Part shown: positions 1 through 64,000 of the stretch, in pieces
Numbering within the stretch: the first letter of the stretch is position 1
How the letters are laid out: each line of letters starts with the position of its first letter
Assembly (NCBI GenBank): GCA_905250025.1
Contig: CAJNOJ010000004.1
Location: forward strand, 620,001-684,000
Direction: 5' to 3'
Length of the DNA: 64,000 nucleotides
Source: Adineta ricciae
Taxonomy: Eukaryota; Rotifera; Eurotatoria; Adinetida; Adinetidae
Notes under the pieces: model-generated
What the model was told of the DNA's origin: nothing
What the model saw: the letters and a program-made list of their open reading frames with translations, nothing else
Database searches by the model: none
Position numbers and translations under genes: made by a program

Positions 1-1329
1 CTTTACACGCTACCGGACGATTTTTCGATAACCATTTAGCTTTGTAGACAGCACCTAATTCGCCAAAATAAAACAAAGATATTACCTTTTTTCACGAATT
101 TAAATTCGACATACCAAATGCACCTTTTCCCAATTGATCACCTAATTCAATGTCATTAACTGGAATTTCACGCACTACTTGAACAGGTACAACAACAAGC
201 GAATGAGTCGATTCGTGTGTTCCACTGGCAGCACCTTGTTCGAAACATAGATAACATAAATCATAATTCGCACATGTATCACATTTAAATCTTAAACCTT
301 TAATTTCCATATCACATCCATCACAAACAATCGAAGCATGTACATCATTTTTATAGAATTCCCTGAGTTTAGTTAGTGTGACATCATCATCAGTAACTTC
401 TCTACCGAAGATTTCACCGGGTATTTTGAAATGAGCAAAGACATGGCCACTTTTATGACGATTTGATTCACGACGACGTTCAAAACATCGCGAACACAGA
501 TTGACTCTTTCACAATTTAAACATTTATAACGATCGGTTCGTATAGGAGAAGAACTACACGCAAAGAAACGTACTCTATGAAACTCTCCATTTTCAGCAT
601 CTACGGAGTTCTCATGTGCAAGCATTAGTTGTAAAATTTTCATCAATACTGCATTACGAATGGCCTTCTCCTCTTTTTCATTTCCCTTTTTGTCTTCTAA
701 ACAAAGTTACATCGTTATTGAATGAACAAACACTAGTTCTGGTAGTGAAAATTTGCTACTATACTTTCTTCGTCTTGTACTTCAGCAAGAATAGTCGATG
801 CTGCTTGTTCAGCACTCTCTGGATGTGGTTGCTTGACTACTGCCGTTTTGTATTCATCATCTAAAGAGAACTAGCGTACTGAATTCTCACAGACAAAAAC
901 TTGTATCAAACTGCTATATTCTTTCATTGATTGAGCTTTGCTGCGAGCAGCTGGCTGTCCGAAAGTTACATTCTGCAGAAGTTGTTCACAATCTCGCCGT
1001 GTTCCTAAATAAATCGTTCAATTTTTTACTAAAAAAATACAAATGAAATGTACACCTTTTAAAATGACCGTTCCTTTGCGTTGCGCATCGTTGTGTTGTA
1101 TTGTGTATGTTTCATAGACTTTGATCGATTCTGGAGACGATTTAATTTGATTCATTTGCACAATATCGAAATTTTCTGTGTTCGACCATCGTACTAAGCA
1201 AAACTGTTCTTCTGCGTCTTCATTATTGTCTGGTATAGATAATATTTAATTGGTACATATCACTCAATATGTACAAAGGTGCTCACTCGTTTGTTTACTA
1301 TTCGCTTTAGTCTGACAACGCCGAAACAT
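1..1329 (-). CDS. ZZ-type zinc finger protein kinase, N-terminal part (runs off the window)
   Basis: Six exons keep one frame: 1329-1287, 1229-1056, 1004-912, 860-765, 696-115 and 54-1. Introns are 51-68 bases with GT-AG ends. The 347 visible residues start with an unrecognised region rich in charged residues. Two ZZ-like Cys/His fingers follow (about residues 180-230 and 255-305); the second has CDGC, CDTC and CYLC pairs. A protein kinase domain then begins: glycine loop GKGAFGAVYKA and, 14 residues on, VACK with the ATP-binding lysine. ZZ fingers bind peptides and the kinase presumably phosphorylates protein, but the substrate is unknown. The rest of the kinase lies beyond base 1. The start is the first ATG of exon 1. 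Exon joins are my inference from phase and splice signals; the fingers and kinase loop are read directly. Confidence 0.85.
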
Positions 1330-1702
1330 AATGAACGCTCTACCGAATAACACGAATCTTTATCTACAATATAACGTATGTCACATCCGTCATGCGTATT
1401 ATGACAATTGCAACATGTCGTGTTGTGTTACTCGTCACTTTACTTTTATCAAAGTGCATCGGATAGTTGGAGAAACAGAAAGTATGACTTCTGTTGACTT
1501 TACTTCTTTTCTTTTCAATGTTATCAATACTTTCTTTCGATAAAATTTATCTTCTCGGACGAAGAACTAGACACCTATTTTAGATTACATATGCTAATGA
1601 ATCATAATGTCCAACGAAAACAATCTATTTATGATTGGATACAAAATACAATACCAGCACATATAAAAATGGGCGTTTCTAGTAAATGAGTCAGTCAATA
1701 TT
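1330..1702. other. Intergenic region
   Basis: Lies between the divergent 5' end of the ZZ kinase gene and the 3' end of the TM6SF-like gene. A 70-codon open frame on the plus strand (1331-1543) has no recognisable motif and is probably chance. Confidence 0.4.
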
Positions 1703-2953
1703 CTAATAAAACTCTCTATCTCTATTTCCAGTACACACACGAAAAGCGAGCAATTGTGGTACGATTGCTAGAATCAAATTGAGACCAACAGATGTCCACC
1801 AATTGTTTAGTGGAATAGCCGACCACGATGACTCAGGAAATAAAGGTGGATCATGTAATGAAGACAGCAGATATGAAAATTGAGCTTGAGCAGCAGCTCC
1901 AGCATGCACCATGGTCCAGTCGGGAAACCAATTGTATTGTGATGGCTGTTGGTCATAGAAGATCAATGCATTGATTGCTAGGTAATAATAGGCTACGAAA
2001 TAAAATCCATACGTTAAAAGTTGAACTGTAGGAAAACCTGATTTGTTCAGTATGTACGGTTCATAATCATAATAAAAGCTATTCTTGGTTAGCGGTGTTT
2101 TCAGTGCATGTAATACACGAAATATAGCAAATAAGATGGCAAATATAAAATACCCAATGAACAAAATATCCAGAGGACGTGCGTTTAACGATTTTCGACT
2201 TGGTACTTTTCGATTTTCTTTATTCTGCTGTTGAATAAAAGCCTGTCGTGAGTGACATTGTCGAAGCAGGAAAATCAATGGAAACATCATATAAGGTACG
2301 TTCAAAAGACACGATGGTTTAATATGACTACCGAATTGACCCACTGCAGCGCCACCAACCAATACAATCAATGAGTTAATAATCGAGCCACACCAAAACA
2401 AAGATAGAAAACGAAAAAATTTCGTTTTCGTTTGCTGTTTTAACATACAATATATCATGATTAAGTACAATAGGAAATGCATTGTTCCATCCCAATAATT
2501 GATAAATAAACCATGGCCAGTTTTCAGATAGACTTCGCCTTGTTCCAAATAGAAGAGGAACGCTGATGAATAACCATCAATTGTCAAAGCTAACAGAAGA
2601 TCAGCAATGGCAGTGAATGAAAAGATTGTAAATACATAGAAATACAATTCTTTTTTAACGTGAAGTAAATGTTTAATTAATAAGAAGTATGTTAATGGTG
2701 CGACTGCGATGCATATCACTGCACTGTAAAGGAAAACGTTCAATGAGTCTTTCATTTCTTTCATGTACGATAAAATGTAGCAAATTGGTACGGATAGAAA
2801 TGAAACACCGATGACACCGCACAGTACACGAGTCGGTGGTGATTCGATGTTCACTGATTTCACCAGTGGTTTGCTTTTTGCACTTGGTTCGTTCGTTGCT
2901 AATGCTTTTTCATCAGTGCCGGTCGGCAATTTGGTGTTTTTTCTTCGACTCAT
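1703..2953 (-). CDS. TM6SF-like multipass membrane protein with EXPERA-type domains
   Basis: A single exon encodes 416 residues with about nine or ten hydrophobic segments. The segment around FINYWDGTMHFLLYL has the Asp/His pattern of EXPERA domains (sterol isomerase EBP, TMEM97, TM6SF), and a second half of similar design follows. Length is close to vertebrate TM6SF1/2 (about 370-377). In vertebrates TM6SF proteins sit in ER and Golgi membranes and affect lipid export; the same role here is inference. The open frame runs 19 codons further upstream without an ATG, so I start at the first ATG (2953), before SRRKNTKLP. The N terminus is a charged cytoplasmic tail. Confidence 0.8.
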   Translation of the reverse strand: MSRRKNTKLPTGTDEKALATNEPSAKSKPLVKSVNIESPPTRVLCGVIGVSFLSVPICYILSYMKEMKDSLNVFLYSAVICIAVAPLTYFLLIKHLLHVKKELYFYVFTIFSFTAIADLLLALTIDGYSSAFLFYLEQGEVYLKTGHGLFINYWDGTMHFLLYLIMIYCMLKQQTKTKFFRFLSLFWCGSIINSLIVLVGGAAVGQFGSHIKPSCLLNVPYMMFPLIFLLRQCHSRQAFIQQQNKENRKVPSRKSLNARPLDILFIGYFIFAILFAIFRVLHALKTPLTKNSFYYDYEPYILNKSGFPTVQLLTYGFYFVAYYYLAINALIFYDQQPSQYNWFPDWTMVHAGAAAQAQFSYLLSSLHDPPLFPESSWSAIPLNNWWTSVGLNLILAIVPQLLAFRVCTGNRDREFY

Positions 2954-3175
2954 TCGTGTGAGTTGACTGTGTTCGATGTCAACGTCTTTATGTTGTGACA
3001 AACAGAACAAAATCTACGAGACAACGGTTTGTCTGTTGATTCACCAATCGTATCGAGTAAGGAGAAGTAACGATTAGCGACGCTTTCTGTTGCACAGAGT
3101 GAACCTCGATGAACAACTTTATTTTGTACAGGAACATTAAAAACAACACAATCACTCTTACAAAAGACGAAAGTA

Positions 3176-4138
3176 TCATGTTCTACAAGGGATTCTGTAT
3201 GATAGCTTCATCAAAGCAACTGTCAACGTTTTCCGGAATAGACGCGATGTTAAAGTTGATAAATAAAATGATTTAATATTAATAACGTAATATAAATTAT
3301 TCGTTAAATTAAATAAAAAATTCCTAACAGTCCAATGTCCGACATTCCTAATGTCATACATAGTAGTTACAAAGTACCAGTACGTAATGATCCATTGTAA
3401 TATAAAGAAAGTCGTTACAAATACTTGAGCGAACACCATGGTAACAAATTGATTTCGAAAATGTCTTCGTTTGGTTTTGCTGATTTCCATTACGCGTTGG
3501 CGACTCTGACTGAATCTTCGATGAGTCAATGATACCAATATTAACATGACTAGGGGTGTCAGAATACCGTGTATACTTATGTACCATGCACTATTCGATA
3601 GTGCATTGGTTGTATTACATCCAATTCCAGGTATAATGTCGTTCAAAATCGGAGCATAACTGGACATGATGCTGCTGATAACGATTGTAATACCAATCAA
3701 CCAAGGAACCATTTTTGATTGAAGAAGGAAACGTACTCGATGGGTTGGGGAATAAGTGCAGACAAGTCGATCGATCAGAGACATGATTAGTAGATTCATC
3801 GATAATTGTGGGAGAAAGACTAGTGAAAAAATTTTCATTTTACATCTCAAACGATTGGACTTGCTTGGAGTAAGATCTTCCATTGATAGATTCAGATAGT
3901 TTGGAAAGAGATTGACAAAAATATTGATGATATCAACACAGGATCCACATAGAGTGTAAATGCAGAATGAAGTTCTTCGTAGTACAGGTTGAAGAAACGT
4001 AAAACAGTTACCGATAAATCCAAGGAGGCCCAAGATAGTAATTACCAACGGAAGTTGATCAACAAAGTAGTGTTGTATAATATTTAGGACTAGGACAGTT
4101 TCACTTGGTAAGAGATATGTCTGATTATCGGCGGACAT
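3176..4138 (-). CDS. Rhodopsin-like G protein-coupled receptor (orphan)
   Basis: A single exon encodes 320 residues with seven hydrophobic segments. TM1 has GNCFTF. TM3 ends in SLIDRL, a variant of the class A DRY motif. TM7 ends in an NxxxFY-type stretch in place of NPxxY. Two extracellular Cys that could form the usual disulfide are present (LRCKM before TM3, GIGCN in the second loop). The N terminus carries an Asn-x-Thr glycosylation site. It resembles the large family of divergent, peptide-receptor-like GPCRs of bdelloids; ligand unknown. Its stop is only about 220 bases from the TM6SF-like start, on the same strand. Confidence 0.85.
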   Translation of the reverse strand: MSADNQTYLLPSETVLVLNIIQHYFVDQLPLVITILGLLGFIGNCFTFLQPVLRRTSFCIYTLCGSCVDIINIFVNLFPNYLNLSMEDLTPSKSNRLRCKMKIFSLVFLPQLSMNLLIMSLIDRLVCTYSPTHRVRFLLQSKMVPWLIGITIVISSIMSSYAPILNDIIPGIGCNTTNALSNSAWYISIHGILTPLVMLILVSLTHRRFSQSRQRVMEISKTKRRHFRNQFVTMVFAQVFVTTFFILQWIITYWYFVTTMYDIRNVGHWTVRNFLFNLTNNLYYVINIKSFYLSTLTSRLFRKTLTVALMKLSYRIPCRT

Positions 4139-5407
4139 TTTTCAGTGTGATATTGACGTAGGCGCGAGATTTGAAAACATCATTAGACTCATTTGATCGT
4201 GAGAATGATTAGAAAGAAAGTGTCAGATACGAGCAGATGTTCCATGAAAACGGGTAAATGTTGTCGAACGGAATGACACAGCAACACATGAATGCATGAG
4301 AATGTCAAAATATTATCAATTATGAATATGATATGATTGTTCTAATGATGAGATGCGCTGTTTGTTTTTATTGAAATTGAAAATACTTGAAAGTACTGCG
4401 TCATACTTACTAGTAATAAGTTTTGCGTTACAGTAATCGATTCCGTACCAGTTGTATGAATAACTAAAAGTGTACCATAAGGTGCAACGTGAAAAGCTTA
4501 ATGGAATTATTTTTCAACAAAAAAATTCTATGTAACTAATGTTCTCAGTACCCAAAATTTGCCCCTCAATGCTGTATCGATTTTGAAAACAAAAAGACGC
4601 AGTTATAAATTAAGTGGCCTTATGTAAATTGTAGAGCTTTTCACACTGTGTCTTATGGTACATTTTGGTTGTTCATACAATATGTTAAGAGATTGAAAAC
4701 TAGTCTCTTCTCGTATGATGTATTCTAGTATAACCAACCGAAATATGTTTTATGGATAATTAATATGGTGACATTAGTCGAAACACGATCAAAAGCATAG
4801 AGCTTTTCTTCTTTACAACATTATACAGAATGAAAATTCGATGAGATTTATCATAAGGGGTTGAGGTATCGCTCTACGCACTTTTGAGATATCCTAAGTA
4901 TATTCGATCGGTATTCGTTCTCGGCCATATATCGTAGCCTTTGGTGATTTGAATCTTGACAAAAATTTGGAAATTGTTGTTACCAACTGTGATACGAATA
5001 ATATATTCCTTGTCTATGGCTGTTCCAACGAAACATTCGGAAATCAAAATTGGTACCCAATGAGATACTAGAGTCTTCATTATTTAATTACTCTAGATGA
5101 TTTAAATCAATATGAAAACACAGATACGGTTGTAGCGTGTTAGGATATAGACACACTAGTTAAGATGTGCTTGTAAATCATTTTACTTCGTTTCTTGACT
5201 CTGTTGAACTACGTATGTAATTACAACATGTGCACAACTGAGTAAGAGTATTAATGGATAGTTTTCTAATTATATCTTTGAAATAGTAATCCGCTTTTGT
5301 TTCTCATTTAATTAATACTTCGCGTGTCAGTAGCAACATGCATACGCTTTGCACGCAGAGATAAATACTTTTTCTATTGAAAACACCTATGATTACGACC
5401 ATATCAC
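4139..5407. other. Intergenic region with a hairpin repeat
   Basis: Separates two divergently transcribed GPCR genes. It holds the inverted repeat at 4452-4680. A 68-codon minus-strand open frame at 4874-5080 has no family I recognise and no clear splice partners. Otherwise I see AT-rich non-coding sequence. Confidence 0.4.
4452..4680. repeat. Imperfect inverted repeat, MITE-like hairpin
   Basis: The left arm at about 4452-4500 and the right arm at about 4633-4680 are reverse complements over roughly 48 bases with several mismatches. Both share the core GTACCATAAG and GTGAAAAGCT. The loop is about 130 bases. No clear target-site duplication is visible, so it could be an old non-autonomous transposon or an unrelated palindrome. 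Confidence 0.55.
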
Positions 5408-6334
5408 ATGCTTGAATCTGTCCAGAAATATTTCTGCCAATTCGGTGGATCGATCTTGATATGTATTGGTACAATCAGCTGTTTTGTGAACTTACTTGTC
5501 TTTTGTCAAAAGAATCTACGCAAGAATCCATGTTCGATCTATTTGATGGCATATAATTGTTCAAACCTTTTCCAAACCTATCCAATCCTACGCATGATAT
5601 CATTACTCACTCATGACAACATCATACCTATGTTATATAATGTTGATCTGTGCCGTTTCAGCGTCTATATAAGTCTTCTCGTCGATATTTTAAGTCCGAG
5701 TTATTTACTTATGGCTGCTATCGAACGATTATTCATAACATCATTAGATACTCGCTTCCAACGTTTCAGTACACGTCGCTTTACTTGCATGTGTGTCCTT
5801 GTAGGAACACTATTTTGGGCGTTATTTCATGGTTTTCTCTTAGACTTGACGAATGTTGCACAACTTACACCAAATTATTTCCTTTGTTACGTTGATTATC
5901 GTCCGTATCTAGCATATTATTGTCTTATAATCAAATCAATTTTAACACCAGTACTCATGATAATATTAGCAATGCAAATTCTATACAATATACGGAGGAT
6001 TCATCTCGTGACATCAGTTCATGCATTTTTAAACAAACGGCTAACTCGAGAAATTGTTCGAGAGAAAATTCATTTCAAAGACCAACAGTTGATTCGTATT
6101 CTTCTCACTCAAATTGGTATTTATACGTTATTTAATGTCACAGGATCAATCTATATCATTCATAAACATATCATTCAATATAAAACAAAACCTATTAATC
6201 AATTACAGATAGAATTGTTTCTTCAGTATTTAACCACAGTTTACAACTATATTCCATGTTGTATTGGATGTTATTGTAATGCATTGGCATCGCAAATGTT
6301 TCGTACTGACACCAAGAAGATCTTGTTTTATTAA
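5408..6334 (+). CDS. Rhodopsin-like G protein-coupled receptor (orphan)
   Basis: A single exon encodes 308 residues with seven hydrophobic stretches. TM3 ends in AAIERLF, a DRY-like variant with Glu-Arg. VDLCRF and YFLCYV supply the usual TM3/loop-2 cysteine pair. TM7 is a cysteine-rich YNYIPCCIGCYCN, where NPxxY is not recognisable. The extracellular N terminus is very short (about 12 residues), so an upstream exon is possible, though none is obvious. It belongs to the same broad divergent receptor group as the neighbours but is on the opposite strand; ligand and coupling are unknown. Confidence 0.82.
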   Translation: MLESVQKYFCQFGGSILICIGTISCFVNLLVFCQKNLRKNPCSIYLMAYNCSNLFQTYPILRMISLLTHDNIIPMLYNVDLCRFSVYISLLVDILSPSYLLMAAIERLFITSLDTRFQRFSTRRFTCMCVLVGTLFWALFHGFLLDLTNVAQLTPNYFLCYVDYRPYLAYYCLIIKSILTPVLMIILAMQILYNIRRIHLVTSVHAFLNKRLTREIVREKIHFKDQQLIRILLTQIGIYTLFNVTGSIYIIHKHIIQYKTKPINQLQIELFLQYLTTVYNYIPCCIGCYCNALASQMFRTDTKKILFY

Positions 6335-6461
6335 AGCTTCTCTCTCGTAACATTGTATTGATAGAGACTGACAAGTTATTGTCTAGGACATCAGTTTTAT
6401 TTCTCGAAGAAGATAAGAAACTAGTTTTTCAGCATGTGTGTGTGTACTGTTCTGTCAACTG

Positions 6462-7577
6462 CTATGCATTGATTTGTTCCATTGGAATCATGTGTGCGAC
6501 TTGTTCCGGAGGATTTTCTTGTCGAAGGCGTAGAAAAGCAAGAAATTCATGTCGAAAAAGTTGACTTGATAATGTGCACAAATAAAAACTTATACACGGG
6601 CCAAGAAGGCCAACGAACGAGAGCACATTGCCAATCAGACCTTGTTTTGCTAGGACCAATGCATCTTTTCGTGAATTATCATCCAGTATATTGAATGTTC
6701 CACCAATCGATCCAGCAGCCGATGTTGCCATGAACAGAAGAGATTGAATGAGAATAATTTGAATCAGTTGACGATCGATAAATCTAGTTCGCCGATAACG
6801 GTTACTATCAGCATGGACATCTGCAACACCTCGTATCGATCGTCGAACGTTGCGGATAGTCAACACGCCAAAGATAAGCATGGCGACAAATGGAATCATA
6901 CTCCAGATAACTAGGATAAAGAAACCATTGACTTGTTGAAATAGATTGGGTTGACCAAGGCATACGACTGGTTGTGAACTGACTGTGTAGAAGATGAGTA
7001 AAGGTACTTGTGTAATGGCAATGAAGATAGTAGTTAATGGAATCAAATGATTAGAAACGCGAATAGAATTCCAACCACGGAATGTAACAGACGATGAAGT
7101 ACACCAAAATCTAGAACAAAAGAGAACAAAACGGAATGATTTGCTCGGACACCTTCACTTACCGATCAGCTGACGCAAGTGCTATGAACCAACAGGGTAA
7201 AATTCTAGATGACAAAATGAGTACGTTAAATCGATAGAAAATTTTAAAAAATACCTTAACCATGAGAACAGAAAGGTTAAGAACTTGCAAAGGAATACCG
7301 AAGGTATAAATAAGGATCTACCATAACCAAATTGAAGAACACGTATTGGTAAAACGATAAGGATGACGCCAAAGCCTGCAATAGTCGATGCCATGAAGTA
7401 TCTTGCACATGGATTTGTCCGAAGAGTCGGACGTGTAAATACGCATAGATTCAATAAATGTCCAATGAAACCTACAATAAACATTGTAATACACCAGTAT
7501 CGAGTAAACATTACGGATGTCGTAGTGATAGCACTAAGTGCATCTGCATAGCTGTTGGTAACGTTTGATGAAGACAT
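6462..7577 (-). CDS. Rhodopsin-like G protein-coupled receptor (orphan), three exons
   Basis: Exons 7577-7255, 7204-7163 and 7110-6462 are joined by introns of 50 and 52 bases and give 337 residues in one frame. The 42-base middle exon carries the end of TM3. Across the second junction it yields ASADRFW, a conserved Asp-Arg as in the DRY motif. FLCKF before TM3 and VVCLG in loop 2 are the likely disulfide cysteines. Two Asn glycosylation sites lie in the N terminus, and a basic third intracellular loop contains RRTRFIDR. Ligand unknown. Confidence 0.88.
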
Positions 7578-8514
7578 TGCAAGAATGATCTCAAATAGAA
7601 AATGTTTCTCTAAAATTGATTATAACAAATCCAAATGATCTCATCACTACCGAACTTTTTTCGATACATCTTCTAATAGTTCATATATTCTAGGTATTTG
7701 TGTGTTCATGGACTTCCAAACTTCTTGATCATTGAGATAAAACAAGCCTTTTCACATATTTATACACCTAGCGATATTCCAAATCATCATGACCTAATAC
7801 GTTTTCGAGAAGAGTTCAAAATGACACTGTCTTTCCTATAAATAAAGCTTTTCGCTATGTCTCTATGCATTAAGTTGATAATATCAGACATATTCGAGCG
7901 TAGAAGATATTTTTAATCTGACAGATGTTCTCTTATGGATTCTCATTATGCAGCAGCGTACCACTTTTTACGGACTATCCTTCTCTTTTCAAGTGATTAA
8001 CTTAGATAAAAAGGATGAAGTACTCGTTGTAGCTTATTTCAACACAACAAAACCAGCCGTCAACTGTTCTTTTCGGTAGAAAGTAAAATTGTCCTGACAG
8101 ATATCCACTGAGGCAGAATACTCCTAAAAACAAGACAACTTTCGTCCTTTTTTATCAAGTTATACTGACATATGCAATCCTATTAGTCGAGTTATCGAGT
8201 ACTCCATTGTAAACCTTCGAAACGTATTCATGTACAGAATAAGCTATTGTGTGATATTTATTCTACGTAAATTCATTTTGCTTGTACATAATTGTATGAC
8301 TGACAAGTCCGTTTCTAAAATAAGTCTTGTTTTTCTGTTTACTGTGTACAACGAATATCCATCGGTACGATATCCTTTTCAAATAATAACTGCACAATTA
8401 ATCCACTCTTTATATAGAATAAAACAACAATAACAACAAAACATAGTGAATGTGTACGGTAATACTTGATAATGCGATTGCTTTCTTTTCCTTTTTTTTT
8501 CTATTCACATAGAA
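7578..8514. other. Intergenic region, shared upstream area of divergent genes
   Basis: Lies between the start of the three-exon GPCR (minus) and the start of the kelch gene (plus), so it probably holds both promoters. I see no convincing coding frame or repeat; an open frame at 8230-8433 lacks any motif. Confidence 0.4.
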
Positions 8515-10580
8515 ATGTCATGGTTAAATGATTATACGAAACCCAAATGGTAAATAAATCTTCAACGAACAAATCTTTTCGATATTCAAGCTTCCATTTA
8601 GGCCACTATGGTGTCGTCTACTTACATTCGGTGGTTTGTTTGTTGTTCTACCTTTGCTTATCATAACTACATCCGTGCTTACTCCCATTCTTCTGACAAA
8701 ACACCATCGACATCAACATAATCCAGCTATTATCAGTAAGTAAAGATTTCCGACACTGCACTTGCTAAACGTCTTTGGTTTTGTTTTCTGAACAACATTC
8801 TTTCAATATAACTTATGTCGTGACGGGTGAGATTGGTTTTTTGTATCCAATCGACAGTGTTGATCCGACTACTTACAATCAAATAGCACACGAAGTAAGT
8901 TGATGAGATCTGTTTTAGTTCAACACTCAATCTTGTTCATCAGTTTGAAAATAAACTCAAACTACAAACAGAGGATACTTTACAATTGGAAAAAGTCTAT
9001 CAAGAATTAGCTCAGCAATCGTAAGTGACCATACCGGAACAATTCTTACTGTGATGTTTGTTGGTTTTTCATTTAGACAATGTAATTATTTTCTTCCAAG
9101 TATCGATGATACGCTTTTCGTTTTTCAATTTCATTTACGTCATTCATCATCCGTTTGCAAAAATCAACTTTGTCGGAAAAAGCTGGATGCAAGTGTATAC
9201 CATCAATTGCATACTATCACTTATTTTCCCATTCAAATCAGTTACAGTACTACATTGGAATTAAATCTCTGCTCGATTGTCGGATTTCCAAATACAGGTA
9301 ACTATTCCAAATGTTGTTCAAAGAAAAATCAATATAGTTGTCATTTTACTCGAGAAACATCCTCAACCGACTTGTATACAGATCCTATTTCATGGGCACC
9401 AGCCGTTCGTATTGTTACCACCTCCGCACCTTCAGCAAGTATCTGTCAATCGAATTCATCTGGTAAATCTATTTCTCTGAACAATTCTGCTTGAATCTGT
9501 AATCTAGATCGACGAAACAAATGGATTATCGTCGGAAATATGTCCGAAGCTATCATGGATCATCGAAGTACACTCGTTTTAGAAGAGAATTCCATCCTTA
9601 TAACTGGCGGTGCAAAAGATCAGCTTTTCTTTTCTGATGCAGTTCAAAACTATCAATTCGCCAATCAATCCTTGTTACTACGCGTCAACAAATCAATGAT
9701 CGTCAAACGTTTTCTTCACTCAACTGATCGTCTACCATTATCAGGTTTAATTCTTCTTACTGGTACAACGCCAATTTCCACATCCAAAGAACAGACGATT
9801 GCTGAACTATTAGATCCGATATCAGGTCAAACAAAGTCCATTGAAATGTTAACTAATCGACGATTCCATACATCTGTCGTTATCCCTACTGACGATAAAG
9901 TTGTCCTAATTGGTGGAAACAATTACTCGTCGACAGTTCTGTCAACTGGTGATGTATTCAATGGCACACATTTTATTCCAATCTTGAATACAATGATGGT
10001 TCAACGTATCTACCACACAGCTACATACATACCAACGTTGAATAAAGTTCTCATTATCGGTGGAAGGGATGCTGAACATAGTGAACGAAATACATACAAT
10101 ACAATCGAATTCTACGATGTAACTTCGAATATGTTTGAAAGACTACCGAATATTACCATGACGACTGCTCGAGCTCGACATACAGCAACGTATATTCCAT
10201 CTCCTGTAAACAAACTTTTGATCATTGGTGGGGAAAATAATGAGAGTCATTATTTAGATAGCTGTGAACTATTCGATATTCAAACACTAACATTTACGAA
10301 GTATGGAAATATCAATTTTGGACGTTATGATCATCAAGCTATATTATTAAACAACCATAATAATATCTTAATCACAGATGGTATATCGAATAGTATTTCG
10401 ATTATACAGTCCGAGATTTTCAGTTTGAAGACAATGTCAGCGTGTCAAGCAGGTGAAATGAATACGCTTCGGGAACGATTCACATCGACATTAATACCGT
10501 CGACTGGTGAAGTTCTTGTTTGTGGTGGTAGAGACGTATTCTACAGTGCATTGAACAGTTGTGAACTATATGTTCCGTGA
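8515..10580 (+). CDS. Membrane-anchored kelch-repeat protein
   Basis: Exons read as 8515-8549, 8602-8735, about 8832-8894, 8944-9020, 9077-9462 and 9508-10580. The N terminus (MSWLNDYTKPKW) precedes one strong hydrophobic segment (LLTFGGLFVVLPLLIITTSV), which suggests a type II membrane protein. A cysteine-rich stalk region follows. Residues from about 230 form six or so kelch blades, each with a hydrophobic run ending in Gly-Gly (ILITGG, VVLIGG, VLIIGG, LLIIGG, VLVCGG) and an upstream MxxxRxxHTAT-type strand. A beta-propeller outside the cell is inferred; ligand unknown. The join between exon 2 (phase 1) and the next exon (phase 0) does not fit with the splice sites I can see. That part of the model is unsure, or the gene may carry a small lesion there. 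Confidence 0.75.
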
Positions 10581-10678
10581 TAATGTATTTCTAATCTACT
10601 TTGTCGTTTACGATAGAAGAAAAAGATAGAGTAAATAGGAAGTTAACGATTAGTACAGATAAGGAAACGTTTTCTTCG

Positions 10679-12841
10679 TTACCAACGATAAAATTGCTTG
10701 ATGGGTTCTTGATCGACATCCATATCACAACCAGGAGTCCATTTGGAAAGTTTTGTTAGATTTTTGAAGCCAATCTGTGCTGCTGGACTGTTTAATTGAA
10801 CAGTAAAAAAGTCACATTGGTTAACATCGCCAGTAAACAATGGATCGGCAATGAGACTGTTGTTTTCTTGCCCGGTTTTTTGCCAATCTGTAAATGATAC
10901 TTGTTGTTTTCCGAACAGTAATGTTGTATTATATGGATTGTAGTAAAGATTACTATTGAAAAAGGCAATTGCACCTTGGTCAGATTTATAAGCTGAATGA
11001 TTTCCATTTAGAAATGTATCATAAACGATATTATGTTGAAATGTGAATGATGTATGGTTTTCGGTAAGTCCAATATGAATATCACCATCGGTGCTTGGGT
11101 CGCCAGGATGTGGCGGTGGACTGAGTGAAGCACGTGCAAAGACATTGTTGATAATTGTATTATTAGCACCATAATGTTGAAAAAGTGAAGCCCAACCAGT
11201 GTTATAGACAACATTGTTCGAAACAACGATGTCAGATGTACCTTCATCCAGATAAATGCCCCACATATACATGGCATAGCTAAACACATTCTTAATTACA
11301 TTTCCATGAATGATTGTACCGGGTTGAATACCAAGTGTGTAGATACCACCTTGGTCACAAAGAATATGTTGTCCGATGTTATAGATATAATTACCTTGGA
11401 CTAGAACATTACTGGTATACGATGATGCATAACCCCATTGCCATCCGACTGATATACCGGTGTATCGATGGTGATGAATTAAATTGTCAACAATGGTAAC
11501 ATCGGTTGCTCGATGGCTAATAATTCCTACACCACTGGGGAAAACATTTCCACCGTAACTGACTTCATTCGATAAGATTTGAACAGATGTTGTTGGTGTC
11601 GGTACTGGTGCTATCATTTGTCCAATTCGAATACCACCAGCACCAGTATCAGTTACTAACGAATTGAGTAGATTAATATTACTCGTACCTTCTTTAATCC
11701 ATACTCCATATGAACCCGTATGACTGATTTCTATGTTGGACATGATAATAGATGTTGCATTAGCGATGAACAATGCAGCATAGGTGAGAAAAGAAGCTGC
11801 TTGTGCATCAGCTTGCTGTGTACGATCAATATTCCATGCACTATATTGGATAGCAATATTATCGATGATAACATCTTCGATGGAATTGATTGTATCGTCG
11901 CCAACAAGAGACATCACAGTTTCATTTATCGGTGCGATAATTTCCGATTGATTTGGATCGTATGAACCGTCTGTGGCCAAATAGACAGTTTTTGTTGCGC
12001 TGATAAAACAAAATGTATTTGGAGATGGTGATATACACATATTTTCGACATGAAATCGTCGTTGACCTTGAGCAACCATTGCTCCAATCGGACGGTCGGA
12101 TGGATTTGTAAAGAGAATCGTTCTATTCGCATCAAGTTTATCAATATAATGATGCGAGGTTGTCCAACTATGATAGACAACAACCATGGCATCCGTCAAC
12201 GGCCAAGAGGAATTGAATTGTCCGTCAGCATAATGAAAACCAAATCGTGCTTGATTCGGATCAGATAATGGTGCGTCATACTGCAGATACGTTGATGGAT
12301 CGACAGGAGTACGTGTACGAGGAATACGTTGATTATTAACAAATAACTGATTAATAAACGCCGATGTGGTAACCGTAGCCTGATAGACATTATTACCTAT
12401 GGACGTCCAACCAGTAACTGGTATTCCACCACTAATACTCGCTTTTGACAATAAACGATGTGGATGATTTGGAGAGAGATATTTTCGGTAATAAACAGTA
12501 TCTTTAATATTCATTGTTGTTAATCGGGTGTGACTGTGGATTTTTCGGAAATGAACAGGTGCAGCGTGATAATACGTTGGATACAGATAAATCGTTGTCT
12601 TTTGTGGTGATGAAGCATCTCTGCAATTATAATCATGTTCAATGTGATCGAGTGCTTGTTGAAGTGTCGCATAAGGTCGTGTAAATGAGCCATCCGCGTC
12701 AGAACCGAACAAAGATGGAAATGGAACAACATACAATTCAGTGAAGAAAGTCTTTGTGATGTCCGATGAGCTGCTGTATTCTATATTAATAAATACGATT
12801 GCAAAAAGTACCAGTATGTGTTGAAACATGTTGGTTCCCAT
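10679..12841 (-). CDS. Secreted right-handed parallel beta-helix protein (pectate-lyase-like fold)
   Basis: A single exon encodes 720 residues. A signal peptide (FQHILVLFAIVFINI) is followed by GSDADGSFTRPYATLQQAL, typical of bacterial extracellular beta-helix proteins. From about residue 320 the chain shows repeated short strands (VIIDNIAI, IIMSNIEI, VTIVDNLI, VLVQGNYI, IIHGNVI, IVVSNNVV, TIINNVF), the ladder pattern of a right-handed parallel beta-helix. Such proteins act on polysaccharides as lyases or hydrolases; the substrate cannot be told from sequence. There are many Asn glycosylation sites. With no intron in 2.16 kb and a domain plan familiar from bacteria, it is a candidate for horizontal acquisition (inference). 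Confidence 0.82.
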   Translation of the reverse strand: MGTNMFQHILVLFAIVFINIEYSSSSDITKTFFTELYVVPFPSLFGSDADGSFTRPYATLQQALDHIEHDYNCRDASSPQKTTIYLYPTYYHAAPVHFRKIHSHTRLTTMNIKDTVYYRKYLSPNHPHRLLSKASISGGIPVTGWTSIGNNVYQATVTTSAFINQLFVNNQRIPRTRTPVDPSTYLQYDAPLSDPNQARFGFHYADGQFNSSWPLTDAMVVVYHSWTTSHHYIDKLDANRTILFTNPSDRPIGAMVAQGQRRFHVENMCISPSPNTFCFISATKTVYLATDGSYDPNQSEIIAPINETVMSLVGDDTINSIEDVIIDNIAIQYSAWNIDRTQQADAQAASFLTYAALFIANATSIIMSNIEISHTGSYGVWIKEGTSNINLLNSLVTDTGAGGIRIGQMIAPVPTPTTSVQILSNEVSYGGNVFPSGVGIISHRATDVTIVDNLIHHHRYTGISVGWQWGYASSYTSNVLVQGNYIYNIGQHILCDQGGIYTLGIQPGTIIHGNVIKNVFSYAMYMWGIYLDEGTSDIVVSNNVVYNTGWASLFQHYGANNTIINNVFARASLSPPPHPGDPSTDGDIHIGLTENHTSFTFQHNIVYDTFLNGNHSAYKSDQGAIAFFNSNLYYNPYNTTLLFGKQQVSFTDWQKTGQENNSLIADPLFTGDVNQCDFFTVQLNSPAAQIGFKNLTKLSKWTPGCDMDVDQEPIKQFYRW

Positions 12842-13394
12842 CGAAGAATATCTCTATCTATTTCTTATGATTTTACACAGATTGATAAACTATTTCAGGA
12901 TATAAATAGATGTTGAGAAAAAATGTATATCATCCCATCTGGTTACACGCGTTTTATTCACATCACACCCTCGATAACACTACTATTTTTATTCCTATCT
13001 ATTTATGATTCGATTGCTTTCATATGAGCAAGCAGAAGTTGACATCGAAAAGCTTTGAAATTGTTGAACTATAAATCGATCGTTATCTCACCTTTTATTG
13101 GTGTTATTATCTGTCATTGCACATGACAAAAAAATTTACAAGATTACCTTTCAACGTCAAGCAAAAGCGAAAGGATGTCACAATGCTCGGAAGGTTTGTT
13201 ATTGTTGTTGTTTTTGGTATTCACATTATTTATACATATATCGATACACGTACCTCAACAAACGTTCTCGGACTACTAATATATGCGTGAAATAATCAGT
13301 TCAACATTGGAATTGTTTGTTATAAAAAAAATTGTCTTTATTCTAGCAAATGAGTTTGAACAATGTATAAAAAAAACAGATATATAAAAAAAAC
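12842..13394. other. Intergenic region
   Basis: About 550 AT-rich bases between the start of the beta-helix gene and the 3' end of the nicotinic receptor gene. No coding signal or repeat seen; a 65-codon plus-strand frame (13098-13295) looks like chance. Confidence 0.4.
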
Positions 13395-15504
13395 CTATTG
13401 TAATTTATAGAACGCAGGTGTAGATAAAAGAGTCAATGCAGTGAATAATGCCATGGAAATGGTAAATGCGATCAAACATAGACGATCAATGACCATTGCT
13501 ATGAATCTCCAATCTTGTGACTCGTCATCTAACTTTTCCTCTCGTCGGACATGATGCGTAAGAATGGAGATTTGCGAAAGAATCATTCGCAATTCTGAAC
13601 GAATCATTTCTGTGTCGAGTGAATTAGTTTCTTTAGTTAGATCTGGATGTCGACGTGAAGGTGATGATTTTGCAATTGGAGACGGTGTGAATTGAATAAT
13701 AGAGTCTGAACGATGGATATCTCGATCGTCGATGTTAATGACATTATTCGGTAGAGTTTCGAAAGCGTTACTCAATAATGGTGCAGAAGGAGATCTACAA
13801 TGAGCATTCTCATTTGATCTATCGATAACATTGAGTTGTTTTTCGAATGCAGTCCATCGACAACGGATTCCGTTTAGAGTTAGATCGTATCGAGGGCGTT
13901 TCATACGTAGTAACCACGCCAAGTAATCGCCGATGTATTTGCGAACCTGACCGATACAGAATAGATCGAACAAATGAGTCTGAATGTCATACTTACCCAT
14001 ATAGGCATCCGATGATTCTTTGGACTTCGATAGTGCATAGAAATAACAAAGACGGATGCAACAACCGAGACTGTCGACATGACCATAATGCATAGAAAAT
14101 ATTTAGTAATAATTGGCACAGCAGCTGAACTAGGAGGCATAATTTCTGACATGAGTAAACTGAACATGATCACAGACAGGAGAATTGTTATTTCTAAAAG
14201 AAAACTCCGGTGTGAGAAAAAGACAATTGTTTACTTGAAAGTCTTACGCAGTGTTAGTTTCTCGCCACTGTCAGGTGCTAAGATAAAACCGAGTATTGTC
14301 ATGCAACTAATGAGAAAACAGGGTACTAAAAAGAAGCAATCAATAATGCCAGTACAACAAGATCATCTTCATACCAACGATGTTTGTAAAATAATACAAC
14401 GATCGTCGTCGAATTTGGATGGTATAAAGTACAAACGGGTATAAAGTTGGACAGCAATCATATTTTAAAGCATCATTAACAGCGGTAAAGTCTAAATCAT
14501 ATGGTTCATCAGATGAGAATACAACAGTTAGATGCAATTACTTTCTAAATCCCATTCAGCATTTTTAATATACGCATCCAGTTGACCTTTACTACTTTCA
14601 GCGGTTAGATTGATTCCTGAAAAAGATTGATAGTATAATTTCAGTCAAATATAGTTTTCCACGAGTTATTTACCATCACTATCATGCGTCCATGATCCAA
14701 ATTTCAATGTACAATATTGTGTATCCAATAAAAATAGAAATACAAATGGTAAAAGTTACATAAAATCATAAAATCACTACTTACAAATGGAAATGAAGCA
14801 ATATTAAACGAACAAATCGATTTGAAGATACCGGGTGGAACATACAACACATCACCACTACTCTGTATAACAGCATTCACTCTCATAGTACTATCAAACT
14901 TTTCATCAGCACTAGAAATAAACGCACCGTTTTACTCAATTGTAACTATCGCATCAATAATGATGGTACCTATTGTAGAGAAGAACGTCGGGCGTCCAAA
15001 TTTGAGCACTCGGTAGTCGAACAGTACTAATACCACCGAACTCTTTCGGATCCCACGCTAAATTATAATCATGCCATGTCTAATAAAACAGATATGAAAC
15101 GTAAAACGTAATCAGAAAAAAAGTAGTATGCAAAGACATACAAGAACCAACCATCCACTTATGATAATAACTTCATTTTTGCCGTCCTGTCAATATCAGA
15201 AGATAAGATTATCTTCAAAGAAAGGTAAATGTAATCTCACTTACAAAACTGAGAATTTGTTGTATTGCAAAATTCATACTAACATGTACTGTTTGCGAAT
15301 CATTTTCCACAGGTCGTTCGAGTGGATCATATTGCCGATCGTTTAACAAATATTTCGTCAGACGTCGATGATGATTACCTCCAACTAGAGTTCATCGTAA
15401 TTTCACTACATGAAGAAAAACCTCGTTAACTTACGTATTGGATTGAACAATGAACAAATAATTAGGAAAAAGACAACGAAGATGTGTTGTTGAATCTGTA
15501 TCAT
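13395..15504 (-). CDS. Nicotinic acetylcholine receptor subunit, alpha-type
   Basis: Eleven exons: 15504-15435, 15384-15245, 15186-15142, 15079-14970, 14911-14785, 14725-14674, 14616-14542, 14491-14375, 14325-14248, 14193-13997 and 13946-13395. They give 520 residues in one frame. Exon 1 encodes a signal peptide. The ligand-binding domain has the Cys loop (C, 13 residues including FPFD, C), WTPDVLLYN and FGSWTHD. The adjacent pair in YDCCPTLYP marks an alpha-type subunit. TM2 and the pore end are [14 protein letters not shown]3 leads into [11 protein letters not shown], and TM4 is near the C terminus. It would form acetylcholine-gated cation channels at the cell surface. All introns are 49-62 bases; the one before exon 6 ends in TG rather than AG. 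Confidence 0.93.
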
Positions 15505-16477
15505 CTGTGACGAAAAACAAAATCCTATTTCTTATCCAGCGGACCAGGAACGATAATCTAAAAAGAAACACTTGTTGGATATACGTGTGAAAAATGAGAA
15601 AAAATTGAGGAGATTGTATCGCATTTACATTTGAATAGAATAATAAAGGTAATCTTTTTCTTTCGTATTGAAGTGACAAATGCAAGCGACAACGGATGAT
15701 AGATTTATTAAATAATAAATTATATGTATTCTTTTGTCATGGTCGATTGACGAATATAATCAATATGATAAACAAAACGGTTGTCTCTATCTGAATGATA
15801 ATGTTCTTACTGTTGTGAGAGACATCGTGACTGTGACGATTCGGGGATTTTCTTTGTCTTTGAAGTTTAATATTGGCGTGATTTGAAGTTGAAACCATGT
15901 TTGTACATTATTGACTAAAAATATATTTTTTCGATTTGAATAGAATTATCATAATTAACATTCATGAGAATATGTTTCTTTCCAGATGGTTTACGATTCT
16001 GTACAAACATTTGGTCAATTCCACAGATGCATAAAAATTCGCAAACGTGTTTTACAACAGTTCAATATTAATTCATGATTTGTTCTTTAACCCGCGTCGA
16101 CAATGAGATGTTCTTTTTTAGAAAGATTACTTCGAACAACTTCCGTGATCAATTCGAAGAGAGAGCGTCTTTCTATTAGACACGTCTGTTCCACTCAATG
16201 TACACAGAACGAAAGAAAATCGAACTCAAATACCATTAATTATAGATGATATTATTTGTTTTTGAAGATTTCCTCAATAAAATCAAACACGTCCAGGCGT
16301 CAAAGTACACGTTCCGTTCGATGATAAAATTGTGATAAATTGCCCAAAACTTTCCGTATATGTCCCGTATGCGTCATTAACACATTACGATAATAAATGA
16401 AGCATGAAACTCGGTTTACCTTCATTTCAATCATATATAAACTACACGACGATAAAAATAATTTACACTTAATCACC
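15505..16477. other. Intergenic region between divergent genes
   Basis: Almost 1 kb between the 5' ends of the nicotinic receptor gene (minus) and the ABHD6-like gene (plus). Apart from the TATA-like site next to the latter I see no gene or repeat. Confidence 0.4.
16434..16440 (+). promoter_or_regulatory. TATA-box-like site of the ABHD6-like gene
   Basis: TATATAA lies 38 bases upstream of the start codon at 16478. Placement fits a core promoter with a very short leader; assignment is inferred from position only. Confidence 0.4.
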
Positions 16478-18178
16478 ATGGGAATAATAATGAAAGATTG
16501 GCTTCTTACGCTTTACTATGAGTGAGTAAAATTTGAATACGATATCATTTGTTTTGCTTTCAAACAATCGATTTGTTGAATAGACTTAGTGCTTTCAATG
16601 TTGGAGTAGTAAAACGTACATTAGCAATTGATGATGATGGAAAAACGGCGTTTTGTTATTATGAGAAAGGTAAACCTGTTTCGGGACAAGCGAGCATGGT
16701 TTTTATCCATGGATTTTCATCGAGTAAAGAAGCATGGCTTCCTGTAATAAAAGTAAGACTAAGATGTGTATAGTTACAATGAAATTTACCGAATATTCTA
16801 GTATATTTCTGATGGGTATCATTCGATCTTGATTGATTTACCAAAACATGGCGAAACAGTGGATTCGAAAGACGATCCTCACACGATTGATGACGTTCTT
16901 GATAAACTAAAAATGGTAAATATATTCGGCACGTAGCGAATGTTCGTGACAGTTTTTGAGATTGTACAGCGCCATATGAGAATGTAGATATGATGCATGA
17001 AGGTTTGTTTCTCAAAAAAAGATCGCTGCTGTACTGTAATTTCTTCGTTCTTTGTATAATATTTGGGAAAATATCGTTACGGATTAATATGAAAGTATCT
17101 GAATACAAAAATTACTGTTGATAGTTTAACTGTCACATGGTGACCTGTTAGATTAAGTCGAAAACATCAGAGACGTCGGTAAATAAACGATAGTAGTATC
17201 CAAGCATGATAAGAAATATCGAAATACCATATATAATTCGATAATTCTAAGTGCGAGGAGATAATATGACATTTGGATAACAAGTGCACAAAGAAATAAT
17301 AGAAATTGACATGAAGAAGAGAGAAGTGTTGAAAAAAGGGAGAGAGCAAGGACAAATACTATTGTACATTCTTTTAAATTGTCATCATATTGAATACTTC
17401 TACCATAGTTTCTTGATGCAAAAAAATTAGTCAATCCTATCTACTTAATCGGTGCATCGATCGGAGGTACAATCGTTGCTTTATTTACCATCAAATATCC
17501 GGAATATATCAGTATGATCTGTTTACTTGCACCACCTCGTATGTAATCCGACGCATGTTCGTACCGTTGATATACTGTTCGTTGTAGCGATGAAACAGTA
17601 TGAGAGTGAATTAATTCAACAATTACGGGCTGGCATGGATCATATCGTTTTACCTGCGACAGTGGAAGAATTCTATAGTATGGTCGATTTGTTGACAGTG
17701 AAGAAGGTTCAGGAACCAAAAGCGTTTGTTGATAAATATTTCAAATCGCGATTACGTGTTTTAGAACAACAGAGAGATAGTGAGTTTCTCAGAATGAAAA
17801 TTACACTATTTTTCGAGATTGAATTCATTTTAGTATTGAAATCATTTCTCGAATATGAATATCTTCATCTTGAACAATATTATGATCAATTGAAAACAGT
17901 TCAATGTCCAGCGTTGATACTCTGGGGTCGTCAAGATCAGGTAAGAAAGTATCTTTCAAAAGACAGTAAGTATTTTCAATCGAGTAAACGTTGTTTAGTT
18001 GTGTGTCGTGGAAGCAGCTGGTTATTTCTCCAAGTTAATATCCGATTCTCAAGTCAAAATATTCGATGAATGCGGTCATTTCATACCTTATGAAAAATCA
18101 GAAGAAACAGCTAAGAACATCGTCGAATTCTTAGATGTGCATTCTTATGATATCATTGAAGTTTCAACTGCATTTTAA
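16478..18178 (+). CDS. ABHD6-like monoacylglycerol lipase (alpha/beta hydrolase)
   Basis: Seven exons: 16478-16521, 16584-16752, 16802-16915, 17409-17538, 17588-17779, 17834-17940 and 17999-18178. They encode 311 residues in one frame. The N terminus has a short hydrophobic stretch, then MVFIHGFSSSKEAW (oxyanion region), GASIGG with the nucleophile serine, LILWGRQDQ with the acid, and DECGHF with the histidine: a complete catalytic triad. FLDAKKLVNPIYLIG just before the nucleophile matches the ABHD6 layout. ABHD6 hydrolyses monoacylglycerols, including 2-arachidonoylglycerol, at intracellular membranes; the exact substrate here is inferred. Intron 3 is 493 bases, about ten times the others. 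Confidence 0.88.
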
Positions 18179-18338
18179 AAGAAAACTATTCTTTTCGATT
18201 TCTGTCAATCTATTCAAGCTTTATTTCAAAATTGATTTGCATAAAATGTATATAACCATACGACGAATCATCCTACTATGGATTCACTTTGTCTTTCAAC
18301 AAAAAAGCATCTTTTCGTTCGAGTAAACAAACCGAGCT

Positions 18339-19250
18339 TTACGATAAGTTGTTTAATCGAATATGTGGGATCCAAGGAAAGGGACATTTTGCAAGATCAA
18401 CATTGATTTCATGAGTAATCTTTGTTCGTTCGTTGTACAACTGAATCTTACGTCGATCACAATCAAAAATTAGCTGCATTACATCTCCTTTTTCCATATC
18501 ATTTCGATAATTCTTGTAGTTTGTATTGACAGTCCCATGAAGATAGACGATGTTGTACTTACCCCAACCATAGAACGTCGGATTTCTATATGGATCAGCA
18601 TGATTCGTGGCTTTTTTCGATATAATTCCAATAAAAACTCGACTAGTCGGTTGATATTCCTGGAGTATAAACCGAACTTCATGATTGCCCCATGCGTATT
18701 CATTATAGATAGTTGCCTGTTCCAATGGTTGATTATTATCTGAAGGCTTTCCGATCAATGCAATTTTCCTTATAAATGATGTTAAAGTCTCAACGTGTTC
18801 GATTCGCATGTTCTGTTGTTTGACAAACGATTGTTTCAACTGAGAAAGTCTCTCTGTCCATTCTCGTATATCTTTCTCAAAATAGTTTCCACTATCTCGT
18901 GCGTGTTTCAATTTCTTTTTTAGCAGGATTAAATCTTCTCCGATAGTGTGACTATATCCATGAGCATGTTGTACTAATTGATTGCGAATATTGTTTGCTG
19001 TTTGATGAATTTTATCAATGGATTGTTGTTCCCATTGATCAACTTGTTCCATCAGACTTCGTTGATGTTGATCAGTGGTGTTTTCTGTGAGGTTCTTCTC
19101 TTTAAGAATGATTTCATCGAGTTGTTGTTCAAGAAGGTGTCTATGTTCACTCGTGTGCACTAAACAGAACGTTTCCGAACAGCCGGGACATAGAAATACA
19201 CCAGCTGTTTTGCCGCATGTAATACAACATTGACTTCGATGTGTCGACAT
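18339..19250 (-). CDS. B-box, coiled-coil and SPRY-like protein
   Basis: A single exon encodes 303 residues. An N-terminal B-box-like zinc finger has CITCG, CPGC, CLVH and a later His (residues about 9-40). A long Gln/Glu/Lys-rich coiled coil spans roughly 40-165. The C-terminal half has the pattern YGWGKY, VYLHG, DMEKGDVMQLIFDCDRRKI and CPFPWIPH, which resembles a SPRY/B30.2 core. It recalls TRIM proteins without the RING, so a ubiquitin-ligase activity is not supported. This type of gene is numerous in bdelloids (general knowledge of the group); function unknown. Confidence 0.78.
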   Translation of the reverse strand: MSTHRSQCCITCGKTAGVFLCPGCSETFCLVHTSEHRHLLEQQLDEIILKEKNLTENTTDQHQRSLMEQVDQWEQQSIDKIHQTANNIRNQLVQHAHGYSHTIGEDLILLKKKLKHARDSGNYFEKDIREWTERLSQLKQSFVKQQNMRIEHVETLTSFIRKIALIGKPSDNNQPLEQATIYNEYAWGNHEVRFILQEYQPTSRVFIGIISKKATNHADPYRNPTFYGWGKYNIVYLHGTVNTNYKNYRNDMEKGDVMQLIFDCDRRKIQLYNERTKITHEINVDLAKCPFPWIPHIRLNNLS

Positions 19251-19631
19251 GGAGATTTAATAATTATAAATAACCATTATCATCACCATTGTCATCTTTT
19301 GATAACGCTAGTCTGTGTTCATTCGACATTATTATTGGTTAAAGAAGAATAGATAATATTCGAGAAATTCAGTATTTGGTATAATATTTCTACATCGAAG
19401 TACGCAGTCTCTTCATTTCATATAGATAAGAATTAGATAACATCAGGTGGAGAGAAACATGACAACATCGAATCAATTTCGAAACGTTTTACTGCATCTA
19501 TGAGACACTTCAGATGCACGTTGTCTTGAATTCAAATTTAGTGAAGTATAAGAAATACAGGTGTACTTCAAATGAGCTTGTTAACTAATCGTTAATAATT
19601 TTACTTCTAAAACAAATCAGATCAACGATCG

Positions 19632-20318
19632 TTATAGTTCTTTCTCGATCATTTCCATCTTCGATTCATGATAAACTTGTAGTTTCTCTTCTTGTTCTCT
19701 TTGTAATTGATGAATTTGTGTTCGAAGTGAATAATGTCATTGATACAGAACCTTTACTTGAAAACACAATGCACATGATGCAATCACAAAATTTACAAAT
19801 GGTAAATATTTCTGAACATTGTGACTAGGGGTGTCAGCATTCCCCGTTCCCAAGCGTTCCATTCCTGGGAACGGAACGCATTTTAAACTGTATTATATGA
19901 GATTTTTTTGAACATAGTTAAGTTGCTGACATACAATTATTTACATATTAAGCGAAATGATTACCCGTTCCCGGAACGGAGAATGGGGAACGTGTGCTGG
20001 CGTTCCCATTTCCAGAACGGGGAACGCGATTTGTATTCCCCATTCTTGGAATATGGGAACGCAACAGTGAGACTCCGGAATCTTAAGTATTATCTAATTT
20101 TAGATCGATGCTTGCGTTCCCGTTCCTGAACGGGGAACGCCACTGAATCTTTGGCTGTTTTTACAAGTATAAGTCGCATTTCATTCTTCTGGTGGCTAAT
20201 AAACAACCGGAAGAGGTATATTTTGCAGCGTTCCCCGTTCCTAGAATGGGAACGCAGACTCCGTTCCCGTTCTTTGGAACGGAACGCAAAAGTGACACCC
20301 CTAATTGTGACTCATCAT
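19632..20318 (-). pseudogene. Dead copy of the 73-residue membrane protein gene, split by a hAT element
   Basis: On the minus strand the first codons (ATG ATG AGT CAC AAT) lie at 20318-20304. Then the hAT-type element interrupts, and the rest of the frame continues from 19825 down to TAA at 19634-19632. Compared with the intact copy at 33002-33223, a Trp codon has become TGA at 19739-19737 and 18 bases near the 3' end are deleted in frame. The copy therefore cannot make the protein. Confidence 0.75.
19826..20303. mobile_element. Non-autonomous hAT-type transposon (MITE), 478 bp
   Basis: The ends are TAGGGGTGTCA and TGACACCCCTA, an 11-base perfect terminal inverted repeat of hAT style. The flanks are an exact 8-base duplication, ATTGTGAC, at 19818-19825 and 20304-20311; hAT transposases make 8-base duplications. 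The interior is built of many GGAACGGGAACG/CGTTCCCGTTCC-type motifs in both orientations and has no transposase frame. The empty site is visible in the paralogous copy near 33205-33220, where ATTGTAACTCATC is continuous. Confidence 0.9.
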
Positions 20319-20943
20319 TTTCGTCAAATTCTTTCACAACACATGAGCTTATATTATAGCAAAGAGATTGTATGTTTCTTTTTTTCTTTTCAATTATAAA
20401 TCAAGATTACCTTTGGCATATTTACTCGCATATTCATAAAAATGAATAGAAACACTGGATTGAATGAAATCATGAATAAATCATTCGATATGAAAGATAT
20501 TTATGTACATCTCATGTTGTGTATGTGTACAACGTCGAGTGTATCGTGTTATTTTCGCAAATAAGTGTTGATAAAAGCGAGTATTTGTCAGCCTGGTATT
20601 TTTGAGTATTATCGATAAGAGTGAGAATCATTCAAACCGTTTTCTAATCAGAACAACAAGCGTGAGCAATTGATCGAATGCAAACTTCCAAGGATGCAAT
20701 CATTTTGATGTTATTCTTTGAGAAAGACTTATCGAAGCGGTTAAGAAAAGTATTGTTAATGTTCTTCACCTGTAGTTTTGACACACTTTCGATTACGGTA
20801 GTAATTAAAGTGAAAACAAAGTAAAGTAATGTTGTTTGCCATCTGGAATGAGTAACGATGTGCTGTAAATGTGTTGACTTTGTTTGTGATAGAAAAGCCA
20901 CGTCGAATTCTCATTGCATCATTCTGTGTTGTCATGAAGTGAT

Positions 20944-20953
20944 TATATAAATA
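20944..20953 (+). promoter_or_regulatory. TATA-box-like site of the 903-residue fusion gene
   Basis: TATATAAATA lies 25-34 bases before the ATG at 20978. The position suits a core promoter with a very short leader. Function is inferred from sequence and spacing only. Confidence 0.4.
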
Positions 20954-20977
20954 AAGATTTCTTTTATAGAGTTAATC

Positions 20978-23689
20978 ATGTCTACGGGAAAAGATTTTTC
21001 TGTGTATAAATGGTATGCTGATTTGATCGACGAACAAACCGATAATGTTACGATTATTTATCTGGGCGAACTGCAATGGAAGTTTGTTAAACTTCGTTTT
21101 ACTAATATTTTACAATTTCTTCAAAAAGTCACCTTGATATCTCATGCCACATTTTCCAACTATCAGCCACCGATCTTCGACGAAAACTCATTCATTATCA
21201 ACTCAACAAATCTATCTGGTCGATGGTCAACAACATCTGCATGTATTCGAGAGAAATTGTATGAAAATGCCAACGGATATATTGTTTGGGAATGTCTGAT
21301 GCCAAGTGCATCTGGAAAGATTGAACTCGACGGTACAACTAATCAAGGTTTAGGTTATGTTGAACGATTAACAACGACTCTGAAACCTTGGCAAATGCCA
21401 ATCAACATCTTGCGATGGGGACGATTTTTGTCCAACAATCATTCGATTGTCTGGATTCGTTGGGAAGGAGAAGAAGAGAAGTTTCTTATTTTTCACAATG
21501 GATTGAAATATGTAGGTGGAATTATCGACGATGATCGGATTGAATTCGGCACATATCGTCTGATGTTAGAAGATAAATTTACTCTACGAAATGGACCATT
21601 GGTGAAAACAGTCTTTGATAAATTTAGTACAATTAAACAACTGTTTCCGGCTGGATTTTTGAACATGAAAGAATGTAAATGGCAAACACGAAGTGAGTTA
21701 TTTGAAAATACTCGTTGTATTAGCAAAGGATGGTCTATTCATGAAAATGTTCAATTTCAACCCAAACTACCAGTGTTAGGAAAGATATTCTATGGTTCAT
21801 TGTTTACAATAGTCATTCCTCTGTTACTTAGCATTTGGGCAAAACAAACCGAACATTATATTCATTTACCTATTCTAACAAATCCATTTGTTGGAACTAC
21901 ATTTATTTGTCTCGGATTCGTTTTGATGATAACAGCCATGTCAGATTTATGGTTCAAAGGTCATGGATTACCTATGAATGCTTATCCACCACCTAAATTA
22001 GTTACCAATGGCGTGTACAAGCTCTTTTCGCACCCGATATATATTGGAAGTTCGTTGACATGTTTTGGCCTGTCGATAACTTGTCAGTCGAAAAGTGGCT
22101 TTTGGTTGGTATCACCTATATTGACATTGGCATGGCTTGCATTGGTGCATGGTTATGAAAATGAAGACTTACAAAAACGATTTCCGGATGTGGTATGGAA
22201 AAGATTAGTAGATTTACCAGAGAATGTTAACATGAAAAGTCAATTCAATGATATTGTATCAGCCTACTGTTTAGTTCTAATTCCTTGGCTAGTTCTCTAT
22301 CAACTTGTCATATTTGTTGGTCCTTCGGCTAACTGTATTTCGACCTATCTTCAATTCGAATCGAACATTCCAGTTATTGAATGGACAGAGTTCTTCTATC
22401 TTCTCGCATATCCTTTTGTCGCTTTGGTGCCATTGGTTTTGCAAACAAAACAACAAATTCGTTCGTTTATTATTGACGGCTTGTTAAATATCAGTATTGG
22501 TATATATTTGCAATTTATTTTACCGTTCGTAGCGGTTCCGAAAGCATTTGTTCCACAAACATTCTTAGGTGAAATTCTATTGCATGAGCGCGATTTAGAT
22601 GGACCTACTGGTGCCTTTCCATCGTTTCATGTCTCTTGGGCATTTCTCTGTGCTCATCATTACACACGAGCTTTTCCGAAACATCGGTCTGCGTTCTACA
22701 TTTTATCTGCTCTCATATCAGCAAGTTGTGTGACGACAGGGATGCATAGCATAATAGATGTTATCGCTGGATATCTATTATTCCTGATTTGTATCAAAAG
22801 ACAACAAATTTGGCAATATCTTCGACGTTATTTTGAAAATCTAGCAAATTCCTGGGCAGCATATCGTATTGGACCACTGCGTATCATTAATAACAGTTTG
22901 TATGTGTTCTTAAGTGCAGCATCAGGTGCTTATTTAGTTTGCTCATTACCCGGTAACAATTATGCCATGTTATTCGTTAGTATATCTTCATTATTTGGTG
23001 GAGCTGTATGTGGACAATTACTTGAAAGTTCTTCTGGTCTATCTCGGCCATTTGGTTACTTTGGTTTTGTTACTGGTGGTCTAGTTGGATCTATTGCTGC
23101 ATCATGGTTATTTCACATTCCAATTCTTTCATTTTTATCAGCATCTGCCCTGGCAAATCCCTGGATACAAGCGACTGGTCGCCTACGTTGTGTTGCTCAA
23201 GGATGTTGCCATGGTCGTCGAACAAATCCATTTCTTGGAATCTTGGTTACCAATCCTCACTCTCGAGTATGCTCACTATCACAATTGCACAACAAACATA
23301 TTCATATCACACCTGCTTATTCGATATTAGCAAACGCTCTGATTGGAATGCTTCTGTGGCGACTATGGTATTCAGAAGTTTCTCTATGTTTGATAATTAG
23401 TCTTTATTTTATTTTGATTGGATTGAGTCGATTCGTCGAAGAACGCTTTCGAGGTGAAGTTCAAACGATGATTTGTCGTCGATTAAAAATCTATCAATGG
23501 GGATCGATCGCATTTGTCTGCATAGGCATCTGTTTCAGTATGCTTCCATTCAATGACAAAGTTTCTTTGCACTTGAATGGAAAGTACGAATATGTAATTC
23601 CATCGATAATATTTGGATGTATCACAGCATCTGCAATGGGTGTAGACTTTCCCGAATCTACAAAGAGATTTTCGCGTCTTGCTGATTGA
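20978..23689 (+). CDS. Four-part membrane lipid enzyme: CrtC-like, ICMT-like, PAP2 and Lgt-like domains
   Basis: A single exon encodes 903 residues. Residues 1-250 are soluble, beta-rich and tryptophan-rich, loosely recalling carotenoid hydratase (CrtC)-like proteins (low certainty). Residues about 265-415 are membrane segments with GHGLPMNAYPPPKLVTNGVY and SHPIYIG, the pattern of isoprenylcysteine/phospholipid methyltransferases. Residues about 460-610 hold a PAP2-type phosphatase with GAFPSFH (C2) and TGMHSIIDV (C3); the first lysine/arginine motif is not clear. Residues about 640-860 resemble bacterial prolipoprotein diacylglyceryl transferase: GRLRCVAQGCCHGRRT and LIGLSRFVEERFRGE. All parts suggest lipid chemistry in a membrane. 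The bacterial-type domains and lack of introns suggest horizontal origin. An AATAAA lies about 40 bases after the stop. The overall reaction is unknown. Confidence 0.8.
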   Translation: MSTGKDFSVYKWYADLIDEQTDNVTIIYLGELQWKFVKLRFTNILQFLQKVTLISHATFSNYQPPIFDENSFIINSTNLSGRWSTTSACIREKLYENANGYIVWECLMPSASGKIELDGTTNQGLGYVERLTTTLKPWQMPINILRWGRFLSNNHSIVWIRWEGEEEKFLIFHNGLKYVGGIIDDDRIEFGTYRLMLEDKFTLRNGPLVKTVFDKFSTIKQLFPAGFLNMKECKWQTRSELFENTRCISKGWSIHENVQFQPKLPVLGKIFYGSLFTIVIPLLLSIWAKQTEHYIHLPILTNPFVGTTFICLGFVLMITAMSDLWFKGHGLPMNAYPPPKLVTNGVYKLFSHPIYIGSSLTCFGLSITCQSKSGFWLVSPILTLAWLALVHGYENEDLQKRFPDVVWKRLVDLPENVNMKSQFNDIVSAYCLVLIPWLVLYQLVIFVGPSANCISTYLQFESNIPVIEWTEFFYLLAYPFVALVPLVLQTKQQIRSFIIDGLLNISIGIYLQFILPFVAVPKAFVPQTFLGEILLHERDLDGPTGAFPSFHVSWAFLCAHHYTRAFPKHRSAFYILSALISASCVTTGMHSIIDVIAGYLLFLICIKRQQIWQYLRRYFENLANSWAAYRIGPLRIINNSLYVFLSAASGAYLVCSLPGNNYAMLFVSISSLFGGAVCGQLLESSSGLSRPFGYFGFVTGGLVGSIAASWLFHIPILSFLSASALANPWIQATGRLRCVAQGCCHGRRTNPFLGILVTNPHSRVCSLSQLHNKHIHITPAYSILANALIGMLLWRLWYSEVSLCLIISLYFILIGLSRFVEERFRGEVQTMICRRLKIYQWGSIAFVCIGICFSMLPFNDKVSLHLNGKYEYVIPSIIFGCITASAMGVDFPESTKRFSRLAD

Positions 23690-24066
23690 TTTTACTGTGC
23701 AAGCAATCTTTTTTCTATTTTCACTTTAAGAAATAAACACAGCATATAAGCAAACTCTTTTCTTAGAATAGTTCCACTAACGAGAGTATGTCAACTGATA
23801 TTGACTAAGACGCACGAAAACAAGGCCAAAACCTTCAAGGCACCCATCATTGCTTTCAAACTATGTACGCGCTGATTTCGAAGAGAATTTCGAAACGTCT
23901 TCCCACATCTGTAAAATATTTGCTGTCCGCATTAATCTATACGAATAAGACACTAGCCCCCTCATGCGAGATGTCTATTCCAATTGATTTAAATCTTCAG
24001 CCAATACTACTTCACTTGAGAAATTACTCTTCTCTCATTGCGAAAATCTGCATCACCAACAGTTTA

Positions 24067-25791
24067 ATGAAAATGGAACTTCTAGCTAATGAATTATTAC
24101 TTGATCTATTTGAATATCTCCATCCGCTTGAACTTCTTCATTCATTCTATGGCCTAAACATTCGTCTAAACAACCTTCTTTTTCTGTATCTTCGATCACA
24201 TTCATTAGATTGTCGATGGATTTCCCAGCGAAGTTTCACTGATCTATGTCAAAATATTCTTCCTTTCATTACCAATCGGCTGTACTCAATTCATCTCTCC
24301 AATACTGATGTTATACCCAATCAAATCAATCAATTCTTCTCCTATGGATTCCAGCTTCACAATATCGCATCACTTTCGTTGTCTCACGTTCACTCCACTG
24401 AATTACTCACACGAATTCTCCTAGCGTACCCGCAGTTGCGTTCTTTACATCTTCGTAAGTCTTTTTTGGATGATGAAATCGAAAAAACTACACGATGTTT
24501 GAATACAATTTGGAGTTTACCAAAATTACAATCATGCTATTTGGATATTGAATCTAAGAATTATTTTGATTCTTCATTACTCATTCAAACCTCCTTAACT
24601 CTTCATACGGTGTCCATTGAAAATGATTCCGTCCCTCCAGCTTATTTAATTGCACTATTCAATTGTACACCGAATTTACGATCTCTTTCTATTAATATTC
24701 AACCCGCTAAAGATCATGATCAAGATTTTTCGTTTACTATTCCAGCATTAACAACGCTCAAACTCAAACTTCATACTTCCTTTCGTATGTTAAGTTATCT
24801 ATTAAAAAATCTGTCGCATCTCCGCGAATTATCTATCGAAACTGACATGATTTGGTTCGATGGTTATCAATGGGAAGATGTTCTAACGAATTACTTAAAA
24901 CAGTTGAAAACTCTGCATCTATTAATGTTTTATAGAATCAGTCAGGAAAAGGACATAGTCGAAGAAATGTTTTATTTAATTGAATCGTATCGAACATCTT
25001 TTTCGACGAAAGAACGTCAATGGTTTATTCGATGTGACTACCGTAGAGAAGATGGCACTGTTTATCTTTATACACTTCCGTATGGATTTCCGAAATTCTC
25101 TCGACCTTCTTGTGATATGTCGATAACAACATATCCAACTGAAAAGATGTCAAAAGCATTTGCTTCTGTTCGTACTTTATCTCTTGATTATGATTTGCTT
25201 TACCTCGCAACGCAAACAGCATTACAATTTGAGAATATTCAATGTCTGGAATTGTTTTACCCATTCGATGACACCTTCTGGTCTGTTATAACAAATTTCC
25301 ATCGTTTAAAAACAATGGAAATCATTTTAAGTGTCCATTCAGATGAAAATTATCGGCCAATTCATCATGTTCGTTCATTGATCGAACGTTCAACATCTCT
25401 CCGTTCATTAACTATCGATTATTTAATCCTATCGGAATTATCTTCAACGCCAATGCAAAACTGTTCTCTTCGCCGATTAGATTTAATGTCACGTGATGGA
25501 CATTTCTATGGAATAGAATGTATTTCTTTAATACAAGCATTCCTTGGAAATCAATGCGAAATTTTACTTATTAACATTGAAAATCATACGATTATTTTTG
25601 ATTTACTCGAAAAACTATCAAATCTTCGTGCATTAACATTTCAATGTCAAAGTGATTCATGGGATGATAATAATGAATCCTTGGTGATCGATGATGAACT
25701 TCTTCAAGATTTAAAACAACGTCTAGGATCGAAGTATTCGGTCATGCGAGATGAAGACGAATCGTCGATCATTCACGTATGGATTTGTTAA
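24067..25791 (+). CDS. F-box and leucine-rich-repeat-like protein
   Basis: A single exon. The start chosen (MKMELLANELLLDLFEYL) puts a typical F-box first: LxNELLLDLFEYLHPLELL. The open frame continues 68 codons upstream to 23863, but that part has no motif. About 574 residues follow with irregular leucine-rich strands (LRSLHLRK, LRSLSI, LRELSIE, LRSLTIDY, LRALTF). F-box proteins link substrates to SKP1-cullin ubiquitin ligases; the target is unknown. It is paralogous to the gene at 46913-48649, with the same length, F-box and C-terminal layout ending in a hydrophobic-Cys tail (HVWIC). Confidence 0.75.
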   Translation: MKMELLANELLLDLFEYLHPLELLHSFYGLNIRLNNLLFLYLRSHSLDCRWISQRSFTDLCQNILPFITNRLYSIHLSNTDVIPNQINQFFSYGFQLHNIASLSLSHVHSTELLTRILLAYPQLRSLHLRKSFLDDEIEKTTRCLNTIWSLPKLQSCYLDIESKNYFDSSLLIQTSLTLHTVSIENDSVPPAYLIALFNCTPNLRSLSINIQPAKDHDQDFSFTIPALTTLKLKLHTSFRMLSYLLKNLSHLRELSIETDMIWFDGYQWEDVLTNYLKQLKTLHLLMFYRISQEKDIVEEMFYLIESYRTSFSTKERQWFIRCDYRREDGTVYLYTLPYGFPKFSRPSCDMSITTYPTEKMSKAFASVRTLSLDYDLLYLATQTALQFENIQCLELFYPFDDTFWSVITNFHRLKTMEIILSVHSDENYRPIHHVRSLIERSTSLRSLTIDYLILSELSSTPMQNCSLRRLDLMSRDGHFYGIECISLIQAFLGNQCEILLINIENHTIIFDLLEKLSNLRALTFQCQSDSWDDNNESLVIDDELLQDLKQRLGSKYSVMRDEDESSIIHVWIC

Positions 25792-25815
25792 CTTATTTTT
25801 TTGTTAAGCCATATT

Positions 25816-28800
25816 CTAACACATTTTGGAAATAAAGCCAATGTTACTTTCTCCAGCTAAAGCTATCATCAGATCTTCCATGCCATCGTTGTTCAAATCT
25901 GCATATGCAACTGCATAGGGTAGCGATTGGTATCCAGTTGCAAAACTTCTCACATTTGTGAAGACACCGTTTTGATAATCTTGGAGAAGATAGACCTGAT
26001 TTCTACCATGATCAGTGATAACGACACTTAATTGATTGTTTTCATTAAGATCAACATGCGTGATCGATGAGGGACGGGAGCCGACGTCGAGATGAAATGT
26101 GCTGGGATTAGCGAAAGTTCCATTGTTCTCACCGAGAAAAATGAGAATTGCTTCATTTACATAGTTCGCGACAAGAATATCTAACCAAGAATCGCCGTTG
26201 AGATCTATAAGAGCAACTGAAACTGGAGAACTGTTATTTCCAGTTGCGAGTATCATCTGATTCGTAAATAATCCATTACCATAGCCGAAAAAGATGCCGA
26301 TATTTTCCGCATTTGAATTACCTACAACAAGATCCATTCGATCATCGTGATTCAAATCTCCAACAGCTATCGACTGTGGGACTGATTGATTTCCAGTAGA
26401 GACTGTTGTTTGAATTAGAAATGGTTCGCAGCAGTAAGCAAGAAATATTCCAATATTTGAAGTAGCATAATTGGCAACAACGATATCGTTCTCATCGTCA
26501 CCGTTGAAATCTCCGATCGCTAAGGACAAGGGACTTGATTGTGCTCCTGTTGTGTACATCGTTTGTAGACCAAATGTGCCATCGTTATTTCCGTAATAAA
26601 TACGTAATGTATCGTCTCCCGATCCGGTTGTTACGATATCTAAGAAGAAATCATTGTTAAAATCGTTCACTGCAATCGACGATGGCTTATCGATTAACTG
26701 AATAGAATACTTGATTTGGTTAGCGAATGATCCATTTTGAGTAGCGAGTAAAACTCCAACTTGATTATTCATCAGATTGATAATTAAAATATCGATCCAT
26801 CGATCGCTATTGAAATCACCCAGTGTGATCAAGCTCGGTGTGGTATTGAATCCAGTAGAATAAATCTTCTGTCGGAGAAAGCTTCCGTTTTGACTCGAGA
26901 AAAATATTGTTATACTACTTGCATTATAGTTCGTTACTGCGATATCTAAATAGGTATCGTTATTGAAATCGAATTTAGCCAATGCACTTGGACTGGTCGC
27001 AATTCCAGTTGAATAAGTCGTTGCGTTTGTGAACGTACCATTTCCTTTACTAAAATATATATTAATACTATTCGAAGTACTGATTGCCAAGACGATATCT
27101 GATAGATTATCGTGATTAAAATCACCGGTGACGATTGCCGACGGATAGGAACTATTACTATTGAAATAGATAGCAGTATTTTCAAAACTTCCGTTGCATG
27201 AGCCGAGAAAGATTGAAAACAGGCTTTGATAGATGTTCACGGTGACAAGATCTAAACATTGATCATGATTAAAATACCCGCTCGCAATTAGCTGCGATTC
27301 ACGAAACGAAATCGTCGAAAAGGTCGACGGTGAAGCGAACGTGCCATTACCATAACCGAGAAAGATACTTCCGGTCGCTTGTCCATCTGTACTACTAACA
27401 ACATCCAGATGATTGTCATTATTAAAGTCACCGACGATGACATAAATCGGATGAGAACGAAGATCAATGGCATAAGTAACTTGGGCTAACAATGATGTGT
27501 ACTGATAACCAAGAAAGATACTGATATTATTTGCGCCTGAATTGGATACAACTAAGTCGATCCATTCATCGTTGTTTATATTCGCGGTGACAACTGATAT
27601 CGGCCGAGAATTCGTTCCCGTTGAATACGTTGCTTTGAGAGTGAAGGTTCCATTTTCAGACCCGTAGAAAATACTGATTGAATTTGCACCGAAATCAGTC
27701 GTTACGATGTCTAGATAGCTATCACGATTGAAATCACCTAGAGCAAGGTCAGTTGGCAGAGATCCCGAGCCCGTTGAATAGGTCATTTCAGTCGAAAAAC
27801 TTCCATTGTCATGTCCAAATCGAATCTCTAGTTCTTCCGTGCCGTAATCCATAATAGCTAAATCATATCGATTATCATGATTGAAGTCGCCAACAGCAAG
27901 TGAAAGTGGTTGGGATGCCGAACCGGTCGTATAAACACTCGGATTTTGTAATGCGCCATAGTCGTATCCAAGAAAAATAGCGACGTAGTCACTTAGAGAA
28001 TAGGTAACCAGAAGATCGAGACGATTATCGCGATTGACATTGCTGATAGTCAATGCCGATGGACCGGAATTATTTCCAGTCGAGTAGTTTATTTGATCAT
28101 CGAAGGTTCCATTTGGAAATCCGAGAAAAATACCCAGATTATTATTTCGGCCATTTGCAACTACAATATCCACTATATCGTCATTATTCAGATCGCCTAT
28201 TGACACTGAGTAGGGCGCTGAATACAAATCATTCTGATACATAACTTCACGATCGAAATTCGTACTAAATTTCCCATAAAAAATCACAATATTATTACTT
28301 AAGCTATACGCTATGATTAGATCAAGTTGTTGATCACGATCAATGTCAGCGATAGCAATTGATGTTGCACTTAAACCATACTTCGACGTATAAATCGTTC
28401 CATTTCGAAATATCCCATTTCCCTCGTTGAAGAATATGCTAAAATTACTGGCGAATGAATCCACCACAACAATATCGACGTATCGATCGTTATTCATGTC
28501 AGCAATGCCGATCACATCAGGATTTGTTATGCTTGTGGTTACATATTCAGTTTGATTGCTGAAACTTCCATTGCAGTAGCCGAGAAATACTCCAATATTT
28601 TGGAGATTATACTTTCCAACGACGAAATCAATACAACTATCATTATTAAAGTCACCGATATCAACATAGGTTGGTGTAGATCCACTTTCAACAGATATAG
28701 TTTGTAACGACGAAAGTTCTCCGCTACCATCTCCAAAGAAAATGCCAATCGTATCGCTTTTCGAGAGAGTAACGATGATATCTAACCGTTGATCATTGTT

Positions 28801-30737
28801 GAAATCAGTGATTTGCAAACACGAAGGTGTGGAATTTGAACCTGTGGAATAGGTTGTTTGATTCGAGAATGTTCCATTGCCTGAACCGAAGAAAATACCA
28901 ATATTATCTGCTTGGTTATTTCCAACAATGATATCTGTTTGATTATCATTGTTCAAATCACCGGTAGCAATCGATTTTGGATTTGAAAAATCTCCTGTGA
29001 AATAACTATTCGTATTTTTGAAAACGCCCGGATCGTATCCAAGATAGACACCTATACTATTCGTAGCGTAATTCGTTACAAGAATATCTAAGCGATTGTC
29101 ATTATTGATATCACGAGTAGCAATCGATGAAGGATTTGTTCCAAAGCCATTCCAATAGATTAGACGATTTGTATATGCAAAACTCTGATCTCCAAGTAGG
29201 ATTATTATTCGACTATTCGAATAATCCGTGATAGCTATGTCTAACTTCGTATCTTTATTGAAATCAGCGACGATTATCTGTGATTGATCGTAAATGTTAG
29301 TTGAAACATTCTTTCGATGTTCGAAAGTGCCCTGGCCGTTGCCAAACAACAAGAGAAGATTTCCAGTACCTGAATTTGATACAATAATATCTAATGCATT
29401 GTCTCCGTCGAGATCTCCAACAGCGAATGAACAAGGACTCGACTGGAAACCAGTTGAATACATTTTTTGTGCAGTAAACGATTGATTTTGTTGATTGAGG
29501 AACACCCCGATGCTGTTTGCTCCATTATTAAGTACAATCATATCCAGATAAGTATCGCGATTGAAATCGACGAGAATGGTTGAGTATGGAATCGAATCAT
29601 AACCAGTAAAATAGGTTGTCAGAAAAGAAAAGTTTCCATTGCCTTTTCCTAGAAATAGATCAAGACAATTCGTAGCGTGATTGACAACAACTAGATCTAA
29701 ATTGTTATCGTTATTCAAGTCACCAACGCTGATGGATAATGGTTGCGAGATACCGGTAGACAAGATCGACTCCATATGAAAATTTCCACTACCATCGCCT
29801 ATGAGAATACCGACTTGATGGGTGCCGAAATTTGCTGCAGCAATATCTAATCGATTGTCGTTATTAAAATCGCCGATGGCAATAGAATATGGTTGAGAAT
29901 TCGAACCAGTTGAGTAAGTCTTTTGTCTTCGTAAAATTCCAGTACCAGTGCCTAAACTAATGCCGACATTATGTGTATTCGAATTGGCTACAGCAACATC
30001 TAAGAATGTGTCGTTATTAAAATCGGCTATCGCAATCGATTGGGGACGAGAATGTTGTTTATCAAAATCTATAGCCATAGATTTAAACTTCAGTGTACAT
30101 GGCACATCTAAACATATGATTATTCATTCGCACTGGTAACAATTTCTTTACCTTTCTTTCTCGCCGAAACTAAACATATTAGGACGATACTAACGGTACT
30201 TGCCATGATTGCAAATAGAATAAACATGAAATATCCAAAGTAAGAAAGTAGTCCTGACTGATGAAATCGTCTCCTAAACATAAACATATCATCAAACTTA
30301 CAGATCAAATAAAGAACCTTCGGCTAACCGAAGTTTGATTCCGATATGTTTATTTTTGAAATTATGATGCACAACTTCGATCAGTTCATTTTCTGGTAAA
30401 GTCAGATTAGGTAATCGCGACATCGTCTTTCGTAAACCCAACGGAGTTCTTTCTAGTCCATGTCGATCTTCGGAATTCGACAGTGTATTCATTTGCATTT
30501 CATCTCCAATCACTGCTATATCCTTTTGAACAAACAAGAACAACTCGTTCAAATATTATCATTTATCAACTTACACTTGCCACAGGCATCACTCGTTCTC
30601 GATTGATTAAATGATCTTTTCTTCAACTGTAACGATATACCCTTGCTATCTTGTTTTAACTGAATAATCACATATCGCACTCGAAGACGTGTTATTTTTT
30701 TTTCCTTTCTTCTTGCGTTATTTTGTATTATTCTCAT
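25816..30737 (-). CDS. Giant FG-GAP/VCBS-repeat type II membrane protein
   Basis: Exons 30737-30575, 30515-30302, 30273-30152 and 30107-25816 encode 1596 residues in one frame. Introns are 59, 28 and 44 bases. The first 130 residues are basic and polar (cytoplasmic). One strong membrane segment lies at about 134-161 (YFGYFMFILFAIMASTVSIV). All the rest is about thirty tandem units of roughly 46 residues. Each has a calcium-loop consensus such as DFNNDNRLDI (DxNxDxxxD), a strand ending in IGIFLG, GNGTF, then YSTGxxSxPxSIAxGD. These are FG-GAP/VCBS repeats, as in integrin alpha propellers and many bacterial surface proteins. The repeats form several seven-bladed propellers in principle. Likely an extracellular adhesion or binding protein; partner unknown. 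Confidence 0.88.
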
Positions 30738-31014
30738 TTCTTTTTTTGTTTCATTATTGATTAGTTATATATATAAAACAAACAAAAAAATCATATGTCC
30801 TTTTCAACGATGAATACAACGATTGACAGTAGAACATATTCGATTGCGCGTGTATCAATGCACTGGCTGGCACATGAGTACGAAGAGAAAGAAAAACATG
30901 ATTTTCAATTGTAAAACAAGTCATTTATTTATTCTATGGTATCAAAATCATACATAAAAATTGACTAGAAGTGTATCGCAGTGCAGAGATAAAAGAAAAA
31001 TCGAACACGGAACA

Positions 31015-32202
31015 CTACGAATTAATTCTTACAAAACCTTGAATTGTCTGTCGACACATCGGACATGTGCGAAGAGCATATCCGCATACTACACATGCAC
31101 ACAGGTGTCCACATGGCATACAGGCCAGTTGTTTTTCTTCAGTGAGACATATGAAACATTCTCCCAACGATTGTTTTGATGATTGGGATGAATCTTCTGA
31201 TTTTGATGCATCGCATGGGGTCAGAATGTTGTCTTTACAGCCTTTGATATGATCAATTTGCTTTTTGAGTATTAAACAAGCCGTCGATAAGTCGATATCT
31301 GAAGCAAAATCATCTTGTTTTATTTTGAATTGATCTTCAATACAACGTTTGATGATGTTAATTGTATATTGCGATTGAAGATGTTTGACAATTGGTAAAT
31401 CAAGTCTAGCTGCGACTAATTGGGCGAGTTCACTGGCACTCAAGATCTGTTCTGTGGATGAGGTTCGTTTTTTTGATTCTTGAATTTGATCGTACAATTT
31501 TTCACCGCAGATATGTTTCGCATACGTACATTTGGGAAACCATCGTGCATGCTCAATTATCGGTTTATCGTGTGGTCCCCATTTGTGAAGTGAACCATTG
31601 CAATAAAAACAAGTGACAATATTTTCCGTACCGGAATAGAAGAAACCAGCTCGTACTAGTATGTCTACATTAGGTGCATCTTCTGGCCATGCTCTTTTCG
31701 AAAATGATTCTTCTCGACGAACAATTCCTGCCATGGTTGGATGATGTGGTTCAAATCTCTCAACGACTGATTCATTGACGATTTTCGGTGATGTTAATAA
31801 AGCAGATTGAGAGAGAACAAATGGACATTTTGGTGCTAATCGAGCATGAACTTCCAAAGGGTCGTCGGATGTTCTCCATCCTTGACAAATTGTATTACAA
31901 TAGATACATATAACACGATCACTAACGTTGCATGAAAACCATCCGGCTGCTGCCATTGCTTTATTACTTGGTTTGAAGTATTTCCAATGTGAGAGGCTAC
32001 GGAGTCGAGATTGTTTCATTGATTCTGCTTCATTGAAAGTAGGTCTCGTTTTCGGCGTATATTCTTGTTCTTTATTGGATGTCGATTCTAACGATAAAAG
32101 TATTGGCTTGTATATAGTGTTTGGACAACCAGATTTACAATTATGTTGTGTGCATGATGTTTTGAAAAGATCGTTTGTTGGCATTAATTCGATAGTTGCC
32201 AT
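31015..32202 (-). CDS. Inhibitor of apoptosis protein: two BIR domains and a RING
   Basis: A single exon encodes 395 residues. BIR1 (about 65-130) has RLRSLSHW, CIYC and HARLAPKC. BIR2 (about 165-229) has CFYC and HARWFPKC. Each gives the CxxC-H-C zinc site. A UBA-like helical stretch lies between about 245 and 320. The C-terminal RING (about 349-385) has CFICL, CGHLCAC and CPMC. IAPs bind caspases through BIR grooves and ubiquitinate targets through the RING; the same is expected here. The length is between insect DIAP1 and human XIAP, and the protein lacks a third BIR. Confidence 0.92.
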   Translation of the reverse strand: MATIELMPTNDLFKTSCTQHNCKSGCPNTIYKPILLSLESTSNKEQEYTPKTRPTFNEAESMKQSRLRSLSHWKYFKPSNKAMAAAGWFSCNVSDRVICIYCNTICQGWRTSDDPLEVHARLAPKCPFVLSQSALLTSPKIVNESVVERFEPHHPTMAGIVRREESFSKRAWPEDAPNVDILVRAGFFYSGTENIVTCFYCNGSLHKWGPHDKPIIEHARWFPKCTYAKHICGEKLYDQIQESKKRTSSTEQILSASELAQLVAARLDLPIVKHLQSQYTINIIKRCIEDQFKIKQDDFASDIDLSTACLILKKQIDHIKGCKDNILTPCDASKSEDSSQSSKQSLGECFICLTEEKQLACMPCGHLCACVVCGYALRTCPMCRQTIQGFVRINS

Positions 32203-32964
32203 ATTGAGTATGGTACAGAGTCCTATACTATTTAAGTAAATAGTTTCAAATCTACCTGGACGTTTTTGAAGTAATAAGCGAGCATTATTTTACATTTATA
32301 TACGTACGTACAAGCTAGGAGAAGGGGAAAAAACCAAATCAACATTTTTTCTGCGTCACTGTTTGAAAAAGAAAGGAAAAAAACTATGGTGCTTGGTATA
32401 TTACAATCGCGCGTTTCGATTATGACACAACAAAGCTCTTTACCGTTCTCAGCTTTCATCGACGGAAAGATTTATTCCCGATGTGTCTGGTCGAACCAAG
32501 GAAGAACAGAACAACAATGCACGGACATGCTACTTGTTCTCTATCATTCGCTTATGCAACACGTGTGTATATGTCATTTTGCAAAGAACGCAACTATGAT
32601 GCTTGTTGATGAAAACAATGACGTCATTTCTACCAAGCTAAAATATACGTTCTTCCTTTGGCGTCGTAAAAATACTTCGAAAATATCATTCGAGAAACTT
32701 CCTCAAATACGCTTATTCGAGTACTTTCCAACTAGGACACATTAAAATTAATGTCCGCGTTCGGGTCGCAATTTTACTTGGAAAAAATAATGATGAAAAG
32801 GTAATTAACGTCATCATGGCTCATTAAACCATATCCAAAACATCGATAACGAATTTCTTTGTGATGTGAATGCACGAATGTATTCGAGCAGCATTTACTT
32901 CAATTCGAATAATTGGTATCCGTGAAGAGAAAAGGATTCTGTTTAGAAATCAAATGTTATTAAA
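32203..32964. other. Intergenic region with an unassigned open frame
   Basis: Between the IAP start and copy 2 of the duplication. A plus-strand frame of 119 codons (32386-32745; an inner ATG begins MTQQSSLPFS) has some protein-like composition but no family I know and no neighbours that support it. Treat as possible small gene at best. Confidence 0.3.
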
Positions 32965-33001
32965 ACTGTTTTATTCCTGAAACAAATAAGATCAACGATC
33001 G

Positions 33002-33223
33002 TTATAGTTCTTTTTCGATCATTTCTTGCAGATTCTTTATCATTTCCATCTTCGATTCATGATAAACTTGTAGTTTCTCTTCTTGTTCTCTTTGTAATTG
33101 ATGAAATTGTGTTCGAAGTGAATAATGCCATGGATATAGAACCTTTACTTGAAAACACAATGCACATGATGCAATCACAAAATTTACAAAAGGTAAATAT
33201 TTCTGAACATTGTAACTCATCAT
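33002..33223 (-). CDS. Small single-pass membrane protein with coiled-coil tail (unknown)
   Basis: 73 residues. An N-terminal hydrophobic segment (YLPFVNFVIASCALCFQV) is followed by LYPWHYSLRT and a Gln/Glu/Lys-rich helix likely to form a coiled coil, ending EKEL. I do not recognise the family; size and layout resemble small mitochondrial or ER membrane proteins. The frame is intact here, while the paralogous copy at 19632-20318 has a stop, a deletion and a transposon. Preservation in only one of the two copies weakly supports a real gene. It is transcribed away from the large gene of the duplicated block. Confidence 0.5.
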   Translation of the reverse strand: MMSYNVQKYLPFVNFVIASCALCFQVKVLYPWHYSLRTQFHQLQREQEEKLQVYHESKMEMIKNLQEMIEKEL

Positions 33224-33818
33224 TCGTCAAATTCGTTCTGATTACATCAAATGGCGGGTTTGATAATTCTTTCATAACACATGCTAGCATATCAGTACAG
33301 AGGGATTGTCTATTTCTTTTCTCGTTTCAACTCTAAAACGAGGATGCATCGTGTTATTTGTGTAAATGATTGCAGACAGAAGCAAATATTTGTCAGATTG
33401 TCAGTTTTGAGTACCATCTATGAGAGAGAGAGAGAGAGTACCTCAGCAAATGCAAATATTCGAGAACACAATCTTTTTGATGTTATTTTGTGAGAAAGAC
33501 TTATCGGAGTAGTTGAGAAAACGATTGTTGGCGTTCTTCATCTTAGCTTTCACTGTAATAGTAATTAAACTGAAAACGAAGTTAAGTAATGTTGCTTGGC
33601 ATATGGAATGAGTAATCGTGTGCTAAATATGTGCCAACTTGTGTTTGATAGAACGTCGCATAGAATTCTCATTGCATTATTTTTGTCGTGGGAGCGATAT
33701 TTTCTAGTTCCCATTCCTCAAATGTAAACAGAATTTGGGAAATAAGTTGCTCTCCCAATCCATAGGATGTTAATATGTAAGCGTATCTTTCTTTTGCTTC
33801 TTTTATGTAAAGTCACTG

Positions 33819-34185
33819 ATGATTACGGCAAGCGATTTTTTGTCAAAAAATGATATGCTGATTTGATCGACGGACAAACAGCTGACGTTACGATTTTCTA
33901 TGTGAATGAACTTCAATGGAAGTTTGTTACATTTCGTTTCACTAATCTTTAACGAAAAGTCATTCGCCATCAACTCAACCAACATATTCATAGCAAACTG
34001 ATTAGAATGAGTCGGTTCGTCGAAGAACGCTTTCGGGGTGAAGTTCAAACGATGATTTGTCATCGATTGTGTTTAGTTACATAGGCACTTGTTTCAGTAT
34101 GCTTCTATTCATTGACAGAGTTCCTTTGAACTTGGATGGAAAGTGTGAATATTTAATTCTATCGGTAACATTTGGAAGATGAAGG
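33819..34185 (+). pseudogene. Remnant of the 903-residue fusion gene (large internal deletion)
   Basis: The first about 130 bases match the start of the gene at 20978 (TATGCTGATTTGATCGACG, GGAAGTTTGTTA), but the Trp codon near residue 12 is TGA and further shifts follow. The sequence then jumps to the 3' part. ATGAGTCGGTTCGTCGAAGA and CGCTTTCGGGGTGAAGTTC match the region of copy 1 that encodes LSRFVEERFRGEV, near 23425-23465. Roughly 2.2 kb between these points is gone, so no functional protein can result. Confidence 0.8.
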
Positions 34186-34345
34186 TGGAGAGAATCCGTT
34201 TTTAGTTCAACTTAAAAAAATCACAACGCCATACAAGCATATCTGATCAATGTCCGTGATCAGACTAATATTCATTAATAGGTACGAAAACAAAGTCAAA
34301 ATCTTCAAGGTGTTTATCGTTGTTTGAAAAGTACATACGTGTCAG

Positions 34346-34774
34346 GCTTTATTTGTTCCAATAAACAAAAGAAAAGCATACCCATGCGAACGGATTTCAT
34401 GTTTTAATTCTTTTCTTTTTTTTTGTTTACTGCGCATGTGATTATTATTGTTGTTTCGGTAACTGAATGTTTTTTTCTTCTTATTTATCGTCAAGAAAGT
34501 CTATGCGTCGAAAAAAAATCAAAGAAGGAGAGAAAAAAAACTGAGAATTCCAATTTAGAGGAACATCATCTTTTATTTCTTTTCTCCTTCATTTACTCGA
34601 CGACTGACGATTACATGCGTGCACATACAAATTCAAAGTATTTATTCATCATAATAAAATTTTTCTTTAACTTACAGTTTAAACTTGAAACCCTATAATT
34701 TGGCTATTCGAAACAGTCGACTAAACTAATCATATAATCGATTTCATAGGCTTTTTAGATAATTCAATGTAATT
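34346..34774. other. Intergenic region
   Basis: AT-rich sequence with homopolymer runs between copy 2 of the duplication and the next gene. Nothing else seen. Confidence 0.35.
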
Positions 34775-35572
34775 ATGTCGAGTAACTCGAATAACGCTCC
34801 ACGGTTAATTGTAACAAATACTTCTCTCTATCAGCAAGTTTATCCCAATACAACTACTACTGCAACGACACCAGTAGGTCGTTCAACGATAGATGATTTC
34901 CGTGAAATTGTACGTGAACAATCATTTATAACTCCAACAAACTCAGATTATAATTCAATCGATGTTCCTGTAAAAAGATATCCTCAATTACCTGACATTA
35001 ACACCTCGAATATCTTTATTAATGACACAATCTTTCGTACGGAAGCAGTTCTCACCTCGCCAAAACAAACGAATCCGAAGAAGCAAGTTTTCAACCACTT
35101 CGCTCCTTCGCAACGAGGTGCATTACCTGCGTTGAATAAATCTCATATATTACCCACAATATCGAACGTTATGGACCTTCACGAAGATCTACCACAATGT
35201 GTCACAGATACAAAACATCGTGCTGCAACATATACGTCGCCTGGTGAACGCATAATCTCACCGATCAAACGGCCATCTGCGCCGATCCCACCGACGAGTG
35301 CACAGATTAAACGACCTGGTCAAACACCATTTGTCGATGGTGACGAAGAGCAGGATGATGAATATTGTTCAGATTTAGATGACAACGACAGTCAATTATT
35401 CGATGAAAACTTTCGTGCCTATCAGCAACCGATTATTATGAGTAATCAACGTATAGATCATTATGATAATAGAAAACGTTCTCTGCAAACGAGAAGCACA
35501 CATCCAATGATAGTAGTGAATGATGACGACACACATCCAATGGATTCGATCGATTTCGAACCATTTACTTAA
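34775..35572 (+). CDS. Unknown disordered protein
   Basis: A single exon encodes 265 residues. No known domain. The composition is rich in Ser, Thr, Pro, Asn and Asp, with an acidic stretch near residue 190-205 (DGDEEQDDEYCSDLDDND) and several Pro-rich stretches (SPIKRPSAPIPPTSAQIKRP). No signal peptide or membrane segment. It is probably an intrinsically disordered cytoplasmic or nuclear protein. Uninterrupted length, biased codon-like composition and the clean ATG after an AT-rich leader support it as a gene; function unknown. Confidence 0.6.
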   Translation: MSSNSNNAPRLIVTNTSLYQQVYPNTTTTATTPVGRSTIDDFREIVREQSFITPTNSDYNSIDVPVKRYPQLPDINTSNIFINDTIFRTEAVLTSPKQTNPKKQVFNHFAPSQRGALPALNKSHILPTISNVMDLHEDLPQCVTDTKHRAATYTSPGERIISPIKRPSAPIPPTSAQIKRPGQTPFVDGDEEQDDEYCSDLDDNDSQLFDENFRAYQQPIIMSNQRIDHYDNRKRSLQTRSTHPMIVVNDDDTHPMDSIDFEPFT

Positions 35573-35809
35573 GTCTTTTTCTTTTTTTTTGTTAATTATA
35601 GTTATAAATAAATGTAGAGAGAGAGATTGAGATAGAAAACAAGTGTAAATCAAATATGACTATGTCGATTTTCATTGTTTATCTATGATTAACAAAGCAA
35701 CTTGCCTTGTATACTTAAAACTCATCCATGGATTCTTAAGTCAATAAAAAAAATACTCAGTATAATTTTCAATTTCATCTTTATTCAAATCGGCGGAGTT
35801 AAGTATCAC

Positions 35810-36269
35810 ATGAGGTTTGTCATTCTCTGTCTGCTCGGCATTACACTGAGTATAGTTCTTGTCGGTGGCGCTCCCGCCGTCGATGCTGCGATGAAGCTCT
35901 CGGTAATCCGTACAATCGATATCTATCTTTGGGTCACAATGAGATTCTTTACCAGCCTTATCTGACAAATGTTATTACCGATACTCATTTCAATAATCGA
36001 GATCGTCTCATAACATCTTTAGCGCGTATCAATCAAGATTATAGAGTGGTTGGTCATAGTATTGGCATTGACGAGTCTACCGCCATGTATTTGGTACAGG
36101 TATTGCTTTTTTCTTAAGTCAAAATGGACTTGCCTACAAGCCTGACGTGTGTATGGACGGTACTCATTTCAATTGGTACCGTCATCGGCAAGCGGTGACA
36201 GTCTACAAACTCGTCGAAAATAAAGATGGAATCAGTCCACTAGCAATATACATTAATTTTATGATATGA
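35810..36269 (+). pseudogene. Broken cyanophycinase-like gene
   Basis: Exon 35810-35902 encodes a signal peptide (RFVILCLLGITLSIVLVGG) then APAVDAAMK, like the GGGxxxVDxA start of cyanophycinases. A normal 53-base intron leads to 35956. There TNVITDTHFNNRDRL and GHSIGIDESTA match the C-terminal region of the family (THF..R.R, GIDE.TA). The middle, including the catalytic Ser/Gly motif, is missing. At about 36102 the frame shifts; the tail (FFLSQNGLAYKP to a stop at 36267-36269) continues in another frame. Cyanophycinases (peptidase S51) cut the bacterial polymer cyanophycin, so a horizontally acquired gene that has decayed is likely. Confidence 0.65.
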
Positions 36270-36339
36270 ATCGTGGTGTATATGGGTATTTTTTAGTGAC
36301 GAAATAAAATTTTATTTATTTATTTCTCATGAAGAAAAT

Positions 36340-36863
36340 TCAATGACAATGCTTTCCAAAATTTTCATCGCTATCTAAGTCATTGGGACCCTTGCTACCG
36401 GTGACAGTATGCGGAATTTGTTGAAGTCGTTGAGAAATATCTCGAGCAATCTTTTGTCGGTTACATTCAGCTGTTTTGTCTGCTGTCTTGGCTGATTTAA
36501 CACCACTGACGAAAGCTGTACAGTTGCTGTACAACAATGCTTGATTAGCTGAGTTTCTCACGTATGCAACGAAGTTTGGTGATTGAGTTTGCAAAACTGT
36601 GTAGTATGTTGTATTCTGTTGAAAAGTATTGAGAAGATTTAGAGTGCTTGTCAAATACGATGCTTGAGTTGTTGTATTGGCACAAATACTGGTTGGAGTT
36701 AAAAACAGTTGAGCGAAAAAATTAAAGATTGAGCCGTGACCTCGTCCATGACCGAATGTGGCACCGATACATAAGCAGAACTATATATTAAAAAAAACTG
36801 AAATATTTGATTGTGAACAAAAGGAAATGCACTTACGAATACGAAAGAGAGAAGTTTAGCCAT
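36340..36863 (-). CDS. Small secreted protein of unknown function
   Basis: Two exons, 36863-36837 and 36780-36340 (intron 56 bases), encode 155 residues. The N terminus MAKLLSFVFFCLCIGATFG is a signal peptide split by the intron, followed by a His/Gly-rich HGRGHG. The mature part has three or four Cys (SICANTT, YSNCTAF, AECNRQK, KHC) and several Asn glycosylation sites. No known domain. A TATA-like element lies about 50 bases upstream on the minus strand. Confidence 0.7.
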
Positions 36864-37408
36864 AATTTTGTGTAATAGTCCAATGAATGTATCAAGTTCG
36901 AAGCGTCTTATATTTATATCGTTGTTTCAATGTGGTGCACTAAAAGAGCATGTACTTTTTCCTAATGTTATGTAGCACATCTGTTAATAGAATGATTCGA
37001 AGATTCTAATGAATACAATCGAGTTCGTAATGGAACAGATGTTCACATTGAATGAATCATATTCGACAAAACACAGCAAAGTAGGCGTGGAAAACACGAA
37101 ACTAAAGAAGACTTCTTCGTTTCATTTTTGTGCATTTTTCTTTCGCATGAGGCGACATATTTGTTTATGCTATGATTGTATAGTTAATGAAAAGATGTTG
37201 GCATTATAATTCAAGAAAAAGAAATGCATACGAATAATTTACATATACTTCAATCAGTTTTGTATCGACGAAGCCTTGTATTTTGATTTGTCAACAGAAG
37301 AAAAACTCTAAAAAAGAAAGATGATTGATTTCTTTTTTTCTCCCTCTTTTTACTCCTTCCGTAATAACTCTGACAGACATAGATGACAATCTCAAAAGAA
37401 TTCTCATC
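36864..37408. other. Intergenic region between divergent genes
   Basis: Contains a minus-strand TATA-like site (TATAAATA, 36918-36911) for the small secreted protein gene. A 66-codon plus-strand frame (37009-37209) shows no motif. Confidence 0.4.
36911..36918 (-). promoter_or_regulatory. TATA-box-like site of the small secreted protein gene
   Basis: TATAAATA on the minus strand, about 50 bases upstream of the ATG at 36863. Confidence 0.4.
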
Positions 37409-38733
37409 ATGTCAGCCTCAATTCTCCCTGCTCACGATGTAAGTTCAACATTCTCAAGTAATATATACAAGGAACGAAGAATAATGTCTATTTTTTAAGA
37501 GAAAATCGTACTTGTATCGTCATGCTACTCTCGATTCAATACTTGACGAAGAAGATGAAGGTAATCTAGATGAAACAACGTTGCCTCAAGTCACTTCAAC
37601 AGCAGATATATCTTCATCGCTTCGACCATGGTCGAATTTACCAATCAATACAATAAAAACTCCACAAAAACGATTTCGATCTCAGATGTACAAATATATT
37701 CAACTGGAAGAATCACTTCAATCAGCTAATCTTCTCAACACAAACGAAGAACGTCAACAATTCCAACAAGATTATCAACAATCCATACGAGAACGCAAAT
37801 TCGATAAATTTTTGCAAACGTACTATCACAAATTGCGCACACATAAACAAACACTCGATCGTGAACGCGCGATGAAAAAATCGCGTACATTTACTTTCGC
37901 TAACTTAGACAAGAATTTCATCGCATCGGATCCTACGCGTGACATCAAAATCGTCTTTGTGAACAATCCAAGAACTCTCTTACGAATGGATATGACGTAG
38001 GTTCAATGATCTGTTTTGAATTTCACACTTGCATGTATTTTAATCTATTAGGAATGCTCGTTCAACAAACTTCAATCAGCAAAATACCGAAGAAATAGCT
38101 GTTGAAACATTTTACGAAAATCTCTCTCGCAGATTTCTAAATAATCCCTCTCGTGCTCGAGATGAAATTACTTTATTCGCTCGTCAAACGAGCGAACGTC
38201 TTCACGAAACGATACCTTATCTGTCGCAAGTTCCCTACCGCGTTCGACTTGTTGACGAACGTGATAAAGAACATCCACTGGACGAACGAACCATATTGCA
38301 AATGAAACATCAAAGGAATCTGTCTGTCATTGAAAAACGTCGACAGAAAATTATGAAGATGATTACGCAAACAAGGAACCATCAGGTTCGAATGAAACAG
38401 ATCGATAAACGCACACCTTTATCCATCGATAATTCGATCTATTGTCAAGAACTACTCGAAAGAGTTCAGGAAATCGAACAAAGCATCAAAGAAAAACCTT
38501 GTCGAACACAATCAATTGCGAAAAAAACAAATTCGATCTATTCATCGCCTCTGTCGCCAGCTGACACCGAGAGGTCATCATCGTCGTTATTATTCGTACG
38601 ACGATCACCTCGTTTTCAAGAAAACGCACTTTCAATGTATCATATTGAAAACGCCGATAATATTCGTATCATTGAGTCAACGCGACCGTTGACAACTCCA
38701 GGAAAAAAACTACAATGGATGAATTACACTTGA
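37409..38733 (+). CDS. Unknown basic protein with coiled-coil segments
   Basis: Three exons, 37409-37438, 37500-37996 and 38052-38733 (introns 61 and 55 bases), give 402 residues in one frame. No domain recognised. Regions rich in Gln, Arg, Lys and Glu (for example ERQQFQQDYQQSIRERKFDKF and the stretch around IEKRRQKIMKMI) are likely helical or coiled coil. The C terminus is Ser-rich and ends TTPGKKLQWMNYT. No signal peptide or membrane segment, so probably cytoplasmic or cytoskeletal. Exon structure with matching phases makes the gene itself credible. Confidence 0.75.
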
Positions 38734-38906
38734 GTTTAATAAAAATCTCATACGTCATTGAAAACTGATGTGATAAGGGCAGAGTCTCTCTTATAAAGTG
38801 TATTGCCTTTCGATGTAAATAGTCGCACGTGGGATATAAAGGTTTCGCATTTCGAAAACAAATATTTATATGCGTATTTGCTTTCATTCTTCTCAACAAA
38901 TCGAAA

Positions 38907-39599
38907 ATGTCTGATGAGGAATATGTATACGAAGTTATTAGCAACGAAAACGATGCATTATTCTGTGCTCGATTGATAGCAGAAGAATTCTGCGCATCTA
39001 ATCCGATAACCGTGTTCGATGGTGTGAAAACGGACTGTTTTTTCCAAGATGTGTCATGGCTGTTAATGCAAGATATGCTCGAGGAAGGTTTATCATTTCT
39101 TGCTCGACATCGTTCTTCCGGTGAAATCGTAGGTGCGGTCGTTGCTGGCGATTTGTATATTCATCATCAAAAATATGCATACGATCCTTCGAGTGCCCCG
39201 CAATCCATTCCAGCTAGTGATTTGCTCGATGAAATGGACCATTTGTTTGTTACACGGGACTTTCAACAAGAATTAAAAGCGAATTTAGTTTTACACATCA
39301 CAGTTGCTGCAGTGCGTCGTCAACATTCAGGCAAAAATGTAGCATATCAAATGAATGTAGCAATGTGTGATTACGCACGAAATCGCCATGGTTTTCAATA
39401 TGCATTTGTACAAGTAACAAATCCAGCGACAAGACATATTTATGTTGATAAAATGAATGGAATTGAAGTAACCATTGTGGATCCGACGAGTTGGGTATGG
39501 AAAAAGAAACATGAGGGATCGTTTTGTCCTTATAAGGATTATCAAGGTGGGTTAATACCAAATATTTTAATTAAATTAAACACAGAAGACAAGAAATAA
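38907..39599 (+). CDS. GNAT-like N-acetyltransferase
   Basis: 230 residues. The open frame extends 26 codons upstream, but the ATG before SDEEYVYEV gives a compact cytosolic protein and lies about 70 bases after a TATA-like site (38835-38840). The layout fits the GNAT fold: N-terminal helix region, LFCARLIAEEFC, the strand EIVGAVVAGD, LHITVAAVRRQHSGKNVA (strand beta4 and acetyl-CoA loop, with QHSGKN in the place of Q/RxxGxG/A), and YAFVQVTNPAT before a C-terminal strand. GNAT enzymes transfer acetyl from acetyl-CoA to amines. The substrate is unknown and the match is by pattern only. Confidence 0.65.
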   Translation: MSDEEYVYEVISNENDALFCARLIAEEFCASNPITVFDGVKTDCFFQDVSWLLMQDMLEEGLSFLARHRSSGEIVGAVVAGDLYIHHQKYAYDPSSAPQSIPASDLLDEMDHLFVTRDFQQELKANLVLHITVAAVRRQHSGKNVAYQMNVAMCDYARNRHGFQYAFVQVTNPATRHIYVDKMNGIEVTIVDPTSWVWKKKHEGSFCPYKDYQGGLIPNILIKLNTEDKK

Positions 39600-39663
39600 A
39601 ACAAGAAAGACAATGCGAGAATATCTTTAATACTGACAAGAACAGAAGTTCGTAATAAACGCA

Positions 39664-40344
39664 TCATTCTCGTTTTCGAAATTGAAGTGATGCTGAGTTA
39701 ACACAATGTCGTTCTTGTACAACTTTACCATTTCCATCACGTAGTCCTTCTCCTTCGAAAACATGACCTGAAATGTATTCTTAAAGATGCAAAGAGTAGT
39801 TCGAATTGTTTTCATCCAGACCTAAATGACCATCGCAATTAGCACATAGAATCTCCGCTCGATATCCATCCGCATCTGTTTGACGACGAACAGATGAACC
39901 AATTGATGAACTAAACGCTGGCCAACCACAACGCGAATCAAATTTCGATGATGAACTATAGACAACAAAGACATGAGTTACATCAAATTCAAATAGCTCG
40001 CGCTATACTCGTATAATTCCTGTCCACAACCAGCACATTGATAGACTCCTGTTTCGAAATGTTTGTTATATTTTCCTGTACCGGGATACTCTGTATCTTT
40101 CAAACGTAGTATACGGTATTGTTCACTTGTTAGGTTCTTTTTCCATTCAGCATCGGATAGAATATGTCGCTGTTTCCCATTACCCGATGATGAAGAGTAA
40201 TTCACACTAAATATTTCGGAATAACATCAAACAGTGACTGTATCTTTCTACTTTCTACTTATGTTTAGTTAATTGAAAGGATAGACGTTGAGAGAGAATA
40301 GTCAAAGAACGTCGTAACATACTGGAGACAATTTCTAAAACCAT
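39664..40344 (-). CDS. msrB: Peptide-methionine (R)-S-oxide reductase MsrB
   Basis: Four exons, 40344-40259, 40206-40009, 39955-39822 and 39767-39664 (introns 52-54 bases), encode 173 residues. The N terminus (MVLEIVSSMLRRSLTILSQR) is basic and amphipathic, like a mitochondrial targeting peptide. The MsrB domain follows: ERYR-type LTSEQYRILR, TEYPGTGKYN, YQCAGCG and CANC (the zinc site), CGWPAF, LGHVF and RHCVNSASLQF with the catalytic Cys. It reduces methionine-R-sulfoxide in proteins, using thioredoxin, and helps repair oxidative damage, which is relevant to desiccation-tolerant animals (inference). Confidence 0.93.
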
Positions 40345-40430
40345 AGAAAAGTTATTTGGTTTTTTTATTAAAGATCAAACAAGTAAAATAGATATATATA
40401 TGTAAAAAAAAACAATTATAGACTACAAAT

Positions 40431-40778
40431 CTACCACAATCCTCGTCGCGAATATCCTTTCAGTATTCTCAACGATGGATAGCCGAGAATAAACGTTTGT
40501 ATCATCCAAAGATACGTCGATTCTTGATCGATATTTAATTGTCGACAAATCTGACGAGCTGCGAATGCTTCATAAATATGCGCAAGAAACACTGACCAAA
40601 AGATGAAAAGGAGTATCAGACGATAATTTGATATCAAATGATATAAGAATTGCCCGAGTGCACCCAGTGAATGAAAAGGTATCGCGTATGGCCAATGAAC
40701 CATAAGAAATAGAAGAATAGCACAAGTAGGAACGACGAGCCACCAGATGAATTTTGGAGATTCGAAATTCTTCTTCAT
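40431..40778 (-). CDS. TMEM254-like membrane protein
   Basis: 115 residues from the ATG before KKNFESPKF; upstream sequence ends in CTTTCAG, a likely splice acceptor, so a leader exon probably exists. Three hydrophobic segments are separated by HSLGALGQF and HIYEAFAARQICRQL, and WMIQTFILGYPSL is followed by a basic tail (KGYSRRG). Length, the His near the second helix and the W(F/M)xQTFxxG motif match the TMEM254 family. Function of that family is not established. Confidence 0.7.
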   Translation of the reverse strand: MKKNFESPKFIWWLVVPTCAILLFLMVHWPYAIPFHSLGALGQFLYHLISNYRLILLFIFWSVFLAHIYEAFAARQICRQLNIDQESTYLWMIQTFILGYPSLRILKGYSRRGLW

Positions 40779-41078
40779 CTGAAAGAGACATAAGTTTCCT
40801 TGCCGTTTGTTTTCACTTAGCAAGTTAAGAACTACATGAACAACAATCAATGAATAAATTGCAATGTTTTGTTTAAAAAAAAACAACGAAATAAAAAAAT
40901 ACGACTCAGATGAGAAGAGAAAAAACATAGAGGAATAAATAAGACTATCTGGTTTTGAAGAATTACTTCAACGAACACGATCCGTATTACGATAACTACA
41001 ATTATCTCGTAAGGAATCATTGTGTGTTTTATATTCAAGAGGACCTAGAACAAGTCAATCGTGTCAATCGGTTATATC

Positions 41079-41796
41079 CTATTCAAGTTGCTTACACTCT
41101 TGTGGTAAACTGAGAACTTTCTTCATTGTTTCTTTGATACGTTGAGTAACAATTTGGTTATTTGCGGTTTTTGTCCATATGCTAATGAGATCTTCTTGAG
41201 GACGAATGGAACATACAATTCCACAGATTTCTTTTCCGACGCTGAATTGTTCACCAATAACAGCGAAAACAAGGGATTCCCATAGACGAGTGGATAAACC
41301 TTTCTTTAACCGTAAAATCCACTTTCCGCCAAGACGGTTTCCTTCCTCTTCCCACATTGGTTTTAAATTTTCTTTAAATAAATGAATATCACTACAAAGG
41401 ACAGAATACCCATCGAAGGATAACGTCAGAACGGTTTTGTCTCCATTACCTGTAAAGCGGAAGTTCCGATGGAAATTTCATATGATCATAGTAGCACCAG
41501 AATTCTTCTATTGTTCCAAATGTACCTTTTAAAGAAATTGAAGCAGCTGCTTTTGACGACAAGATTCATGCAGAAGAATGCAAACCTAGTTTTTTCAAAC
41601 AAGAATCGTAATTAACTGAACTATTACGGAAAGTTGTTGGTCGATGAGTATACCAAAATGTCCAACGTCCTTCGAGTAAATGAAATGAACTATCGCTATC
41701 GGACATATTGCTTTCATCTTTGGTCGATGAGGAATTGTCAATTTTTTCTTTTTCTGGAGTTTCGGGTGTCGTTATTTCTTCTTCATTTGTTGTCAT
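41079..41796 (-). CDS. eIF4E2 (4EHP)-type cap-binding protein
   Basis: Three exons, 41796-41586, 41525-41450 and 41391-41079 (introns 60 and 58 bases), encode 199 residues. A polar Ser/Glu/Asp N-terminal tail precedes WTFWYTHR, FGTIEEFWCYY, KPMWEEEGNRLGGKWILRL and ISIWTKTANN. The EEFWCYY and KPMWEEE stretches and the VGEEICG-like SVGKEICG resemble eIF4E2/4EHP more than canonical eIF4E1. The tyrosine at the first cap-stacking position (FWYTHR) also fits 4EHP. 4EHP binds the mRNA cap without recruiting eIF4G and so represses translation; this role is inferred. Confidence 0.88.
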
Positions 41797-42080
41797 TGTT
41801 GATATCGAGGAAAAATTAATTTATAAGAAAGAAATGACTTCGAATGATACAATATACTTGTAATAGATAGATCACACGGAACGGAAAGTATTTTTAAAAA
41901 TAGGTAAAAGAAGACACTTCTGATTGGATGAATTATAGATCCGTTCAAAAGAATACGACGTGAGTGATTGTATACAAACGACATCTACGGGAGAACTTCT
42001 ATATAAAGAATGCGACTGTGAAAAAATCAAGTGCGTATGTATTGATCATGACAAGAGAAAATTAATAGGTGAGAGTTTTA
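41797..42080. other. Short intergenic region
   Basis: Between the eIF4E2 start and the GH88 stop; no gene or repeat seen. Confidence 0.35.
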
Positions 42081-43299
42081 CTAAAGTTTCGACAAGCGTA
42101 TGACAGCTTGTGTTAAATAGTAATCACCATAGGACAAGGAAACATCATAAGGGTTCTTCGGATAAGATCCAATTGTACCATTGACTAATAAAGCAGGTAA
42201 TTTGTATTGTTTATCACCATAGATCATATATTTTGGACTAGACAGCTGGTCAACAACTCCCTTTGCAGCAGCCAAAAATCGATCTCTGAGATCTGGTGTC
42301 ACATATCCTGATAATTCGACAAGCGCACTTGCGAAAATCGCTGCTGCTGATGTATCTCTTGGTTGATATGGTAAGGTCGAATTACGAGGAGCATCATAAT
42401 CCCAATATGGAATTAAATCAGTACTACTGGGAAGGTGTGTCAGAACATAGTTTGCTGCACCAATGGCTTTGTCAAGAAATGGTTGATATTTTGTATAACG
42501 ATAAGCAATAGTAAAACCGTGAACTGACCAGCTTTGTCCGCGTGCCCATGTTGACCAATCGGCATAACCTACAGAATCAACAGTTGGAAAACTAGCAGAT
42601 CTAGAAATTGTTCCTACCCTGTGCGGTGTATTTTCGAATAACACTTCCATCTTTTTCATCGTATTCAACCACGTGATATGTGCTATTGTCATCTCGAAAA
42701 TGTTCATGCATTGTTCGATTAGCATGTTGCCGTGCTATGTTATATAATGTTTGATCTTTCGTCTGATTGCTCGCTTCGAACAATAATTCTAAGTTCATCA
42801 TGTTATCAATGATAACTAGAAAACCTTGTGCACTGTTCCATGATCGAGTACACCGAACAATTGGCGAATATCGAGTAGCTAACGAATGTGCACCCGTAAC
42901 AACTACATTCAGATATTCGGGAAGTTTCAATAGTCGATAAGCATTGCCAAAGCCAGACATGATGACAAAACCAACGTCATGCGTACCTGTAACGTTGGCA
43001 AAGGGAGCGGTTGGAGTTGTCACGGCAATGGCACGTTTCAGCGATTCTTGTGATGCATTGTATTGTAAAATATTCCAGAAGACTCCTGGAAAAAATCCTG
43101 ATGTCCATCCACTTGTTGCCGTCGTTGATTTCCAGTCCAATTCTAATGGATTGCCGTACGATGGATAGAATTTGCCTTCTGAGTCAACAAATTCGGAATA
43201 GAGTGTAGAGTATTGAACGGATGCATAGCGCATTACATCTATGGCAAGCACATTCGCACATAAGAACAAGAAACTACTGAAAACCAAACGAATAGCCAT
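42081..43299 (-). CDS. Secreted glycoside hydrolase, GH88/GH105-type unsaturated uronyl hydrolase
   Basis: Two exons, 43299-42618 and 42568-42081 (intron 49 bases), encode 389 residues. The start before AIRLVFSSFLFLCANVLA gives a clean signal peptide and lies just after a minus-strand TATA-like run; the open frame continues upstream, but beyond that run. An alpha6/alpha6 barrel pattern follows: SGWTSGFFPGVFW, THDVGF with one catalytic Asp, NMMNLELLF, TAQGYADWSTWARGQSW spanning the intron, and RDTSAAAIFASAL. GH88 enzymes remove unsaturated uronic acid from oligosaccharides made by polysaccharide lyases. Such enzymes are mostly bacterial and fungal, so transfer followed by intron gain is likely. 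Confidence 0.88.
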
Positions 43300-43350
43300 C
43301 GAAATTAAGAAGAAAATGTCATGCAAGATGGGAGATAAACGACTTTTTTG

Positions 43351-43360
43351 TATATATATA
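43351..43360 (-). promoter_or_regulatory. TATA-box-like site of the GH88 gene
   Basis: TATATATATA about 50 bases upstream of the chosen ATG (43299). It helps to prefer that ATG over the one at 43365, which lies upstream of the site. Confidence 0.4.
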
Positions 43361-43533
43361 GACATTTTTTGTTAATTTTGTTTGCAAAGATAACACTTGA
43401 TAACAACTAAGTTACCTATATTTTATCTTCAAAACGCACAAAAGAAAAAGAACCACCGTACTAAGATCTCATGAGTTGTTTCTTAGTTTGGTAATAAAAA
43501 TGACAAGCAACAAATCCTCAAGTAGTTCGTCTA

Positions 43534-44268
43534 TCATTCGTCATCACTGAGCTTGCTTTTCATCTGTCGCTGTTGAGCCAATGATACTCCTACATCAGAG
43601 TTTTCATCCATAACCAATCGAGTATATCTATGATTGAAAGTTTGCTTCAAATTCGACCGATAAACATACACTGCTGTCAACAATAGAATGAAGGCAACAG
43701 TAGTTTCACCAGCAATTGTGATGTTGAAAATCAATGAAAAATTCCATGGCGGTTCGTAGGCGTAATGTCCACCGCTGATCATTGATAACAAAGAATACAG
43801 TACCGTAAGGAAAAGCATCTGTTGAAGATTTGTTTGTTGTTTTGTACAGCATGATAAAACTTTTCGAGTAACGATGATAAATAAAATCGACAAAGGAAAA
43901 TTGAATAAAAACGTTTGCTCCATTTCACTGAAAATAAGTTTCTCATAAAGATGTTTCGGTTCAAAATATCCAGCAGGATCATATATATTGTGTGCGTAGT
44001 GTGCCACATGGAAGATAATGTTCAATAATAAAATCACCGGTACGATCAATCGATAAAACTGATCTTGTTTGAGTATAGCTCGATTTTTCACATAAACTAA
44101 TATTAAATTAATCAATGTCACGAGTCCCAGAAGGATACATATGATAACCATAACTATTCGAATCAATGTCACCGATTGACTGGATTCAAATATGAGCACA
44201 TCTTTGTTTTGAAATGTACCTATTCGAAATAATGAATCCGATGGAAGACTTTCTTTCGAGTAGTTCAT
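43534..44268 (-). CDS. Unknown multipass membrane protein
   Basis: A single exon encodes 244 residues. About six hydrophobic segments, including IRIVMVIICILLGLVTLINL, LIVPVILLLNIIFHVAHY and TVAFILLLTAVYVY. Several His in the membrane region (NIIFHVAHYAHN, SGGHYAYEPPW) could bind a metal, but this is speculation. The C-terminal tail is charged and ends KSKLSDDE. I do not recognise a named family. Confidence 0.65.
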   Translation of the reverse strand: MNYSKESLPSDSLFRIGTFQNKDVLIFESSQSVTLIRIVMVIICILLGLVTLINLILVYVKNRAILKQDQFYRLIVPVILLLNIIFHVAHYAHNIYDPAGYFEPKHLYEKLIFSEMEQTFLFNFPLSILFIIVTRKVLSCCTKQQTNLQQMLFLTVLYSLLSMISGGHYAYEPPWNFSLIFNITIAGETTVAFILLLTAVYVYRSNLKQTFNHRYTRLVMDENSDVGVSLAQQRQMKSKLSDDE

Positions 44269-45027
44269 ATTTCCTTTTGAAAATCAAATATCCAAGAAAC
44301 GAAAGCTTTCCACAGATTACCTGTCCTCCATGAAGATACTGTTTTCTTGTTGCTACTAGGTGTAATATCGAAATATTGCACCATCTGCGTTAGTATAAAA
44401 CGTATTAATATGACTAAAACGGCACATGAATAAAGAGTGACATTTTAGTACTAGATTTATCAGCCATTTCTATTGAATTCTTTCTCGTAGTACTTCATTC
44501 GTTCGGTATTAACTGAAATAACTAAATTTTATCTGCTCAATAGGAAAAATCATTGTTGTTCAAATGTCTGGAATTGAAAGCTCTGATTTTCTTCGTTGAG
44601 TCTGGGAATAGCATAAGTTACACCTACAGGAGACAAAAAAATGTAATTTAATATAAAAAGCAAATAATCATAGTTGGTAAATAATGAAAGGAAATGTGTT
44701 GAGTTTCGTAAATATTATTGATCTTATCAAAAAATAGATAAATTCGAAAGATATGATAATAAACATGTCTGCTTTCTTCCTTTTATTATTATACCTGTTC
44801 TATAAATTGATAAAACAATTAAATATAACATACATTTTTTTTCCGAATGTTCTAGGGTAAAAATAAAGTTTACTGTTGCTATTTTAGATTGATTTGTGAA
44901 TGCAATAAGAATGAATATCAAATCGGTTCTATTCTTAACGTCTAGTCTCTTGCAGACTATCGTTTTCGTATGGTCAGATTCATAGAGAATCGAATCAATT
45001 AATTAACAGTAATTTTTTCTTTGATAG
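44269..45027. other. Intergenic region
   Basis: AT-rich, between the start of the multipass membrane protein gene and the pseudogene at 45028. Earlier exons of the pseudogene could lie here, but I cannot identify them. Confidence 0.35.
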
Positions 45028-46859
45028 CATAGGCAATGTACGTACAATACTATTATCAGTCATGCCTGGTCGAATGACCGCTACTGCTCGTCATCTTCTT
45101 GATCCAGAGAATAAGGTCTATTTCTATTCCATGGAAGGAGAATTATTCGAAGTGAATGTGCGCACATTGGCAGTTACTAAACTGTTTCATAAGCCTATAC
45201 CGGGCAGGTACGGCAAAGGTGCTTACAGTTCTCAAAATTTACTTGTCTTGGCCAATAATGGCGAATTCCCTTTTTTTTACAATTAATACTGCCGATCTAA
45301 AAGTCGGTAGTCTACCTAAAAAATAGCGAGGAGATGGGCTTCTTAGCTACTTGGGACGGGAAGGAAGAATGGAAACAAATTGAACGCAGACAATTCACAG
45401 AAGTATCTGGCCAAGGTGGTATTTACGGTGCTCCAGATAGCGTCACACTACTTTGGACCATCGGATGGGATAGACGTTCTGTTATATTGAAATTACTCGA
45501 TAATGAAAATTGGTATACTTATCGTTTACCAAAATCTCCCCATACATTTTTTGATCATCGAGGTGGTTGGTACAATGAATGACCACGTATTCGTGACGTT
45601 GGCAGAAATCAACCGTTAATGGATATGTACGGTATGTTCTACGATTTTCCAAAAACATTTTTGCTCAGGAATAGTTCGGAACTGAAAGCAATTGGTTCAC
45701 ATTTACGTATAATACTCGATTTTACTTATTGGAATGGAAAATTGGTATTGACAAACGATCAAACGACTCTTCTTCAAAATCCTTATCCCGGACGTTGTTA
45801 TGCGAACTTTTGGTTCGAACAATTCGAAGACTTGCAGAGTTGGGGTGAACCTTGGACAAATGATTTTATTCAAGCAAATGTTGCTTCAGATCCGTTCTTG
45901 ATCTATGGTTTTAAAAAGACAGTACTTCATCTAATGCATAATACAACGCGATCAGTCGACTTTACTTTGGAAATAGACAAGACCGGTAATAATCAATAGT
46001 CAATCTATACAACCATTACTGTTGGTGAAACTGGATATAATCATATATCATTCTTTCAAGAGATCTTGTTGTTAGCTGGATGAGAGTTAAAGTAGATGCA
46101 AGTTGCAGAGCATCCGTATTCTTTCACATGACGGGAGATTACCATTCGATTAACAAAACGCATGATATCGTACGTATCCTGAAACTAAATAAAACTTTTC
46201 ATATTGACGATGCGTCAGTGATTGTATCGGATTTTAACGGCACTTTTCGTTTACCAAAAGATGATCCAGCATATGATCAACCGTTCAACAGATATTGGCC
46301 ACGAGATGATCGTGAACTAGAAACAGAACGTTTTATGTTGAATGTTCATGGTACTTTTTACGAAGCAGGTCGCGAAGCTGGATACGTTGGTATAAGACCA
46401 ATAGCTACTCATAGCAAGAAAATTATGGATTTTGCTTCATGGCGAGGCATAGTTATCCTGACTGGAACGAAACAGAACGCCAGCTTTGATGGACACTACT
46501 TTCCGACATCACGAGGTAATGATCAATGGTTTGGAATGATAGAAGATCTATGGAAATTAGGTAAACCACGTGGAGAAGGTGCTCTATGGAAGGAAAATTA
46601 TGTGAATACAAATGAAATCTCATTAACGTATCTCATGACCGGCTATGATAAGAAAACAGTTAGTATAACTGCAGATACTAACATCAATGTTACTCTACAG
46701 GTTAACGTTGAGCTCCATGGATGGCACAACTACAAACCTATGCAAGCAATTGCTGGAAGTACAATACACTATGTTTTCTCGGATGGATACAGTGATCACT
46801 GGATTCGAGCAGTTGTTGAAAGAGCTTGTACTATTACAATAAGCTTCAAATACCAATAA
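45028..46859 (+). pseudogene. Decayed gene of an unnamed, bacterial-looking secreted protein family
   Basis: Four open pieces (45028-45286, about 45325-45582, 45583-45999 and 46055-46859) read as one protein. The lesions are a frameshift near 45275-45325, TGA at 45580-45582 where Trp is expected (WYNE*PRIRD), TAG at 45997-45999, and another shift near 46045-46075. Segments such as KVYFYSMEGELFEVNV, GQGGIYGAPD, TIGWDRRSVILKLL and GMFYDFPKTF look like a beta-propeller-type protein I associate with bacterial genomes, but I have no family name. The 3' part alone (260 codons) is intact. Confidence 0.7.
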
Positions 46860-46912
46860 ATATTTTTGACTTGCGTTTACTAATCATGTGCTGTAAAGAT
46901 TAATTTTTTTAT

Positions 46913-48649
46913 TTAACAAATGCACATTTGAATTACATTCGAGAAAAAATCATCTCGCTTAATGACAAACGGCGGAGATAACTGCGATCGTAGACTGGAC
47001 AAAAAGGAATCATCGTTTTCGTCTAGATGCTCCCCATATAGCGATTCTATAGTTAGTAGTCGAAGCTGTTTCATGCTTTCCACTAATTCAAATACGGTAA
47101 TTCCATTGAATAAATAGATATGAAGTATTTCACATTGACTACCGAGAACCGAACGGCTCAATGAGAGACATTGACGATTATCCAGGTAGAAATCGCTACA
47201 TCGTAAATCTAATCGACGAATGGACGTGTGAACGAGCTGAAATACATGTTTTATTGCCATAGTTAACGAATAGAGATTAGGTAGATGATCGATCAGATTT
47301 TGGATCTGTACTAAAGTTATATTCACATCCTTGTCGTCACCAAATATAGTCAATGATGTTACTTTTTGTGGATTGGGGATCATGGACCAAAACTGATCAT
47401 GAATAGGAAATTGTATAGAAAGATTCTCGACATTTGGAAAACGAATTTGTGGCGAAAGAAAACGTCTTTTCCCATTACTTTCATATTTTAATTCTGTTAC
47501 ATGGTGATAATCAAGAAAAATAGCATCGTTTGGACACGTAGACTTGTAGACTACGGGGAAATTGAACTGAAACTCAGCGACTTTGTAAGGTAATGTGTAG
47601 AGATGAATTGTACTTGATCTCTGCAGTGGATTCCAATGACATCGAACAAACCATTGATGTTCTTCTAACCAAAACGGACAACGAAATGAATCAAGTAAAG
47701 AATCAATCTGCTCTTTTCTTCTCTTATCGGTATTATCGAATTTGAATGATACATTTAATTGAAATCGTGTTAGATTCGGCAAATAACGTCGAATAAGATT
47801 CTCCCATTGATAACCGTCCAACGGTTGTCGGGATAAACCAACTTCAATAATTAAATGGCAAAGATTCGGCATGTAGCGAAAGAATGGGCTCAATCGATTT
47901 TCATCAATTTGAGATGCTTCGAGTCGAAATCTTCTCATTGTTGAGAATGAATGTTCTACGATTGCACGTTGCTCCGATCTCTCACGTAGTAGAACAGAAA
48001 AGTGCTGCAGATAAGGTGTTTGTTGGAGTAGAGAGTGTATGTCATTTTCTCCATATTCTCTACCCCAAATGAATAAATATGTTAACGTCGTCGAAATAGC
48101 AGTAGGTACAACAGTGTTGTCATGTCCAAGATCAATATTGAGGTAACAATAGACAAGTTTTGGTAAACTCCAAATTGTGTCTATCAAACGTTGACCCGTC
48201 ATCCTATCAAATTTCAGATAACAACCAGCAAGAGTCAAATGAGTTAAATTGGGAAGATAACTCCATTCTACCATCATTTCTTCCATAGTATCATTTGAAC
48301 AGACGTCACATAGTGAAAGTCGTTGCAATTGATGAAACTGACGAAGTGTCAGTGCGTTTTCATGAAATAAAGTATAGACTTGGTGAGGTGTATTATCACC
48401 ATTCGAAAGAGTTAATGATTTCACATACTTGGCCAGGATTGGAAGTGATTTGTGACCAATAAATTTCAAGTCAGACAAAGATGCAGACGAAAAATTAACA
48501 TTATACGATTGCAGATGATGGATAATCAAATGATGGAAACGAAAATTCATGCAATGGAATCCTCGAAGAAGATCGGTCGATGGTAAATATGCAAAGACTT
48601 CGAGTAATAATTCATTGGGAAATGATTCTAATATAATCGATGACTGCAT
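46913..48649 (-). CDS. F-box and leucine-rich-repeat-like protein
   Basis: A single exon encodes 578 residues from the ATG before QSSIILESF; the open frame continues 30 codons upstream without motif. The F-box is FPNELLLEVFAYLPSTDLL. Leucine-rich strands follow (LQRLSLCDVC, LTHLTLAGCYL, NLTRFQLNVSF, VENLSIQFP, LRLLTIESL). The C terminus ends VIQMCIC, close to the HVWIC end of its paralog at 24067-25791. It probably serves as substrate receptor of an SCF-type ubiquitin ligase; target unknown. Both copies lack introns. Confidence 0.75.
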   Translation of the reverse strand: MQSSIILESFPNELLLEVFAYLPSTDLLRGFHCMNFRFHHLIIHHLQSYNVNFSSASLSDLKFIGHKSLPILAKYVKSLTLSNGDNTPHQVYTLFHENALTLRQFHQLQRLSLCDVCSNDTMEEMMVEWSYLPNLTHLTLAGCYLKFDRMTGQRLIDTIWSLPKLVYCYLNIDLGHDNTVVPTAISTTLTYLFIWGREYGENDIHSLLQQTPYLQHFSVLLRERSEQRAIVEHSFSTMRRFRLEASQIDENRLSPFFRYMPNLCHLIIEVGLSRQPLDGYQWENLIRRYLPNLTRFQLNVSFKFDNTDKRRKEQIDSLLDSFRCPFWLEEHQWFVRCHWNPLQRSSTIHLYTLPYKVAEFQFNFPVVYKSTCPNDAIFLDYHHVTELKYESNGKRRFLSPQIRFPNVENLSIQFPIHDQFWSMIPNPQKVTSLTIFGDDKDVNITLVQIQNLIDHLPNLYSLTMAIKHVFQLVHTSIRRLDLRCSDFYLDNRQCLSLSRSVLGSQCEILHIYLFNGITVFELVESMKQLRLLTIESLYGEHLDENDDSFLSSLRSQLSPPFVIKRDDFFSNVIQMCIC

Positions 48650-49072
48650 CTTGATTGTACACGTTTGAAAGCTTTTTTCTTTCTTTTCTTTCATATATTT
48701 ATAGTAGTCACATTGCGAAATAACATGATCATTGTGCAATAACTTTGAAAGAGGATTTTTGCTATGTTTGCAGTTTTTTCTGCGCTAGCACAAGTTTCAA
48801 CCGAACTACTTGACAATGTTTATCGAGTAAAAACCAAAACCGATATAAACATGTAATGCCAATGATGTTATCGTGGGAAACTATGAGAAGGAAAAAATGT
48901 TTACATCAGGTCCCAGAAAAAGTCGGCACGGGAATAGAATCACTAGTTGTGTAACACTAACTGTCGTAACGTATCGGTCTCAAAATGGTCTATATCTGAT
49001 GACTTTTTTATTCATTTAAAAGAATGTACTAAAACAGGTTCGAATGCATCATACAAAATTTCAGTTGATTGT
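48650..49072. other. Intergenic region
   Basis: About 420 bases between the F-box gene start and the stop of the Cys-rich secreted protein gene. No gene or repeat seen. Confidence 0.35.
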
Positions 49073-49438
49073 TCACTGTAACAAAGCTAAAACTCTTCCC
49101 CACCATTCGAGAAAGTTCCATCCGTAGGAATCATTTTGACTTTTGCTTTCGCTAGTCTCTTGCTTAATAAAGTCATTACATGGTCGATCCCCATAACAAT
49201 CATGATCACGATCACATCTTTGCCATTGACCACGCGCACTAGTACTGTCAGTACTTTGAGTATAACACCATGATACACCATCAGTGTTTCGTCTGTCTTT
49301 GATGTAAGACCAACAATGATGATTGTAACAACCACAATGACTTCCATTACAGTCACCCGCCATGGTTTGTCTCATTAGCATTAGCAAGACGAATAGGAAA
49401 GTAATTGCGAATAGAGAAAAATCGAATCTGAATATCAT
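49073..49438 (-). CDS. Small cysteine-rich secreted protein
   Basis: A single exon encodes 121 residues. The N terminus FDFSLFAITFLFVLLMLMRQTMA is a signal peptide with cleavage likely before GDCNG. The mature part has eight Cys in about 60 residues (DCNG, HCGCYNHHCW, WCYT, RCDRDHDCYG, PCND), suggesting a disulfide-rich fold, then a polar tail. I do not recognise the fold; an extracellular or defence-like role is possible but not shown. Confidence 0.65.
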   Translation of the reverse strand: MIFRFDFSLFAITFLFVLLMLMRQTMAGDCNGSHCGCYNHHCWSYIKDRRNTDGVSWCYTQSTDSTSARGQWQRCDRDHDCYGDRPCNDFIKQETSESKSQNDSYGWNFLEWWGRVLALLQ

Positions 49439-50208
49439 AGTTGTCTGGAGTTTTTCCGACAGATGATGTTATTGATCTACATAAAGCGTCAATTATTTGT
49501 ATTAAAATGATTCAATATCTGTTTTTCGAAAAGAGATGTTTTTGTACATACTTGTTCGCTTGTTTGTTCGAGTGGTAATAGTCTATGAGCCAACTACACA
49601 CATCTATTTCGGCTTTTATATCAAAAATCGTTGATTGATAGTGTTTTCCCGTACTACAAAGATTTTTTACCATGACGACTTATCAGTGTATGGGACTTCC
49701 CCATTTCTGACAGTAGACATTGATTGAGAGGAAGAGAATACAGAGTGGGGCTGGGAGAAAAATTGACCTATTTTATCTTGAAAATAAGTTGATATGTACC
49801 CGAATACGTGCTTTTCTTTAACTTTTCGAAAATTCGATCCCATATGGAATACTCAGATCTATTTACTAATTGGATTTATATTTCTCGGGAAGATGCGTTT
49901 TAGCGTTTAATAAATATTTTATTCTTAATAAAAATTGCCAAATTCATTCCATATGAAGTGCTGAATTACTGGTTATCCACCTTCAAAAGTATCATATAAT
50001 AAACAGAATACATAATGTGCACTTTAATTTGTAGTCTTATTCAACTATCAAAGTCACTATGATAGAATAATTAATTAACAAACTATTAAAGCTTTGTCAG
50101 ATTATTCATAGTAGACTTGTTCCACGAGAGTGTTCCTTTCCTTGTCATATGATGTTTACGATAAAGAAACTATCCCATGGGAAACTCTATAATCGACGCA
50201 CACACGGA
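49439..50208. other. Intergenic region
   Basis: AT-rich sequence without coding signal, ending in the left target-site duplication (50201-50208) of the element that follows. Confidence 0.35.
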
Positions 50209-50617
50209 CAGGGGTACAGAATCTGCCCGTCTGCACCTACGCGCGTGGGGGGAAAATTTTTAAGTTTGGGGAAATTTTTGAAAGATTATTGGCTTGGAAA
50301 TTTCTTTAATGCAAAATAAAGAACGAAATTTTCTGTTGTAGATATAAAATAATGATTTTTTGAGCAGATTATCTGATTTGTGTACTAACATAGAGTAATA
50401 TGACTACTTCTTTTATCATTCAGAGTATCCCAGTAACTTCATCTATATGCTCTACATGTCAATTTATTCTACTTTCTCTTGTCCTTTGAATGTAGATACT
50501 TGAATATTTCGTGTCTCTTGCGTTGTCGTTGTGCTTAACCTTTGTTTTCTTTCTTTTTTAACTTGTACGAAAACTATCAAAAACACATCCATATAAGCAG
50601 AACGAAAGATACATATA

Positions 50618-51121
50618 TGTTGAAGTCCAACGTGAGATTCAGGCCAATCTAAGATCCGCTTAGGCGAAAGTGGAATTCCACATTGGACTAGTCCAAACTC
50701 GGATTACTACTATTTTACAATGTAAAACTCAATTTACTTCACCAATTGATATATCCCATAGGTAAGAGCAAGAGGATGAGTGAGACCAAGGTTCTCCTAT
50801 CTATTGCCGATTTCAAAATGAAAATCTGAATTGTAGAAAAACTTTTGTTTAAATTTTAGTAAAAAACCAGACACTTTTAGTAAAAGTTCCGTAGTAATCA
50901 GAAATCAGCTTCAATTTTCATGTTGAAGTCGGCAACGGATAGGAAAACCTTGGTCTCACTCATCCTCTTACTCTTACCTATGGGACATATCAATTTGTGA
51001 AGTAAACTGAGTTGTACACTGTAAAATAGTAGTAATTCGAGTTTGGACTAGTCCAATGTGGAATTCCACTTTCGCCTAAGCGGATTTTAAATTGGTCTGA
51101 ATCTCACGTTGAACTTCAACA
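50618..51121. mobile_element. Long-TIR MITE (504 bp) nested in the hAT-type element
   Basis: Two arms of about 215 bases (50618-50832 and 50908-51121) are inverted copies at high identity, with a 75-base loop. The ends are TGTTGAAGT and ACTTCAACA, flanked on both sides by TA. That fits a Tc1/mariner-type TA target, but the superfamily is not proven. The sequences CACTTTCGCCTAAGCGGAT and TGAGTGAGACCAAGGT are easy landmarks present in both arms. No coding capacity. Confidence 0.85.
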
Positions 51122-51162
51122 TATGTATATACTAACAAAGAGGACTTTTACTTCGATAAAGA

Positions 51163-51240
51163 GGGGAAATTTTTGATCGATTTTATTTTCGTAGGTGGAA
51201 ATTTTTGATCGATTTTATTTTCGTAGGTGGAAATTTTTTA
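51163..51240. repeat. Tandem repeat, 32-base unit, about 2.4 copies
   Basis: The unit TGGAAATTTTTGATCGATTT plus ATTTTCGTAGG repeats twice exactly and then partly. It lies in the subterminal part of the hAT-type element, where hAT transposases often bind repeated motifs (inference). Confidence 0.7.
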
Positions 51241-51486
51241 TTTTTACGGCAGATTCTGCACCTGCACACGGAAGTCAAGATCAATATGATGAAAAGAAAT
51301 TTATAGTCATGGGCTTTTTCGAAGTTGTTCTTTGGAAAGATTACAGTGTTTGCTTGAACACTAATAATCGAATTCTTAGGATATCTACAACTCAGAACGC
51401 TCTTTCAACCCGTCGTACTGTAAATCTTAATGGAAACGACTTTGTGCAATATGTAGATTTCTCTGCTACACAAACAAACAAACATT

Positions 51487-53394
51487 TTAATGTCGTTCAA
51501 CAAATGTGACAAGTGAATGAGTAAGCACTTCACGGAAAGGAAGATGACATTTTTGAATAAGTCTTGCACATAGACATTTCAATTTTAATTGAGTTTTTAC
51601 TTGCAGGATCTGCTTGAGACGAACATCCGATATCAAATCAAATGGTGTTGCAGAAAACATATTCCTCCAATCGAGATGGGCATGATTTGCACAAAGTATT
51701 TGAAATATTGATTCATCTAACTCATTTGTATTAGAAACAAAAATGTGCAAAGCTGTATTTCGTTTCGTATCAGTTTTATCTATATCAGCACCACATTGTA
51801 ATAAAGTACGAACTGTTTGGAAACATGGATATCTGAAAATACGACGTTAATCAATAAAAGTCTGAATAGATATTCACACATACTTGCAAATTCGACTGAT
51901 ACTAGTATCTGAAGATGAAGTAAATTCATTGAGAGATAGCTGTAATAATGTAGATCCATCGAGACGTGTCGCATATTGTTTTCGATTGATAGAGTAGATT
52001 AATCGATGAAAAACGTCCGACTCATTTGTATTGCTATCCAGTGTTTGCATTGAACATACTTTACAAGTCATTGTAATAAGAAAAAGTAGAGTAAGAAGAT
52101 CGAAATCGAAATTCTTTGAATTTTGATCTAATTTCTTCGTAGTCACGTGAATTAATTGGCATAAGTCTTCTAGACGAACGGATGATGATTTATATATAAT
52201 AACTGCGAACGTTTTCACTAAATATCTCAATTGTTTCGAAGAAATCGGTACTGCATGTTGTTCTTGTAACTGCAAAGTATACATCCAAAGTGCGATACCC
52301 TGCTGATATTGATTACTATGAACTAGAGTGGTGCCACGTAGTAGAAGTGAATGTCGATATTTGAAATTCTTCGGTCCAAGTATACGTTCGCGTACAAGTA
52401 ATGCTTCGATATGAAGATTGGCATGATTGGTTTGTATTTCTTGCAATTGTTCACGGGTTTGACATTCTCGTCGATGTTGAAAGACTTCATGAGTTGAACA
52501 TTGCATGGATTTCGGCAATTGATGAGCTAATCGAAGTTGCAGAGCGTGTAAGAGATGTTGCCATGTTTTCTGAAGATTGCATGCTCCGTATTCTTGACAT
52601 GCATAAGCACTTCCGAGTAGTTCTTCTGCTTCGATCTGTTCAAATATAGAACAATGAGAGCCAATTAGATTGACAAGGTCCGCACGTCGTTTTTCTGCTG
52701 CTAACATCAATGGTGTCGTTCGATCATACTTGATTGGTAAGTTTCGCGCGCCTCGATTGATTAGAAATTCGACTAATTCATACGAGCCGCGTTCCACAGC
52801 GAGATAAAGCGATGAACGATGCTCATCATCACATTCATTCACATCACATCCTAGTTCGTCGACAAGGTAATGAACTAGATCAACATGTTCACGGAACACA
52901 CTCAAGATTAAATTCGTATCATTCCGTTCCTTTTTTATCCGCACCTCAGCACCATTTGCGATTAAATAACGAGCGAGAGGAACACTTCCGTGATAGCAAA
53001 CACAGCGTAACGGCGTCGAATTCGTTTTAATTCTATGATTTACTTGTGCTCCATGTTCTACGAAAATTTTTATCAAATTAAAATTGTTATACGCAGCTGC
53101 TACCCACAACACGGTGGTATTCTCATAAACTTTCAACGTTTGCTGATTAACATTAATTTTCACGATATTCAAAACTTCAAGATCGATTGAAAACGAATCC
53201 AGTAACATACACACCAATTCTTCATAGCTATTCAAACAAGCTATCATCAAAAGAGTACATATTTGACTCTCAGATATGTTATACAGGCGATTAAGATATG
53301 TCGTAGGATTTGCCGTCGACAGTAGAAGAGCTTTTAGTGAATCAACGTCGTTCGTTTGAGTTGCGTTTAATAACGATGTATCCATATCGTCCAT
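51487..53394 (-). CDS. FEM-1-like ankyrin-repeat protein
   Basis: Two exons, 53394-51884 and 51832-51487 (intron 51 bases), encode 618 residues, the usual FEM1 length. The start is the ATG giving MDDMDTSLLNA, as FEM1 proteins begin close to the first repeat. About six N-terminal ankyrin repeats follow (TTVLWVAAAYNN, TNSTPLRCVCYHG, RSSLYLAVERG, TTPLMLAAEKR). A TPR-like middle contains IEAEELLGSAYA, and two more ankyrin repeats lie near the C terminus (NTALHIFVSN, FSATPFDL). FEM1 is the substrate receptor of CUL2 ubiquitin ligases recognising C-terminal degrons, and takes part in sex determination in nematodes. Confidence 0.9.
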
Positions 53395-53795
53395 TTTTCT
53401 TTTGACACCAAGGAACGAGTGAATTTTTGTCTTCGTCACCAAAGAATGCTTGCATTTATTTGGCGAAGCTGTTTTCTTATTTTTTGTTATTCTTCTCATC
53501 ACGTGCTTTACCCCATAACACATACGTACACCTGCGAGAAACAGGTAGCATCGAAAGCAAACGCACCAAACAAAGTTATAAAACAAAGGAAAAGATACCT
53601 TACGATTTTTCTTCTTTCGATTATTTTGGTATTCAGCAGCCGTAACTATGGTTGCAAATGTACTTTCTGTCTTGAACGACGAGTTTATATGAAAAGTTCA
53701 GAGAAAAAGAAATGTTATGGAGACCAATAGTCAAAATTCGTCTTTGATTTCACAAAAAATGATATTGAAAAGAAGCTTTGAGGGAAAGAAATCGA
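53395..53795. other. Intergenic region
   Basis: Between the FEM1-like start and the stop of the first mucin-like gene. Open frames here have no motif. Confidence 0.35.
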
Positions 53796-55016
53796 TCAAT
53801 ATCCAAACGAAATACACAAGTCATCGAAACCGAATTCAGTTCCACTTCCCGACAAGCCATTCACAGCTGTGCCACCCGATGTCGTAAACACTATTGTGTC
53901 TATATTTGTACATCCACCACAACTGATAATTGTAGAATTCACCGTATTTATTAGAAACGGTCCAGATATCTGAAGAACACCTAACCGATACAGATTGATA
54001 TTCCACTGTAGACCAGATCGATAGGCAGCTGCTATGGTCACTGAGTCAAAAGAGAAACTGGTTCCGTTTGCTGATATTATTTGGACAGCAGCGCCTCCTG
54101 GATTGTAAGCCACATAGGATGGAGACTGCATAGCTATGGGGTAACCACTAGAGGGTACTGTTGATGCATTAAGATAATTGGTATTGGTCCAGTTGAGATT
54201 TTGGTAACCGTTGGGAACGACACCTGATGTGGATGTCTGACCAGTAATGTTATCGAATGTAACTTTGGTTGTACACCCTAATATAGAAAAACAAGAAGTT
54301 CATCGAGGATTGGCAGGTGAGATGCAACTCACAAGGCTTGGTAGTAGTGGTGGAAGTTGTGGTGGTTGTAGTGGCAGACGTGGTTGATTTTGTTGTTACT
54401 GTAGTAGCAGTAGTTGCTGTAGTTGTTGTTGCTGAAGTTGATGTGCTGCTGGATGTGGAGGTCGTGGACGAACTGGTGCTTGACGACGATGTGGTGCTGG
54501 ATGTGGATGTCGAGCTCGTAGAAGAACTAGTTGAGCTGGTGCTAGTGGAAGTTGCTGTTGTTGTGGTTGTTGTTGTGGCACTTGTGGTAGTTGTGGATGT
54601 GCCAGTCGTTTGAGTAACAGTACTTGCTGTTTTTCCTAAAATTATATAGGGTAATTCAGATGAAAAGCATTCCGAAGTTGAAAGTGAAAAATATATTTAC
54701 CAGGTGTAACTATATAAAGTGAAAGTAAAACTGCGAAAACTAAACCCATAGTTAGTGCACCGGCGAGTAAACCAAGCAAAAGTGGCGTTGAACATGGACA
54801 TGGACAGCAGGGTAAACTGTTTAGATGAAGACATTATGAATGTTTTATGAGAATAGAATATGGAAAACACTACTTGAAATAGCCAGACTTTCGCTGTCTT
54901 AGTTCATCATCATCATCATTATCACTGTCGTTGCATTGTTGTTTCCTTGCTTCGCAATCTGGTAGCTGATTCGAGTGTTTGGCACTGAAAGCGTTACTAC
55001 TGTTTGAATGGATCAT
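53796..55016 (-). CDS. Mucin-like type II membrane protein A
   Basis: Four exons, 55016-54874, 54816-54701, 54635-54333 and 54277-53796 (introns 57, 65 and 55 bases), encode 347 residues. The cytoplasmic part is acidic (DSDNDDDDELRQR), then a Cys cluster (PCCPCPC) and one membrane segment (LLLGLLAGALTMGLVFAVLL). A stalk of about 100 residues is almost only Thr and Ser, likely O-glycosylated. The C-terminal 170 residues form a beta-rich ectodomain with CTTKVTFDNITG, YNPGGAAVQI, IISCGGCTNIDTI and FDDLCISFGY. I do not know a name for this domain; it may bind sugar. The tandem copy follows at 56493. Confidence 0.85.
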
Positions 55017-56492
55017 GTTCACAAGAATGAATGGCTCCGACAAGAATATGAATGCGATTTTAACTGAATATCTTATTGCCGAGATTGATTGAAACTGAAG
55101 CTGAATTTATATCAAGTGCGGGCTTATTTACATTCTAGGTAAGTGTAGAATAGGTTTCATCTCTGTGTATTGCGAAGAAAACACTATATGATTTGTTTCG
55201 TTCTTTTGTACGCAGATTACTTAAAAAATTTCATCCATAGAGAATGTTCCTTTGAAGAAAAAAATAGAGATAAAGCGAATTTCAAAAATTTCGCCCTTAT
55301 AATTTTTGACAGACTTGAAGGATTTTTGAAGAAATCGTTTTATAAATACCAGCGATCAATATATATCCATCGAGACGACTAGACTGAATATTCTTACGAA
55401 ATGAATTCTTTTTCCGAGGAACTTTTCTCGAAATAGATAAAGGTATATCGGCATGCGAGAGAACGCATTTCTATCAGTCACATGAAATGCACACACAAAC
55501 ACTCGACAGAAGTCAATAAAAAAGATAGTATTGATGAGTATATTTTCACAGCAGTACATGAATTGAACCATTCCTATCGTACGGATCGAGATAAGTACTT
55601 AACTATGTTCGTGGAGTTGAATTATTTTGTTTAATAATTTGATTAGAAGAAAACAATGAAAATCAATGTACACACAATGATTTGCTGACGTAGATGGTTA
55701 CTAATTATGACAAACAAATCAATTCCATTGTTTTTTGTTTGCCTATGCAGATTTACGTACTTTTTTCCTTTGCTTGAATAATTACAATATCTCTGATTAA
55801 TCAAACATTATTATTTTACTTGTATAATAATAATAACACACGATGTATCACGCGTGAACAACTGTGTTGTAGATGATGTTATTGAACTTCTTCTTACAGT
55901 AACGGAGATGATCCTTATCAATAACAAATTATTTAACGCTAAGAATGTTGAAATATCCGATGCACATCTATTGTAAGCGTCTTTTAAGGATATTCCAAAA
56001 TAGAAATCTCTGATTCTCGTTCTTCATTTGTCATACAGTATATTATATTAATATAGCAGATCGTGTGATGGATGAGAAAATGTATGCAAATGAGATTTGT
56101 GCAGTTTTTTTAGTTGTAATCAGAATAATACTATAGGCGTTGCAAGCGAAATTCAATGATTGATGTATTTCTATTGTTTTTTTTATTTATCATCGCACGA
56201 CTTCATTTTGTATTACTAACTGTAGTAGAAAGGTATCCGTAAACAGAATGAGTCTTTCTATTTTTCCATTCATATCATGAATTTATTGTTAAATAGGATG
56301 ATTGAGAACAAGTCTTACATGTGCGTACATCTAATTTTATAGGGCAGATGAGAAACCATAATCCATCAACTAAAAGTTCAAGAAACTAAGATGCTCACGC
56401 ATGCTCTTCGCTATTTTGGTACGGCGTTAGTGTGCAGCAAAAACAAATATCATTCCGATTTCTAGTTATCACATAGTGTTCGCTACAAAACA
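55017..56492. other. Intergenic region
   Basis: Nearly 1.5 kb of AT-rich sequence between the two tandem mucin-like genes. No coding frame with a motif, and no recognisable repeat. Confidence 0.4.
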
Positions 56493-57696
56493 TTAATATC
56501 CAAATGAAATACACAAGTCATCGAAACCGAATTCAGTTCCACTTCCCGACAAACCATTCACAGCTGTGCCACCCGATGTCGTAAACACTATTGTGTCTAT
56601 ATTTGTACATACACCACAACTGATAATTGTAGAATTCACCGTGTTTATTAGAAACGGTCCAGATATCTGAAGAACACCTAACCGATACAGATTGATATTC
56701 CACTGTAGACCAGATCGATAGGCAGCTGCTATGGTCACTGAGTCAAAAGAGAAACTGGTTCCGTTTGCTGATATTATTTGGACAGCAGCGCCTCCTGGAT
56801 TGTAAGCCACATAGGATGGAGACTGCATAGCTATGGGGTAACCACTAGAGGGTACTGTTGATGCATTAAGATAATTGGTATTGGTCCAGTTGAGATTTTG
56901 GTAACCGTTGGGAACGGCACCTGATGTGGATGTCTGACCAGTAATGTTATCGAATGTGACTTTGGTTGTACACCCTAATATAGAAAGACAAGAAGTTCAT
57001 CGAGGATTGGCAGGTGAGATGCAACTCACAAGGCTTGGTAGTAGTGGTGGAAGTTGTGGTGGTTGTAGTGGCAGACGTGGTTGATTTTGTTGTTACTGTA
57101 GTAGCAGTAGTTGTTGTAGCTGTTGTTGCTGAAGTTGATGTGCTGCTGGATGTGGATGTGGATGTCGAGCTCGTAGAGGAGCTAGTTGAAGTGGTGGTAG
57201 TGGAAGTTGTTATTGTTGTGGTTGTTGCAGTGGCATTTGTGATAGTTGTGGATGTGTTAGTCGTTTGAGCAACAGTATTTGCTGCTTTTCCTACAAACCA
57301 TCATACAGAATTCATGTACTATAGAAACGATTGTGTTTAGAGTCGTATGTGAACGATGTAAATGGTTAGACTTTACTTCCTTTTCTATACGCGGCAAGTA
57401 TATGTGCGTATTTTACCTGATTGGTTGAGTAGCAGCGTTACAGCTACAGCTACACCTGCAGCACATAACAAAAGACCGATAGTGAGCAGTGCTAGCGCTG
57501 CCGAGAGACAATAACAGCATTCTCTATGATGATGCAAATATATAAACAATGTAAAGGTTGACTATGTTGAAATCTAGTACTTGCTCAAACCGGTGCCGGG
57601 TCGTTTATAGCGCCGTTGGTTATCATTCTCGTCCTGAGCTTCCCTCCATTGACGAGGCGTTGGTAACGAAGATGCATCCTGATGATATGTCTTCAT
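56493..57696 (-). CDS. Mucin-like type II membrane protein B (paralog of A)
   Basis: Four exons, 57696-57581, 57523-57417, 57290-57030 and 56974-56493 (introns 57, 126 and 55 bases), encode 321 residues. The plan is the same as in A: short cytoplasmic part, Cys pair (KECCYC), membrane segment (ALALLTIGLLLCAAGVAVAV), Thr/Ser stalk (shorter than in A) and ectodomain. The last exon differs from A by very few bases. Of the final 111 residues the only change I see is Gly to Val in SCGVCT. The cytoplasmic and membrane parts are unrelated in sequence to A. Confidence 0.85.
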
Positions 57697-58161
57697 TAGT
57701 GAAAGAATTTAAGTTGTATTGTACTAAAATTCGGAGAATTTATATGGAACAAGGGTGATTACATAGACAGTTATCCGGTTTCTTTTAATAGGCAGTCACA
57801 ACCTATTTGCTCGTCAATTAGGTAACTAAAAGGACCAAACTGTTTACTATTGCCTTATTAAAAATTGTGTAAAGAAATGTTTTTGTCAGTATAAAATTAA
57901 GCTGTTCAGGTAAACATGTTGTTATAAATAATATAATTTAAGAGACAATACAAATGGCACTTGTATGAAATTGTTATTTCTGTCTAGTTCCTAACTCATT
58001 ACCACCGAAACCAAACATGGAACGTTTATTACGACTTTATCTTTTATGAAGCAACACAGTTTACGTTTACTGAGCAGTATTTTGCTACTACATCGTATTT
58101 TCTTGCTTATTTTTGTTTCTAAAATGATATTCGCAACCTTCAACAGATCAGTACGTTATAC
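57697..58161. other. Intergenic region
   Basis: No gene or repeat seen between mucin-like gene B and the LRR pseudogene. Confidence 0.35.
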
Positions 58162-58818
58162 TCAACATTTTATTTTTAAATTTGGATGTGATTTCTTGAA
58201 TGGTCGCTGAATTGATTCGACATCTCTTGTCGACAGAGGATTATTTTCGATGTTTAACTCTTATAGTTTACGAAGATTCAGAATATTTGTTGCTAGACGT
58301 GACAGTTTGTTGTCAGATAATTGAAGCGTGAATACATTTCTCAGTTTATCGATCGTTACCAGAATTGAGCTGATGCCTGTTCCAGACAAATTAATATATT
58401 CCACGTTCTTGTATCACATCATTGCTACAGCACTTAACAATGCATTTCCACTCGTGTCGAGCTTGAATAATTGGTCGGGATGATCCGTAGTCGCAATATG
58501 TCTGAGCCGATTTCCTTTAAGAAGCAAGATTTGGATGCCAGGAATGCCAATGATATCGGTCAAGTTATTTTCTGGTATGCGAAGCTCGATCAGCATTTTC
58601 CGATTACTCAGATTAGGAATAGATGTCAAAGATCAATTATACAGTGTAATCATTGTTATATCGGGAAATTTTGTTAGTTCTCCAGCCATTCTCACAATCT
58701 TCACATCGAATACATACAACCCAAATAGACGCTTCAGCTTTCGCACTGCATCAGAAACAGTATCTATCAATCGATCAAAATCATATTCAATCACACCGCG
58801 CGCTTTCATAAGTATCAC
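58162..58818 (-). pseudogene. Leucine-rich-repeat protein remnant with stop codons
   Basis: One minus-strand frame from about 58818 to TGA at 58164-58162 reads as consecutive LRRs (LTSIPNLSNRKMLIELRIPE, IQILLLKGNRLRHI, YINLSGTGISSI, VFTLQLSDNKLSRL, ELNIENNPLS). It contains in-frame stops at 58635-58633 (TGA), 58416-58414 (TGA) and 58263-58261 (TAA). All repeats stay in frame, so decay is by point mutation and fairly recent. The pattern NNPLSTRDVESIQ at the end is typical of LRR C-terminal ends. Earlier exons were not found. Confidence 0.65.
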
Positions 58819-59694
58819 CTATACGTTACTGTTGGGAAATACGTAGCATATTCTTAGCCATTAACTCTCCCAGGTATGACAAACAGTGCACACTCAAAAT
58901 TGACTCATTAGATGTCAACACACTGTTCTTTGAATGTGCACGACGCTGTTCGATGAGCTACGCGAAACAAACAATATGAATCAGTATAGCAATCACACTT
59001 GACTGGATTATAAGAATCTTCTCGTGACTTCTTATTGGTTGCGTGTGAGCGTCACTTATAAATACTCGTGAAGGCAATCAATTACTGGAGTAAAGATCAA
59101 GTTACATTGAAGTCAATTGAGTGTCTGCGAATGTAGGTCTAAGGAATTATGACCAATGTGATATTGATTATATCAATTGTATTGCAGTCTTTGTCGAATA
59201 AAAATCTAATAATGGAATTGAATCTTTACTTGTGATGATGTTATCAATGTTGTCTCGAGTTTCATTGAAATGGATAAAAATAGAATACTTTGCAATGGTT
59301 ATCACGTTTCGTCGACGCCAGTATCGTACATCTTCCAGCTGTTTTGATAAAAAAAAATATTGAAAGACGTAAAAGTAAATTATCATTCTATTTAGAGATA
59401 AATTATTCGAATCAACTGAGAGAAAAAGAACAGAACGTCGCATATGTCATAGTATTTTATAGTTTTGTTTACATCCAAAGGTGGATACACGCGGGAGAAG
59501 AGACTATGACTCATTGAAAACTTTCTCACATTACGGGGGCACACATTAACGAGTCAAGAGACGTAATAAATATCGAAGTAACGAATACCGATGAATGATT
59601 TTGTTGTTTTGTAGTCTAAATTTAACTTCGGATGTGATAATTTATCTACTCATATAAATACCCTTCGAATGAAAAACAATCTACAAATGCTATA
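58819..59694. other. Intergenic region
   Basis: A minus-strand frame of 91 codons (59168-59443) lacks motifs. A TATA-like element is present at 59653-59660 for the next gene. Nothing else seen. Confidence 0.35.
59653..59660 (+). promoter_or_regulatory. TATA-box-like site of the TMEM272-like gene
   Basis: TATAAATA, 35-42 bases upstream of the ATG at 59695. Confidence 0.4.
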
Positions 59695-60439
59695 ATGAAT
59701 GTCGCAGATCAACCGACGAATGCGATGAAAAACAATCAGATAGATACTGAAATAATTGACCCAACTCCTCAAACCACACGGATAGGATGGTTCTCCCAGA
59801 TTACTTCAATGTCTCCTGGTTACCTTGCCGGATATGTCATATATTATATCATATTTATTTCACTATCAATTACTCAACTTCTTACCGGTATTCATCATAC
59901 TGATGATTGTCCAGTCGAACGTTATATTCCGATTTATTTAATCGTCAGTGGTGCAGTTTCCGTTACTATCGCCATTATATCGATTTTCAAGGTAAATTTT
60001 CCTTAAAGATCTCGAAACTATTCAAGATTGATTCGATATTTTAGAGTGCTCTACCGGCATCTACACAATTGCAAGAGAAACCAAACTCAATTAATGAAAG
60101 ATTAACAAGACTCGCTAGTCCAGAAGGATTACTTTCTTGTTTTATTTTTGTTCTTTGGTTATTTGATTTGGCCTGGTTTATTGCCGTAAGTGTCACCGTC
60201 TAAGTAGCTCGTTTTAAACTGATCCGACTCGACTTTTCTCATAGGGTAACGTTTGGGTATTTCGAACACAATATTATGTCCAATACGACGATCCGATTGT
60301 CAAACGAAGCACTTTTTGTGAACGTTCGCTATTCTCCTATGCTTATTGGACAATAATTATCATTTATATTTGTATAGCTTGTACATGGGGTGTTAAATTC
60401 ATGATCAGATGTTGTAAATCGAAAAAAGATTCGTCTTAG
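59695..60439 (+). CDS. TMEM272-like tetraspan membrane protein
   Basis: Three exons, 59695-59991, 60045-60185 and 60245-60439 (introns 53 and 59 bases), encode 210 residues. Four hydrophobic segments. After the first, TDDCPVERYIPIYLIVSGA matches the conserved stretch of TMEM272-like proteins (CPVEPYIPIYLxVxG). The third exon begins GNVWVF with Trp/Phe-rich sequence and STFCERSLFSYAYWT, also in family style. The tail is basic (CCKSKKDSS). Function of the family is unknown; such genes form large families in many invertebrates. Confidence 0.82.
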
Positions 60440-60788
60440 CAAGATTTTTGTTCTCAATGTAATCGAATATAAAATTGCCGATCATTCACTCTCTTTAATC
60501 GATTCGTCAGTGTAAACTCTTTGATAATTGTGAGCTGAGTTGAAATCCTTTCAACTCGATATTTGCACACGCGTTTCTTCATGTCATCAGATATTGCTAT
60601 ATTTACCTTCTTCTTTAAGGGTAAACTCATCGACATCAGTGAATAATTATGGAATAAGATTAATACTGAAACGAGCGACACGTTGTTCGCTCTTATACTT
60701 TGCAGCGAAATCAAGTCAAAAGAAATTGCCATCTGCTGCGATCAGTACGCAACGAAATTTCACGAGATTTTCTTTATTAATAATCATT

Positions 60789-61823
60789 TCACAACTGTTC
60801 CTTCGTTCTACACATAAGTTGAACATGTGTCTGTCTTTCATTATGATTTTGTTGTTGATCAGTTCCATAGAAACAGCACCAAGTCTTCCGTAACACTTTT
60901 ATACACTGATGCCGAAAGATATCCGATGAACAGAGATAGATAAGAAAACTTGTATAATTACTCCAGAAAAGGAGATACGAAAATTGATGAATGAGATTTT
61001 CTTTTGCTTGTAGCAATAGCGATTTCGGACTGTGTATGGTGCTTAACCAATAGCAATTGAATATAGAATATGGGATAGATGCAATGGTCGACTTAATTGC
61101 TTGAAGAATCAACATTGAGGTCAGCTGTTGATTAATTTGTCGAATACGAATGGATCGACGTTTCAAATGTAAATGACGCTTATGAATATTTCTATGCGTG
61201 AGAAAGCCGAATATCATCATGATAAAGGGCGGCAAGAATCCATTTAGAATGCAAACATAGATCAATCGTATCGTATAACATGCGATATGTCGCGCCGGAT
61301 TCGAACAGATATAACGATTGTTTTGGAATGGGTGATAGAAACGTGTCGAACAAAAAAATACTGGAATGCCGATGATAAACCAAAAAACAGGGATAATCTT
61401 TATAAAACGAATACCAATATGACGACGCGCGTAATACCAATGCGAATTGTTCTCCGAACTGAGAAAATATTGCGTTATACTTGCAGATGTTGTCAATGTT
61501 CCTGATGTAACTGTGAACACATAAGCAAAGTAACTTTTCGTCTTACAGTAAGTCCACTTATTTATCGTCCAATCATAATGAAAACCGTATTGAAGGATAT
61601 TTGTTAAAGGATCAAGATTCAAATGGAATAAGTCACATACTGATGCCATAAGAAGGTAGAGCGAACAAGCACGACTATGATAGGTTTGCTGAAGAAATGT
61701 TCCGATGTTCATAATTGTACCGAGTAAGCAAATCGCATACAGAAACGTACCGATATATTTAGTTATTTGTTCGGAAAGATAATTGTATCGCTGGAGAAGA
61801 AGCATCTCATCAGTATTGTTCAT
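60789..61823 (-). CDS. Rhodopsin-like G protein-coupled receptor (orphan, DRY-less)
   Basis: A single exon encodes 344 residues with seven hydrophobic segments. TM1 has LGTIMNIGTFLQQ. Loop cysteines WTYCKT and RYICSN flank TM3 to TM5. At the end of TM3, where DRY is expected, it reads SASITQYFLSS, so the acidic-Arg pair is absent. TM7 lacks NPxxY but has SFLIYLCSSDIFR. A long Gln/His-rich tail follows a Cys pair (WCCFYG) that could be palmitoylated. It belongs to the same divergent group as the three receptors at 3-8 kb; ligand unknown. Confidence 0.8.
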   Translation of the reverse strand: MNNTDEMLLLQRYNYLSEQITKYIGTFLYAICLLGTIMNIGTFLQQTYHSRACSLYLLMASVCDLFHLNLDPLTNILQYGFHYDWTINKWTYCKTKSYFAYVFTVTSGTLTTSASITQYFLSSENNSHWYYARRHIGIRFIKIIPVFWFIIGIPVFFCSTRFYHPFQNNRYICSNPARHIACYTIRLIYVCILNGFLPPFIMMIFGFLTHRNIHKRHLHLKRRSIRIRQINQQLTSMLILQAIKSTIASIPYSIFNCYWLSTIHSPKSLLLQAKENLIHQFSYLLFWSNYTSFLIYLCSSDIFRHQCIKVLRKTWCCFYGTDQQQNHNERQTHVQLMCRTKEQL

Positions 61824-63158
61824 GATTCTAATTGAAAAGAAGACAGAAAAACAAGAGACGGCAATACTGTGCTGTTTTATCTTCTATAGAAAAGCTTAGG
61901 TGTAAAAATAAAAGGATGAATGAAACGTGTATTAGTCTTTAATAACATGTTGACACTTTCAAAAAGGAAATATTCTTTGACGCAGTTGAGACTTTCTTTT
62001 TTATATCGAACTGTTTCAACCGTAAGAAGCATTTTCATCGATGTTTTAACAAATGTATATAAAACATGCATAACTCTCAAAACGTGATATGCTCGTGAAT
62101 TCTCATTCAAAGAGTATTGCAACTTATTCGCATCGTATGTAAAATTTTCTTGCTAATTAATAAAAATCTCTATTGAAAAAGAACACATCAAAGCAATGTA
62201 TGAGACAGCGAATATATGGCTTTTGACACACTTACTGGAATGTTTGTTGTTGATAATTAATTCTGGACAAGACGATTAGTTATCTTCATAGGAAATTCTA
62301 TTTAGAGGCTTGTACGATGTAAAAACTAACTATCTCTTGATCAAGTTTCAATTCATGTTTCAATGAATATTCTAGTAGGATGTGTTCGTCTTCTTTCAGC
62401 TGTCTAAGGCTCAAAAGAACTAACAAAGCAAAGCATGAATAATACCCTAGTTAGCATAGAATTATATCATACATGGTTTTTCTATTGTGAGGGATTGGTG
62501 TTCGTCAACGAGCTTCTATGAAGTTGAAAAGCACGTTAATTGCGTGCCATTACCTGTCGGAAGTATTTTCTTATTAACGGTATATTGATAGGAAACCGTT
62601 CGTAATAATAATCGTTAAAACATTAAACCGGATCAGCCGTATTTATGAGAGAAAACCTACTGAACCTCGTACGCGGTATTCAATTTCATGACTTACAGAA
62701 GATGATATGACTACTAACACAGGTTTACGGTGTCGTATCTATACTAGTTACAAGCATGCGTGATCTATCCTGTTCAATAATCTTCAATTCAAATTTCTAA
62801 TAGAGTGGATATACGAGCGATGCACTCAATGGTTGCATCGATAGAAGCGTCTAAGATAAAGAGTAGATAAACAGAAGACATGACGTGACGTCGCGTAGCA
62901 TTCCACATTAGATTTTTTAGAGCTCGAGAGCGCTGATGATTGCTGAAAGGATACGCATGGTAAGTAGTTGACAGATCCCATACACGGAAACATCATTTCT
63001 CATCGAAAGAGATCGTAAACAGGCGATCTATCAAAAGGCAACAGATGAAGTGCATGTTCTGGCTTCGTTTGGATGAACAACTGTCAGTTACATTATGTAT
63101 CAACGAATCGTTTGAGTATCCAGTTATTTATTGATGAAAAACTAAAACAACACTGAAA
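61824..63158. other. Intergenic region
   Basis: About 1.3 kb without a supported gene. An 81-codon minus-strand frame (61877-62122) has no motif. No repeats noticed. Confidence 0.4.
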
Positions 63159-63998
63159 TCATTCATAAAAGTCAAAAATTTGAATTATTGTTAATGAATT
63201 GTCCTTTTCGTATGGTGCACATTCACGAAGAAATTCCATTAGATACTTCAAATCGGCGCGGACATAAACAATGGTTTGCGTTTTGTCTGTTGGATTTGCA
63301 TATTCATAGACAATATCCAGGTTTGATCGTTGTTTTAACCTTAAAAGACGTTCAGCATCATTGTTCTTGATACTTAATTCAATATGTATCGGATCAGTTA
63401 CATTCGATATGGATAGAAGATTGATTTTAGTATGGAATGCGGCTATTTTTTTCAGTATCGAAGTGAATTTACCATGACGAGGTACTCTTACGGCATAGAG
63501 ACCATCTAGAGGCAATTTTTGTACATCATCGATGTCTGGATCGACTGCTTGTGTAAAGTCGAAATTGTCGTCGACATTTTCCAGAATTAATTGCTCGTAT
63601 TCAGGTTTTATTCTCATTCCGCCGATATGTCGAATAAGGAAGGAGAAGAATGCCAGTTGAACAAACGCACCTGATAATAAGACTCCAACTACAGTGTTCA
63701 TCAGAAATCCTGGAGAAGAAAGAACAGCTCGTTGAAAACCGTATCTGTTAATAGCGAGTTGTGTTTCCGTACGAAACAGTGACCAGTAGATGGACAGAAA
63801 TTTGAGGAATGGAAAGAAGAAGAAGGGTGTATGGTTCATAAATTGTCCAAATTGTATTGCCATACGAACAACTAACCATTCGCATGATCGATAGTAATTC
63901 GATTCTGGTGCAGCTACAATTCGACGATAGTTTCCATTCTGAATTGACTCGTTCGTATTCAAATCTTCTTCTCGATTCGGTTTACGTGCAACAATCAT
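63159..63998 (-). CDS. Unknown membrane protein with C-terminal soluble domain
   Basis: A single open frame encodes 279 residues, with the ATG at 63998, two bases from the window end; an upstream exon may exist outside. The N-terminal 45 residues are polar. Two hydrophobic segments lie at about 55-75 (HTPFFFFPFLKFLSIYW) and 97-123 (GFLMNTVVGVLLSGAFVQLAFFSFL). A soluble part follows with PDIDDVQKLPLDGLYAVRVPRHGKF and alternating strands and helices to the end. No known family recognised. Confidence 0.6.
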   Translation of the reverse strand: MIVARKPNREEDLNTNESIQNGNYRRIVAAPESNYYRSCEWLVVRMAIQFGQFMNHTPFFFFPFLKFLSIYWSLFRTETQLAINRYGFQRAVLSSPGFLMNTVVGVLLSGAFVQLAFFSFLIRHIGGMRIKPEYEQLILENVDDNFDFTQAVDPDIDDVQKLPLDGLYAVRVPRHGKFTSILKKIAAFHTKINLLSISNVTDPIHIELSIKNNDAERLLRLKQRSNLDIVYEYANPTDKTQTIVYVRADLKYLMEFLRECAPYEKDNSLTIIQIFDFYE

Positions 63999-64000
63999 AA

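What the first reader, a model, noticed from the sequence alone, without database searches (positions are those of the whole stretch)
20978..23689. Intronless fusion of ICMT-like, PAP2 and Lgt-like membrane enzymes in an animal genome
Motifs seen in one uninterrupted 903-residue frame: GHGLPMNAYPPPKL and SHPIYIG (ICMT/PEMT type), GAFPSFH with TGMHSIIDV (PAP2 type), and GRLRCVAQGCCHGRRT with LSRFVEERFRGE (prolipoprotein diacylglyceryl transferase type). Lgt is a bacterial enzyme of lipoprotein maturation; animals have no such pathway. A chain joining methyl transfer, phosphate removal and Lgt-type chemistry suggests a self-contained route for modifying a membrane lipid or lipid-linked molecule. 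The N-terminal 250-residue soluble part, loosely CrtC-like, may present a substrate. Acquisition from bacteria and the reaction itself are inference.
Basis: partly seen in the sequence, partly recalled or inferred. Interest (0 to 1): 0.88.

Follow-up and report, generated by a model that had tools for sequence, protein, structure and literature searches.

The report
Bacterial lipid-enzyme operon fused in rotifer
A bdelloid rotifer, a tiny animal, carries as one intact gene what bacteria keep as two neighbouring genes for a membrane-lipid enzyme of unknown product, so a bacterial operon was captured, fused and kept in an animal lineage.

Summary
The 903-residue frame is real and intact. Residues from about 266 on (methyltransferase, Aur1/PAP2 and Lgt-like domains) are no animal invention: they match a ~640-residue protein scattered over about a dozen bacterial phyla. 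Residues 1-262 match a separate bacterial protein whose gene lies upstream on the same strand in 77 of 80 bacterial loci. Both halves place the fused proteins as one clade beside Hymenobacter and Bernardetiaceae: one operon, moved once, then fused. The fused form is in Adineta, Rotaria and unnamed records. The window keeps 91 of 93 and 31 of 33 residues conserved in bacteria. AlphaFold models (pLDDT 92.9) match the AttH/CrtC fold, Aur1 and Lgt. The Lgt part keeps the phosphatidylglycerol-binding arginines but lacks several residues needed in E. coli Lgt, and no lipoprotein signal peptidase was found in the assembly: it very probably does not make lipoproteins. I propose a multi-step membrane-lipid modifying enzyme; its product is unknown. 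A decayed duplicate lies 10 kb downstream.

The parts
20978..23689 (+). Uninterrupted gene for the 903-aa fusion protein
   Evidence: whole-length orthologues
20978..21763 (+). N-domain, residues 1-262, AttH/CrtC-type all-beta fold; a separate upstream gene in bacteria
21887..22183 (+). PEMT/ICMT-type methyltransferase domain (Pfam match, residues 304-402); HPIY 352-355
22379..22795 (+). PAP2_3/Aur1-type domain (Pfam match, residues 468-606)
22619..22759 (+). Aur1-type catalytic set: PSFH 548-551, H590, D594
   Evidence: catalytic role recalled from the family
22835..23560 (+). Lgt-like domain, residues 620-861 by structure (Pfam 700-854)
23177..23215 (+). Altered Lgt signature, residues 734-746 (GRLRCVAQGCCHG)
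23429..23458 (+). RFVEERFRGE, residues 818-827, with the equivalents of Lgt R239, E243, R246
32969..34310 (+). Decayed, internally deleted duplicate of the gene and its 5' flank (source copy 19599-23840)

Best explanation
Shown by sequence: an ancestor of the Adineta and Rotaria lineages holds as one gene what bacteria keep as a two-gene operon; both halves are nearest to Hymenobacter and Bernardetiaceae, so the operon was most likely taken up once and its two frames joined. The gene became host-like in composition and kept nearly all residues conserved in bacteria. Inferred: the protein is a multi-step enzyme for a membrane lipid. The N-domain begins with a beta strand at residue 7 (no room for a signal peptide; no predictor was run), so it should sit in the cytosol, where it binds, hydrates or eliminates from a hydrophobic substrate. 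The PEMT/ICMT-type domain methylates a lipid with SAM. The Aur1-type domain moves or removes a phospho-head group. The Lgt-like domain binds phosphatidylglycerol by its two arginines and transfers or cleaves the diacylglyceryl part on an acceptor that is not a lipoprotein. The fusion keeps the two partners together without an operon.
For: End-to-end homologues in named bdelloids; bacterial three-domain relatives; upstream N-domain gene on the same strand in 77 of 80 loci, 75 within 150 nt; the same neighbours in the trees of both halves; 21 proteins returned for the N-domain among candidates of about 500-1580 aa, all of the rotifer-type clade; conserved residues kept; confident models with matches to the AttH family, Aur1 and Lgt; one LGT match and no signal peptidase II match in the own assembly; further LGT genes in 8 of 8 bacterial genomes tried; UbiA prenyltransferase genes just upstream in 6 acidobacterial loci.
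Against: No biochemical, expression or lipid data; substrate, product and order of steps are guesses. The UbiA link is one group of Acidobacteriota, and those proteins reach no NCBIfam cut-off. Of the 22 rotifer-type rows, 13 are unnamed, so a bacterium with the fused gene is not excluded. The search missed P0099, which does have the N-domain fused, so it is not exhaustive. No DNA of other rotifers was held, so dN/dS was not tested. A decayed duplicate shows that a copy can be lost.
Confidence: 0.65

Rival explanations
1. The protein acts on sphingolipids: the N-domain presents a ceramide-like lipid, as yeast Svf1 is thought to, and the Aur1-type domain puts a phospho-head group on it.
Against: The operon also occurs in Acidobacteriota, Neisseria and others not known to me as sphingolipid makers; Svf1 itself was not compared here; the Lgt and methyltransferase parts stay unexplained.
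Confidence: 0.2
2. The protein acts on an isoprenoid lipid: the N-domain works like CrtC, kievitone hydratase or 25-phosphosteroid lyase on an isoprenoid, and the membrane part methylates it, handles its phosphate and joins it to a diacylglyceryl group.
For: The fold relatives of the N-domain include 25-phosphosteroid lyase, kievitone hydratase and Diels-Alderases; UbiA neighbour in 6 loci; PEMT/ICMT-type domain.
Against: A fold shows no function; UbiA was the only frequent isoprenoid-type neighbour, 6 of 91 neighbours scanned, with 25 of 139 families shown.
Confidence: 0.25
3. It is a true lipoprotein diacylglyceryl transferase used on rotifer proteins.
Against: G145, N146, H103, Y235 replaced, and E151 too (the two papers disagree on whether E151 is essential); no signal peptidase II match in the assembly; 45.5 bits against a cut-off of 334 for the NCBIfam Lgt model; 8 of 8 bacterial genomes tried have another LGT gene.
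Confidence: 0.04
4. Bacterial contamination or a non-functional relic.
For: Bacterial relatives; a decayed duplicate nearby.
Against: Animal-type contig and host-like codon use, orthologues under several bdelloid names, conserved residues kept.
Confidence: 0.01

Closest known systems
Bacterial PEMT-PAP2_3-LGT three-domain protein with its upstream gene (no description found; e.g. Hymenobacter, Chitinophaga, Neisseria wadsworthii loci)
   Same: Domain order, up to 53% identity, same gene order
   Different: Two genes in bacteria, one in rotifers
Lgt (PF01790; E. coli 5azb)
   Same: Fold, Arg pair that binds phosphatidylglycerol, equivalents of E243 and R246
   Different: G145R, N146C, E151C, H103F, Y235I by alignment; conserved C738, C743, C744, H745; fused to two other enzymes
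Aur1 / sphingomyelin synthase-related protein (PF14378)
   Same: Fold of about residues 410-608, His/His/Asp set
   Different: 13-16% identity in the structural alignment; other partner domains
AttH/CrtC superfamily (Fsa2, CghA, 25-phosphosteroid lyase, kievitone hydratase, 2ich)
   Different: 6-12% identity; shorter (about 262 against 320-381 aa); no Pfam match
crtIBY of thraustochytrids (PMC10016063; start of the abstract seen in a search listing)
   Same: Transferred biosynthetic genes found as a fusion in a eukaryote
   Different: Carotenoid enzymes, protist host

Membership tests
Lgt, prolipoprotein diacylglyceryl transferase | Pfam LGT profile over cut-off and Lgt fold | tested here: met
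Lgt, prolipoprotein diacylglyceryl transferase | R143, G154 and R239 | tested here: met
   R735, G746, R818 by the alignment; conserved
Lgt, prolipoprotein diacylglyceryl transferase | H103, N146, G145, Y235 (needed in E. coli Lgt by the passages) | tested here: not met
   F695, C738, R737, I814 by the alignment; PMC13251419 notes that H103 and N146 vary in distant homologues
Lgt, prolipoprotein diacylglyceryl transferase | Y26 | not tested
   outside the part aligned
Lgt, prolipoprotein diacylglyceryl transferase | Works with signal peptidase II in the same organism | tested here: not met
   PF01252: no match in the own assembly; 10 of 14 control genomes ring
Lgt, prolipoprotein diacylglyceryl transferase | Transfers diacylglyceryl to a lipobox cysteine | not testable with these tools
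   needs biochemistry
PAP2_3 / Aur1 type | Profile over cut-off and fold | tested here: met
PAP2_3 / Aur1 type | His, His, Asp catalytic set | tested here: met
   H551, H590, D594 conserved in at least 95% of 53 bacterial rows and kept; role recalled
Classical PAP2 phosphatase | SR-x5-H-x3-D motif (recalled) and PF01569 cut-off | tested here: not met
   S583-C584 instead of SR; 26.5 vs 27.2 bits
PEMT / ICMT-type methyltransferase | PF04191 over cut-off; HPxY and a later Glu (recalled as typical) | tested here: met
   (40.2 vs 25 bits); H352-Y355 and E394 kept
ICMT proper | PF04140 over cut-off | tested here: not met
   13.8 vs 24 bits
AttH/CrtC superfamily (N-domain) | Fold over the whole domain | tested here: met
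AttH/CrtC superfamily (N-domain) | Match to a Pfam model of the superfamily | tested here: not met
   84 members scanned at E 0.1: six weak single matches, none to an AttH or CrtC model
Horizontally acquired gene in an animal | Nearest kin bacterial, placed on an animal contig | tested here: met

The most novel reading that the evidence does not exclude
A whole undescribed bacterial lipid pathway (carrier or hydratase, methyltransferase, phospho-head-group transferase and Lgt-type transferase) runs in one animal polypeptide and gives bdelloid rotifers a membrane lipid that other animals lack, possibly tied to surviving drying.
Probability: 0.25. Interest if true: 0.85.

Novelty: new variant of a known kind. 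Interest (0 to 1): 0.57.

Why it matters
Bdelloids are known for foreign genes; here both genes of a conserved bacterial operon are present and joined, which keeps a two-part system together without polycistronic expression. The fusion also works as a Rosetta stone for an undescribed two-gene lipid system in many bacterial phyla: it says that the AttH/CrtC-type protein and the membrane enzyme act together. It is a clean target: express one gene and read the lipids.

Tried and rejected
Contamination: rejected. A fusion made in animals from three separate genes: rejected, bacteria already have the three-domain chain. Fusion in bacteria before transfer: no read-through frame in the 77 loci. In 291 genomes drawn from the order of the Hymenobacter genome, 27 have some match, 5 of them to the three-domain part (4 over nearly its whole length in frames of 661-694 aa, 1 partial); in those 4 a separate N-domain match lies on the same strand, in one about 1.4 kb upstream, and two of the N-domain stretches and one enzyme stretch contain stops within the matched range, not looked into. 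One distant 854-aa protein (P0099), placed among bacterial rows, has the N-domain fused but a shortened PAP2 part; it is not near the rotifer-type clade.

Genomic context for function: beyond the N-domain gene no neighbour is widely shared. Of 106 neighbours listed, 91 were scanned; the most frequent family was UbiA with 6, then AAA_21 and response regulators with 4 each, and 25 of 139 families were shown. The six UbiA genes are all in Acidobacteriota; their best NCBIfam models are prenyltransferases and geranylgeranylglycerol-phosphate geranylgeranyltransferases, none over its cut-off.

Solved structures by sequence: none with the single sequence; profile gave Lgt 1.1e-5 and Aur1 0.012 and 0.019; the N-domain profile gave none at E 1. 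Solved ICMT structures are not in the fold lists shown, which decides nothing. A viral scan with one bacterial protein gave nothing.

Papers: none held has diacylglyceryl transferase, isoprenylcysteine and PAP2 together, nor three of the four terms; diacylglyceryl transferase with rotifer gave one paper on another superfamily (passages). Searches (listings only) brought nothing on this gene. Two bdelloid gene-transfer papers do not have the word diacylglyceryl in their main text (find only). Supplements were not searched.

Counting notes: query proteins that carry part of the enzyme gave false overlaps; one search repeats the count without P0123, P0128 and queries over 291 aa. Two of the 77 matches are weak (E about 4e-4; L017, L059, little upstream sequence held). 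Two pairs of loci come from the same genome (L045/L049, L075/L078). The trees use 64 of the 80 loci (16 dropped for lack of one called frame for either half), two protein pairs joined only because their contigs have the same length (P0023/P0125, P0036/P0129), P0099 and 18 rotifer-type rows; they are of the quick kind, and many rows have unlike letter make-up. One search leaves out P0119. One rotifer-type row there, P0022 (722 aa), was not returned by the N-domain search and may be a fragment. In one search one of the 33 N-domain columns is misplaced (it lies at residue 467).

Full report
Observation. The window holds an uninterrupted 903-codon frame at 20978-23689 on the + strand. Pfam finds PEMT (304-402), PAP2_3 (468-606) and LGT (700-854), all over their curated cut-offs, and nothing in residues 1-270. 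The frame is not foreign in composition: GC3 is 0.289 against 0.268-0.359 in nine other long ORFs of the window, and its relative codon usage correlates 0.90 with theirs pooled. Other ORFs of the window match BIR plus RING, ankyrin repeats, Kelch and a rhodopsin-type receptor. The assembly that holds the window has 130 Mb in 1033 contigs.

Relatives. A search with the whole protein (340 proteins at E up to 0.001 among the 7998 candidates scored, best 120 listed) returned 19 proteins of 903-940 aa covering 99-100% of the query (P0002-P0020), named Adineta vaga, Rotaria sp. Silwood1, R. sordida and R. socialis or unnamed, two partly covering ones named Adineta steineri (877 and 722 aa), and then proteins mostly of about 640 aa at 39-53% identity that begin near residue 266 (alignment). 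P0001, the existing model of the window's own protein, has 796 aa and starts at residue 108. Scanning the genome collection for the bacterial form gave 212 relatives among 257 candidate stretches, of which the best 80 loci were kept. Their titles and ranks cover Bacteroidota, Ignavibacteriota, Acidobacteriota, Zixibacteriota, GN15, Calditrichota, Gemmatimonadota, Planctomycetota, Verrucomicrobiota, Myxococcota (Minicystis, Polyangiaceae), Pseudomonadota (including Neisseria) and Neomarinimicrobiota. The family is patchy: of 291 genomes drawn from the order of the Hymenobacter genome, 4 have it over nearly the whole length and 1 in part.

The N-terminal part. A search with residues 1-273 found 92 proteins, nearly all stand-alone and of about 240-290 aa, several on contigs of the same length as one of the three-domain proteins. 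In the 80 loci, an N-domain match lies upstream on the same strand in 77, with at most 150 nt between the matches in 75. The three without are L069, whose match begins 75 nt from the contig end, L042 and L057. None of the 77 reads through in one frame. A search for the N-domain among proteins of about 500-1580 aa returned 21 proteins, all of the rotifer-type clade or the window's own; it missed P0099, so it is not exhaustive. In the rotifer-type proteins the two parts meet within a few residues around 262-268.

Origin. Trees of the enzyme part (119 rows; 85 rows) and of the N-domain (85 rows) each hold the rotifer-type proteins as one clade (support 100, 100, 99), in a supported set with the P0023/P0125 pair, Bernardetiaceae and Hymenobacter (order Cytophagales, recalled). 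Two halves with the same neighbours point to one transfer of the operon followed by fusion. Of the 22 rotifer-type rows, 9 are the window or named bdelloids and 13 are unnamed, so the host of the deepest rows is inferred.

State. Of positions conserved in at least 95% of the bacterial rows used (53 enzyme rows, 34 N-domain rows), the window keeps 91 of 93 and 31 of 33. A second, decayed copy lies at 33798-34310: parts of residues 4-50 and 810-881 with stops and frame changes, the middle missing. Stretches before it (from 32969) and behind it also match the flanks of the gene (19599-20923 and 23794-23840) at 75-88%, so it is a segmental duplicate. The search of the assembly showed no further copy.

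Lgt chemistry. By the alignment and the motif positions, E. coli G142, R143, G154, R239, E243 and R246 correspond to G734, R735, G746, R818, E822 and R825, while G145, N146, E151, H103 and Y235 are R737, C738, C743, F695 and I814. Passages of PMC4728403 and PMC13251419 give R143 and R239 as phosphatidylglycerol-binding and H103, N146, G145 and Y235 as needed for function; they disagree on E151; and PMC13251419 says that distant Lgt proteins can carry H103Y/W/F and N146C. Thus lipid binding is likely kept and lipoprotein modification is unlikely. The own assembly has one LGT match, this gene, and none for signal peptidase II. In the 8 bacterial genomes tried (of the 80 loci), all 8 have at least one more LGT match, and in 7 of 8 it is the stronger one (E between 3.8e-78 and 5e-49).

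Mechanism. Inference: a membrane-lipid modifying enzyme that hands a hydrophobic substrate from the cytosolic N-domain to a methyltransferase and to two lipid transferases whose sites, by analogy with Aur1 (recalled) and Lgt (periplasmic), open to the other face. The kind of substrate is open: UbiA prenyltransferase genes directly upstream in 6 acidobacterial loci and the N-domain relatives favour an isoprenoid; Aur1 and the ceramide binder Svf1 favour a ceramide-like lipid.

Verdict. The finding is real. Its novelty lies in the capture and fusion of a whole bacterial operon in an animal lineage and in the exposure of a bacterial two-gene lipid system for which my searches found no description (main texts of the library held only), not in a domain combination made by animals.

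Noticed in passing
window 32969-34310: Decayed, internally deleted segmental duplicate of the gene and its 5' flank, about 10 kb downstream.
   Followed up: yes
window 25816-30123 (-): 1435-residue uninterrupted frame of FG-GAP repeats (26 PF13517 stretches), next but one to the gene; possibly another foreign gene.
   Followed up: no
window 10679-12853 (-): 724-residue uninterrupted frame with a right-handed beta-helix match; origin not tested.
   Followed up: no
window 20978-21298: The existing gene model of this locus (P0001, 796 aa) starts at residue 108 and so loses part of the N-domain.
   Followed up: yes
P0099 (854 aa, unnamed, among bacterial rows): An apparently independent fusion of N-domain and enzyme, with the PSFH part of the PAP2 domain missing.
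   Followed up: partly
L026, L034, L036, L039, L041, L061: UbiA-type prenyltransferase gene directly upstream of the N-domain gene in Acidobacteriota.
   Followed up: partly
L057 (Hymenobacter montanus), L042: Enzyme gene without a recognisable N-domain gene next to it.
   Followed up: no
L090 (Minicystis rosea): A separate Lgt-like protein with a GRxGC...GCCYG form of the signature, so the cysteine-type signature is wider than this family.
   Followed up: no
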